Source: Candidatus Thorarchaeota archaeon
GTDB lineage: Archaea; Asgardarchaeota; Thorarchaeia; Thorarchaeales; Thorarchaeaceae
DNA: 38,537 nt
Assembly: GCA_019057475.1 (NCBI GenBank)
Contig: DXJO01000020.1
Location: 138,875-177,411 of the forward strand
Direction: 5' to 3'
The translations under genes and the position numbers were made by a program. The notes beneath the pieces were generated by a model. That model saw only the letters and a list, made by a program, of their open reading frames with translations. It did not search any database and was not told where the DNA came from. Shown piece by piece: positions 1 through 38,537 of the stretch (positions are counted from its first letter, which is position 1; the number at the start of each line of letters is the position of its first letter).

Positions 1-178
1 CATTAACTTCATCTATTGCCATCTCCAGCCCACAGAATCCGCACTTGACTGTCGCCACAATTTTGGCACGATATAGCTCTATCTTGATGGAGGTGTTACC
101 ACACTCCGGACACGGGTAGACGTCCGGAATACGCTTCTGAGGTCGTCGACGCACCTTCTGCCTTCGTCTTCTACCCAT
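1..178 (-). CDS. elf1: Elf1-like transcription elongation factor (C-terminus cut by window edge)
   Basis: The reverse strand from the ATG at 178 encodes 59 codons and runs off the window. The product starts MGRRRRQKVRRRPQKR, a basic tail, followed by CPEC (about residues 24-27) and CGFC (about 47-50). This basic N-terminus followed by a CxxC...CxxC zinc ribbon is the layout of archaeal and eukaryotic Elf1, a small factor that binds RNA polymerase during elongation on chromatin or damaged templates. A GGTGA ribosome-binding site lies 6 nt upstream of the ATG. A TATA-like CTTAAATG (261-268 read on the minus strand) is a candidate promoter. The gene is divergent from the small protein at 385. 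The call rests on sequence pattern; a generic zinc-ribbon protein is the alternative. Confidence 0.8.
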   Translation of the reverse strand, partial: MGRRRRQKVRRRPQKRIPDVYPCPECGNTSIKIELYRAKIVATVKCGFCGLEMAIDEVN

Positions 179-274
179 ATTGAATCACCATTTGCCTATT
201 TCACACAGACCGCGGATGGGCCCCGAAAGAAACAGAGCGGGCTCTGCGACGCCAGTTTTCATTTAAGCATTATG

Positions 275-311
275 TTAGGTCAACCATCACTAACTGAAAT
301 CAGTGACCTAA
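275..311. promoter_or_regulatory. Inverted repeat between divergent genes
   Basis: TTAGGTCA (275-282) is repeated inverted as TGACCTAA (304-311), a perfect 8-bp inverted repeat with a 21-bp spacer. A second nested inverted repeat, ACTGA-AA-TCAGT, occupies 293-304. The site lies between the Elf1 gene (minus) and the winged-helix-like gene (plus). It could be an operator or an RNA hairpin; no function is shown. Confidence 0.35.
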
Positions 312-384
312 ACGCTGAACGTTCAAATCAAGCAAGTTTTGCGCACAGAAGCTTTCTTATCTCAGCATACTTCGCTGTGAAACT

Positions 385-621
385 ATGTCAGGTTTCTCAA
401 GGAACGCCCAGTGTGTTTTGCGCATCCTAGAGTCGTCAGAGTCGATGTTAACTTCGGAGATTCTGGAAACCGCAAAACAGCCTGAGTATGTGGATCTCTG
501 CGCAGACTGCGCTGGAGGCGACGCATTCATTGCAGCTGCGAATCAGCTAGCAAGTCAAGGTCTAATTGCTAAGAAGTTTGGAAAGGGCGGCTACCGCTGG
601 CATCTTGTGGGGGCGAAGTAG
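385..621 (+). CDS. Small winged-helix-like protein, function unknown
   Basis: This 78-residue protein has a helix-rich N-terminus and a C-terminal segment (about residues 45-74: AANQLASQGLIAKKFGKGGY followed by RWHLV) that reads like the recognition helix and wing of a winged-helix domain. Two cysteines (in LCADCAGG, about residues 38-41) form a CxxC that could bind metal. The stop codon TAG (619-621) is immediately followed by the TTG start of the cysteine desulfurase, so the two are almost certainly co-transcribed and translationally coupled. Coupling suggests a role tied to sulfur or Fe-S supply, for example as a sensor; this is inference. I do not recognise the family. Confidence 0.6.
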   Translation: MSGFSRNAQCVLRILESSESMLTSEILETAKQPEYVDLCADCAGGDAFIAAANQLASQGLIAKKFGKGGYRWHLVGAK

Positions 622-1860
622 TTGGACGTAGCAAGAATACGCGAGGATTTTCCTGTCTTGAAGCGCATAATCAATGGTCATCCACTCGTTTACCTTGATA
701 GTGCATGCATGTCACTGAAGCCTTTGCAGGTACTTGCTGCTATGCGCGAGTACTATGAACAGTATCCAGCTTGTGCTGGTCGAAGTATCCACAAGCTTGG
801 TGAAGAAGCATCAAATGCATACTCTGCAGCACGAGCCAAGATTGCCGACTTCATCAATACTGCTGAGCCTGAGGAGTGTATCTGGACGAGGAATGCAACT
901 GAGTCGTTGAACATGGTGGCCAGTTCGGTGAAGCTTCCGAAGGGCTCGAAGATAGTTACTACTACCCTAGAGCATCACAGTGGCTCATTGCCATTTGTGG
1001 AGCGCGCACGCAGAGATGGTCTAAAGATTGAGATAATTGAAGCCAAAGATGATGGCACATTCGACATTGAGGACTGGAAAAGAGTCATAGATACTAACAC
1101 TAGTTTGATTTCAGTAGTCCATTCATCCAATGTAACTGGCACTGTTGCCCCGATGAAGGAGATTGTCGAGATAGCTCATGACCGGGGGGCGTTGGTCATG
1201 TCTGATGATGCCCAATACGCTCCACACCACCCCCTGGACGTGCAGGATTTAGATGTTGATTTCTCAGCTATCTCAGTTCACAAGATGTGTGGACCCACCG
1301 GTGTAGGGGTTCTCTATGGAAAGATGGACCTTCTGAAGTCAATGGACATGTTTCTGGTTGGAGGTGACACCGTAGCTGACGTCAGGTATGTTGATGGCAA
1401 AATCGTTCCGGAATACTTGCCTCCGCCAGAGAAATTTGAGGCCGGGCTGCAGAACTATGCTGGAGCCATTGGTGCAGGAGCAGCTGCTGATTATCTTCAA
1501 TCAATTGGGATGCACAACATCGAGCTTCATGAGAGGAATCTTTTGAGTTTCGTGTTGAAGTCCCTGAAAGAGATGGATAATCTTACAATCTTTGGAACGG
1601 ACGACATCAGCATCAAAACTGGACTTGTTGCTTTTATGGTCAGTACAGTGAACACTGCGCATGATGTGGCCGGCTATCTCAGTGATTCATACGGCGTAAT
1701 GCTGAGGTCTGGTGCACACTGCACTCATCCTTACCACTACCAGATGGGAATACCTCCTTCGAAAGGGACCAACAGGGCTTCGGTCTACCTCTACAATAAC
1801 AGAAAGGATGTGGAGGCATTCATAGAGGGATTGCATGCGCTGATTGAAGCAAGTTCCTAG
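622..1860 (+). CDS. sufS: Cysteine desulfurase, SufS/Csd type
   Basis: A fold-type I, class V PLP aminotransferase of 412 residues, the normal length for group II cysteine desulfurases. It takes sulfur from L-cysteine (releasing alanine) for Fe-S clusters and thio-cofactors. Visible features are the LEHHS stretch (about residues 116-120), an aspartate in SDDAQ (about 195-198) that should contact the PLP pyridine nitrogen, the PLP lysine in SVHKMCGPTG (K221), and the active-site cysteine in LRSGAHCTHP (C367). The TTG start directly follows the upstream stop, and a G-rich stretch (about 608-614) can act as ribosome-binding site. No SufBC or IscU scaffold gene is adjacent. It ends convergently with RPA and overlaps it by 4 nt. 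SufS rather than NifS/IscS is inferred from the N-terminal pattern. Confidence 0.88.
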   Translation: MDVARIREDFPVLKRIINGHPLVYLDSACMSLKPLQVLAAMREYYEQYPACAGRSIHKLGEEASNAYSAARAKIADFINTAEPEECIWTRNATESLNMVASSVKLPKGSKIVTTTLEHHSGSLPFVERARRDGLKIEIIEAKDDGTFDIEDWKRVIDTNTSLISVVHSSNVTGTVAPMKEIVEIAHDRGALVMSDDAQYAPHHPLDVQDLDVDFSAISVHKMCGPTGVGVLYGKMDLLKSMDMFLVGGDTVADVRYVDGKIVPEYLPPPEKFEAGLQNYAGAIGAGAAADYLQSIGMHNIELHERNLLSFVLKSLKEMDNLTIFGTDDISIKTGLVAFMVSTVNTAHDVAGYLSDSYGVMLRSGAHCTHPYHYQMGIPPSKGTNRASVYLYNNRKDVEAFIEGLHALIEASS

Positions 1861-3659
1861 TCCAGCATATCTGCGACATTCTGCTTCATTCGCTTGATCT
1901 CTTCAATGGGATCTGCGAAATCAAGACCGCTCGCAGCTATATCTACAGAGTCTTTGTACTTAGTCACACGTCCTTGAATCGAAATGTATCGTCCAAGCAT
2001 CTTGTCAGTGTTTTGCTCTATTGGTGCTTGGTTGTTTCCAGATTTTGAAATGAGATCGAATGCCTCTTGGGCTGTCATCTGCAGGAGTTCTTCACCTGTT
2101 TCGCCAAAGAGAGTCACTCGAATAGAACCGGAACCATCGTCCAACGTGACCTTGTACAGCATTCTGGGCTCTGGTTTCTTAACCTCGCCGCAGACGCTGC
2201 AGATGTACTTACCATCTCTATCCTCGACCTTCTTCCTACAACTCGGGCAGGCTTGGTACACAGGACTTACCTGACCAACCCCTACAACTATGCCACAGAC
2301 CTCTACAGTTTGTCCTTCGTTCTCCGCATCTATGTCGCCAATCATGACTCTTCCTGCGCGAGTTATCGTTTCCAAAGACACTCCCGAGAGGTCAAGCTTT
2401 GCCAGTTTCGAACCCTTGGGGTTGATTTTGATTTTAGCACGGCGACCCACGTGAAATTCAATACCACCTCTAAATCCCTCCTTCACGTAGCCATGTTTGA
2501 TTCTGATGACATTGTCCTCCTGCAAATCTTCTATCTTGTCTACATCATCATTCCAAAATGTGACCCGTGTGGTCCCAGATTCATCGGCAACAATAAGATT
2601 CTGAACTTTGCCCTCTTTTCCGTCCCTCTCAAAGGTCTTGGACGGGAAAATCCTGGCCACTTTGCCCTCAATGTCGACATCACGCATATCTACTGTCAGT
2701 TCCGAGATGTTCTTCCTGCCAAGTGGCTCTGAGGCAGGTGCTCCTACACTCACTTCCACCGCATCTATCTTCTCCTTTAAATCTCTCTCAACTTTCGAGG
2801 CTCTGGTGGTATGGAACTCGACATCTCCGTAGCGACCAGCCTTGGTGCGGCCGCCAGTGACTCTGATGACCTCACCCTCCTTAGCATCCTGCATCTCTTC
2901 CGCATGCTGGTCCCAAAATACAAGTCTGGCACTGCCAGTTTCATCAGCGCCAATGATGCTCAACACCTTGCCTTCACTACCGTCGCTTTTGCGGGTGAAT
3001 GTGGATAGATTGAAAATCTTGCCGATTTTCACCAACAGATTCACATCAAACGCCCCATCCTGAAGGTCATTCATTTTAGCAGTCTGCGACTCAAGCACAT
3101 CAAACTCTAGACCTTCCATCTCGTGGTCATCAATGATTCTAATGTTCGCCATGCGACCAAGGTTGAGTTCAAGGGCGTCACGCATTCCTTTCTTCACATA
3201 GGCACCTCTTATCTGAATTACGTCGCCAACATTGATTGCCCCCTCAGACACTGCCACTGTTTGGTCGTCCCACATAGCGATTCTGATTCTTCCAGTTTCA
3301 TCTGCAACCACTATGCTGGCGACCTTTCCTTCTCCGCCGCCGGATCGAGAAAAAGTTCTGACTGTACCAACATTGACAACCTTTGCAGTTAGGGCAACAT
3401 TCCTAATATCCTCGGATATGTCTTTGATTGTCAGGCGTGCTTTGGGAGATACCTGATGAAGATCGATACCAAGTTCACGTGCAACAATCATTGCTGCAGA
3501 TTCGTCGTTAACAACCTCAGGACCCAACTCCTGGCGTTTCTCTTCGATGAATTTCAAGATGTCCTTGCGTTCATAATCGGATTTGTGTTTCAAAATAAGT
3601 TGAATTGTTTCTTCAAGCGTGAGCACTTCTATTACCATCCAGTTGCTGGGTAGTGACAT
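1857..3659 (-). CDS. rpa: Replication protein A, multi-OB-fold single-stranded DNA-binding protein
   Basis: A 600-residue archaeal RPA. Three tandem OB folds are recognisable by a repeated pattern of an opening strand, a GKV.S/N core, then ADE(T/S)G...(M/F)W, at about residues 80-178, 203-292 and 324-413. A fourth, divergent OB fold (about 445-595) carries a zinc finger, C471-x2-C474 and C487-x2-C490, as in eukaryotic RPA70 domain C. It coats single-stranded DNA in replication and repair. The first 75 residues are helical and lack OB features. The ATG at 3659 fits a TATA box at 3688-3696; an in-frame ATG at codon 8 is an alternative. It is divergent from polC, its likely partner at the replication fork. 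Confidence 0.92.
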   Translation of the reverse strand: MSLPSNWMVIEVLTLEETIQLILKHKSDYERKDILKFIEEKRQELGPEVVNDESAAMIVARELGIDLHQVSPKARLTIKDISEDIRNVALTAKVVNVGTVRTFSRSGGGEGKVASIVVADETGRIRIAMWDDQTVAVSEGAINVGDVIQIRGAYVKKGMRDALELNLGRMANIRIIDDHEMEGLEFDVLESQTAKMNDLQDGAFDVNLLVKIGKIFNLSTFTRKSDGSEGKVLSIIGADETGSARLVFWDQHAEEMQDAKEGEVIRVTGGRTKAGRYGDVEFHTTRASKVERDLKEKIDAVEVSVGAPASEPLGRKNISELTVDMRDVDIEGKVARIFPSKTFERDGKEGKVQNLIVADESGTTRVTFWNDDVDKIEDLQEDNVIRIKHGYVKEGFRGGIEFHVGRRAKIKINPKGSKLAKLDLSGVSLETITRAGRVMIGDIDAENEGQTVEVCGIVVGVGQVSPVYQACPSCRKKVEDRDGKYICSVCGEVKKPEPRMLYKVTLDDGSGSIRVTLFGETGEELLQMTAQEAFDLISKSGNNQAPIEQNTDKMLGRYISIQGRVTKYKDSVDIAASGLDFADPIEEIKRMKQNVADMLD

Positions 3660-3687
3660 CCACTCGATACAACATTTCAGCTTGTAT

Positions 3688-3696
3688 CCTATAAAG
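3688..3696 (-). promoter_or_regulatory. TATA box of rpa
   Basis: CTTTATAGG read on the minus strand. It lies about 33 nt upstream of the rpa ATG, predicting a leader of roughly 5-10 nt. Confidence 0.5.
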
Positions 3697-3704
3697 TAGT
3701 ATGC

Positions 3705-3727
3705 TCAATCCTACCGAGCTGGATTGA
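3705..3727. promoter_or_regulatory. Inverted repeat between rpa and polC promoters
   Basis: TCAATCC (3705-3711) and GGATTGA (3721-3727) form a perfect 7-bp inverted repeat with a 9-bp spacer, placed between the two divergent TATA boxes. A shared operator for the replication genes is possible; this is inference. Confidence 0.35.
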
Positions 3728-3747
3728 CTAATCCGCAGTTGACAGGC

Positions 3748-3760
3748 CGAAACATAAATG
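3748..3760 (+). promoter_or_regulatory. BRE/TATA promoter of polC
   Basis: CGAAACATAAATG matches an archaeal BRE (CGAAA) followed by a TATA-like element. The predicted transcription start (about 3782) is about 10 nt before the GTG start of polC. Confidence 0.55.
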
Positions 3761-3791
3761 ACCACTACCGACAACAGAGAAATGACAACTT

Positions 3792-6700
3792 GTGACCGAG
3801 TCTGAGCCTAGCCTACCAAAGCATAGCATCCACTATGCCCGCTACTTCGCTGCACTGAATAAAGAGGTCAAAAGAATCTATGCAGTCGCAGAGAGTGCAA
3901 GGGCGAAGGGCGTTGACCCCACAACAGTTGTTGAGATTCCGCCAGCGTATGATGTAGCTGCTCGTGTTGAAGCTACACTTGACGGCCCTGTTGGCGTAGC
4001 AAAGCGAATTCGAGAGCTGCAGAAAGACAAAAAGCGCTCAAGAGAAGAGGTAGCCTTTGCTGTCGCCAAAGAGATTGCCACAGGGAATCTAGGTGGCATC
4101 ACAGACCATGAAAAGGCTGCAGACAAAGCCGTACGAGTGGCTCTGGCGATACTTACCGAGAGCATTACTGCTGCTCCAATTGAAGGAATCTCAAAAGTTC
4201 GAATTAGGGGCGCGGGTTCAGATCAATACCTTGCCATCTATCTCGCGGGGCCTATACGGGCTGCTGGCGGTACAGAGGCCGCCATGACGGTTCTAGTTGC
4301 AGACTATGTACGGCAGGTGTTAGATCTTCCAGCATTCAAGGCTACTGAGGAGGAAGTCGAGAGATCTCTGGAAGAGGTTGAGCTCTATGCACGAGCAGTG
4401 CATCTTCAGTATCCAGTGCAGCTTGACCTTTTACGACTAGCAGCCTCGAAACTACCAATAATGCTGACGGGGGAACCAACGGAGGAGTTCGAGGTATCGG
4501 GCAGTCGCGATTTGGATCGAATAGAAACCAACCGTGTTAGAGGTGGGGCAGTTCTAGTACTCAATGACGGAGTCGTTGGGAGGGCTGCCAAGCTCGCCAA
4601 GATTGTGAACGGATTGGAGATGCCTGGGTGGGAGTGGCTCAATGAGTTAGCTGAAAAAACCAGCAAGGCCGAGTCATCAGAGGATGAATCAGAGGAGAAG
4701 AAACTGGCTCCGAAATCCGAGTATCTAGCAGATGTGATTGGCGGCCGCCCGGTGTTTTCACATCCATCACGAATTGGTGGTTTCAGATTGAGATATGGCC
4801 GGTCTCGCAACACAGGATTGGCAGGGGTGGGCGTACATCCTGCTACGATGTTCTTGGCTGACGAGTTCTTGGCTCCTGGGACTCACATCCGAACAGAGCG
4901 TCCCGGTAAAGGCTCCATAGTGTCCCCCGTAGACACCATCGAAGGCCCTACGGTACTTCTTCGAGATGGAACAGTTAAGCAGGTATTTACTGCTGAAGAG
5001 GCATGCAGGCTTCAAGATAAGACCGAACGCATAATCTTTCTTGGCGATATATTGGTTGCACTTGGCGAGTTTCTTGAGAACAATCACCCACTCGTTCCAT
5101 CGGGGTATTGCGAAGAATGGTGGTCACACGATCTCGACAAAGCACTCATGAAACTCAAAAAATCTGAGGTCGAACAACGCCTTTCAGGCTCGGACATCAC
5201 CGCCAGTGATTTATCCGGATTTATCAGCAACCCTCTCTCAAGTATCCCCTCACCAGAACAAGCACTTCATCTGGCAATGTCATTTAGGGTGCCACTTCAC
5301 CCTAGGTATCTCTATCGTTGGCTTGCGTTGAATGGTGAGGAAATATCGGATCTTAGGACTTGGCTTTTGAAGAATAAGAGGATAGAGAGAACCTCCCAAA
5401 ACAGCCGCATAGTCCTTCCAAATGATGCACGATACAAAGAGCTACTCACAAGAGCAGGTATCCCTCATTCTCTGAATGAAGACCGTAGTATGATTTGCAT
5501 CACAGATAGCCCCGCAACAGTTCTAGCGCAATTGGGTGACAAACGCAAATCCCCCAAGGGAAGTAACGCTCTTGAGGCTCTCAATTCTTGCACGAAAATC
5601 GAGCTTAGGGATAAATTGGGGTTCTCGATAGGGGCAAGAATGGGTCGGCCTGAGAAGGCTGAAGAACGCAAGATGAAGCCTCCTGTTCACGTGTTGTTCC
5701 CGGTAGGACGAGCTCTATCAAGCGAACGACGAGTGGAACGCATTGCCAAAAGCAACGAACACACATCAACACAATGCACCTTCGATGCTGATGGCACGGT
5801 TATGGAACCCGCTCTGGGGGGTTCAGGTGTACGGCTTGAAATGGTATCCAGAATCTGCACAGGATGTGGGCTTGAAACCTTTGAGTCCAAATGTCGCGAA
5901 TGTGAGTCACATACTGAAGTCCAATCGTGGTGTTCGCATGAAGAGTGTGGCAGGGCAGTGGATACCACCACTGGAGTGTGCCCCAATAAACATGACATGA
6001 ATCTTATCCGCACCACGAAGACTATCTCTGTGGACTTCCAAGCGCTTTTGGAAGACATAAAGAAAGATCTTGGTGAGTCACAGACTTACAATCTTCGAGG
6101 AGTCCTAGGACTGACCAGCAATCATAAGGTGCCAGAATATCTTGGAAAGGGAGTCTTGCGCGCCAAACATGATGTATACACTTACCGCGATGGCACAGCA
6201 CGATTCGACGCCACTGATGCACCGCTGACTCACTTCAAACCCAGAGAGATTGGGGTTTCTGTGGGCCGTTTACATGAACTCGGATACAGAGCTGATTATC
6301 AAGGCGAGCCTCTGGTTTCAGATGAGCAGGTCATTGAGCTCATGGTTCAAGATTTGGTTGTCCCTGAAAATTGTGCGGACTACTTGGTTAATGTAGGCAA
6401 TTTTGTAGATGATTGCCTTCAGCGAATCTATGGCTTGGACAGATACTACGGGTTCCGTAGTCGTGAGGCCATAATCGGACAGTTGGTGATTGGGCTTGCT
6501 CCTCACACATCTGCGGGGATAATTGGCAGAATAATTGGGTTTACAAATGCAAGCGTGTGCTATGCACATCCTTACTGGCATGCTGCAAAACGGAGAAACT
6601 GTGATGGTGACGAAGACGCCCTAATTCTAGTCCTTGATGCACTCATCAACTTCTCTAAAGCTTATCTTCCAAGGGGCAGAGGTGGATTCATGGATGCTCC

Positions 6701-7355
6701 CCTTGTTCTGTCTGTAGTTCTAGACCCGACCGAGATTGATGATGAAGCTCACAACATGGAAGTCTGCAATCGATATCCTGCTCAGTTCTACAGTACGGCT
6801 GCTGAGGCGCAGCACCCTCGAGTGGTCGAGAGTCTCGTAGATATCGTGGCATCACGACTAGACAAAGAGGCACAATACGAGGGACTTGGCTTTACACATG
6901 ACACGTCATCAATCGATGATGGTCCGCGCAACTCGAGATACAAGACGCTAGGCAGTATGGTTGAGAAACTTGATGCACAGCTCAAGCTTGCGAAACTCAT
7001 TGATGCAGTAGACTCGCAGGATGTTGCAGAACGTGTGCTTTCACATCATTTCATTCGTGATATCAGGGGAAATCTTCGGGCATACTCAACGCAGAAAATA
7101 CAATGCCTGAAGTGTCACAGAGTATACAGAAGAGTTCCACTCTCCGGTTCTTGTGTCTGTGGCGCGAAGCTCTCACTCACTGTGAGGCAGAAGAATATCT
7201 CAAAGTACCTGACTATAGCCCAGCGGTTGATTCGTGAACATGGACTCGGACAGTACCTACAACAACGCCTTAATCTGATTAACTCATCTTTGGACTCGAT
7301 GTTCGTATCCGAACAGACATCTCTGTCTGAACAAGCTTCTCAAGCCAGCCTGTAA
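3792..7355 (+). CDS. polC: DNA polymerase D large subunit DP2
   Basis: The catalytic subunit of the archaeal replicative polymerase PolD; 1187 residues with no intein. The N-terminal region carries the family's IYLAGPIRAAGGTEAAM segment. The catalytic aspartates lie in NCDGDED (D938 and D940), followed by the conserved FMDAPLVL. Two zinc modules are visible: a Cys-rich block at about residues 692-735 (CTGCG, CREC, CSHEEC) and a C-terminal one (CLKCHRVY...CVCG). The last 40 residues contain SSLDSMF, which resembles a PCNA-interacting motif. The GTG start is supported by the promoter at 3748-3760. The small subunit DP1 is not in the window. PolD is absent from Crenarchaeota, which narrows the host. 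Confidence 0.97.
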   Translation: MTESEPSLPKHSIHYARYFAALNKEVKRIYAVAESARAKGVDPTTVVEIPPAYDVAARVEATLDGPVGVAKRIRELQKDKKRSREEVAFAVAKEIATGNLGGITDHEKAADKAVRVALAILTESITAAPIEGISKVRIRGAGSDQYLAIYLAGPIRAAGGTEAAMTVLVADYVRQVLDLPAFKATEEEVERSLEEVELYARAVHLQYPVQLDLLRLAASKLPIMLTGEPTEEFEVSGSRDLDRIETNRVRGGAVLVLNDGVVGRAAKLAKIVNGLEMPGWEWLNELAEKTSKAESSEDESEEKKLAPKSEYLADVIGGRPVFSHPSRIGGFRLRYGRSRNTGLAGVGVHPATMFLADEFLAPGTHIRTERPGKGSIVSPVDTIEGPTVLLRDGTVKQVFTAEEACRLQDKTERIIFLGDILVALGEFLENNHPLVPSGYCEEWWSHDLDKALMKLKKSEVEQRLSGSDITASDLSGFISNPLSSIPSPEQALHLAMSFRVPLHPRYLYRWLALNGEEISDLRTWLLKNKRIERTSQNSRIVLPNDARYKELLTRAGIPHSLNEDRSMICITDSPATVLAQLGDKRKSPKGSNALEALNSCTKIELRDKLGFSIGARMGRPEKAEERKMKPPVHVLFPVGRALSSERRVERIAKSNEHTSTQCTFDADGTVMEPALGGSGVRLEMVSRICTGCGLETFESKCRECESHTEVQSWCSHEECGRAVDTTTGVCPNKHDMNLIRTTKTISVDFQALLEDIKKDLGESQTYNLRGVLGLTSNHKVPEYLGKGVLRAKHDVYTYRDGTARFDATDAPLTHFKPREIGVSVGRLHELGYRADYQGEPLVSDEQVIELMVQDLVVPENCADYLVNVGNFVDDCLQRIYGLDRYYGFRSREAIIGQLVIGLAPHTSAGIIGRIIGFTNASVCYAHPYWHAAKRRNCDGDEDALILVLDALINFSKAYLPRGRGGFMDAPLVLSVVLDPTEIDDEAHNMEVCNRYPAQFYSTAAEAQHPRVVESLVDIVASRLDKEAQYEGLGFTHDTSSIDDGPRNSRYKTLGSMVEKLDAQLKLAKLIDAVDSQDVAERVLSHHFIRDIRGNLRAYSTQKIQCLKCHRVYRRVPLSGSCVCGAKLSLTVRQKNISKYLTIAQRLIREHGLGQYLQQRLNLINSSLDSMFVSEQTSLSEQASQASL

Positions 7356-7360
7356 TATCC

Positions 7361-8212
7361 CTATTCGACCTCGGTTGCTAGCCCCAACAAATCGCGATCA
7401 TCTATTATGCCAATAAGATTGCCTGCGGCTGAAAGCACCGGTGCTTGGTCAATGTCATTTTTCCTTAGTATTCGTACACATTCAGGAATGGTTGTGACTT
7501 CGGTTACATTGATTATGCTCTTGGTCATGACCTGTTCCACAGGAACATTGGGCAATTTCAAGAGTCTCTTGGTGACAATCAGAAAATCCTTGGAGGTCCA
7601 GCCCCATTCCACAGCTTGGTCAGTCCCGCTGTAGGTCTTGGATACATTCTCCTCGACTGTGATCTCAGACAGTCGTATGTAATCGCTGACTGATATCACA
7701 CCTGCGACTCCTCCGGCTTCGTTGACTACCACAAGCGCATGCTTCCCGGCCATCTCCATAATCATGTATGATAGGGGAAGAGGAGTCTGATCCCACACTG
7801 CAATGACTTGATGGTTAACAAAGTCTTCGATGCTCTTGTCGTCATATTCTCCGCTCTCTTCTAGTATTGCACCCAGAATGTCAGGTATGGACACAAGCCC
7901 CACGAGCTTGTCCTTATCCACCACAGGTAATCTCCTGTACTTCTTGTCCCGCATGAGCTTGGCTGCCGTCTTCACATTAGTTCTAGGTGTGACAGTGTCC
8001 GGGTCTCTTACCATGAGCATGGCAAGCTGGTTCTCGTCTGCTTTCCGCAAGAGGTCTGTTCTTGTGACTATTCCCACAAGGGTTTTGGTCCCTTTCTTCA
8101 CGATAGGGAGTCCGTTGATTTGTTTCTCTGCCATGAGTAGCAGGACATCTTCTCTGGTGCCTGGTACTGATACGAAGACCACGTCTTTCTGCATGCAGTC
8201 TGCGACTTTCAT
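7361..8212 (-). CDS. Protein with four CBS domains
   Basis: The 283-residue protein consists of two Bateman modules, that is four CBS repeats starting near residues 1, 67, 128 and 220. Each has the DxM...(V/T)..V/T pattern and a closing (V/L)xGI/V(V/I)(T/S)xxD(L/Y/I) strand-helix, e.g. LVGIVTRTDLL and LIGIIDDRDLL. No catalytic domain is attached. CBS pairs bind adenosine nucleotides or similar ligands, so it may be an energy or nucleotide sensor; the partner is unknown. It stands alone, convergent with polC and separated by only 5 nt. Confidence 0.85.
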   Translation of the reverse strand: MKVADCMQKDVVFVSVPGTREDVLLLMAEKQINGLPIVKKGTKTLVGIVTRTDLLRKADENQLAMLMVRDPDTVTPRTNVKTAAKLMRDKKYRRLPVVDKDKLVGLVSIPDILGAILEESGEYDDKSIEDFVNHQVIAVWDQTPLPLSYMIMEMAGKHALVVVNEAGGVAGVISVSDYIRLSEITVEENVSKTYSGTDQAVEWGWTSKDFLIVTKRLLKLPNVPVEQVMTKSIINVTEVTTIPECVRILRKNDIDQAPVLSAAGNLIGIIDDRDLLGLATEVE

Positions 8213-8369
8213 TGTTGATATTACTCCGGTACAAGATATAGAGTGTCATTGAACCTGCTAATTCTTGTTGGACAATTGAGATGTCTAGCCTCAACGACAG
8301 AACAAGAATAGGCTCTCTGCTGACCTTTTATGTCTATCTTTCATTTTAAAATGTTCATCTTTGGACACG

Positions 8370-8930
8370 CTACCAAGGGTTCTTCTTTAGCCCCAGTAGG
8401 TAGCTGCCTGCATTGCTCACCCAGTGAATGACGAGGGTTATGAGAATAAGAATTGCGGGATACACTGGATTTGGCTGTAGGAATGGAGCAGCAAGAATCA
8501 ACGCCATCAGTACAAACCCGAGCTGATCAAGCATTGGCGATGGCGCGCCACTATGGAGATTGACTCGCCTTTTTAGAAATGAACCTACCAAATCACCAAG
8601 CAGAGCGCCAATCGACAATATCAGGGCGATTGAAACGCCTGAGAAGAGAATGGTTTCCATGCCTTGTGTCACCGCAAGATACTGCACCATATGCGATTTA
8701 ACATATGGGGCAGCGATTGATTGTGCAACTCCGGTAAAAACACCGAAAATAATCCCTGAAGTAAATCCTCTGATAGTCTTGCCGTCCCCGAGAATCCTGT
8801 TGCCATCCCTGAACAGTAGCCCAGCGTCCATTGGTCTTCTTCCGCCAAAGATAACTGGAGTGGCATTGGCAACCCACGCTGGCAAGCCGAGCCATAGGGC
8901 GAGTCCAACTAGGGCAAGTTCCTCATACAT
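8370..8930 (-). CDS. carS: CDP-archaeol synthase
   Basis: A 186-residue integral membrane enzyme that transfers CTP onto 2,3-bis-O-geranylgeranylglyceryl phosphate, giving CDP-archaeol for archaeal phospholipid head-group addition. The family signature is clear: ATPVIFGGRRPMDAG (about residues 23-37), then RDGNRILGDGKTIRGF (about 41-56), with several hydrophobic helices behind it. Length matches the family (about 170-190). Its ATG overlaps the radB stop (TGATG, 1 nt), so it is translationally coupled to radB. No functional link between the two is obvious. Confidence 0.92.
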   Translation of the reverse strand: MYEELALVGLALWLGLPAWVANATPVIFGGRRPMDAGLLFRDGNRILGDGKTIRGFTSGIIFGVFTGVAQSIAAPYVKSHMVQYLAVTQGMETILFSGVSIALILSIGALLGDLVGSFLKRRVNLHSGAPSPMLDQLGFVLMALILAAPFLQPNPVYPAILILITLVIHWVSNAGSYLLGLKKNPW

Positions 8931-9676
8931 CAGCGTTGCTCCTGTGTCAGACTCTCTTCTGGTTCCATTTCACTGTTTTCTTCTGTGCTGCGCTCTGCTG
9001 TGAATCCTTTCATAGCAAGATACATCACACTCTTCGAGGGCTCGCCTTCAGGTACCAGTCTCTCCACGATTCTTTCTGCTCTGCCACGCCCGACTTTCAA
9101 TCGTATGGAATAGTCCTCATAAAACTCCATGATGTTTCGGGCGACGGGTTCGAATCCTTGTGATTCATCCATTCGTCCCCTTACTTGATTCAATACCATC
9201 ACAGCCATGTTTCGTTCCTTTGCAAGTCCCTTCAGGACGCCCATCTGTGTATTCAGTTCTCGATGTGCTGCGTAGTTAATCTTCTTGTCTTCAAGGGCGG
9301 CTCTGTACAATCTTGTGAGAGTGTCGACAACAACCAGTCTTGTCCCCTCTCGCGAATAGAGGTCGAGGTCATCTATGAGTGTTCCCTGTTCGCTGAAGCT
9401 CTTAGGCGAAAGAATGGTCACTAGGCTCTCAATCTCATCTAGTTTCTTATTCGTGATTTGCTCAAGTCTTTCGATTGGTGATGCCCCCTCAGAATTCACA
9501 TAGACGGTTCCAACATCCAGACGACAAGCGGCGCTGACAAAATGGAGTGCCAAGGTTGTCTTACCAGCTGCCGCTTCACCAAAGGCATGAGTCAGGCGTC
9601 CAGTGTGCAAGCCTCCATTAAGGATGAGGTCCAATGAGGAAACCCCTGTTGGAATAATCAATGCGGATTTCACCAT
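8930..9676 (-). CDS. radB: DNA repair and recombination protein RadB
   Basis: A RecA/RadA paralogue of 248 residues consisting of the ATPase core only. It begins with IPTGVSSLDLILNGG, followed by the Walker A GEAAAGKTTLALH (about residues 33-45). A Walker B-like strand, RLVVVDTLTRLY, is at about 113-124. It lacks the N-terminal helix-hairpin-helix domain of RadA, and the short length fits RadB. It likely modulates homologous recombination with RadA and Holliday-junction enzymes. The C-terminal 30 residues are acidic (EENSEMEPEESLTQEQR). It is the first gene of radB-carS and is divergent from a RuvC-like protein gene 50 bp away. Confidence 0.9.
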   Translation of the reverse strand: MVKSALIIPTGVSSLDLILNGGLHTGRLTHAFGEAAAGKTTLALHFVSAACRLDVGTVYVNSEGASPIERLEQITNKKLDEIESLVTILSPKSFSEQGTLIDDLDLYSREGTRLVVVDTLTRLYRAALEDKKINYAAHRELNTQMGVLKGLAKERNMAVMVLNQVRGRMDESQGFEPVARNIMEFYEDYSIRLKVGRGRAERIVERLVPEGEPSKSVMYLAMKGFTAERSTEENSEMEPEESLTQEQR

Positions 9677-9726
9677 CTGTAGATTCTATCTAAGAAGTCT
9701 TAAGGATACCCCAGTACGCGTATGTA

Positions 9727-10488
9727 ATGCCTCGCAGCGAAGTCGCAGTAGCAACAAGAAACCCTAAAACGCTCTATCTCATTATGGAGGTTCTCAAGAG
9801 CCTAGATCTGGATTTCGTGGTCTGTGAGCCTAGTGGTGCAGAGTGTCAGATTGCCAAGGTAATCATAACCACAAGTGACGAGGCAAAAGATCTAGACCCT
9901 GAACGAGTAGTCATTGTAGAAGATGATTTTAATGAAGACTCCATGGTGATTGCTCTGATGCTCCACCTTCTGGACATAAAAAAACCCACAAGCATTGTTG
10001 TTGGGATTGATCCCGGACTGCGATTCGGGTTGGCCCTGGTCATAGACGGCAACGTAGTTCGGACCAAGATATCCTCCTCACCGGCCAAGGCTGCCCGTTT
10101 CACCTTGCGCTGGTTGGCAGCAGTCAACGAAAGCTTCTCTCAGGAGCCCGTGATACGAGTTGGTACTGGATCCAGCATGTTTACAGCACTCTTTCTTCGA
10201 GAAATCACTCCTCATGTAGACAGCACTTCACTGGAGCTGGTTAACGAAGAGAATACCACAAAGGTTGGTGAATCGGACAAGTCATCTGCTATTCTGATTG
10301 CCATGCGTAAAGGTCGGCCGTTGAAAGAATCGGATGATATCTTTGAAATCCGGGAAAGCCATGTGCAATCGCTGAAACATTTGGTTCTTGATATCACCAA
10401 TGGCACCAAACGTATTTCCACAGCTGATGCACAAGCAGTACTGCTGGGCGACAAATCATTTGAATGGCTACTGGGCACCACTAGCTAG
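9727..10488 (+). CDS. RuvC/YqgF-like RNase H-fold protein, possible nuclease
   Basis: A 253-residue protein. The first ~90 residues form a small alpha/beta region. From about residue 95 the sequence reads as an RNase H-fold nuclease of RuvC/YqgF type: VVGIDPGLRFGLALVIDG (strand 1 with the first acidic residue, D97), LELVNEENTT (about 167-176, acidic residue after strand 4, compare WDERLTT of YqgF), and STADAQAVLLG (about 233-243, compare the C-terminal ADAxA of RuvC). All three acidic positions appear conserved, so it could be active. Its neighbour radB suggests recombination or repair. This assignment is by motif only; it may be a known archaeal family without an assigned function. Confidence 0.7.
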   Translation: MPRSEVAVATRNPKTLYLIMEVLKSLDLDFVVCEPSGAECQIAKVIITTSDEAKDLDPERVVIVEDDFNEDSMVIALMLHLLDIKKPTSIVVGIDPGLRFGLALVIDGNVVRTKISSSPAKAARFTLRWLAAVNESFSQEPVIRVGTGSSMFTALFLREITPHVDSTSLELVNEENTTKVGESDKSSAILIAMRKGRPLKESDDIFEIRESHVQSLKHLVLDITNGTKRISTADAQAVLLGDKSFEWLLGTTS

Positions 10489-12413
10489 TCGCTGAAGAAG
10501 GCTTCCACCTGTTGAGCCACCATGTCTGGGCTGTCAGGCATCACTTGTGTAACCTCATCTAACCATTTGGGCATAAATCGTCGGAGGTAACTTGTTGCAA
10601 ATCGTTGATCCAAGAGAATAATGACTCCGCGGTCTTCGAGTCGCCGAACTGGCCGGCCAGCCGCCTGAACCGCTCGAGTCATTGATGGTAGGACATAGGC
10701 ATAGTCCCTTCCTCTGCGATTAAAGCGCTTATCGAAGTACTGAATCAGTGCATCCGTTCGAGGGGTTGGTCTAGCATAAGGCACCCCCACAACGATGACA
10801 CTCTCCATTGTAGAACTTGGGAAGTCACCTCCCTCGGAGTTGCGCCCTCCTTGCACTCCCAATAGGACGGCACCTCCCATATCACCTCTTGCTTTGAATT
10901 CCTCTATCAGGGTGTCGTTGTCACTGGTCTTCATCCCTTGCTTCTCTAAATAGAGCTTCTTCCGCAGCCTCTTCTCCAAGCCTGCTCTGAGCAGGGCACC
11001 CCCTACAGCATAGCTTGTGGTGAAAATGCCAGTGTTGCCTGGCGTAGCGTGAGCAACAGCAACACAGTGATCAACCATGCGACTGAATAGCGCATCAGAC
11101 CGTGTCTTGTAGGAAGTACCCACCCCCTCAACAATCATCGCCAACCTGTTTCGCTTAGCGAACGGATTATGGAATGTCAATTTAGCAGTTTCAGGACCAA
11201 ACCCTATCATCTCGGAAAAGGCATCGAGGGGGGAGAGAGTCCCGGAGATTGCAACTGAACTACGCACCATTCTGAGTATTGGATTCGTGATTACAGTTGG
11301 GTCAAGTGCCACAAGATCAAGCGAAACTCTTCTACTCTCTCTACTAGCCTGAGCTGACGCAATCATGAACGTGTAGTCTTCTCGTTCAGAATATTCAACC
11401 CACTTCAGCATGAAATCAGCAACTCTGTGAATTGTAGACCTAGGGAATTTCCCAGCCTTCAGAAGACCTCGTCGTATACTTGCTCCCATGTCTTTCATGT
11501 GCGATATGACTTCGTCTTCCGGTTCCATTCCAGCCTCCATAATCGCAATCTCAAAGATGACCTCTGGATCCACCATCTTCTCATCATCTTCTTTCATCTC
11601 TGCTGAATGCTCTAGGATGACTTTTGCAAGTTCTCTGCAGAAGTCCTTGGAAATGGTATCGTGGTAAGTCGTCGCCTCACGGATGGCCTGTCTCACCGTT
11701 CCCACGGATAGCGAGTCGCTAGCAGAACTTAGAGCTGTAGACGGTATATTGTGCGCTTCATCTTGAATCAAAACGACCCTTCCAAGAGGGGTTTCAAGTT
11801 CGGGTATGAACGCTTCCATAACAAAAGGGTCAAACACGTAGAGGTAGGAGAGAGCTACAACATCAACGACCTTGGCGAGCTTCTTGGCCAGTTCGTATGG
11901 GCAGAAAGTACGCTTCTTGGCGACTCTCACTATGTCCGGCGCCGTGAGGACCCCTGAGGGCATAATGTCAAGAACACTCGCAGAATTCACTGCTTTCTTT
12001 GTTCTCTCGTAGTATGCGCACTTTCCTGTTGCCTTTAGCTGTCCACATACCTCACTGATGGGCGCGAAAAAGCCAGCATTCTCAAGAACGAAAGGATTGA
12101 GACACATATGGCGCCTTCCTCTGAAAGAAACTCCAGTTACGCATTGCTTCTTTGATATTGCGTCAAGCTCTTCCATGACACGATCTAGCTGTCTATGCGT
12201 CCGTGCGCAATAGAGCACTTTTCCATTGTTTTCCAAAACCCATGGTAGAACTCCACATAATGTCACGCAAGTCTTTCCAAATCCATTTGGCGCCTCACAG
12301 ACAATATCGTGCCCGCTTCTGACCTTGTCGCTAATCTGATTCATCATGTCCTCTTGGCCGTTACGAGGTTCATCATATGGAAAGAAGTCCATTGGAGCGG
12401 GTTGTTCAGTCAT
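10485..12413 (-). CDS. xpd: XPD/DinG-family Fe-S DNA helicase
   Basis: A 642-residue superfamily 2 helicase. Walker A is APNGFGKT (residues 41-48), and the DEAH box is at 218-221. Four cysteines between them (C104, C123, C132, C171) are placed as in the 4Fe-4S domain of XPD. C-terminal helicase motifs include VQAAGRPVRR, which corresponds to motif VI (QxxGRxxR). XPD unwinds DNA 5' to 3' and in eukaryotes acts in nucleotide excision repair; the archaeal role is less settled. The ATG at 12413 leaves a short N-terminus (PYDEPRNGQEDMM) typical of the family Q-motif region. It overlaps the preceding convergent gene by 4 nt. Confidence 0.92.
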   Translation of the reverse strand: MTEQPAPMDFFPYDEPRNGQEDMMNQISDKVRSGHDIVCEAPNGFGKTCVTLCGVLPWVLENNGKVLYCARTHRQLDRVMEELDAISKKQCVTGVSFRGRRHMCLNPFVLENAGFFAPISEVCGQLKATGKCAYYERTKKAVNSASVLDIMPSGVLTAPDIVRVAKKRTFCPYELAKKLAKVVDVVALSYLYVFDPFVMEAFIPELETPLGRVVLIQDEAHNIPSTALSSASDSLSVGTVRQAIREATTYHDTISKDFCRELAKVILEHSAEMKEDDEKMVDPEVIFEIAIMEAGMEPEDEVISHMKDMGASIRRGLLKAGKFPRSTIHRVADFMLKWVEYSEREDYTFMIASAQASRESRRVSLDLVALDPTVITNPILRMVRSSVAISGTLSPLDAFSEMIGFGPETAKLTFHNPFAKRNRLAMIVEGVGTSYKTRSDALFSRMVDHCVAVAHATPGNTGIFTTSYAVGGALLRAGLEKRLRKKLYLEKQGMKTSDNDTLIEEFKARGDMGGAVLLGVQGGRNSEGGDFPSSTMESVIVVGVPYARPTPRTDALIQYFDKRFNRRGRDYAYVLPSMTRAVQAAGRPVRRLEDRGVIILLDQRFATSYLRRFMPKWLDEVTQVMPDSPDMVAQQVEAFFSD

Positions 12414-12528
12414 GAAGATTCCACCGAAATCAGCAGTGCTACTATTGATAACGATGTTGCTTGGCTTGCATGAATTCGCCGCACATCATACCTGTTTATT
12501 ACCTCATTGAGCATTATGGCATCCGGCG

Positions 12529-12879
12529 ATGGAAATGAGTCTGGATGATATCAGGGAATTCGAATCCGCGTTTTCACAGGGCAAGCTTAGGGGTAGAGTA
12601 ATTGACCTTGAGAATGGCATACTGCTTCTCTTGTCTGACTCAGAAAGGTTCCGAATTTCTCTTTCGGCTGTGGCAATTCCGCCGGCTCATGGACGTAAAG
12701 AGCCCGTTTCCACTGGTTTTCTCTCGACGGGTCTAGACGCAACGCTTGTACGCACTATAGCCGAGAGAGTTGCAGCATGGACCAATCAGACCTGCATGCT
12801 AGTCATCGCGGTGAATGGTCTGAACAGGGAACTGATGATGGAAATCATTGCAATCCTGAAGAACTACCTTGTGACATAA
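12529..12879 (+). CDS. Small alpha/beta protein, possibly proteasome-assembly-chaperone (PAC3/PAC4)-like
   Basis: A 116-residue protein with alternating beta and helical segments. After a central Gly/Ser stretch (FLSTGLDATLVRTIAERVAA) comes a strand (CMLVIAVNGLN) and a final helix (ELMMEIIAILKNYL). This order, with a basic/acidic helix, a hydrophobic strand with an N-terminal small residue and a C-terminal amphipathic helix, resembles eukaryotic PAC3 (LLGQDEP...FAKNLVAFVS...AVLLAVAVKD...). The similarity is by eye and weak. It has a TATA-like sequence near 12493-12500. Its 3' end overlaps the convergent 77-residue zinc protein by 35 nt. Without structural comparison it should be treated as hypothetical. 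Confidence 0.6.
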   Translation: MEMSLDDIREFESAFSQGKLRGRVIDLENGILLLLSDSERFRISLSAVAIPPAHGRKEPVSTGFLSTGLDATLVRTIAERVAAWTNQTCMLVIAVNGLNRELMMEIIAILKNYLVT

Positions 12880-13078
12880 GATGTTCAGCAATCTCGCGTA
12901 CCCACATACCCGTTTCATCTAGTTCGTGCACGCGATTCAGGTACTCTTTCCAGTCTATCTCAAATGCGCGTTTCCAATCATCGAACGTAGCCCGCAGGTT
13001 ATCAAGCGCGTGTCTGTGGTAAATACAGAGCTCTGAGTCCTCTGCAACTTCACGACCGCATACCGAACACACATTCAC
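12845..13078 (-). CDS. Small zinc-binding protein coupled to topA
   Basis: A 77-residue protein beginning with MNVCSVCG and then ELCIYHRHA, giving a C4-x2-C7...C18-x2-H21 metal site of zinc type. The rest is helical, acidic and aromatic (WKRAFEIDWKEYLNRV). The start ATG overlaps the end of topA by 4 nt, so it is translated in tandem with the topoisomerase. I do not recognise a named family. Context suggests a DNA- or transcription-related accessory protein, which is inference. Its 3' end overlaps the convergent gene at 12529-12879. Confidence 0.7.
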   Translation of the reverse strand: MNVCSVCGREVAEDSELCIYHRHALDNLRATFDDWKRAFEIDWKEYLNRVHELDETGMWVREIAEHLMSQGSSSGLQ

Positions 13079-15204
13079 TTGCTCTTTCCTCCCGTTTTGC
13101 GCTTAGCATAGCTCTTTCTACGTTTCTCAAGCTCCTCGAGGTCATCCTGGCGGCCAGAACATTCAGCCCAGTTGATGCAGGTTTCCCACGCCCTTCTTCC
13201 AGAGGTAATCTTGATCATCTGATATCCGCAATGAGGGCACATCTTGTCTAGTGGAGATATCTTACCGCTTTGGGGCAGTGGGTACGTCTGTTCACATCTC
13301 CCCTCCTTATAGTTCGAGCAGCCTAGAAATCGCTTTCCCGTCTTTGATGAAGATATTATGTTCAGTGTTCCCACATTGCAAGTTGGGCATGGTCCAATCT
13401 CTTGTTTTTCCGTCCAGTATCTTCGAAGACCTCTAACTAAGGTGTTCCCTATTGCCGCCTCCATCAGCCTGAACCTCTCCAGAATTTCGAGAAGTTCTCT
13501 CTTGGCATCCACCAACACTTGCTCTCTATCAGTATCCCCATCTTGGATACCTTCCATCTGTTTCTCAAGATGTCGAGTCAACTCAGCAGACAACACCTCG
13601 GGTACATACCGTTCCAATGTTTCGAATAATGCATAACCCAAAGTCGATAGTTCGAACCTATCATTCAAGACATACCCTCTTGACCTGACAGAATCAGCAA
13701 TTCTTGAACGAGTTGACTTTGTACCCAAGTTCTCTCTCTCAAGGGCTTTGAGCAGACTGGAGGGATTGTAACGTGGAACCGGGGAGGTCTGTTTGTCAGT
13801 TACATGTACTGAAGTAAGTTGTATCGAATCTCCTCTCTCTATCGGTGGAAATTCCTTCTCATTTGTAGTTGCATATGGCTCGTAGAACGCCATCCAGCCC
13901 TGCTTCACCACTCTGAGCCCTCGCACATGGAATAGATGGGTGTTGCACCTGACATCAGCCCTGCGGCTCTCCTTGACAGATGGCTCTCCAAAGAGCGCAA
14001 TGAATCGCCGAACGATTAGGTCGAAAACCTTCTTCTCGCTGGGAGTGAGTCGACGAGGGGGTTTAACTCCTGTAGGATGTATCGCTGGATGTGCTGGGTC
14101 ATCTTTCTTACCTTGAACAGGCATGAGCATTCCGCCATCAAGCACACGTTTGGCCAGAAACCCATATTGCTTGAGTCCGCTGAGTCCAAGGAGAATCTCC
14201 TTCACATCAACACTCGCTGGTATCTTCTGACTACTGGTTCGTGGGTACGAGATTAAAGCATCCAAGTAGAGCTTCTGTGCAAGAACGAGCGTTCTACTAG
14301 GCTTGAACCCGAAGTGTCTGTATGATTCTGCTTGGAGGCCGCTTAGGTTGAACGGAACAGGCGGTTTTTGTGTGCTCTTCTTCTTTTCGATTGAATCAAT
14401 ATGTGCTTGTTTCCCCTGAAGTTCACTACCAATCGCATCTGCCTCTTTCTTGATGTCGATTCGTTTCCTAGAGTACTCCAGTTCGATTTCAACTCCGTCG
14501 TGGTCGCCCATGGCCTTTATGGTCCAGAATGGGACCGGCACGAAGAGGTTGATCTCCTGCTCTCTTTTTGCCACAAATGCAAGTGCGGGACCCTGAACTC
14601 TGCCAGTTGATACTATCTTGAACCAGCCCGCAGTACTCTTGATTGCAAGAGTCAGGGCACGTGTGAGGTTTATTCCATAGAGCCAATCGACCTCATGCCG
14701 CACCTGACCCGCTTCTATTATGGGAAACTCCAACGTCAGTGACATGTTTTCATAGGCATTTTCAAGGTCCTTGGCTGTCAGCGACGAGAAAATCATTCTC
14801 TTTGCATCTGCAGGGTCCGTCCCACAAGCATACTTCACAGTCAGATAACCAATCAAGCTCCCCTCAATGTCGTAATCAGTAGCTACCACAAATTCATCTG
14901 CGTCTTTTGCAAGCCTCTTGATCAGTCGGATGATTGGCTTGATTGCTGTCGCTTTCTTGACGACCTCATATTTCGGAACCCACTCTGTTTCGAGTCTAGG
15001 GTATGTCCACCCCTTCTCTATTTGGCGGAGATCATACAGATGCCCTAGCGCGTAGGCTACAATGAGGGTGTCCTTACCTCTCTTGAACTTGTAGTATGAA
15101 ACTCGCCCCTCCTTGACTTCACTCAAAGACTCCTGTTGACTCAACGCTTCAGCGATTCGTTTCGCGGCGGTGGGTTTTTCAGAGATAATCAGGACTCTCG
15201 ACAG
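13075..15204 (-). CDS. topA: DNA topoisomerase I (type IA)
   Basis: A type IA topoisomerase that relaxes negative supercoils. The TOPRIM domain opens with SRVLIISEKPTAAKRIAEAL and carries FVVATDYDIEGSLIGYL (DxDxEG). The active-site tyrosine is in LISYPRTSSQ. The C-terminus has zinc ribbons (CPTCNVG...CSNYKEGRC and CPHCGYQ...CINWAEC). The open reading frame extends upstream to 15477, but the first 91 codons look non-family and overlap the divergent gene. A near-palindromic TATA at 15292-15299 would place the transcript start near 15270, leaving CTG at 15204 as the best-fitting start, with GAGAGG upstream; GTG at 15285 is the conventional alternative. The gene is followed with 4 nt overlap by the zinc protein gene. 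Confidence 0.9.
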   Translation of the reverse strand: MSRVLIISEKPTAAKRIAEALSQQESLSEVKEGRVSYYKFKRGKDTLIVAYALGHLYDLRQIEKGWTYPRLETEWVPKYEVVKKATAIKPIIRLIKRLAKDADEFVVATDYDIEGSLIGYLTVKYACGTDPADAKRMIFSSLTAKDLENAYENMSLTLEFPIIEAGQVRHEVDWLYGINLTRALTLAIKSTAGWFKIVSTGRVQGPALAFVAKREQEINLFVPVPFWTIKAMGDHDGVEIELEYSRKRIDIKKEADAIGSELQGKQAHIDSIEKKKSTQKPPVPFNLSGLQAESYRHFGFKPSRTLVLAQKLYLDALISYPRTSSQKIPASVDVKEILLGLSGLKQYGFLAKRVLDGGMLMPVQGKKDDPAHPAIHPTGVKPPRRLTPSEKKVFDLIVRRFIALFGEPSVKESRRADVRCNTHLFHVRGLRVVKQGWMAFYEPYATTNEKEFPPIERGDSIQLTSVHVTDKQTSPVPRYNPSSLLKALERENLGTKSTRSRIADSVRSRGYVLNDRFELSTLGYALFETLERYVPEVLSAELTRHLEKQMEGIQDGDTDREQVLVDAKRELLEILERFRLMEAAIGNTLVRGLRRYWTEKQEIGPCPTCNVGTLNIISSSKTGKRFLGCSNYKEGRCEQTYPLPQSGKISPLDKMCPHCGYQMIKITSGRRAWETCINWAECSGRQDDLEELEKRRKSYAKRKTGGKSK

Positions 15205-15291
15205 TTTGGCTCGCCTCTCTCGAATCTGGCGGAATAGACCAGTCCAATCTAGTGATACTTGGACTGGTACAAATGTGCATTTCACGATAGT

Positions 15292-15299
15292 CTTAAAAG
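15292..15299. promoter_or_regulatory. Possible bidirectional TATA box between topA and the OSTC-like gene
   Basis: CTTAAAAG is a near-palindromic TATA-like element. On the plus strand it precedes the ATG at 15335 by about 40 nt, with GAGGT (15322-15327) as ribosome-binding site. On the minus strand it would put the topA transcript start near 15270. Confidence 0.45.
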
Positions 15300-15334
15300 C
15301 AGACCGCCAAACGGCACCGTTCGAGGTCGAACAG

Positions 15335-15799
15335 ATGAAACCATGGTGGCCGCGATTCATTGTCAAACCCCGCGTGCGACTTATTAGGCCGCGTTTCGGA
15401 ATGCCCGCACGGCCTCCAGAAATTCTCGTATTTGGTGTGTTTTTCTTTGCTATATTGTTCGTTCTCGGGGGAAACATCTACACTCTGGTGAAGTCCCCCC
15501 CTGCCATAGCAACTGGGCCAAACAGTGAACCCATCATAGTCTACCCCGCCCTCGACGTCCAGCTGGGGCTGGAGGGCATGGTAGCTTCGGTTGTCATAAT
15601 GATTGGTGTCATTGGTCTGGGGCTAATCTATTACAGTTCTAGATACGTTTTCCAACCGGGTTACGCAATGCGTCTCATGGCTCTTGGGATGATTCTGGCT
15701 GGAGGAGCTTTCCTTATGGTCACCTATCTTATGATCCTGAAATCTCCAAGTAGAACAGGCATCATTCCGGTGCTCGAAATGGTCCAAGCTTTAACCTAA
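15335..15799 (+). CDS. Three-helix membrane protein resembling the OSTC/DC2-Ost3/Ost6 oligosaccharyltransferase subunit
   Basis: A 154-residue protein with three predicted membrane helices, about residues 29-46, 82-100 and 113-134. The first helix ends LGGNIYTLVKSPPAIA, which matches the eukaryotic OSTC/DC2 pattern TGGIIYDVIVEPPSVG in position and character. The loop before helix 2 has QLGLEGMVAS (compare QYIMEGLASS). Helix 3 ends LMILKSP (compare FMRMKLPGY). OSTC and Ost3/Ost6 bind STT3 and help dock the oligosaccharyltransferase. An STT3/AglB gene lies 3.6 kb downstream. A longer frame opens at 15170 but overlaps topA; ATG 15335 is preceded by GAGGT and a TATA box. The assignment is by pattern and topology; a profile or structure comparison is needed. 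Confidence 0.72.
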   Translation: MKPWWPRFIVKPRVRLIRPRFGMPARPPEILVFGVFFFAILFVLGGNIYTLVKSPPAIATGPNSEPIIVYPALDVQLGLEGMVASVVIMIGVIGLGLIYYSSRYVFQPGYAMRLMALGMILAGGAFLMVTYLMILKSPSRTGIIPVLEMVQALT

Positions 15800-16504
15800 C
15801 ACGTGGTACTCTATCCTGCTGCTCGACATCAAATGTGTCAAGAGCTCTTCTGCAATCTGAAGCTTAATCCTCTTCCGCTTGCTGGCACGGAAATTCCCTT
15901 CGTGATTGGGTTTTGACCACTTGCCCACAGTTACCCCAAAATCCATCCCCGCAAGTACTATGCGTCTTGGTGCATTCTGGGCAATGATATGACAGGCTCT
16001 ATCTCCATCAGTGAAGCCGCCCCAGAGGAATACATTGTCTGTGGGTTCGACCTGGGTGCTGCCCAAGATTATTCCTAAACTTGGAACGGACTCTCTCACC
16101 ATTTCCATGTTATCACCATGCGCATGAACAATGGCGAGGGTGCCATGCTCTACTGCTTTCTTAATGTGCTCCATTCGCCCATCAAGGTCAGTTACAATAA
16201 TGTCACAGTTTAGTCCCAGATTGATAAATGCTGATATCGCTCCATCCGCAGCAACGTACACGGCATTGTCAAACTCCTTTGACTTGATCACAATTTCAAG
16301 GTGTCGCTCTAAAGATGGGCCCGCTCCGCATACTATTACTGTGCGTCCAGCAACAAGTTCATTCAGGTCACGAAGTAGTGGTTCAGGATCTATATCCTTA
16401 AGCAAGTCTGTCAGCAGGGCTGTAGCCATGCGGTCTGCTTGAACATCGAGCTCAAGTCTATCAACGATGTCCAGATAGAACGGTTTCCACTCTTCCCATC
16501 GCAT
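15791..16504 (-). CDS. mptE: 6-hydroxymethyl-7,8-dihydropterin pyrophosphokinase MptE
   Basis: A 237-residue protein of the archaeal DUF115 family that transfers pyrophosphate from ATP to 6-hydroxymethyl-dihydropterin, the archaeal substitute for FolK. The motif VIVCGAGPSLERHLE (about residues 54-68) forms the nucleotide-binding loop, and DIIVTDLDG (about 101-109) carries acidic residues expected to bind metal. KWSKPNHEGNF near the C-terminus is typical of the family. It starts 6 nt after the end of folP, so the two successive pterin steps form one operon. It overlaps the convergent OSTC-like gene by 9 nt. Confidence 0.93.
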   Translation of the reverse strand: MRWEEWKPFYLDIVDRLELDVQADRMATALLTDLLKDIDPEPLLRDLNELVAGRTVIVCGAGPSLERHLEIVIKSKEFDNAVYVAADGAISAFINLGLNCDIIVTDLDGRMEHIKKAVEHGTLAIVHAHGDNMEMVRESVPSLGIILGSTQVEPTDNVFLWGGFTDGDRACHIIAQNAPRRIVLAGMDFGVTVGKWSKPNHEGNFRASKRKRIKLQIAEELLTHLMSSSRIEYHVLG

Positions 16505-16510
16505 ATGGAA

Positions 16511-17374
16511 CTACTCCGCGCTCTCCCGACTCTCGCTTATGCCAGACACTCTCCTCAGTGCTTTTCCTATTTTCGCAGCAATCTTGCCCTCTTTCACATC
16601 GTGTGTACGGATCAAATTGGCGCCATTCGCCACAGCTATAGATGTGACTGCGATGGTGCCCGTGAGTCTTATGCTAGGATCTGGCTGATTGAGTAGATTT
16701 CCAATGAAAGCCTTCCTCGAAACACCAACAAGCACAGGGTGCCCCAGACTGCAGAATCTATCTAGCTCTCTGATAATTTCCAGATCCACCTCTGATGGCT
16801 TGCCAAATCCAATACCTGGGTCAATAATGATTCTTTCTTGCGGTATGCCAACAGATAGAGCGGTCTTGACACTCCTCTCAACTGAGCGAATGGACGCCTT
16901 CAACGTCTGACATGAGCCTCCGCAGTCAGCCATCAGCACAATGGGCACGCCACGGTCAGCGACAAGCTTTGCCATTCTCTTGTCTCTGGCAAGTCCTGAA
17001 ACATCATTCACCAATGAAACCCCAATGTCGATAGCAGCTTCAGCAACTTCTGAGTGGACCGTGTCTATTGAAACCGGAACTCTCGTGTTCCGAATAATGT
17101 ACTCCAAATTCCTAGTCACTCTCTCAAGCTCAACTTCAACAGTCACCTCGGGAGTACCATAGACTCCTCTTGGTGCGGTTGATGCGCCCCCGACATCAAT
17201 GATGTCAGCACCATCTTGTTCCATACCGTTGATGGCCTTGGCCAGTTGTTCACTGTTATCCACGATTGAGTCGCGATAGAATGATTCCGGGGAGAGGTTG
17301 ATGACACTCATGACGCGCGGAAGAAAGTCAGCTCCAACCTTGAGCCCACCTATGTCTACCGTGTGATGCTTCAC
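16511..17374 (-). CDS. folP: Dihydropteroate synthase
   Basis: The TIM-barrel enzyme that joins 6-hydroxymethyl-dihydropterin pyrophosphate, the product of MptE, with p-aminobenzoate or a related arylamine in folate or methanopterin-type cofactor synthesis. Motifs are VMSVINLSPESF, ADIIDVGGASTAP, VPVSIDT, LVNDVSGL and IIDPGIGFGK. An upstream GTG at 17404 is in frame, but GAGG (17385-17388) sits 10 nt before GTG 17374, and a TATA-like GGTTTTATC (about 17413-17421) would place the transcript start near 17391, so I prefer 17374 (287 residues). Whether the product is folate or a modified pterin cannot be told from the sequence. Confidence 0.92.
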   Translation of the reverse strand: MKHHTVDIGGLKVGADFLPRVMSVINLSPESFYRDSIVDNSEQLAKAINGMEQDGADIIDVGGASTAPRGVYGTPEVTVEVELERVTRNLEYIIRNTRVPVSIDTVHSEVAEAAIDIGVSLVNDVSGLARDKRMAKLVADRGVPIVLMADCGGSCQTLKASIRSVERSVKTALSVGIPQERIIIDPGIGFGKPSEVDLEIIRELDRFCSLGHPVLVGVSRKAFIGNLLNQPDPSIRLTGTIAVTSIAVANGANLIRTHDVKEGKIAAKIGKALRRVSGISESRESAE

Positions 17375-17463
17375 GACCAAGAAACCTCGCGTGGTGAGCG
17401 ACACAGAAGAAGATAAAACCTAGCTCATTTCGAGTGAGCTTGAATGACTTGGAGTCAACGACC

Positions 17464-18609
17464 TTGAATGACAAGCTCCGCCGACCTCAGCTATTCGAAT
17501 GGCACAAAGCTCATGGAGATGTAGTTCCGTTTGCGGGCTGGGAGATGCCAGTTAGATATACAGACATCCGAGAAGAACACTTAGCTGTCAGGAATGCAGT
17601 TGGCATATTCGACATTTCGCATATGTATCGCTTCTTCATCAGAGGTCGTCAGGCAGCACAGTTTCTGCAGACAATCACAACAAATAACGTGAATAAACTG
17701 AAGGTGAACGGAGGGCACTACACGACGTGTCTCAATGAGCAGGGCGGAATCCATGACGATTTGATGCTCTACAGAATTGCTGAGCACGAGTACATTTGGA
17801 TCACCAATGCATCGAATGGCCCAAAAATCACACAGCATCTATTGACGGAAGCCGTGAATTTCGAGGTTGAAGTGGAGGACAAGACAAGTGAGATTACTAT
17901 GGTTGCTGTTCAAGGCCCAAAAGCGCTTTCCTTGCTGTGCAAACTGGCTGGAACCGATGTAAGCGAATTTCCAAAGTTCAGTTGCAATCTTATCAAGCTT
18001 GCAGGACATGACTGTTACTTGTGCCGAACCGGTTACACTGGGGAGGCGGGGGCCGAGATACTCCTTCTCAATACCCCCTTCAATGATGAAGGGACGAGCA
18101 GAGCAGTTGCATTCTGGGAAGAGCTGCTGAAGCAAGGTGCGGAATATGGCGTGAAACCATGCGGTCTCGGCTCAAGAGATTCCACCCGCCTAGAGGCTGG
18201 TTTCGTTCTCTATGGTCACGAGCTGGAGGAAGACATCACTCCGATTGAAGCACGGATACGCTATGCGGTGAAGTTCAAAGTTGAGCCACATTATATCGGA
18301 TATGATGTGTTGAAGAAGCAGAAGGAAGAGGGAGTAGAGAAAACGCGTATCGGACTCGTCATGATAGACCGCGGTGTTCCGCGGCAACACTACAATGTTC
18401 TATTCAACAGCAACAAAATTGGGCACATCAGTAGTGGTGGCGTATCTCCGCTCTTGAAGAAGGGCATCGGACTGGCCTTTGTCATTCCAAGCATGGTCAA
18501 TGAAGGCGATACTGTTGAGATAGACATCAAAGGGCGACTACGAAAGGCTCGTGTGAGCGGGTGGCCCTTCTTTGACTCAGAACGCTATGGTGAGAAGCGC
18601 ACCAAGTGA
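17464..18609 (+). CDS. gcvT: Aminomethyltransferase, glycine cleavage T-protein
   Basis: GcvT transfers the methylene of aminomethylated GcvH lipoamide to tetrahydrofolate (or its analogue), releasing ammonia. Visible family segments are FAGWEMPVRYTDIREEHLAVR, split by the folate-binding N-terminal fold, followed by GIFDISHM, CRTGYTGEAGAEIL and GLGSRDSTRLEAGFVLYGHEL. The frame opens at GTG 17434; a TATA-like element at 17413-17420 and GGAG at 17450-17453, 9-10 nt before TTG 17464, favour the later start (381 residues). The gene is followed by gcvH after 53 nt. gcvP and lpd are not in the window. Confidence 0.94.
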   Translation: MNDKLRRPQLFEWHKAHGDVVPFAGWEMPVRYTDIREEHLAVRNAVGIFDISHMYRFFIRGRQAAQFLQTITTNNVNKLKVNGGHYTTCLNEQGGIHDDLMLYRIAEHEYIWITNASNGPKITQHLLTEAVNFEVEVEDKTSEITMVAVQGPKALSLLCKLAGTDVSEFPKFSCNLIKLAGHDCYLCRTGYTGEAGAEILLLNTPFNDEGTSRAVAFWEELLKQGAEYGVKPCGLGSRDSTRLEAGFVLYGHELEEDITPIEARIRYAVKFKVEPHYIGYDVLKKQKEEGVEKTRIGLVMIDRGVPRQHYNVLFNSNKIGHISSGGVSPLLKKGIGLAFVIPSMVNEGDTVEIDIKGRLRKARVSGWPFFDSERYGEKRTK

Positions 18610-18662
18610 TGGGAACTGATTTAAAGGAGCCCAAATCACACCGAACCCGAAGGTGTAATCCT

Positions 18663-19061
18663 ATGACAAAAGGCACCGCAGTTATCGAAGGACTATACTA
18701 CAGTAAGGCTCACGAATGGGCCAAAGTTGAAGGTGACGTCGTGATTGTGGGCATTACAGACTATGCTCAAAACTCACTGCACGAAATCACATTCGTAGAA
18801 ATCAGTGATGTAGGGACATCACTCAAAGTTGATGAAGAGTGTGGCCTTGTTGAGTCTATGAAGGCATCATCGGACCTCTTCACACCCCTGGCTGGAGAGA
18901 TTGTCGAAGTGAACGAAGCATTGGAAGACGCACCAGAACTCGTCAATGAGGATCCCTACGGCAAGGGATGGATGTGGAAGATTAAGCCATCCAATCTTAA
19001 GGGTGATTTGAAGGCACTCCTAGACGCCAAGGGCTACAGCGAGTATACTGCATCCCTCTAG
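18663..19061 (+). CDS. gcvH: Glycine cleavage system H-protein
   Basis: A 132-residue lipoyl carrier that shuttles aminomethyl groups between GcvP, GcvT and the dihydrolipoyl dehydrogenase. The lipoyl-lysine site is VESMKASS (K67 counted from the ATG at 18663). The sequence KAHEWAKVEGDVVIVGITD followed by YAQ is the normal GcvH start. An in-frame ATG at 18606 overlaps gcvT and would add a non-family 19-residue tail; a ribosome-binding AGGTG at about 18650 supports ATG 18663. It forms an operon with gcvT, and a GC-rich hairpin follows the gene. Confidence 0.94.
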   Translation: MTKGTAVIEGLYYSKAHEWAKVEGDVVIVGITDYAQNSLHEITFVEISDVGTSLKVDEECGLVESMKASSDLFTPLAGEIVEVNEALEDAPELVNEDPYGKGWMWKIKPSNLKGDLKALLDAKGYSEYTASL

Positions 19062-19113
19062 CAAGGTTCTAACGCCCCGAGCGATAGATACTCCTGGGAA
19101 CTGCATAAACAGA

Positions 19114-19141
19114 TTGGGGGTCTTTTGAATTCGGCCCCCAA
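19114..19141 (+). terminator. GC-rich hairpin after gcvTH
   Basis: TTGGGGGTC (19114-19122) pairs with GGCCCCCAA (19133-19141), a 9-bp stem with one G-T wobble and a 10-nt loop, 50 bp after the gcvH stop. There is no strong T-run behind it, so it could equally be an mRNA end-protecting structure. It is the strongest simple hairpin in the 288-bp gap before aglB. Confidence 0.4.
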
Positions 19142-19310
19142 CCATTATTATCCAATTGGCACTGCTCAGATACCACCTCTCAGACATCTTAACCCCATCA
19201 CACTGCATAAGTGATGAAAATTCTTCTCGAGTCTACGGGGGTTTTGCATTTTATTCCGAAGTGTACATCCTCTGAACTAACAGCAACCTTTTTAGCGAAT
19301 CCAAGTTTGC

Positions 19311-19326
19311 CTCGAACTAATTCGAG
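19311..19326. promoter_or_regulatory. Short inverted repeat upstream of aglB
   Basis: CTCGAA-CTAA-TTCGAG is a perfect 6-bp inverted repeat with a 4-nt loop, 23 bp before the aglB ATG. It lies between a T-rich TATA-like element (about 19288-19295) and the start codon. It could be an operator or a leader hairpin. Confidence 0.3.
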
Positions 19327-19349
19327 TCCAAACGGAGAGAACCCGCTGT

Positions 19350-22076
19350 ATGTCTAGACTTAGCAGACTCAAGAAAGCCACCGTAAAATTCCTACGGCAG
19401 GTCTTTCACAAACCCAAAGCCAAGATCTCGCGAGGCTCCATTATCATAGTTCTCGCATTGACTATCATATTCTTTGTGGCTCTGGGGCTGCGTCTGCAAC
19501 CCTTACTGAACTCCCAACCTATTGTGCGCGCTTTCGACCCATGGCTTCAGCTGAAGCTCACGTCGTATATCACAGAGAACGGAATCTCGGCGTTTTTCAC
19601 GTGGTATGATGACTCCACATGGGTGCCGTTCGGTCGAGACGTAGCTGCTGGCGTGTACCTTGGAGTGCCGTTCACAACTGCATTCTTCTATTGGTTCTTG
19701 AATGCAATCGGTATCAGTGTAGAATTGATATACGTCGCCATAGTCTTGCCCGCTTTCATGGGAGCACTCACATGTATGGTTATGTTCCTCCTTGGTAGAG
19801 AGCTTCACAGCAACAGCGTTGGATTATTCAGTGCGCTCTTCATGGCGTTCATTCCAGCTTTCATGCAGAGGACTGTTGTTGGTTTCTTCGACAATGAGTG
19901 CATAGGTGTTTTCGCTATTGTCCTCACTTCATACTTCTTCATTAGAAGCACAAGGAAAAGCTCTATGCGTTCTGCGGTCGGAGCCGGCCTCTCCCTAGCT
20001 TACCTTCTTGGGTCTTGGGGAGCAGCTGACTTTATGCTCGGCCTTCTTGCTCTCTATGGGTTCTTCATGCTGGTTTCCGGACGATACAGTAGGCGCCTGT
20101 TGACTTCCTATCTCATAACACTGAGCCTTGGCATTTTCTTGGGTGGTCTAGTCCCGCGCAATGGGTTTGGTAATCTCACTTCATTCTCCATGCTCGCCCC
20201 GATTGGAGTGGGAGCTCTGCTGGCAGGTTATGAGATATGGCGGAGGATTGGAGTTTACCGTGAAGCGACTGCCTCCGTACTTGCTCCACATATGAAACCG
20301 ATTCTGCTCGGTCTGATAACCCCCGTTGTGGGCGCAGCAGCCTACTTCATCTTTGCAGGAAACGAAGAACTCACCATTAGTCCTTTTCAATCCAACCCGT
20401 TCGTCACTCTCGGTGCCAAATTCATGAGCGTCATCAATCCATTCTTCAGGCTGGATCAACGAATTTTCGCATCAGTTGCGGAGCATCTTCCCAGCCCATG
20501 GGGAAGCTTTTACCAGACGTTGCTGGTCTTGATATTCTTTTTCCCATTAGGGATGTACTTTCTGTTCAAACGGGGTCGTGATGAAGACTGGTTTATCTTT
20601 CTATTCGGTCTAACCACCGTCTACTTCGCAGGGAGTATGATTCGACTTGGACTCATTCTCGCCCCTGCCGTATCAGTCATTGGAGCTGTCGCAGTTTACA
20701 GCATCCTCTCTCCGTTCGCCAAAATAGTAACTCAGCAGTCAGTCTTTGAGAGGCGTCGATTTCGAATCAGCTCAGCACTCACGTCTGAGCACGCGATCGC
20801 AGCGTATATGATTGTTGGACTCTTGCTATCAGTGAACGTGATTCTGGGTGCAGACTATGCCGCTAACATGTCCAACCCCGAATTCTCTCCCGGTGATATT
20901 TCCAAGGGCGCAACCCTTACTGACTGGCCCACCGCAATGACATATATCCGCAATGTATTACCTGACGACGCAATTATCGCTAGCTGGTGGGACTACGGAT
21001 ACTGGATCAATGGTGCAGCGGGTGGGACCACTATTGTGGATAACGCAACATGGAACAGTACGCAAATCGCATGGATGGGCTATGCATTAATGGCGCTGAA
21101 TTTGACGGAGTCACTCAAGACCTTCAAACGCTGGAATACCACCCATGTCCTTGTCTATTGGGGGCATGGCAGCCCCGCTTTCGGCGGTGATGAGGGCAAA
21201 TGGCCTTGGATGGTGCGGATTGCAGAGGATCGGTTCGGGTCCGACTTCATAGATGATGCAACGTATCTCAGTGAGAGCGATCAGACTCTTGAGGCGTTCT
21301 ACTCATCAACACTATTCAAACTGCTGGCCTATGGTGAGCCCAGAACTGAAGCTGAAGCCACTGAGATGGGGCTCCCAAATGACCGAATGGCGCTCGACCA
21401 GGTAATCTGGGGCAACTCTGATTATACAAGTCATATGCCGGTAGATTTGCACGGTGCTTTCTTAGCGCCATATTACAGCTCCACGTACGGCACAGTCAAA
21501 ATCTACGAGATTGATTACACGATGTACGATCAGTACGTCAACAGAACCCATGCGGATTGGGTGCCCGATCTGGACCTTCTAGATGGAGGCATTGCTGATG
21601 GTAACATCGCTGAAAACGAGAGAGAATTTCAGAACTATCCGGTTGTCTTCGGAGGTGGCTATGAAGCAACAGTGTACACAAGGTCAAACTCGACCCATAT
21701 GTACTACGGTATTTCAATGGACAACTACACGTTGGGCCAAGATGCCTTCGGTCTGCAGCTTGCACCTCTTGATTCAACTAGTCGTCCTGACATCCGAATT
21801 GTGAACTACGATGGTCAAGAGTTCTACGATGGCAACGTAGGATTCGACGGAGAATGGGGCGCTGACTCAAGCGATCTGAACGCGATAGAGTTTGGCACTG
21901 GCGATAACGTAATCGAGTTCATAATACGACTCGATTCGCAAGACCCACAGGATGTTTTCATGCATAGCGGCATGAACTACCAGCTCAGGTTCTTGTTCTG
22001 GAACAATGTTCTCTCCGGCGAGCCTACGCTCTCATCCGACTGGACGTCTTTCTGGGTTCCAGTAGATCTCTACTAA
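19350..22076 (+). CDS. aglB: Oligosaccharyltransferase catalytic subunit AglB (STT3 family)
   Basis: A 908-residue membrane protein that transfers a lipid-linked glycan to Asn in N-x-S/T of exported proteins. It has one N-terminal helix (about residues 29-48), the first catalytic acidic motif RAFDPW (D63), a long multi-helix region, and the second acidic motif GFFDNECIG (D181, E183). The lumenal domain starts after about residue 500 with ASWWDYGYWI (W546 onward), the conserved WWDYG sequon-binding motif. It ends in a large soluble domain rich in N-x-T/S. Length agrees with archaeal AglB. It stands alone with its own upstream region; the OSTC-like protein at 15335 is a candidate partner. Confidence 0.95.
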   Translation: MSRLSRLKKATVKFLRQVFHKPKAKISRGSIIIVLALTIIFFVALGLRLQPLLNSQPIVRAFDPWLQLKLTSYITENGISAFFTWYDDSTWVPFGRDVAAGVYLGVPFTTAFFYWFLNAIGISVELIYVAIVLPAFMGALTCMVMFLLGRELHSNSVGLFSALFMAFIPAFMQRTVVGFFDNECIGVFAIVLTSYFFIRSTRKSSMRSAVGAGLSLAYLLGSWGAADFMLGLLALYGFFMLVSGRYSRRLLTSYLITLSLGIFLGGLVPRNGFGNLTSFSMLAPIGVGALLAGYEIWRRIGVYREATASVLAPHMKPILLGLITPVVGAAAYFIFAGNEELTISPFQSNPFVTLGAKFMSVINPFFRLDQRIFASVAEHLPSPWGSFYQTLLVLIFFFPLGMYFLFKRGRDEDWFIFLFGLTTVYFAGSMIRLGLILAPAVSVIGAVAVYSILSPFAKIVTQQSVFERRRFRISSALTSEHAIAAYMIVGLLLSVNVILGADYAANMSNPEFSPGDISKGATLTDWPTAMTYIRNVLPDDAIIASWWDYGYWINGAAGGTTIVDNATWNSTQIAWMGYALMALNLTESLKTFKRWNTTHVLVYWGHGSPAFGGDEGKWPWMVRIAEDRFGSDFIDDATYLSESDQTLEAFYSSTLFKLLAYGEPRTEAEATEMGLPNDRMALDQVIWGNSDYTSHMPVDLHGAFLAPYYSSTYGTVKIYEIDYTMYDQYVNRTHADWVPDLDLLDGGIADGNIAENEREFQNYPVVFGGGYEATVYTRSNSTHMYYGISMDNYTLGQDAFGLQLAPLDSTSRPDIRIVNYDGQEFYDGNVGFDGEWGADSSDLNAIEFGTGDNVIEFIIRLDSQDPQDVFMHSGMNYQLRFLFWNNVLSGEPTLSSDWTSFWVPVDLY

Positions 22077-22139
22077 TGAAAATGTGATCTGGCGGTTGAC
22101 CTTATGGCCAATCGCTAGTCCCCTCCTTTAGAATGAGTG

Positions 22140-22313
22140 CTAGCAAGATGTCTGGCGCGTTCTTTTCTTCGCACGTCGGCGATAGTCCCCATACTTATCT
22201 TGAGGACTGTACCTTGCTGGATGTGGCGTCTTAACGCGCTTTCCACATTTAGGGCACTTGGAATCATCTAGCGTGTAATACCCACAATCTGCGCATTTGA
22301 ATAACTGAGTCAT
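22140..22313 (-). CDS. nop10: Nop10, H/ACA RNP protein
   Basis: A 57-residue protein. It starts MTQLFKCADCGYYTLDD, has a second CPKCG, and then HPARYSPQDKYGDYRRRAKK. The CxxC...CxxC ribbon and the ARYSPxDxYGxYRR tail are diagnostic of Nop10, which binds Cbf5 in H/ACA ribonucleoproteins that make pseudouridine in rRNA. It follows eif2a by 9 nt at the end of the rpl44e-rps27e-eif2a operon, the usual archaeal arrangement. Too short to be obvious in a casual scan, but unambiguous by motif. Confidence 0.93.
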   Translation of the reverse strand: MTQLFKCADCGYYTLDDSKCPKCGKRVKTPHPARYSPQDKYGDYRRRAKKRTRQTSC

Positions 22314-22322
22314 CAGAAACCA

Positions 22323-23114
22323 CTATTTACGCTGGAATACGATAGTGCCATTATTGCTCTCGATGACCTTGGTCACTTTACCAAGAATTTCTGAAAGCAC
22401 GTCTTCGGCTTCGCTATAGTCAGGGCTAACAATGCATAACTTGTAACGGGGGGATCCGAGTGCGTATATCTCGACAGATGACTTTTCCTTTTTGCCTGAT
22501 TCTAGTCCGGCTGACAGCGCCTTCTTAATCGTGTCAACGCCCTTCGGTCCTGGGACAAGGATAGTCATTTCCCCATCTATCTCAACTTGCGGTATCTCAA
22601 TACGCGCCTTTGCTAAGTCTGCCACTTGTTTCCGGAGCTTCTTGGTGGCTTTAACTTCTTCAAACGCATCAACACCCAGGTCTGAGGCTTTTTCTAGTCC
22701 CTTGTATATCTCACCAAAGACATCCTCAAGGGGCCAGCCAATCTGTTCATAGATATTCTCTAGTGAAACATCATTCTCCTTTGCAACCAGCTCCAGAAGC
22801 TTTTCAGCCTTTTGAGCACGCTTCCAATCGTTGTTCTTGGCTCTCCTTGCCTCAGATGAAACTCGCCTTAGGGAGCAGTCAATATGCCTCTTATGCGTAT
22901 CAACCTGAAGCACCTTGACAACCACTCGCTTGTTCTCATGAACGTGATTACGTATATTCCTGACCCAAGTGCTGCTAATTTCGGAGATGTGGATGAACCC
23001 CTCTTTTTCACCGAACTCTGGCAATTTGACGTAAGCGCCATAGGGGGCAACCTTAGTAGCAACTGCAATCGCGTACTCATCAGGGTGCGGCCACTCAGCA
23101 CGCTTCAAAACCAT
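22323..23114 (-). CDS. eif2a: Translation initiation factor aIF2 alpha subunit
   Basis: A 263-residue protein that is part of the aIF2 trimer delivering initiator Met-tRNA to the small ribosomal subunit. The N-terminal S1 domain is clear: AVATKVAPYGAYVKLPEF, then GFIHISEISSTWVRNI and a VVVKVLQVD strand. The helical middle and the alpha/beta C-terminal domain that binds the gamma subunit follow. The frame starts at GTG 23138, but GGAGGT lies 9 nt before ATG 23114, and the peptide beginning MVLKRAEWPHPDEY fits the family. It sits between rps27e and nop10 in a classic archaeal operon. Confidence 0.94.
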   Translation of the reverse strand: MVLKRAEWPHPDEYAIAVATKVAPYGAYVKLPEFGEKEGFIHISEISSTWVRNIRNHVHENKRVVVKVLQVDTHKRHIDCSLRRVSSEARRAKNNDWKRAQKAEKLLELVAKENDVSLENIYEQIGWPLEDVFGEIYKGLEKASDLGVDAFEEVKATKKLRKQVADLAKARIEIPQVEIDGEMTILVPGPKGVDTIKKALSAGLESGKKEKSSVEIYALGSPRYKLCIVSPDYSEAEDVLSEILGKVTKVIESNNGTIVFQRK

Positions 23115-23151
23115 TCTCCACATACCTCCAACTAGCACTTCTCAGGCGGGA

Positions 23152-23352
23152 TTATGGAAGCACTTCCAGCTCCCGAGCTGTCGGCTCAAGTTTGGCCTTT
23201 CCGCCAGATGGTTTAGCCAGTATCTTCTCACATTTCAGACACCTGACCTCGGTCGTTGAGTGGCTGAAGATAATTTGCTCATTCTCGCAGTCAAGGCATT
23301 TCACTTTAATGAACCGTGACTTGGGCTGCTGAATGATTTCTCCTTTGCCCAT
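23152..23352 (-). CDS. rps27e: Ribosomal protein S27e
   Basis: A 66-residue zinc ribosomal protein of the small subunit. It carries FIKVKCLDCENEQIIFSH, then VRCLKCEKILAKPSGGKA, giving a CxxC...CxxC finger with the family's GGKA tail. The frame begins at a GTG and an ATG (23361 and 23358), but ATG 23352 gives MGKGEIIQQPKSRF, the usual N-terminus, and AGGTGA is placed at the right distance upstream. Its frame begins where rpl44e stops (TAG at 23362). Confidence 0.95.
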   Translation of the reverse strand: MGKGEIIQQPKSRFIKVKCLDCENEQIIFSHSTTEVRCLKCEKILAKPSGGKAKLEPTARELEVLP

Positions 23353-23361
23353 TAACATCAC

Positions 23362-23643
23362 CTAAACTTTCTCTATTTCTACCTTCTTCAGTCGCATGCT
23401 TTTTGATATGAGTGTAAAATCACATTCAGTGCATCGAAGCCTAAGTGTGGTCTTCTTTGTTGTCTTAGCGAAGCGTTTCTGAATCGGCTTTGGAAACGAA
23501 CCATAGCCTTTGGTCTTCCTGGTCATCCTACGCTTCCCCTGTGCCCTCGATCTGTCCTTACCTTTCTTGTAGATAGAAACGGCATGTTCAGTGTGCTGTC
23601 GGCAGCGGGGACAGTACTTGTTCATGACACTCTTCACTTTCAT
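23362..23643 (-). CDS. rpl44e: Ribosomal protein L44e
   Basis: A 93-residue protein of the large subunit (eL42 family). It has MNKYCPRCRQHTEHAVS near the start and LRLRCTECDF near the end, the two halves of the zinc finger, and a basic middle (KRRMTRKTKGYGSFPKP). It leads the minus-strand operon rpl44e-rps27e-eif2a-nop10. An internal ATG at codon 7 is an alternative start. Confidence 0.95.
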   Translation of the reverse strand: MKVKSVMNKYCPRCRQHTEHAVSIYKKGKDRSRAQGKRRMTRKTKGYGSFPKPIQKRFAKTTKKTTLRLRCTECDFTLISKSMRLKKVEIEKV

Positions 23644-23735
23644 TTGAGAATCACCAGACTTAGGTCGTGGGACCCGGCTTTAGGTCGTTTATAACCATTG
23701 GGGCGTGAGCTACCGTGTTTGATGGAATAGTTCCG

Positions 23736-23933
23736 TCAGAACCAGCCGAGCTGCGTTCCCACATGCGCTATGACTATGGACACCACAAGCATAGATGCAA
23801 AGATTACAACCAAGGTAGGCCCAACCTTGATACCAGGCGTTTCGTCCTCAAAGAAACGTATGAGACCAGCTCCGCCCGAGGGCATTGGCCCCTCACCTTT
23901 CTTCTTCCTGCGTTTCTTTTGGGTCTTAGGCAT
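23736..23933 (-). CDS. secG: Preprotein translocase subunit Sec61 beta (SecG)
   Basis: A 65-residue tail-anchored protein with a basic N-terminus (MPKTQKKRRKKKGEG), the conserved GAGLIRFFEDETPGIKVGP and one membrane helix (TLVVIFASMLVVSIVIAHVG). It is the beta subunit of the Sec translocation channel. The frame extends upstream to 23975, but ATG 23933 matches the family and has AGGAG upstream. It sits in the same direction as the MazG-like gene, 80 nt after it. Confidence 0.92.
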   Translation of the reverse strand: MPKTQKKRRKKKGEGPMPSGGAGLIRFFEDETPGIKVGPTLVVIFASMLVVSIVIAHVGTQLGWF

Positions 23934-24013
23934 GCCTTTGTATCTCCTGGACCGATGACTTGAGCCTGATATCAACTTTTAATCCTTTTGACCGGTCAGG
24001 GGTTGGAATGCAA

Positions 24014-24310
24014 TCAGGGGGCTTCAGTACACTCACAGGGCGTCCTTCCACACTTGGAGCACACTCCGCTGTACTTGTTGTATAGTGCCTCTGAGAGATC
24101 GATGTCCAAAAGGTTCGCAATCGAACATACCCACGCAAAGACATCTGCGACCTCATCAGACAGTTCGTTTTTGCTTTTGCTTCTTAGGATTGCATCGCTC
24201 AGCTCACCCAGTTCCTCGAAGGTTCTAAGCAATGTTCTCTCTAGTCCTCTTGCCCTATCTCTCTCTATGTAGATGTGACGTATCATGTCCTGTGCTTTTT
24301 TCGTATCCAT
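24014..24310 (-). CDS. MazG-type nucleotide pyrophosphohydrolase with a Cys-rich tail
   Basis: A 98-residue all-alpha protein. The metal-binding pattern TFEELGEL (E32, E33, E36) followed by SDEVADVFAW (D52, E53, D56) is that of the MazG/dCTPase superfamily, which hydrolyses nucleoside triphosphates to monophosphate and pyrophosphate. The last 15 residues, CSKCGRTPCEC, give a CxxC...CxC cluster likely to bind zinc, an extension not typical of MazG itself. Substrate is unknown. It is followed by the secG gene and preceded by a short ORF with a TATA box. Confidence 0.8.
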   Translation of the reverse strand: MDTKKAQDMIRHIYIERDRARGLERTLLRTFEELGELSDAILRSKSKNELSDEVADVFAWVCSIANLLDIDLSEALYNKYSGVCSKCGRTPCECTEAP

Positions 24311-24319
24311 GAGAGCTCA

Positions 24320-24392
24320 CCGTTGCCCGAAACCTAGACGATCCTGGACATCATATTCCATGATCGATGTTCGGTTCCTGATTCATCAAGGT
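24320..24392. repeat. Copy 1 of a 73-bp dispersed repeat
   Basis: The 73 bp from CCGTTGCCCGAAAC to the AGGT at 24389-24392 recur at 38433-38505. Long identical blocks include CCGTTGCCCGAAAC, TGGACATCA and GATGTTCGGTTCCTGATTCAT (the last split as 20 plus 1). All possible reading frames are broken by a stop in at least one copy, so it looks like a nucleotide-level repeat or remnant. It lies just upstream of the MazG-like gene, inside a 320-bp gap that otherwise contains the 55-codon ORF, a TATA box and no recognised RNA gene. Confidence 0.6.
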
Positions 24393-24518
24393 TGCATCGT
24401 AAATCCTTGACCTACGACGTCTAACGACCTTTCCAACAGGCGTTTTAAGTCTCCGTGCAACTCGCGGCGACAATAGAGTTAGTTCATGGACTTGGTTCTT
24501 GTCCTGAATCGGCTCCAT
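24351..24518 (-). CDS. Candidate 55-residue basic protein, leaderless
   Basis: ATG 24518 to TGA 24351 encodes a small protein with a strongly basic centre (ARRLKTPVGKVVRRRRSR) and no recognised domain. The support is a good TATA box, GCATATAAAG at 24539-24548, centred about 25 nt upstream of the ATG, which is the spacing of a leaderless archaeal transcript. It ends 40 nt before the MazG-like gene, so the TATA may serve both. Its last third lies inside the dispersed repeat, which weakens the case. Function unknown. Confidence 0.4.
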   Translation of the reverse strand: MEPIQDKNQVHELTLLSPRVARRLKTPVGKVVRRRRSRIYDATLMNQEPNIDHGI

Positions 24519-24538
24519 ACCCTAGTATTCCATCTGGA

Positions 24539-24548
24539 CTTTATATGC
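24539..24548 (-). promoter_or_regulatory. TATA box upstream of the small ORF and mazG-like gene
   Basis: GCATATAAAG on the minus strand, centred about 25 nt before ATG 24518. It is the only good TATA in the gap between glyA and the MazG-like gene on this strand. Confidence 0.5.
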
Positions 24549-24629
24549 ACCAATAATAAAATGTGCAGCAATGTCTAGGTTTTTAGCAGCTGTTGGCAAC
24601 CTCACAAAGCCCACGATTGCAGTGGTCCC

Positions 24630-25952
24630 TTACATGAATCTCAAATGTGCATATGCGGGCGTGTCAGTGTCGAAAGCATAGTGGACTTTCTGATAGTCCT
24701 TTCTAAACTCTGCAACTTCAGCTGCAATCTTGTTCACATCCTCACCTTTCATGACGACACGATGCATGAGCTCTGCGATTGCATCCATCTCAGACTCCTT
24801 CATGCCCAGTCTCGTCATCTCGCTTGTTCCCAGTCGAATTCCACCGGGTGTCTTGTAGTCGCGCCCCATCTTCTTGTCCCATGGCAGAAGGTTACGATTG
24901 ATCACAATGTTCGCGTTTTCCAGCTCTTCTTCCACCGTTCGACCGTTTTTCATTGGTGAGTCTGATATGTCCGCTAGAACCACATGGGATTCGGTGAAGC
25001 CCTTGTGTTCTGCAATCACTTTCCATCCTCTCTCGTGGAGCGCCTGTGCCAGAGCTTTGGCATTCTTGAGTATCTGGTCCATGTATGCATCTCCAAACTC
25101 AGTCAGCTCAGCGAGTACTACTGCAAGTCCAGCCACGTTGTGGAGATGGTGATTACTAAGCATCCCTGGGAATGATGCCTTCTTAATCGGTTCGGCGAAC
25201 TCAGCCTTGGATAAAACAATGCCGTGCTGCGGGCCAGGCATAGTCTTATGCGTTGAGGCAGTCATGATGTCTGCACCCTCCCTCAACGGGTCTTGAAACA
25301 GTCCTGCTGCAATCAGACCTGAAACGTGCGCTGAGTCATAGCCAATCTTCATTTCGTACTCGTCAGCAATCTCTCGAAACTCCTTCACCGGATGTGGGAA
25401 TGGGAATACACTGCCACCGAAGAGCAAGAGCTTGATCTCCTTCCCGTCTGCATGCATTTTCTTAATCAGCTTCATGCTTGCATCCACATCGATGTTGAAC
25501 TCATTATCGTCAAAGATCCAGTTCCTCACTTTGTGGCCTCTTATTGCTCCAGCAGTTCCCCCCAGGTTCTTCCTAGCATGAGAGATGTGTCCGCCATGTG
25601 CGATTGAAAGAGCCATCATCCTATCGAGGGGTGCCATAACTGCTGTGTACATCACCAGATTAGCGACTACTCCGGACACCGGCCGCACGTCAGCAAACTC
25701 TGCTTTGAACAGTCTCTCAGCGAGTTCTATGCAGATTAGCTCCACCTCATCGATGTACTTACAGCCTGCATACACCCTCTCTCCCGGCCAGCCCTCTGCA
25801 TAGCGGTCTCGAAAGTCACTGACTATCGCAGACCTAACGGCTGGTGATGACACATTCTCTGATGCAATGAGGTTGATTGTATTCTGCATCCATGTGTCAT
25901 GTTTCTCTAAGAGTCCAAATACTTCATCGTAAAGCTTCTTGTGGTCGCTCAA
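24630..25952 (-). CDS. glyA: Serine hydroxymethyltransferase
   Basis: A fold-type I PLP enzyme interconverting serine and glycine with transfer of a C1 unit to a folate or pterin. It shows NTINLIASENVSSPAVR, ERVYAGCKYIDEVE, a PLP lysine in TASTHKTMPGPQ (K236 from the TTG start) and RLGTSEMTRLGM. The frame extends upstream to 26018, but those 22 codons run through the promoter: a TATA box (26001-26010) and AAGGAGG 8 nt before TTG 25952 fix the start (440 residues). It complements gcvT, gcvH and the mptE-folP operon, giving a consistent C1 set. Confidence 0.95.
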   Translation of the reverse strand: MSDHKKLYDEVFGLLEKHDTWMQNTINLIASENVSSPAVRSAIVSDFRDRYAEGWPGERVYAGCKYIDEVELICIELAERLFKAEFADVRPVSGVVANLVMYTAVMAPLDRMMALSIAHGGHISHARKNLGGTAGAIRGHKVRNWIFDDNEFNIDVDASMKLIKKMHADGKEIKLLLFGGSVFPFPHPVKEFREIADEYEMKIGYDSAHVSGLIAAGLFQDPLREGADIMTASTHKTMPGPQHGIVLSKAEFAEPIKKASFPGMLSNHHLHNVAGLAVVLAELTEFGDAYMDQILKNAKALAQALHERGWKVIAEHKGFTESHVVLADISDSPMKNGRTVEEELENANIVINRNLLPWDKKMGRDYKTPGGIRLGTSEMTRLGMKESEMDAIAELMHRVVMKGEDVNKIAAEVAEFRKDYQKVHYAFDTDTPAYAHLRFM

Positions 25953-25969
25953 ACATAGAGCCTCCTTAT

Positions 25970-26013
25970 CCTGAAGACGTTGGCCGCTAGACTTCGGTTT
26001 GTTATATGACTTA
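25970..26013. repeat. Copy 1 of a 44-bp duplication: glyA promoter and leader
   Basis: CCTGAAGACGTTGG at the left end and TTATATGACTTA at the right end are nearly repeated at 27077-27120. This copy holds the glyA TATA box (GTCATATAAC on the minus strand) and the transcript start region. It is the left boundary of the two-gene module at 26034-26974. Confidence 0.65.
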
Positions 26014-26033
26014 TGCAACCTACGTAGTCAACA

Positions 26034-26516
26034 TTAGAGAACCCAGCCCCAAAAGGTGACTATGAACATGGCTTCGCCCGGGAAGTAAACTAGTGCTCCA
26101 AATGGCACTCTAACAACGTTCTTAGGCACATCAACTACTGGAATTGTTGACCCGAGATAATCATATGGTTCCTCAGGTCCTCCAAGACGATCTGTCACTA
26201 AATCTATTGCATAGTCATTAGTCATCCAGGGTGACCATGCAAGAAAACCAAGAATTACTAAAATCAATACAATCTTTGATTTGTGTGACCTCACAAAACT
26301 GGTTCCCGACCTTAGATGTGGCTTCTGCGAATAGAGAACGAGTACCACACCAAGAGGCATAAAGAGTAGCATGAACCAGCCCAACATAATAAACACAATA
26401 CCTATCCATAGAAGTCTTCTCCCCCCAAGCCGCACCAAACCCGGTCTTGATTCAGCTGCCGGAAGGCGACAAACTCTCTTAATCACATTGAATTCATCTA
26501 GTTGTTCTATTTCCAT
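26034..26516 (-). CDS. Small membrane protein, unknown; second gene of a regulator module
   Basis: A 160-residue protein with a hydrophobic stretch at about residues 35-63 (one long or two short helices), another at about 80-97, and a hydrophobic C-terminus (VTFWGWVL). The segment between (about 100-140) is polar. There is no signal peptide and no recognised domain. It overlaps the upstream HTH gene by 10 nt, so it is co-translated with it. A regulator followed by a membrane protein suggests a membrane stress or signal module, but that is inference. Confidence 0.7.
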   Translation of the reverse strand: MEIEQLDEFNVIKRVCRLPAAESRPGLVRLGGRRLLWIGIVFIMLGWFMLLFMPLGVVLVLYSQKPHLRSGTSFVRSHKSKIVLILVILGFLAWSPWMTNDYAIDLVTDRLGGPEEPYDYLGSTIPVVDVPKNVVRVPFGALVYFPGEAMFIVTFWGWVL

Positions 26517-26974
26517 TGCAATTGCCTCATTATCAATTTGAAAAGTTTCTCACCAAGTCGAGTAGGTGCCAAGTCTTTCGGCAGAGGAATCTCCCATTCT
26601 TCTGCTAAGTTCCGAAGCACTTCGTCGCAATTTTCCATCATGTCACAGCTATCACAATCACCCCTGTGTGAAAACCAAACTTGGACTCCCATCTTATGAG
26701 AGTAGGTGATGTATGTTAAGGAATCATGAGCGTGACAATAACCCACCGCAAAACCGTATTCTGGGCTCATGTTTTGGAGAACAATGCGGCTCACTTTTGC
26801 TGTATGTCTAAGAAGACTCTCAATTCGCTCTTCCGCTATTCTCTGCGCTTGACTCACATATGGTCTTGAAACCGCTAATTCCTTGGCGATGTCCGACGGC
26901 AGATTATTCTGCCTTCTTCTCAGCCAGATAGTACTCTGTTGCTTTGTTGGATAGCGAATTCCGATGGACATCAT
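26507..26974 (-). CDS. Helix-turn-helix DNA-binding protein with a cysteine cluster
   Basis: A 155-residue protein. Residues about 10-50 (NNLPSDIAKELAVSRPYVSQ) form a helix-turn-helix of the sigma/Trp-repressor-like kind seen in archaeal regulators. The C-terminal part has YCHAHDS (about 79-85) and CDSCDMMENC (C107, C110, C116), likely a metal or redox site. It starts at ATG 26974, and its promoter has a TATA box framed by two 21-bp direct repeats (26993-27055), so autoregulation is likely. I do not recognise a named family; the cysteine cluster suggests a metal- or redox-responsive repressor. Confidence 0.75.
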   Translation of the reverse strand: MMSIGIRYPTKQQSTIWLRRRQNNLPSDIAKELAVSRPYVSQAQRIAEERIESLLRHTAKVSRIVLQNMSPEYGFAVGYCHAHDSLTYITYSHKMGVQVWFSHRGDCDSCDMMENCDEVLRNLAEEWEIPLPKDLAPTRLGEKLFKLIMRQLQWK

Positions 26975-26992
26975 TGATCCCCGCGAGTAGCA

Positions 26993-27055
26993 GTTAACTG
27001 ATTTCGTGCAACTCCGGACAGCTCACTCATATAAATTAACCGATTTCATGCAACT
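26993..27055 (-). promoter_or_regulatory. Promoter with two 21-bp direct-repeat operators flanking a TATA box
   Basis: GTTAACTGATTTCGTGCAAC plus T (26993-27013) and ATTAACCGATTTCATGCAAC plus T (27035-27055) match at 18 of 21 positions and are spaced 42 bp start to start. The TATA box ATTTATATG (minus strand, about 27028-27036) lies between them, and the downstream repeat covers the expected transcript start. This is the layout of an autoregulated archaeal promoter. Confidence 0.65.
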
Positions 27056-27076
27056 ATCTAATGAAATTCATTTTAA

Positions 27077-27120
27077 CCTGAAGACGTTGGGCGCTAGACC
27101 TGTCTTCGTTATGTGACTTA
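27077..27120. repeat. Copy 2 of the 44-bp duplication
   Basis: Matches 25970-26013 with a few substitutions and small indels (CCTGAAGACGTTGG, CGCTAGAC, TATGTGACTTA in common). It is the right boundary of the module at 26034-26974. It is followed by about 135 bp, to 27257, without any gene I can support. Confidence 0.65.
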
Positions 27121-27257
27121 CGACAAGACGAAAGCCGGCAATACCGCAATCCCTATAAACCAAGAGAAGCGAACGACCGTTCCGTGGGCCAGTGGCTACC
27201 CAGGGAGAGTTCATAGACTTCAACTGGATAGAGATGAAGGGGAGTTTGGGCCAAGCT

Positions 27258-30200
27258 TTAGTAATCCCTGAAGAATATCACTCCCTCTTTCAAAAGGATG
27301 TTCTTAACTTCCTCAATGACCCTTTCAATGGTTTCATCATCAATACTATACTGCTCAAGCTTTTCTCCAACCTCTCGTTCTATGAGATCAGGGTCTACCC
27401 CACCTGCCATCTCTGTCCAACCCTGATAGGTGTGTATCCACTGTGTAACTTGAATAGAAACATACTCGCTCTCTTCGGCGACGAAGTTCGCAACTATCAC
27501 CTGTCCTCCAGCCGCATCCCTTGTTATATCCACTGATTCAAATTGTAGTCCTGCAATTTCCTTCTCTTGGATAAGAGAGAGATGGTCTTCAATCTCTTTG
27601 TCGACCAACTGTTTCATTATTTTGCTATCAGAGAACCCTCCTTGATCCAGTACTTCCTCCATTCCTTCCTTCAAGAGTGAAGATAGATGTTCTCTCTCTA
27701 GCATCTCAACTTTGGGCACAATAACTATGTGGACCATCTTTTGAAGAGTAAGCTCAGATACAAGTCTAAATTCAACTCGATCTTCGAATCTCTTTATCTC
27801 AGGACTCCAACCATCAAGGAGGTAGATTCCTGGGTATATTGCTCTCTCCTTTCTCCAACGCATAACGTGTATAGATTCTCTGAACTCCCTAGGCAAGTCT
27901 TTGGACTCTGGAATCCGAATATCATACCACATCCATTGGCCGTCATAAGCACGATAGGAAATCGCACCTGTTTCAAGAAACGCTGCAAGAGCTGGACCGG
28001 TGAACTTGATCTGTTCTAGTTCTCTGATCTCTTCAGGAACCTTATCATCGGAGTAGAAAGTTATTCTCCAACAAGCGCCATGTCTGTATATTGACTCGTT
28101 GAATAATGGCTCCGGTTGTCCAGGGTGACCGTCTACATCTTGCAGGTATTCAATAACCCTCTTGGTTGCCTTGGAGTGTTTTGTTATGCTCTCAAGATTC
28201 TGACTTCTCAGTGGACAAATATGATAATCATGACTGATTTTAATTCTCTGAACAACACCTTTACTGAAACTAAGGAATGCTTCAGCCGTAGGTGGAAGTG
28301 ATACTGATTCAATCTTGAAAGGGTCACTCCTAAGGACGAAAGGTCGTAGGATTTTCACATCCTCATCAAATTCGATATCATCAAACCTGTTCCACACATA
28401 GTGGTTTTCATCTATGACAACTGGCTCGCATGAAAAATCAGGCCGTCGTAAGATCTCAAGTACATCCACAGTTCTTTTGATTAGTAACTGTCCAATCTCA
28501 TCCTCACTCCCATGATTTAGTAATGAAATCCTGAACATTTGCGCTTCATGGTCTAAGTACACATGACACTTAACAGATATACAATCTCGGAACACAGCTG
28601 AAATGAGACCGAGACCTACTTTGATATAATCTGCAAGATTCCTTGGTGGCGCCCTGATATTGTTTCCAGCTACCCCTAGAAGAGTTGAGTCATCTCTCAG
28701 AGTCATCGACATGAGGAGTGTGACAGTTTCGCGTCTTCGTCTGTAATACTCGATTCTCCCCACTGGCAACCAATTCGAAGTCTTTCCATTGTAAACCCAG
28801 AGACCTTGAATCCCCCTTTGAGTGGCAACCATAATGTCTATTCCCTGTTCAGGGTCCACTCGTTCTGACAATTCCCTGAGTAAAGTCAGATCGCTTGTTC
28901 CCCAGAAGGGTTTGTTTCTGCAGAATCCTTTCAAAACATCAAGAATCAAACCCTCTTTCCCAGAGGGACGTCTAAGGTAAATCATACTCATTTCATGACT
29001 GCCTAGATTTGTCTGAAAGGTCAAAAAGAGCTGCTGTGGACTATCACTATTATTCCTCTCTACAAAACATGCTCGACCAAAGAGAACATCACTTACTTGC
29101 TCTCCTCTCAGGATTTTCTTCAGACCTTTAGCTCTCTCTCTTAACCGATCGATAAGTTTTGTTCTATGGAGAAACGACTCTCCAGTATTATGTTGAGAGT
29201 GGTATTCTGGACTGAAGCCCACACCTATCAACTGAAAGGGTACGAGATAGTTCCAGAGCTTTTCTATCAGACTTCTAGGTGAATCGAGAGTTCCTGATTC
29301 ATAGAGTGATATCAGGAGAAGAAGGAAGAGATGGTTGCCAACTATTAGTAACAGGTCTGGGTCTTTAGCAAGAAGTTTCTTCAGTTCTATCTTCTGATTC
29401 TCTAAGAGGCCATCTGAAATCCATGAACGTTGTTTCTTCAAGGCCATCCAAATTTCCTTACTCAAATCATGAGTTTCGAGGAATACACGGATTGTTCTTA
29501 GAACGTTAAACACATCACTCTGCAAATACCCATCAACTAATTTCCCATCAACAAGTCTGTCCAGAGATTCAAGAAACTCTTTCCATTCTTTTTTATCACC
29601 ATGTCGTTTCGCAATTGTTTTAGCTATGCGTCTTATCCCACTAAGCTCTTTTCTAACCAGAGTCAATCTATTGGAACCGTAAAATTTCAGTAGACCAATA
29701 TGTGGTGGTCGTGTGGTTTTCCTTGGAGGGGTTCTGTGCAAACGAGTTACCCTGTACTCTCTTGTATGGTTTATCATTTCCAACGGTTCAAGCTTTTTCA
29801 CTCGACCATCTGCATCAACAGAGGTCTGATGCTGATATGGCTCGAAGACAACCCTCGAAAGGAGTGACGGTGGATTAGAACTAACACCGGAGGGTTCTTT
29901 CTTCTGAATCAAGAATTGGCTCTCTTCTTCGGAATCTGCCTTCTGATAGAATCTGCTGAGATGTGGAACCAGCTCAAGCACATCATTATTATCATCCTCA
30001 CAATAGTTTCTAAGATAGCCCTTTCTTATGGAAGAATAATTGGACCTAAGATAGAACACTTGTTGCTTGTCTATATTCTTCTCCCGATTATTATCAGGTC
30101 TAAACTTTTCTCCCCATTGGTACAATGGTGTAATCAAAACAGGGTCAATGCTGAAATCATTCTTTCTCTCAGTCACAACCCATCTGACATCATCATCTAC

Positions 30201-32657
30201 AGGAACATAGGATCCATATCTCCTCGGAGCCATAGGCAAGTTGTAGACAATCTCATTAATTACCTGCATCCATGGACTGCTTGGATAAAAGGGGGCGACA
30301 CATCGAGTATCATACTTCTGACTCGTCTGACTCAGCGGTACAGGTCTATCGAACCAGAGTACTGTTAAACGACGAGGCATCTTCTCGATAAACCAAAGTA
30401 AAAACTCATCAAGAAAAGATTTCTTTTGTTTTGAGGTACTTCTTCTAACTTTATCCAAACCTGTAACAACAATGAATGGTCTTCTCTTATTCCTGAGGCT
30501 CACACTCAGTTCTCTGCCAATAGTTTCAAGAGTATCCCTTTCATTTACATATGATGAAAGAGGTTCTGACATATCAACGAAGGTTATCTTCTTCCTCAAT
30601 AGCCTCCGAATGCTTTTCGAATGAAGACTGGCTCGGAGGTTTTGTTCTCTCAAGCCAGGACTCTTGAATTCGCCTGCAAAGTCAAACCACACAATATCCC
30701 TATGCTTTCCTCTCACTCGTTCATGGATATATTTCAGTCCATGCCAATTGGCAGCTATCTCTGCCGCAGACTGAGAAGGAGATCCTTTCCCTGACACTGT
30801 GAGGTACAGAATAAACTCTCTGTCATCATCACGAAATCTTGAATACTGGAAAGGATTGAACTCTTGGATGTTAGCAGTTGGAATTGTATTTCTATTCTCA
30901 CAGTCACTATATACTACAAGTCCCATTCTGAAACTCTTATCCCCCAATGTAGGATAGAAGAGCTGCCCCTTCGAAAATGCATCATCTTGTGAGTTACTGT
31001 ACGCTTTGAGAATCAGATTTCTGATGTTACTCCTTAGGGTTTCCCAATTCTCCTTTAAATCAACAACGAGCACTCCTTTCATCAGCCTTTCAGGAGGACT
31101 GACATCACTCCGTACGTATTTCCTATAACTAGAGAGTATGACTTTCTCATATGCATCAAGCTGCTTCCTTCCATAGACAGTTGGAGTTGAGTCGATGACA
31201 TCTTGCCACTCCATATCCTCTGACTTTCTCCTATCCATGATTGGTTCAACAACTCTTCTGTTCAGGTCCTTTGACTTTGTAGATGTTGCATACAGGTCAA
31301 GTTTGTAGAAACACTTGGTCTTGACTTCGATGAGAATACACGGTTCCCAGATAGTAACTGGACTTGACTCATCAGCTCTCTCCAAATTCTTTCTTCGAAA
31401 AACGAGAATATCGACCCGTCCTCTGCCATCAGCCACAGTAACCTCGCAGGTAAACAAGAAATCAGTTTCTTCTGTGACCATTTCGTCACCATGCCTGATT
31501 GAGCCAAAAAGTGAAAATGGCTGAACTGAGAAGTTTGAGTTGGCAATGAAATCATGAAAAGCAGAGCCCATCATCCGACTGCTTTCGAGCAGGCTCTTCA
31601 TTGCATGCTCTGCATCAGCTCGAGTCAGTATCCCATTCTTAACTAGGGACATCACCTTTTCCACATGAACCCTCCACTCCGGATGAAGGTCCAAGTCACA
31701 CCGTTCTGTTACATCTGAGAAGAAAGTGTCCAGCTCATCCTCACTCACATCTTCAGGGTCGGAGGCATCTACTTCTCTTGGCTCATCATCCATGATTGCT
31801 TCTAATTGGTCTGGCTCATTGGCAATTAGTGATTCTGCTATTGCGTGATCCTCTGTTCTTGCATCCATCAAATGACTTGAAATTTCCCCGGTAATCGATG
31901 GAGGTCGACCGTTCACACCACCATACACCGCTCGGATCTCATGAACAATTTCTCGAAGCTCTCTTACCCCTTTATGGATGAATCCCTTCTCTCCCCTCTT
32001 CCTCTCAGTGTAAACATATTCGAGATAGGGCACGAGTCGCTCGATGAGACCGTCAAGGTATCGTTTTGCATCCCTTATGGGGACTGAATATTTCATGCAT
32101 TGTCTAGCAAGCTCGATACCATGACTTCTGATCATATCCACGAAATCGAGCTCCGGAGTAGTATGAGTTGGGATATACTTTGGAATCCGAGCACTTCCTG
32201 GATAGATTCGTTTCACACTCTTAGCTTTGGTGATTATCCGCACTGGTGTTGGGAATGGAAACCCTGATGCTCCAAGGTTTCTGATTCTTGCACCGTAATA
32301 GTCAGCGAGGATATTGATGTATTTTCGATCCTCTTTCCGTCTTCTTCTCTTCTCCTCAACATTCCCGTAAGGAACAGATGTATTCAGTACAATCTTGTTG
32401 TGGTTGCGACGGATGTTATTCTCCACACGCTGAAGGTGCCTTGCGTCTGGTCTTCTCTCCTTTACGGATCTCTGATAGTCTAGGAGGGCATCCTTCAGAA
32501 TCTTCCTGATTCCCTTTCGACCCTTTCCTCCCCAGTAGAGGTGTTTTGTAGTTTTTGTTACCCTTCCTCTAGCTAGATATGCCGTTGCTGTTAGACCAGA
32601 TTGCAGCGCTTTAGTGAGAACCTTCCCAGGGTTTTTTGGGAAACCTGCGTTTTTCAT
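27258..32657 (-). CDS. Giant protein (1799 residues) with RecB-type PD-(D/E)XK nuclease and degenerate NTPase-like region
   Basis: Residues 1-150 are very basic. A RecB/Cas4-type nuclease core follows with every expected motif: GSAFHDF (G364, H368), GRVDILVF (D416), ILIEVKTK (E444, K446) and KQLDAYEKVIL (Q499, Y503). Residues about 612-775 look like a P-loop NTPase that has lost its consensus: YLTVSGKGSPSQS where Walker A should be, DIVWFDFAGEF, FIVVTGLDKV (Walker B-like) and LTVLWFDRP. Residues about 850-1799 match nothing I recognise. The start ATG lies about 30 nt after TATA (32682-32692), so the mRNA is nearly leaderless. It is divergent from the TnpB/Cas12-like gene. The nuclease call is solid by motif; the NTPase and the defence role are inference. 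Confidence 0.85.
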   Translation of the reverse strand: MKNAGFPKNPGKVLTKALQSGLTATAYLARGRVTKTTKHLYWGGKGRKGIRKILKDALLDYQRSVKERRPDARHLQRVENNIRRNHNKIVLNTSVPYGNVEEKRRRRKEDRKYINILADYYGARIRNLGASGFPFPTPVRIITKAKSVKRIYPGSARIPKYIPTHTTPELDFVDMIRSHGIELARQCMKYSVPIRDAKRYLDGLIERLVPYLEYVYTERKRGEKGFIHKGVRELREIVHEIRAVYGGVNGRPPSITGEISSHLMDARTEDHAIAESLIANEPDQLEAIMDDEPREVDASDPEDVSEDELDTFFSDVTERCDLDLHPEWRVHVEKVMSLVKNGILTRADAEHAMKSLLESSRMMGSAFHDFIANSNFSVQPFSLFGSIRHGDEMVTEETDFLFTCEVTVADGRGRVDILVFRRKNLERADESSPVTIWEPCILIEVKTKCFYKLDLYATSTKSKDLNRRVVEPIMDRRKSEDMEWQDVIDSTPTVYGRKQLDAYEKVILSSYRKYVRSDVSPPERLMKGVLVVDLKENWETLRSNIRNLILKAYSNSQDDAFSKGQLFYPTLGDKSFRMGLVVYSDCENRNTIPTANIQEFNPFQYSRFRDDDREFILYLTVSGKGSPSQSAAEIAANWHGLKYIHERVRGKHRDIVWFDFAGEFKSPGLREQNLRASLHSKSIRRLLRKKITFVDMSEPLSSYVNERDTLETIGRELSVSLRNKRRPFIVVTGLDKVRRSTSKQKKSFLDEFLLWFIEKMPRRLTVLWFDRPVPLSQTSQKYDTRCVAPFYPSSPWMQVINEIVYNLPMAPRRYGSYVPVDDDVRWVVTERKNDFSIDPVLITPLYQWGEKFRPDNNREKNIDKQQVFYLRSNYSSIRKGYLRNYCEDDNNDVLELVPHLSRFYQKADSEEESQFLIQKKEPSGVSSNPPSLLSRVVFEPYQHQTSVDADGRVKKLEPLEMINHTREYRVTRLHRTPPRKTTRPPHIGLLKFYGSNRLTLVRKELSGIRRIAKTIAKRHGDKKEWKEFLESLDRLVDGKLVDGYLQSDVFNVLRTIRVFLETHDLSKEIWMALKKQRSWISDGLLENQKIELKKLLAKDPDLLLIVGNHLFLLLLISLYESGTLDSPRSLIEKLWNYLVPFQLIGVGFSPEYHSQHNTGESFLHRTKLIDRLRERAKGLKKILRGEQVSDVLFGRACFVERNNSDSPQQLFLTFQTNLGSHEMSMIYLRRPSGKEGLILDVLKGFCRNKPFWGTSDLTLLRELSERVDPEQGIDIMVATQRGIQGLWVYNGKTSNWLPVGRIEYYRRRRETVTLLMSMTLRDDSTLLGVAGNNIRAPPRNLADYIKVGLGLISAVFRDCISVKCHVYLDHEAQMFRISLLNHGSEDEIGQLLIKRTVDVLEILRRPDFSCEPVVIDENHYVWNRFDDIEFDEDVKILRPFVLRSDPFKIESVSLPPTAEAFLSFSKGVVQRIKISHDYHICPLRSQNLESITKHSKATKRVIEYLQDVDGHPGQPEPLFNESIYRHGACWRITFYSDDKVPEEIRELEQIKFTGPALAAFLETGAISYRAYDGQWMWYDIRIPESKDLPREFRESIHVMRWRKERAIYPGIYLLDGWSPEIKRFEDRVEFRLVSELTLQKMVHIVIVPKVEMLEREHLSSLLKEGMEEVLDQGGFSDSKIMKQLVDKEIEDHLSLIQEKEIAGLQFESVDITRDAAGGQVIVANFVAEESEYVSIQVTQWIHTYQGWTEMAGGVDPDLIEREVGEKLEQYSIDDETIERVIEEVKNILLKEGVIFFRDY

Positions 32658-32681
32658 TATAACAATGGTTTTATCATTACC

Positions 32682-32692
32682 TTATATATATT
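32682..32692 (-). promoter_or_regulatory. TATA box of the giant nuclease gene
   Basis: ATATATATAAG on the minus strand, centred about 30 nt upstream of the ATG at 32657. The predicted transcript start is at about 32660, giving a leaderless or nearly leaderless mRNA. Confidence 0.55.
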
Positions 32693-32710
32693 CATTTTAT
32701 TGAGTATTGT

Positions 32711-32745
32711 CCATTATCTATTCTCCCATTTATCGCAGATAATGG
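32711..32745. promoter_or_regulatory. 9-bp inverted repeat between the divergent nuclease genes
   Basis: CCATTATCT (32711-32719) and AGATAATGG (32737-32745) form a perfect inverted repeat with a 17-bp spacer. It is upstream of both genes, so it could be a shared operator or the left palindromic end of a transposable unit. Confidence 0.5.
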
Positions 32746-32791
32746 CCGGTATCATAGATTTCCAGCGTTTCCATTTTCTAGTCTTGGTAAA

Positions 32792-32831
32792 TTTAAATAT
32801 ATTATGAGAATATAATATTCTGTGGAATATT
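32792..32831 (+). promoter_or_regulatory. Promoter and 7-bp inverted repeat of the TnpB/Cas12-like gene
   Basis: TATA-like TTTAAATATATTATG starts at 32792. AATATTC (32814-32820) and GAATATT (32825-32831) form a perfect inverted repeat with loop TGTG at the expected transcript start. GGTGG precedes the ATG at 32846. Confidence 0.5.
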
Positions 32832-32845
32832 GAGAGTGGTGGCCG

Positions 32846-34993
32846 ATGATTAAGCAACAAAAAGCCCGGCGTCGTCCCCGGGAGCAAACGCAGTCTATGA
32901 CTGAAGAGCAACATACAATGGATGACAAATTTAAATATCCATCATCGGGAACGCCAAAAACGGGGCTAAGATATCTCACCGAGTCATTCACTCTCAATTC
33001 AGTAGAACGAATTGTGCAGAAACAAGGGAAAGGAAGAAAGCCTAAACCTATGTTTGGCACAGTTGATGGCATTCAGAAAGGAATTGAAAAGACCACAGGT
33101 CGAAAGGTCAAAGATGTTGATGTTCTTCTTCTTGGAGAGCGTTTCGCAGTCTATGTCAAACTCGTGAATATGGTCCTTGAGCGGGTCTATGTATCTGATG
33201 ATAGAGCTGAATCAGTTGGCAGACAATTGTCCGAGCATCGAGGAAAGGGATATAGCTTCCTGAAGAATTTGAAGTACCTCAGGTACAGGGACAATGAAGA
33301 GATTAAGACCATTTGCTTTGAGAGGATGTATCGAAACGCCTTGGAACAGGCAGCAAGAATCATCCTGTCCGACTGGAAACGACGACAGCTAATGACTACT
33401 GCTCTGTCTGTTCTATATAGGGATGAAGAACTACTCCTGAAGCTTCTGAAGAACAAATACATCTCTTCTTTGCTGGTAAAAACAATCCGAAAGGAATGTG
33501 AAATAGTCAAGTCCAACGGGAAGAGTTACTACTATGTAGTTTCAGTCCTGAAGCAGCTTCGCCGCATATTGGATGAGAAGATACTCACAGAACGAGGAGA
33601 ACCTCCTCGATTCAGGAAGAGTCAGCGAGTGCGAGTAAAGAAGTTTCTTGGAGAGGACTTAGACTCAATCATGGCTATAGTCCGGCCAACAGTGACTCAA
33701 TGGTATAGAGATGGGTATCCTTTCTCTGTTCCAAAGATGTTCTCGTTCTCAGAGGACTTTTCAGCTGGATCTGAGAGCAATATCGGACAGGGTTACTGGT
33801 ATAGTGTTGACAGGAGTCCAGATCGCGAGAACGAGATACTGTTCTTTCTTAAGCTTCCTGAACCTCTTAATGGCGTGGAGCACAATGATTCTCCTTATCG
33901 CACAAAGACCTTGAGTTTTCGGTTCCTTGATTGGCTTCCTCGTGCGGCACAAAAGGATTCGAAGAAAGCTAACAGAGCCGAGAGAGATGGACATTACCAA
34001 CGAGCAAAACAACTTCGATTTCGAGCTGCAAAGTTCAATGACATGCATCAACAACTAATGAACACTATCGAATGCCAACACACCGCCTATCAACTCAAGC
34101 GACTCAAAGGTAGAAAGAACGTAGACACCGAGAAGATCATACGACTGGAAGCCCGATTGACAGAATTGAATAGTTCCAGGAAATGCAAACCTCCACAGCT
34201 CGTGCTTCGCGAACACAAAGTCACCCTATATCTTCCGTTCCTACCACCTACTTACAAGGTAATAGAAACGACTCTTGGCAAGAAGAAGTATCATCGACGA
34301 GCAGGTGCTGATAGGGGTCTCCGTGTCCCCATTGCGGTATCTGTTCAGAAGGATGGCAGATACGTCGATAAACTCATTGAGATGAATGAGCTCCTGAAGA
34401 AGCGCATGCGGTTGCATGAGGACACAAAGTGGTTGCAGTCTGAGATAACAAGAACGCAGAACAATTGGGAAAGGAAGCATCCGGATTCATCCTATCCCTC
34501 TCACATCCTCAAGAAGCGACGACATCATGATGCGATATGGGGAAGAATACGAAGGATTGATAGAGAGATTGCCCGTCAAGTCGCGTCAAGATTGGTCTGG
34601 TTCTGTGAGGAACATGAGGTCAAGACAATTGTCTTCGAGAATCTGAAGAACTATTCTGCTCCGTCTGGCTTCAAAAACCTCTCTTGGAATCTTACCGCTA
34701 ACCTCTTTTCAAAAGTGTTTGAAACTGTTCGTTACATGCGTCGGAGCATGGGTCATAATTATGGCGGTGTATGGACAGTCAGTCCTGCATGGACATCTCA
34801 GACCTGCCATCAGTGTGGTGAGATTGGTATCCGAGTTGCGAATGAAATCTCAACTTCCGAAATGAAAAGAGGTGAGTTCTTCTACTGCGTAGAGTGTAAC
34901 GAGCATTTCCATGCTGATATCAATGCTTCACGAAACATAATTCATGTTCAGCAAAAGAAAATGTCCAGTGCCGTTCCTGGACGGTCAGCTTGA
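32846..34993 (+). CDS. Large TnpB/Cas12-like RuvC nuclease
   Basis: A 715-residue protein. The C-terminal third is a complete RuvC domain: RRAGADRGLRVPIAV (D489), VKTIVFENLKNY (E598), a zinc ribbon CHQC...CVEC (C654, C657, C681, C684) and HADINASRNI (D691). This is the RNA-guided nuclease core shared by IS200/IS605 TnpB and type V Cas12. The N-terminal ~480 residues are basic and unrecognised. At 715 residues it is clearly longer than usual TnpB (about 350-500) and in the Cas12 range. No TnpA (Y1 or serine recombinase) and no CRISPR array are nearby. Intact catalysis is predicted. The 3' end has tandem hairpins that may form a guide-RNA scaffold. Confidence 0.9.
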   Translation: MIKQQKARRRPREQTQSMTEEQHTMDDKFKYPSSGTPKTGLRYLTESFTLNSVERIVQKQGKGRKPKPMFGTVDGIQKGIEKTTGRKVKDVDVLLLGERFAVYVKLVNMVLERVYVSDDRAESVGRQLSEHRGKGYSFLKNLKYLRYRDNEEIKTICFERMYRNALEQAARIILSDWKRRQLMTTALSVLYRDEELLLKLLKNKYISSLLVKTIRKECEIVKSNGKSYYYVVSVLKQLRRILDEKILTERGEPPRFRKSQRVRVKKFLGEDLDSIMAIVRPTVTQWYRDGYPFSVPKMFSFSEDFSAGSESNIGQGYWYSVDRSPDRENEILFFLKLPEPLNGVEHNDSPYRTKTLSFRFLDWLPRAAQKDSKKANRAERDGHYQRAKQLRFRAAKFNDMHQQLMNTIECQHTAYQLKRLKGRKNVDTEKIIRLEARLTELNSSRKCKPPQLVLREHKVTLYLPFLPPTYKVIETTLGKKKYHRRAGADRGLRVPIAVSVQKDGRYVDKLIEMNELLKKRMRLHEDTKWLQSEITRTQNNWERKHPDSSYPSHILKKRRHHDAIWGRIRRIDREIARQVASRLVWFCEEHEVKTIVFENLKNYSAPSGFKNLSWNLTANLFSKVFETVRYMRRSMGHNYGGVWTVSPAWTSQTCHQCGEIGIRVANEISTSEMKRGEFFYCVECNEHFHADINASRNIIHVQQKKMSSAVPGRSA

Positions 34994-35006
34994 CTTTCAT
35001 GTCAAG
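34963..35006 (+). other. Tandem hairpins at the 3' end of the TnpB/Cas12-like gene
   Basis: Hairpin 1: GTCCAG (34963-34968), 8-nt loop, CTGGAC (34977-34982). Hairpin 2: CTTGAC (34989-34994), loop TTTCAT, GTCAAG (35001-35006), which contains the stop codon. TnpB elements end in RNA-forming sequences (omegaRNA) and hairpins, so this is a candidate guide-scaffold or element end. No guide segment can be assigned. Confidence 0.45.
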
Positions 35007-35073
35007 ATGTTCCATCTAACAATGATCGGTTAGTGGCTTAGCAGGATGGTTCGGTTCATTCAAAAGAATAAGG

Positions 35074-35150
35074 TGGCGGGCCGGGCGGGATTCGAACCCG
35101 CGGCCAACAAGTTAAGAGCCTGTCGCTCTACCGGGCTGAGCCACCGGCCC
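35074..35150 (-). tRNA. tRNA-Lys(CTT)
   Basis: Read on the minus strand from 35150 it folds as a full cloverleaf: acceptor GGGCCGG/CCGGCCC, D arm GCTC/GAGC, anticodon stem ACAGG/CTTGT with loop CTCTTAA (anticodon CTT, lysine codon AAG), T arm GCGGG-TTCGAAT-CCCGC, discriminator G. CCA is encoded (35074-35076). There is no intron. The 3' end points towards the nuclease island, the side where integrases usually act. Confidence 0.95.
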
Positions 35151-35175
35151 ATGATTTCGCATCTCTCCTGTTTTG

Positions 35176-35191
35176 GGTTATAGAGGTTTCG
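35176..35191 (-). promoter_or_regulatory. Promoter of the tRNA-Lys gene
   Basis: TCTATAACC (35176-35184) with a BRE-like CGAAA (35187-35191) upstream, read on the minus strand. It is about 26-30 nt before the tRNA 5' end. The remaining bases from 35192 to 35374 contain no gene I can support. Confidence 0.5.
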
Positions 35192-35374
35192 GAATGTTAT
35201 GGGAATAGAAGGACCTATTTCTGAGAAGGCCTTTCGAAATATTTCAATCCACTCCTGACCCATAGAACCGATTTTTTGGATTCCTTGATTAAATCAGATA
35301 TCCTATTTGGTTTTCAGAGTATTACACAGGAAACTTCTTCTTGCGGGTAGCTCTTATCTTTAGAGGTGATTAGG

Positions 35375-36076
35375 ATGCGTGGGGAATCCCATCTTCTTGT
35401 TTCAATACTCATCAGTCTCCCTACGAGCATGGTATTGTTCAATTTACTTCCTTCTGAGAATTTCAATGCTATTATCTATCTACTGGGGGGAGTTATGATA
35501 GGCAGTTTACTTCCTGATGTTGACGCTTCTGATGCTAAGGTCATGCATGGATACTGGAAACCTATAGGGCTGTTTGGAAAATACCTATTCTATAAGCCCA
35601 TGACATGGGTTCTACGGAGCAGATCTGAATCATTTCAGGAACAACATCGTGGTTATCTACACTCGCTTATTGGATGTTTATTAGCAACTGTGTTCTTTGC
35701 AATTCCGATTGGGGTTATTTTTCTGGTTTCCATATTTCTCTGGACGGTTTCAATAGAGCTCGCATCCCTCATCTGGTATCTTTGGATTGGCCTACCGTTT
35801 GGTTTCTTGATGCATCTTTTTGAAGACAGTTTCACCAAGTCAGGGGTTCGCTGGTTCTTTCCAAGAGGCAAGGCATACTCCGGTCAAACAAGAACAGGAA
35901 AGAGAAGTGAGTACAACCTCACATCGGCATTCTTCATCCTCTATGGTCTGATGACAATATTCGTGTGGATGCAACCCGCTAGTTACGAATTATTACTTGG
36001 GACTATCTTGGGGTCAATATTACTTCTAGGTGTTCTCTATGCTGTCAATCCGATAATAAGCAAGCTCAGTCAGTAG
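35375..36076 (+). CDS. Membrane-bound metal-dependent hydrolase, YdjM/DUF457 type
   Basis: A 233-residue membrane protein with helices near residues 6-24, 31-45, 94-120, 122-145 and 183-230. The family's metal motifs are visible: GSLLPDVDASDA (D48, D50), EQHRGYLHSLIG (H91, H96) and GFLMHLFEDSFTKSGVRWFFP. These proteins are thought to act as membrane-embedded zinc hydrolases; substrate is not known. GTG 35366 is in frame, but ATG 35375 has AGAGGTGA at the right spacing. It is followed by a small membrane protein gene. Confidence 0.82.
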   Translation: MRGESHLLVSILISLPTSMVLFNLLPSENFNAIIYLLGGVMIGSLLPDVDASDAKVMHGYWKPIGLFGKYLFYKPMTWVLRSRSESFQEQHRGYLHSLIGCLLATVFFAIPIGVIFLVSIFLWTVSIELASLIWYLWIGLPFGFLMHLFEDSFTKSGVRWFFPRGKAYSGQTRTGKRSEYNLTSAFFILYGLMTIFVWMQPASYELLLGTILGSILLLGVLYAVNPIISKLSQ

Positions 36077-36131
36077 AAAATCGAATTCTCAGGAAACAAT
36101 CATTAGGTCAAACAAGAAATCGAATTCCTTC

Positions 36132-36437
36132 TTGCTATGGTACCTCCTTCCTCTAGCTGGGATTCCAGCCCTAGCTCTTACCAAGCTCAAGTCCACACCG
36201 CGTTTTGGCCATACTTCAATAGCATGCCTATCCATCGGGCTTGTCATCATTGGTATGGTATCTCTAGCGGCTCTTGTTGTTGCTTACTCAAGTTGGCTTG
36301 TAATTGACACCAGTGGCGAGAACTACGCAACACCCTTCTCACTGCTCGGCCTAAGTTCTGGCATTCTTATCCTTTCAAGCACGATTGCATATGCTTTGAC
36401 TCAAAACGATAAGGAAAGCCATCTTGTAGATGATTGA
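36132..36437 (+). CDS. Small membrane protein, unknown
   Basis: A 101-residue hydrophobic protein with three predicted helices, about residues 2-16, 30-58 and 70-86, and a short acidic C-terminus (NDKESHLVDD). It starts with TTG, and I see no better ATG upstream. It follows the YdjM-like gene by 55 bp in the same direction. No domain is recognised, and its start remains uncertain. Confidence 0.55.
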   Translation: MLWYLLPLAGIPALALTKLKSTPRFGHTSIACLSIGLVIIGMVSLAALVVAYSSWLVIDTSGENYATPFSLLGLSSGILILSSTIAYALTQNDKESHLVDD

Positions 36438-36592
36438 CTCGCATTTTCAAATTCCTCCCAGCCCACCATCCTCACTCTGCAAACAATCACTGAGCAAGGA
36501 AACCGATTGTCCTCGAGTAGACGTTATGGTTTCAACTTCCAGAACACATTTTACGAGCAACTGAAAATGTGTTTTGGCGGGTTCGACAAGGA

Positions 36593-38311
36593 ATGATACT
36601 ACTAAACCCTAACAATCATACTCGCGAATATCCTGATGAAGCATCAAGAGAAATCATGCTTAAGACAATCCAGTTCTTTGAGAACAAAGGAAAAGTCAAG
36701 CTCAAGAATGATGACCACGCATTAGTCTGGTATCAAGATTTTCTTGATTATGTTAAGAAGGAGGAAATCTTCTACAAGCTACTTACGCCGCCAGAATACG
36801 GAGAGGAAGGTTGCCGTTGGGATACATGGCGAAACATGGAGTTCAATGAGATTCTAGCCTTCTATGGACTGCATTACTGGTATACTTGGCAGGTGACAGC
36901 CCTTGGATTGGGGCCGATATGGATGAGCAAGAATGAGGGCGTGAAACAAAAGACAGCTCAACTGCTGAAAGATGGCGGAGTATTCGCTTTCGGATTGAGT
37001 GAGAAAGAACATGGTGCTGACATCTACTCATCTGAGATGCTGCTCAAGGTGTTGGGCGATAACAAGTACGAGGCAAAGGGCAGCAAGTACTACATAGGGA
37101 ATGGCAACATAGCTAGCTTGGTTTCCATCTTCGCCAAGACAGACAAACCTACGGATCCGGATGACAAGAAGTACGGAGACTACGTGTTTTTCGTTGCTGA
37201 CTCGCAGCACGAGAAGTATGAATGTGTCAGGAACCTTGTTGCAGTTCAATCATACGTGGCAGAGTACAGGCTCAATGACTATCCAATAACCGATGCAGAT
37301 ATCCTATCCAAAGGGCGTGATGCCTGGGATTGCACGCTGAATACAGTCAATCTATGCAAGTATAATTTAGGTTGGGCGTCGATAGGGATCTGTACCCACG
37401 CATTGTATGAAGCCATCAATCACGCGGCTAACCGATATCTGTATGGCCACTGGGTCACTGACTTTTCACATGTCCGTCATCTATTGGTTGATGCCTATTC
37501 GCGTCTTGTCGCGATGAAGCTGTTTGCCAAACGAGCTGGGGACTACATGCGAACAGCCACTCTTGAAGATCGTCGCTACATTCTCTATAACAGCATGGTG
37601 AAAATGAAAGTCACCAGTGAGGGAGAGAAAGTAATCGACCATCTGTGGGACGTGATTGCAGCAAGAGGGTTTGAGGCTGAAACGTTCTTCTCCGCGGCAA
37701 CTAGAGACATACGAGCGCTGCCCAAACTTGAGGGAACAGTTCATGTCAACATGGCACAGATAATCAAGTTCATGCCAGCCTATTTCTTCATGAGTGATGA
37801 ATGTTCTGAAATTCCGACGGTAGATGCTCCCAAGCATGACGAGTTCATGTTCAATCAGGGCATAACAAAGGGGATGGGCCTGATACGGTTCCATGACTAC
37901 CGTAAAACGTATGATACTGTCAGCTTGCCAAACGTAGACGTTTTCAAGGAGCAGATCGACGCCTTCAACGAGTTCATGGCCGAGGCGACACCCGATGAAA
38001 AACAGGGAGAGGATCTCGACTTCATTCTCAATGCTGGAGAGCTATTCACGTTGGTGGTGTATGGACAGCTCATTATAGAGAACGCGGAGAAGCACGATAT
38101 TGGCGATGCACTACTCGATCAGATATTCAACATCATTGTACGCGACTTCTCATTGTACGCCCTAAAGCTTCATTCCAAGCCGAGCAGTACTGAGAAACAG
38201 CAGGAAATACTTCTGAGATGCATTAGGAAACCAAATGTCGATGAAGATCGCTTTGGGGAAGTGTGGGAGGAAGTCCATTCGTTGAAGGATCTATATGAAA
38301 TGAAGCAATAG
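36593..38311 (+). CDS. Acyl-CoA dehydrogenase, large (FadE5-like) form
   Basis: A 572-residue flavoprotein oxidising acyl-CoA to enoyl-CoA (alpha,beta-dehydrogenation). Middle-domain motifs are FAFGLSEKEHGAD and YYIGNGNIASLVSIFAK. The C-terminal helical domain has the GWASIGIC and YGHWVTDFSHVRHLL segments and RGFEAETFFSAATRD. It is longer than the classical ~380-residue enzymes because of an extra C-terminal domain, as in FadE5-type members. The substrate is unknown. A GTG at 36569 would add 8 residues; ATG 36593 fits the family start (NPNNHTREYPDEASREIM). No electron-transfer flavoprotein gene is in the window. Confidence 0.88.
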   Translation: MILLNPNNHTREYPDEASREIMLKTIQFFENKGKVKLKNDDHALVWYQDFLDYVKKEEIFYKLLTPPEYGEEGCRWDTWRNMEFNEILAFYGLHYWYTWQVTALGLGPIWMSKNEGVKQKTAQLLKDGGVFAFGLSEKEHGADIYSSEMLLKVLGDNKYEAKGSKYYIGNGNIASLVSIFAKTDKPTDPDDKKYGDYVFFVADSQHEKYECVRNLVAVQSYVAEYRLNDYPITDADILSKGRDAWDCTLNTVNLCKYNLGWASIGICTHALYEAINHAANRYLYGHWVTDFSHVRHLLVDAYSRLVAMKLFAKRAGDYMRTATLEDRRYILYNSMVKMKVTSEGEKVIDHLWDVIAARGFEAETFFSAATRDIRALPKLEGTVHVNMAQIIKFMPAYFFMSDECSEIPTVDAPKHDEFMFNQGITKGMGLIRFHDYRKTYDTVSLPNVDVFKEQIDAFNEFMAEATPDEKQGEDLDFILNAGELFTLVVYGQLIIENAEKHDIGDALLDQIFNIIVRDFSLYALKLHSKPSSTEKQQEILLRCIRKPNVDEDRFGEVWEEVHSLKDLYEMKQ

Positions 38312-38432
38312 TACTCATGGGACTGGGGCTCCCTCAGTCTTCTTCTTGACTCCTCTGTTCGCGCATCTATGGTTCGTAGTAATGTCAAAGGTCATGCCTG
38401 AAGCATTCCCTCAATAGTTGATGGGAGGTTTC

Positions 38433-38505
38433 CCGTTGCCCGAAACTTGTACAATCATGGACATCAATGTCCTTGACTGATGTTCGGTTCCTGATTCATT
38501 GAGGT
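38433..38505. repeat. Copy 2 of the 73-bp dispersed repeat
   Basis: Matches 24320-24392. The identical ends are CCGTTGCCCGAAAC and GATGTTCGGTTCCTGATTCA. This copy also contains the palindrome GGACAT-CA-ATGTCC. The flanking bases 38312-38432 hold no gene I can support, and the minus-strand open frame running off the window end is too short to judge. Confidence 0.6.
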
Positions 38506-38537
38506 CTGCTCTGCAGATCCTACTGAATCTGCGACTA

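What the first reader, a model, noticed from the sequence alone, without database searches (positions are those of the whole stretch)
27258..34993. Divergent pair of giant RecB-nuclease protein and large TnpB/Cas12-like nuclease
Seen directly: a 1799-residue protein with a complete RecB-type nuclease motif set and a 715-residue RuvC nuclease with complete D-E-D and zinc ribbon, transcribed head to head from a 188-bp region. Established: RecB/Cas4-type nucleases and TnpB/Cas12 nucleases both occur in defence and mobile elements. Inference: this is a two-component module in which RNA-guided RuvC cleavage and a second nuclease/NTPase cooperate. I know of no described system with this pairing.
Basis: partly seen in the sequence, partly recalled or inferred. 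Interest (0 to 1): 0.82.

Follow-up and report, generated by a model that had tools for sequence, protein, structure and literature searches.

The report
Thorarchaeal IS607-like element with giant nuclease
In Asgard archaea (Thorarchaeota), a jumping element of the IS607 type almost always carries, head to head with its RNA-guided DNA cutter TnpB, an uncharacterised giant protein with a RecB-type nuclease site; the pairing survives repeated swaps of the cutter, so the two probably work together on DNA breaks.

Summary
Confirmed: 27258-32657(-) encodes a 1799-aa protein with a complete RecB-type nuclease motif set; 32846-34993(+) encodes a 715-aa TnpB with intact D-E-D and zinc ribbon; they diverge from 188 bp. 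Not chance: 54 of 55 distinct giants with readable upstream DNA have a divergent TnpB. The family is Asgard-specific (30 of 47 genomes of this Thorarchaeota family, 3 genomes of one other family, none viral) and matches nothing in Pfam, NCBIfam, PADLOC or PDB by sequence. On the giant tree the TnpB partner switches at least 7 times between two lineages, always in the same place.

It is a mobile element. Type-1 relatives also carry an IS607-family serine transposase; right ends mostly join at GG; TnpB 3' ends carry covarying RNA helices; empty sites and mini-elements exist. The window copy (27198-35027) split a tRNA-Lys gene with an 11-bp duplication and lacks tnpA.

Best reading: an IS607-lineage transposon whose giant nuclease processes ends at TnpB or transposase breaks; that role is inferred. 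Left joints vary (9-13-bp duplications, 18-38-bp deletions), which IS607 is not known to give.

The parts
27198..35027 (.). Whole inserted element (7830 bp), left end to right end
   Evidence: Left: G002 and G003 (L072, L073) read from the left flank straight into an uninterrupted tRNA-like gene; right: conserved terminal motif AACAATGATC|GG and ortholog L074
27187..27197 (+). Left copy of the 11-bp target duplication GGCCAGTGGCT (5' end of the split tRNA-Lys gene)
   Evidence: Empty sites L072/L073 and filled ortholog L074
35028..35038 (+). Right copy of the duplication, decayed to GGTTAGTGGCT (G006 ortholog still GGCCAGTGGCT)
27258..32657 (-). Giant protein, 1799 aa; new family
   Evidence: ORF; 22-member alignment; no Pfam/NCBIfam/PADLOC family
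30978..31625 (-). RecB/Cas4-type PD-(D/E)XK nuclease domain of the giant (residues 345-560; E405, D416, K446, Q499, Y503)
   Evidence: invariant residues, secondary structure of the model
30108..30935 (-). RecA-like fold of the giant (residues ~575-850), without Walker A
   Evidence: Foldseek, motif scan
32658..32845 (.). 188-bp divergent intergenic region between giant and tnpB
   Evidence: the gap is conserved in size across copies
32846..34993 (+). tnpB, 715 aa, type 1 (canonical RuvC-II Glu), zinc ribbon
34894..35027 (+). Putative guide-RNA (omegaRNA) 3' scaffold overlapping the tnpB 3' end; hairpin GTCCAG-N8-CTGGAC at 34963-34982
   Evidence: compensatory changes in the outer pairs of the hairpin

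Best explanation
The pair is the core of an Asgard-specific transposon family of IS607 lineage. The full order in type-1 members is: left end - serine transposase tnpA > - < giant - tnpB > - guide-RNA scaffold - right end, joined to the target at GG. The window copy keeps giant and tnpB and lacks tnpA. SHOWN: conserved pairing, transposase in relatives, mobility, RNA-like 3' ends, intact nuclease sites. INFERRED: TnpB, guided by the sequence next to the right end, cuts target copies that lack the element; the giant trims or nicks the resulting ends with its RecB-type nuclease and holds DNA with its RecA-like, probably non-ATPase domain, so that repair copies or seals the element. Because only a guided cut is needed from the partner, either TnpB lineage can serve.
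For: 54/55 pairing and at least 7 partner switches on the giant tree; IS607 TnpA above NCBIfam cutoff in type-1 relatives; GG right joints as reported for IS607 (PMC6188088); target duplications, empty sites, internal deletions and mini-elements; covarying RNA helices at both tnpB 3' ends; invariant nuclease residues in giant and TnpB; purifying selection on both.
Against: TnpB-only copies exist, so the giant is not strictly required for persistence. Left joints vary (9-13-bp duplications, 18-38-bp deletions), which IS607 transposases are not known to give. Type-2 copies carry no tnpA. No direct evidence that giant and TnpB act on the same DNA, and no biochemical activity has been tested.
Confidence: 0.45

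Rival explanations
1. The giant is cargo: the transposon is an ordinary TnpB-bearing IS607-type element, and the giant is a passenger with its own purpose (for example defence of host or element against phages or rival elements), not acting with TnpB.
For: TnpB-only copies, giant-deleted copies (L189) and mini-elements exist; giant nucleases of RecB type are common in defence systems (general knowledge).
Against: The strict head-to-head position kept through at least 7 TnpB switches and the strict restriction to these elements; no PADLOC defence model matches.
Confidence: 0.3
2. The giant is itself the insertion enzyme for copies without tnpA: it makes the cut that sets the left joint, while the right joint is fixed at GG; TnpB provides the other, guided cut.
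For: Right joints constant at GG while left joints range from a 13-bp duplication to a 38-bp deletion; window, L039/L040 and all type-2 copies lack tnpA; no Y1 transposase in the genome.
Against: L028 carries a tnpA (frameshifted) and also has a duplication; tnpA supplied in trans cannot be excluded; no recognisable transposase domain in the giant.
Confidence: 0.15
3. The TnpB is a type V CRISPR effector and the pair is a CRISPR-type defence module.
For: PADLOC Cas12u3/Cas12f models match, as expected because Cas12f and TnpB are relatives.
Against: No CRISPR-like repeat array in the window or Rfam RNA other than the tRNA; guided_TnpB is the best NCBIfam match; dispersed mobile copies with an RNA-like region ending at the element end.
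Confidence: 0.03

Closest known systems
IS607-family insertion sequences (serine transposase TnpA + TnpB)
   Same: IS607 TnpA in type-1 relatives, TnpB, GG at the right joint and GG/GGG targets, short direct-repeat motifs near both ends, RNA-like scaffold at the tnpB 3' end
   Different: A 1.4-1.95-kb-residue-scale giant gene (about 1400-1945 aa) divergent from tnpB; tnpA convergent with it at the far end and often lost; duplications or target deletions at the left joint
IS200/IS605 elements (Y1 TnpA + TnpB)
   Same: TnpB with 3' guide-RNA scaffold; subterminal palindromes in type-2 and mini-elements
   Different: No Y1 transposase in the window's genome; target duplications in type 1
Fanzor-like (Ealt) TnpBs, 'pro-Fanzors'
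   Same: Type-2 TnpBs have the repositioned RuvC-II glutamate ExxxxxxCxxC
   Different: RuvC-I is DLG rather than DPG; archaeal; paired with the giant; the window's own TnpB is the canonical type
RecB/AddB/Cas4-type nucleases
   Same: E-D-[ED]xK-QxxxY motif set in the expected order
   Different: No helicase motifs or iron-sulphur cluster cysteines were identified; embedded in a giant protein of no known family next to a RecA-like fold without Walker A
Aloposons of Heimdallarchaeum (PMC8813620)
   Same: Asgard mobile elements with giant genes; tRNA-gene insertion in some copies
   Different: Aloposons have tandem 3000-6000-aa proteins plus four further genes including a MinD/ParA ATPase; no TnpB is mentioned in the paper; protein sequences were not compared here

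Membership tests
TnpB / Cas12f-type RNA-guided nucleases | RuvC D-E-D triad and zinc ribbon | tested here: met
   D489, E598, D691 and CxxC/CxxC invariant in 10 relatives; Pfam, NCBIfam and PDB profile matches
TnpB / Cas12f-type RNA-guided nucleases | structured guide-RNA scaffold at the 3' end of the gene, ending at the element's right end | tested here: met
   compensatory pairs in type 1 and type 2; expression not tested
TnpB / Cas12f-type RNA-guided nucleases | RNA-guided DNA cleavage | not testable with these tools
   needs biochemistry
IS607 family | serine transposase TnpA with N-terminal MerR-like HTH encoded in the element | tested here: inconclusive
   Met in type-1 relatives (NF033518 177-190 bits, cutoff 110); absent from the window copy and from all type-2 copies
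IS607 family | GG dinucleotide at ends and (G)GG target | tested here: met
   right joint at GG in the window and L028, L034, L039, L040, L043, L086, L089, L118, L192; not in L031, L035, L114
IS607 family | no target-site duplication (simple GG exchange) | tested here: not met
   9, 11 and 13 bp duplicated in L039, window, L028; L086, L118, L192 show none; mini-elements show 26- and 38-bp deletions
IS200/IS605 family | Y1 HUH transposase | tested here: not met
   no PF01797 match in the window's genome, control genomes positive
Type V CRISPR-Cas | CRISPR array next to the effector | tested here: not met
   no repeat array in the window
RecB/Cas4-type PD-(D/E)XK nucleases | catalytic motif set in the core fold order | tested here: met
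   the nuclease domain has no sequence match in the PDB and was not folded on its own
RecA-like NTPases | Walker A P-loop | tested here: not met
   fold similarity only; no P-loop in this region in 54 giants
Fanzor / pro-Fanzor | alternative RuvC-II Glu plus DPG in RuvC-I | tested here: not met
   type 2 has Ealt but DLG; the window's TnpB is canonical
Aloposons | tandem giants of 3000-6000 aa plus MinD/ParA gene | tested here: not met
   single giant of at most 1945 aa in a two- or three-gene element

The most novel reading that the evidence does not exclude
The giant nuclease plus any compatible TnpB forms a new DNA insertion or copying machine that needs no TnpA: the giant makes the second cut and steers repair, which would explain right joints fixed at GG, left joints offset from a 13-bp duplication to a 38-bp deletion, loss of tnpA from many copies, and free exchange of the TnpB partner.
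Probability: 0.15. Interest if true: 0.92.

Novelty: new variant of a known kind. Interest (0 to 1): 0.72.

Why it matters
TnpB is the ancestor of Cas12 and a relative of Fanzor, and its best-known genomic partners are small transposases. Here two TnpB lineages, one with the rearranged active site otherwise discussed for Fanzor relatives, are repeatedly recruited beside one unrelated giant nuclease in Asgard archaea. If the giant handles the breaks that TnpB makes, this is a natural RNA-guided cut coupled to a dedicated end-processing enzyme, which would help explain how TnpB elements copy themselves.

Tried and rejected
(1) tRNA-Lys at 35074-35150 as part of the element: no tRNA beside the 20 other loci first fetched. 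(2) Type-2 TnpB as nuclease-dead (Gly at RuvC-II): rejected, all complete ones have the alternative Glu. (3) IS200/IS605 origin, suggested by subterminal palindromes of mini-elements: no Y1 transposase. (4) A transposase hidden in the giant's C-terminal half: only insignificant RNase-H-like Foldseek hits (best E 0.14); not used. (5) Longer apparent duplications in L038 (18 bp), L120 (16 bp) and L107 (17 bp): flanks are paralogous, tRNA or neighbouring-element sequence, so not counted. L147 (12 bp, TnpB-only, at a tRNA 3' end) is only suggestive. (6) Viral origin: no giant in viral contigs. (7) Defence system: no PADLOC model for the giant. (8) Aloposon: architecture differs; not compared by sequence. 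(9) Sequence profiles of the nuclease and RecA-like regions alone found no PDB relative.
Full report
WHAT IS THERE. The two ORFs are real and as described. The giant has no significant match in Pfam, NCBIfam or PADLOC and none by sequence in the PDB. In 22 relatives E405, D416, K446, Q499 and Y503 are invariant: the RecB/AddB/Cas4 motif set. A model of residues 1-900 (pLDDT 81.7) places them on strands and a helix in the expected order. Residues ~610-860 fold like RecA-family proteins (KaiC, RAD51 paralogues, T7 gp4; best E 5.7e-5; phage DnaB/RecA-like proteins), but no Walker A is present there in 54 giants, so 'NTPase' is not supported. The C-terminal half (pLDDT 79.6) has no significant fold match. 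The neighbour is a TnpB/Cas12f-type nuclease with complete D-E-D and zinc ribbon.

THE PAIR IS CONSERVED. The giant occurs in 30 of 47 genomes of the window's family (records titled Thorarchaeota) and in 3 genomes of one other family, out of 228 genomes of the phylum; two loci come from a bin titled Heimdallarchaeota. None was found in viral contigs. All 54 distinct giants with readable upstream sequence had a divergent TnpB; a later locus, L191, is the only exception. TnpB falls in two lineages. Type 1 (~715 aa) has the canonical RuvC-II Glu. Type 2 (~550-640 aa) lacks it (Gly in most) but has an invariant Glu in ExxxxxxCxxC, the 'Ealt' arrangement described for Fanzor-like TnpB (PMC10711439). 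The two are cleanly separated in the complete sequences. On a tree of 50 giants the partner type changes at least 7 times, forced by well-supported branches. A few labels rest on partial TnpBs (L022, L023, L113), but the switches L085/L114, L089/L110 and the L029 clade versus the window clade rest on complete ones. Both genes evolve under purifying selection.

IT IS A TRANSPOSON. (a) L028 (own genome) and L039 (G005) are insertions 980 bp apart in one syntenic region, and each contains the other's empty site: 13-bp (GGTTCCGTAACTG) and 9-bp (GGTTTTGGC) duplications. (b) The window copy splits a tRNA-Lys-like gene: G002 and G003 read straight through GGGCCAGTGGCTTAGCC (L072, L073); the window has GGGCCAGTGGCT|element|GGTTAGTGGCT; the orthologous filled site in G006 (L074) still reads GGCCAGTGGCTTAGCC on the right, giving an 11-bp duplication. 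(c) A dispersed family of short elements of roughly 0.6-0.8 kb shares both ends of type-2 elements; G004 holds such a short form beside the same right flank as the full L029 element. (d) Empty sites show that insertion of short elements went with loss of 26 bp (L158/L167 versus G000, G002, G003, G005) or 38 bp (L166 versus G000, G002), and about 18 bp for L029 versus G001. (e) Type-1 relatives carry an IS607-family TnpA convergent with the giant: 177-190 bits to NF033518 against a cutoff of 110, with matches to solved ISC1926/ISC1904 TnpA. It is intact or nearly so in L010/L037, L086, L118, L190, L192; frameshifted in L028; a remnant in L022, L034, L089, L194; absent from the window, L039, L040, L043 and all type-2 copies. 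In L191 a TnpA lies upstream of the giant instead. The right joint is at GG in most type-1 copies, the reported IS607 target (PMC6188088). L189 keeps tnpA and the start of tnpB with a giant reduced to its two ends.

GUIDE RNA. The 3' ends of both tnpB types, up to the element end, contain covarying helices. In type 1 the hairpin GTCCAG-CTGGAC varies in its outer pairs with compensation. In type 2, 8 of 14 pairs show double-sided changes, 96.6% of cells are paired, and slid controls drop to 38-52%. Short elements keep this region. This fits an omegaRNA whose guide is the right flank; expression was not tested.

HOW IT MAY WORK. Shown: the element moves, carries an apparently functional TnpB, and conserves a nuclease-active-site giant beside it. 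Inferred: TnpB cuts target copies lacking the element, and the giant processes the ends or makes a second cut. That TnpB lineages exchange while the giant stays suggests that the giant uses a generic product of TnpB, a guided break, rather than a tight protein fit. The alternative that the giant is cargo remains open, because TnpB-only copies exist. The variable left joint with the right joint at GG is the least explained fact: IS607 TnpA is reported to insert without duplications, and three tnpA-bearing copies (L086, L118, L192) show none, but L028, with a broken tnpA, does. In L028 part of the duplicated stretch also resembles the left-end consensus of related copies, so its true length is uncertain.

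PLACE AMONG KNOWN THINGS. It works like a TnpB-bearing IS607 element, and type-1 members descend from one. It is not a plain IS607 member (extra giant, tnpA loss, variable left joints), not IS200/IS605 (no Y1), not CRISPR-Cas, and not an aloposon by architecture (PMC8813620). No paper found in the searched library describes this pairing; most subscription papers and bioRxiv preprints were not searchable. Nearly all genomes are metagenome bins, so copy counts are lower bounds.

Noticed in passing
window 35074-35150; L072 from 1789; L073; L074 5416-5492: The element split an apparently intron-containing tRNA-Lys gene (intact in G002 and G003, not recognised by ARAGORN), and an intron-less tRNA-Lys(CTT) on the other strand lies 47 bp beyond the right end in G000, and likewise in G001 and G006, as if replacing the broken gene.
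   Followed up: partly
window 26014-27072: Two small ORFs (26034-26516 and 26507-26974, no family) form a separate insertion next to SHMT: present in G003, absent from G002.
   Followed up: partly
L152-L172: Dispersed short elements keep the left end, the last ~255 nt of type-2 tnpB plus ~109 nt (the RNA-like region) and the right end: possible stand-alone guide-RNA elements, many copies per genome.
   Followed up: partly
L034 5600-5670 and 13834-13900: About 60 bp of the right flank reappear, ~80% identical, at the left border of the element, as if the element restored the 3' end of the gene it entered.
   Followed up: no
L147 8479-8491 and 10571-10583 (G015:C24): A TnpB-only copy, in a genome with no giant found, sits at a tRNA 3' end with a 12-bp repeat.
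   Followed up: no
L107 and L120: A second copy of a right-end-like sequence lies beside the left border, suggesting tandem or nested insertions at the same site.
   Followed up: no
L188 3883-7393 (G000:C19): A diverged IS607-type recombinase (35% identical to the element's TnpA) lies beside an unrelated-looking 707-aa ORF in the window's own genome.
   Followed up: no
L191 9030-14101 (G010:C189): A giant with IS607 TnpA directly upstream on the same strand and no TnpB: the only exception to the pairing.
   Followed up: partly
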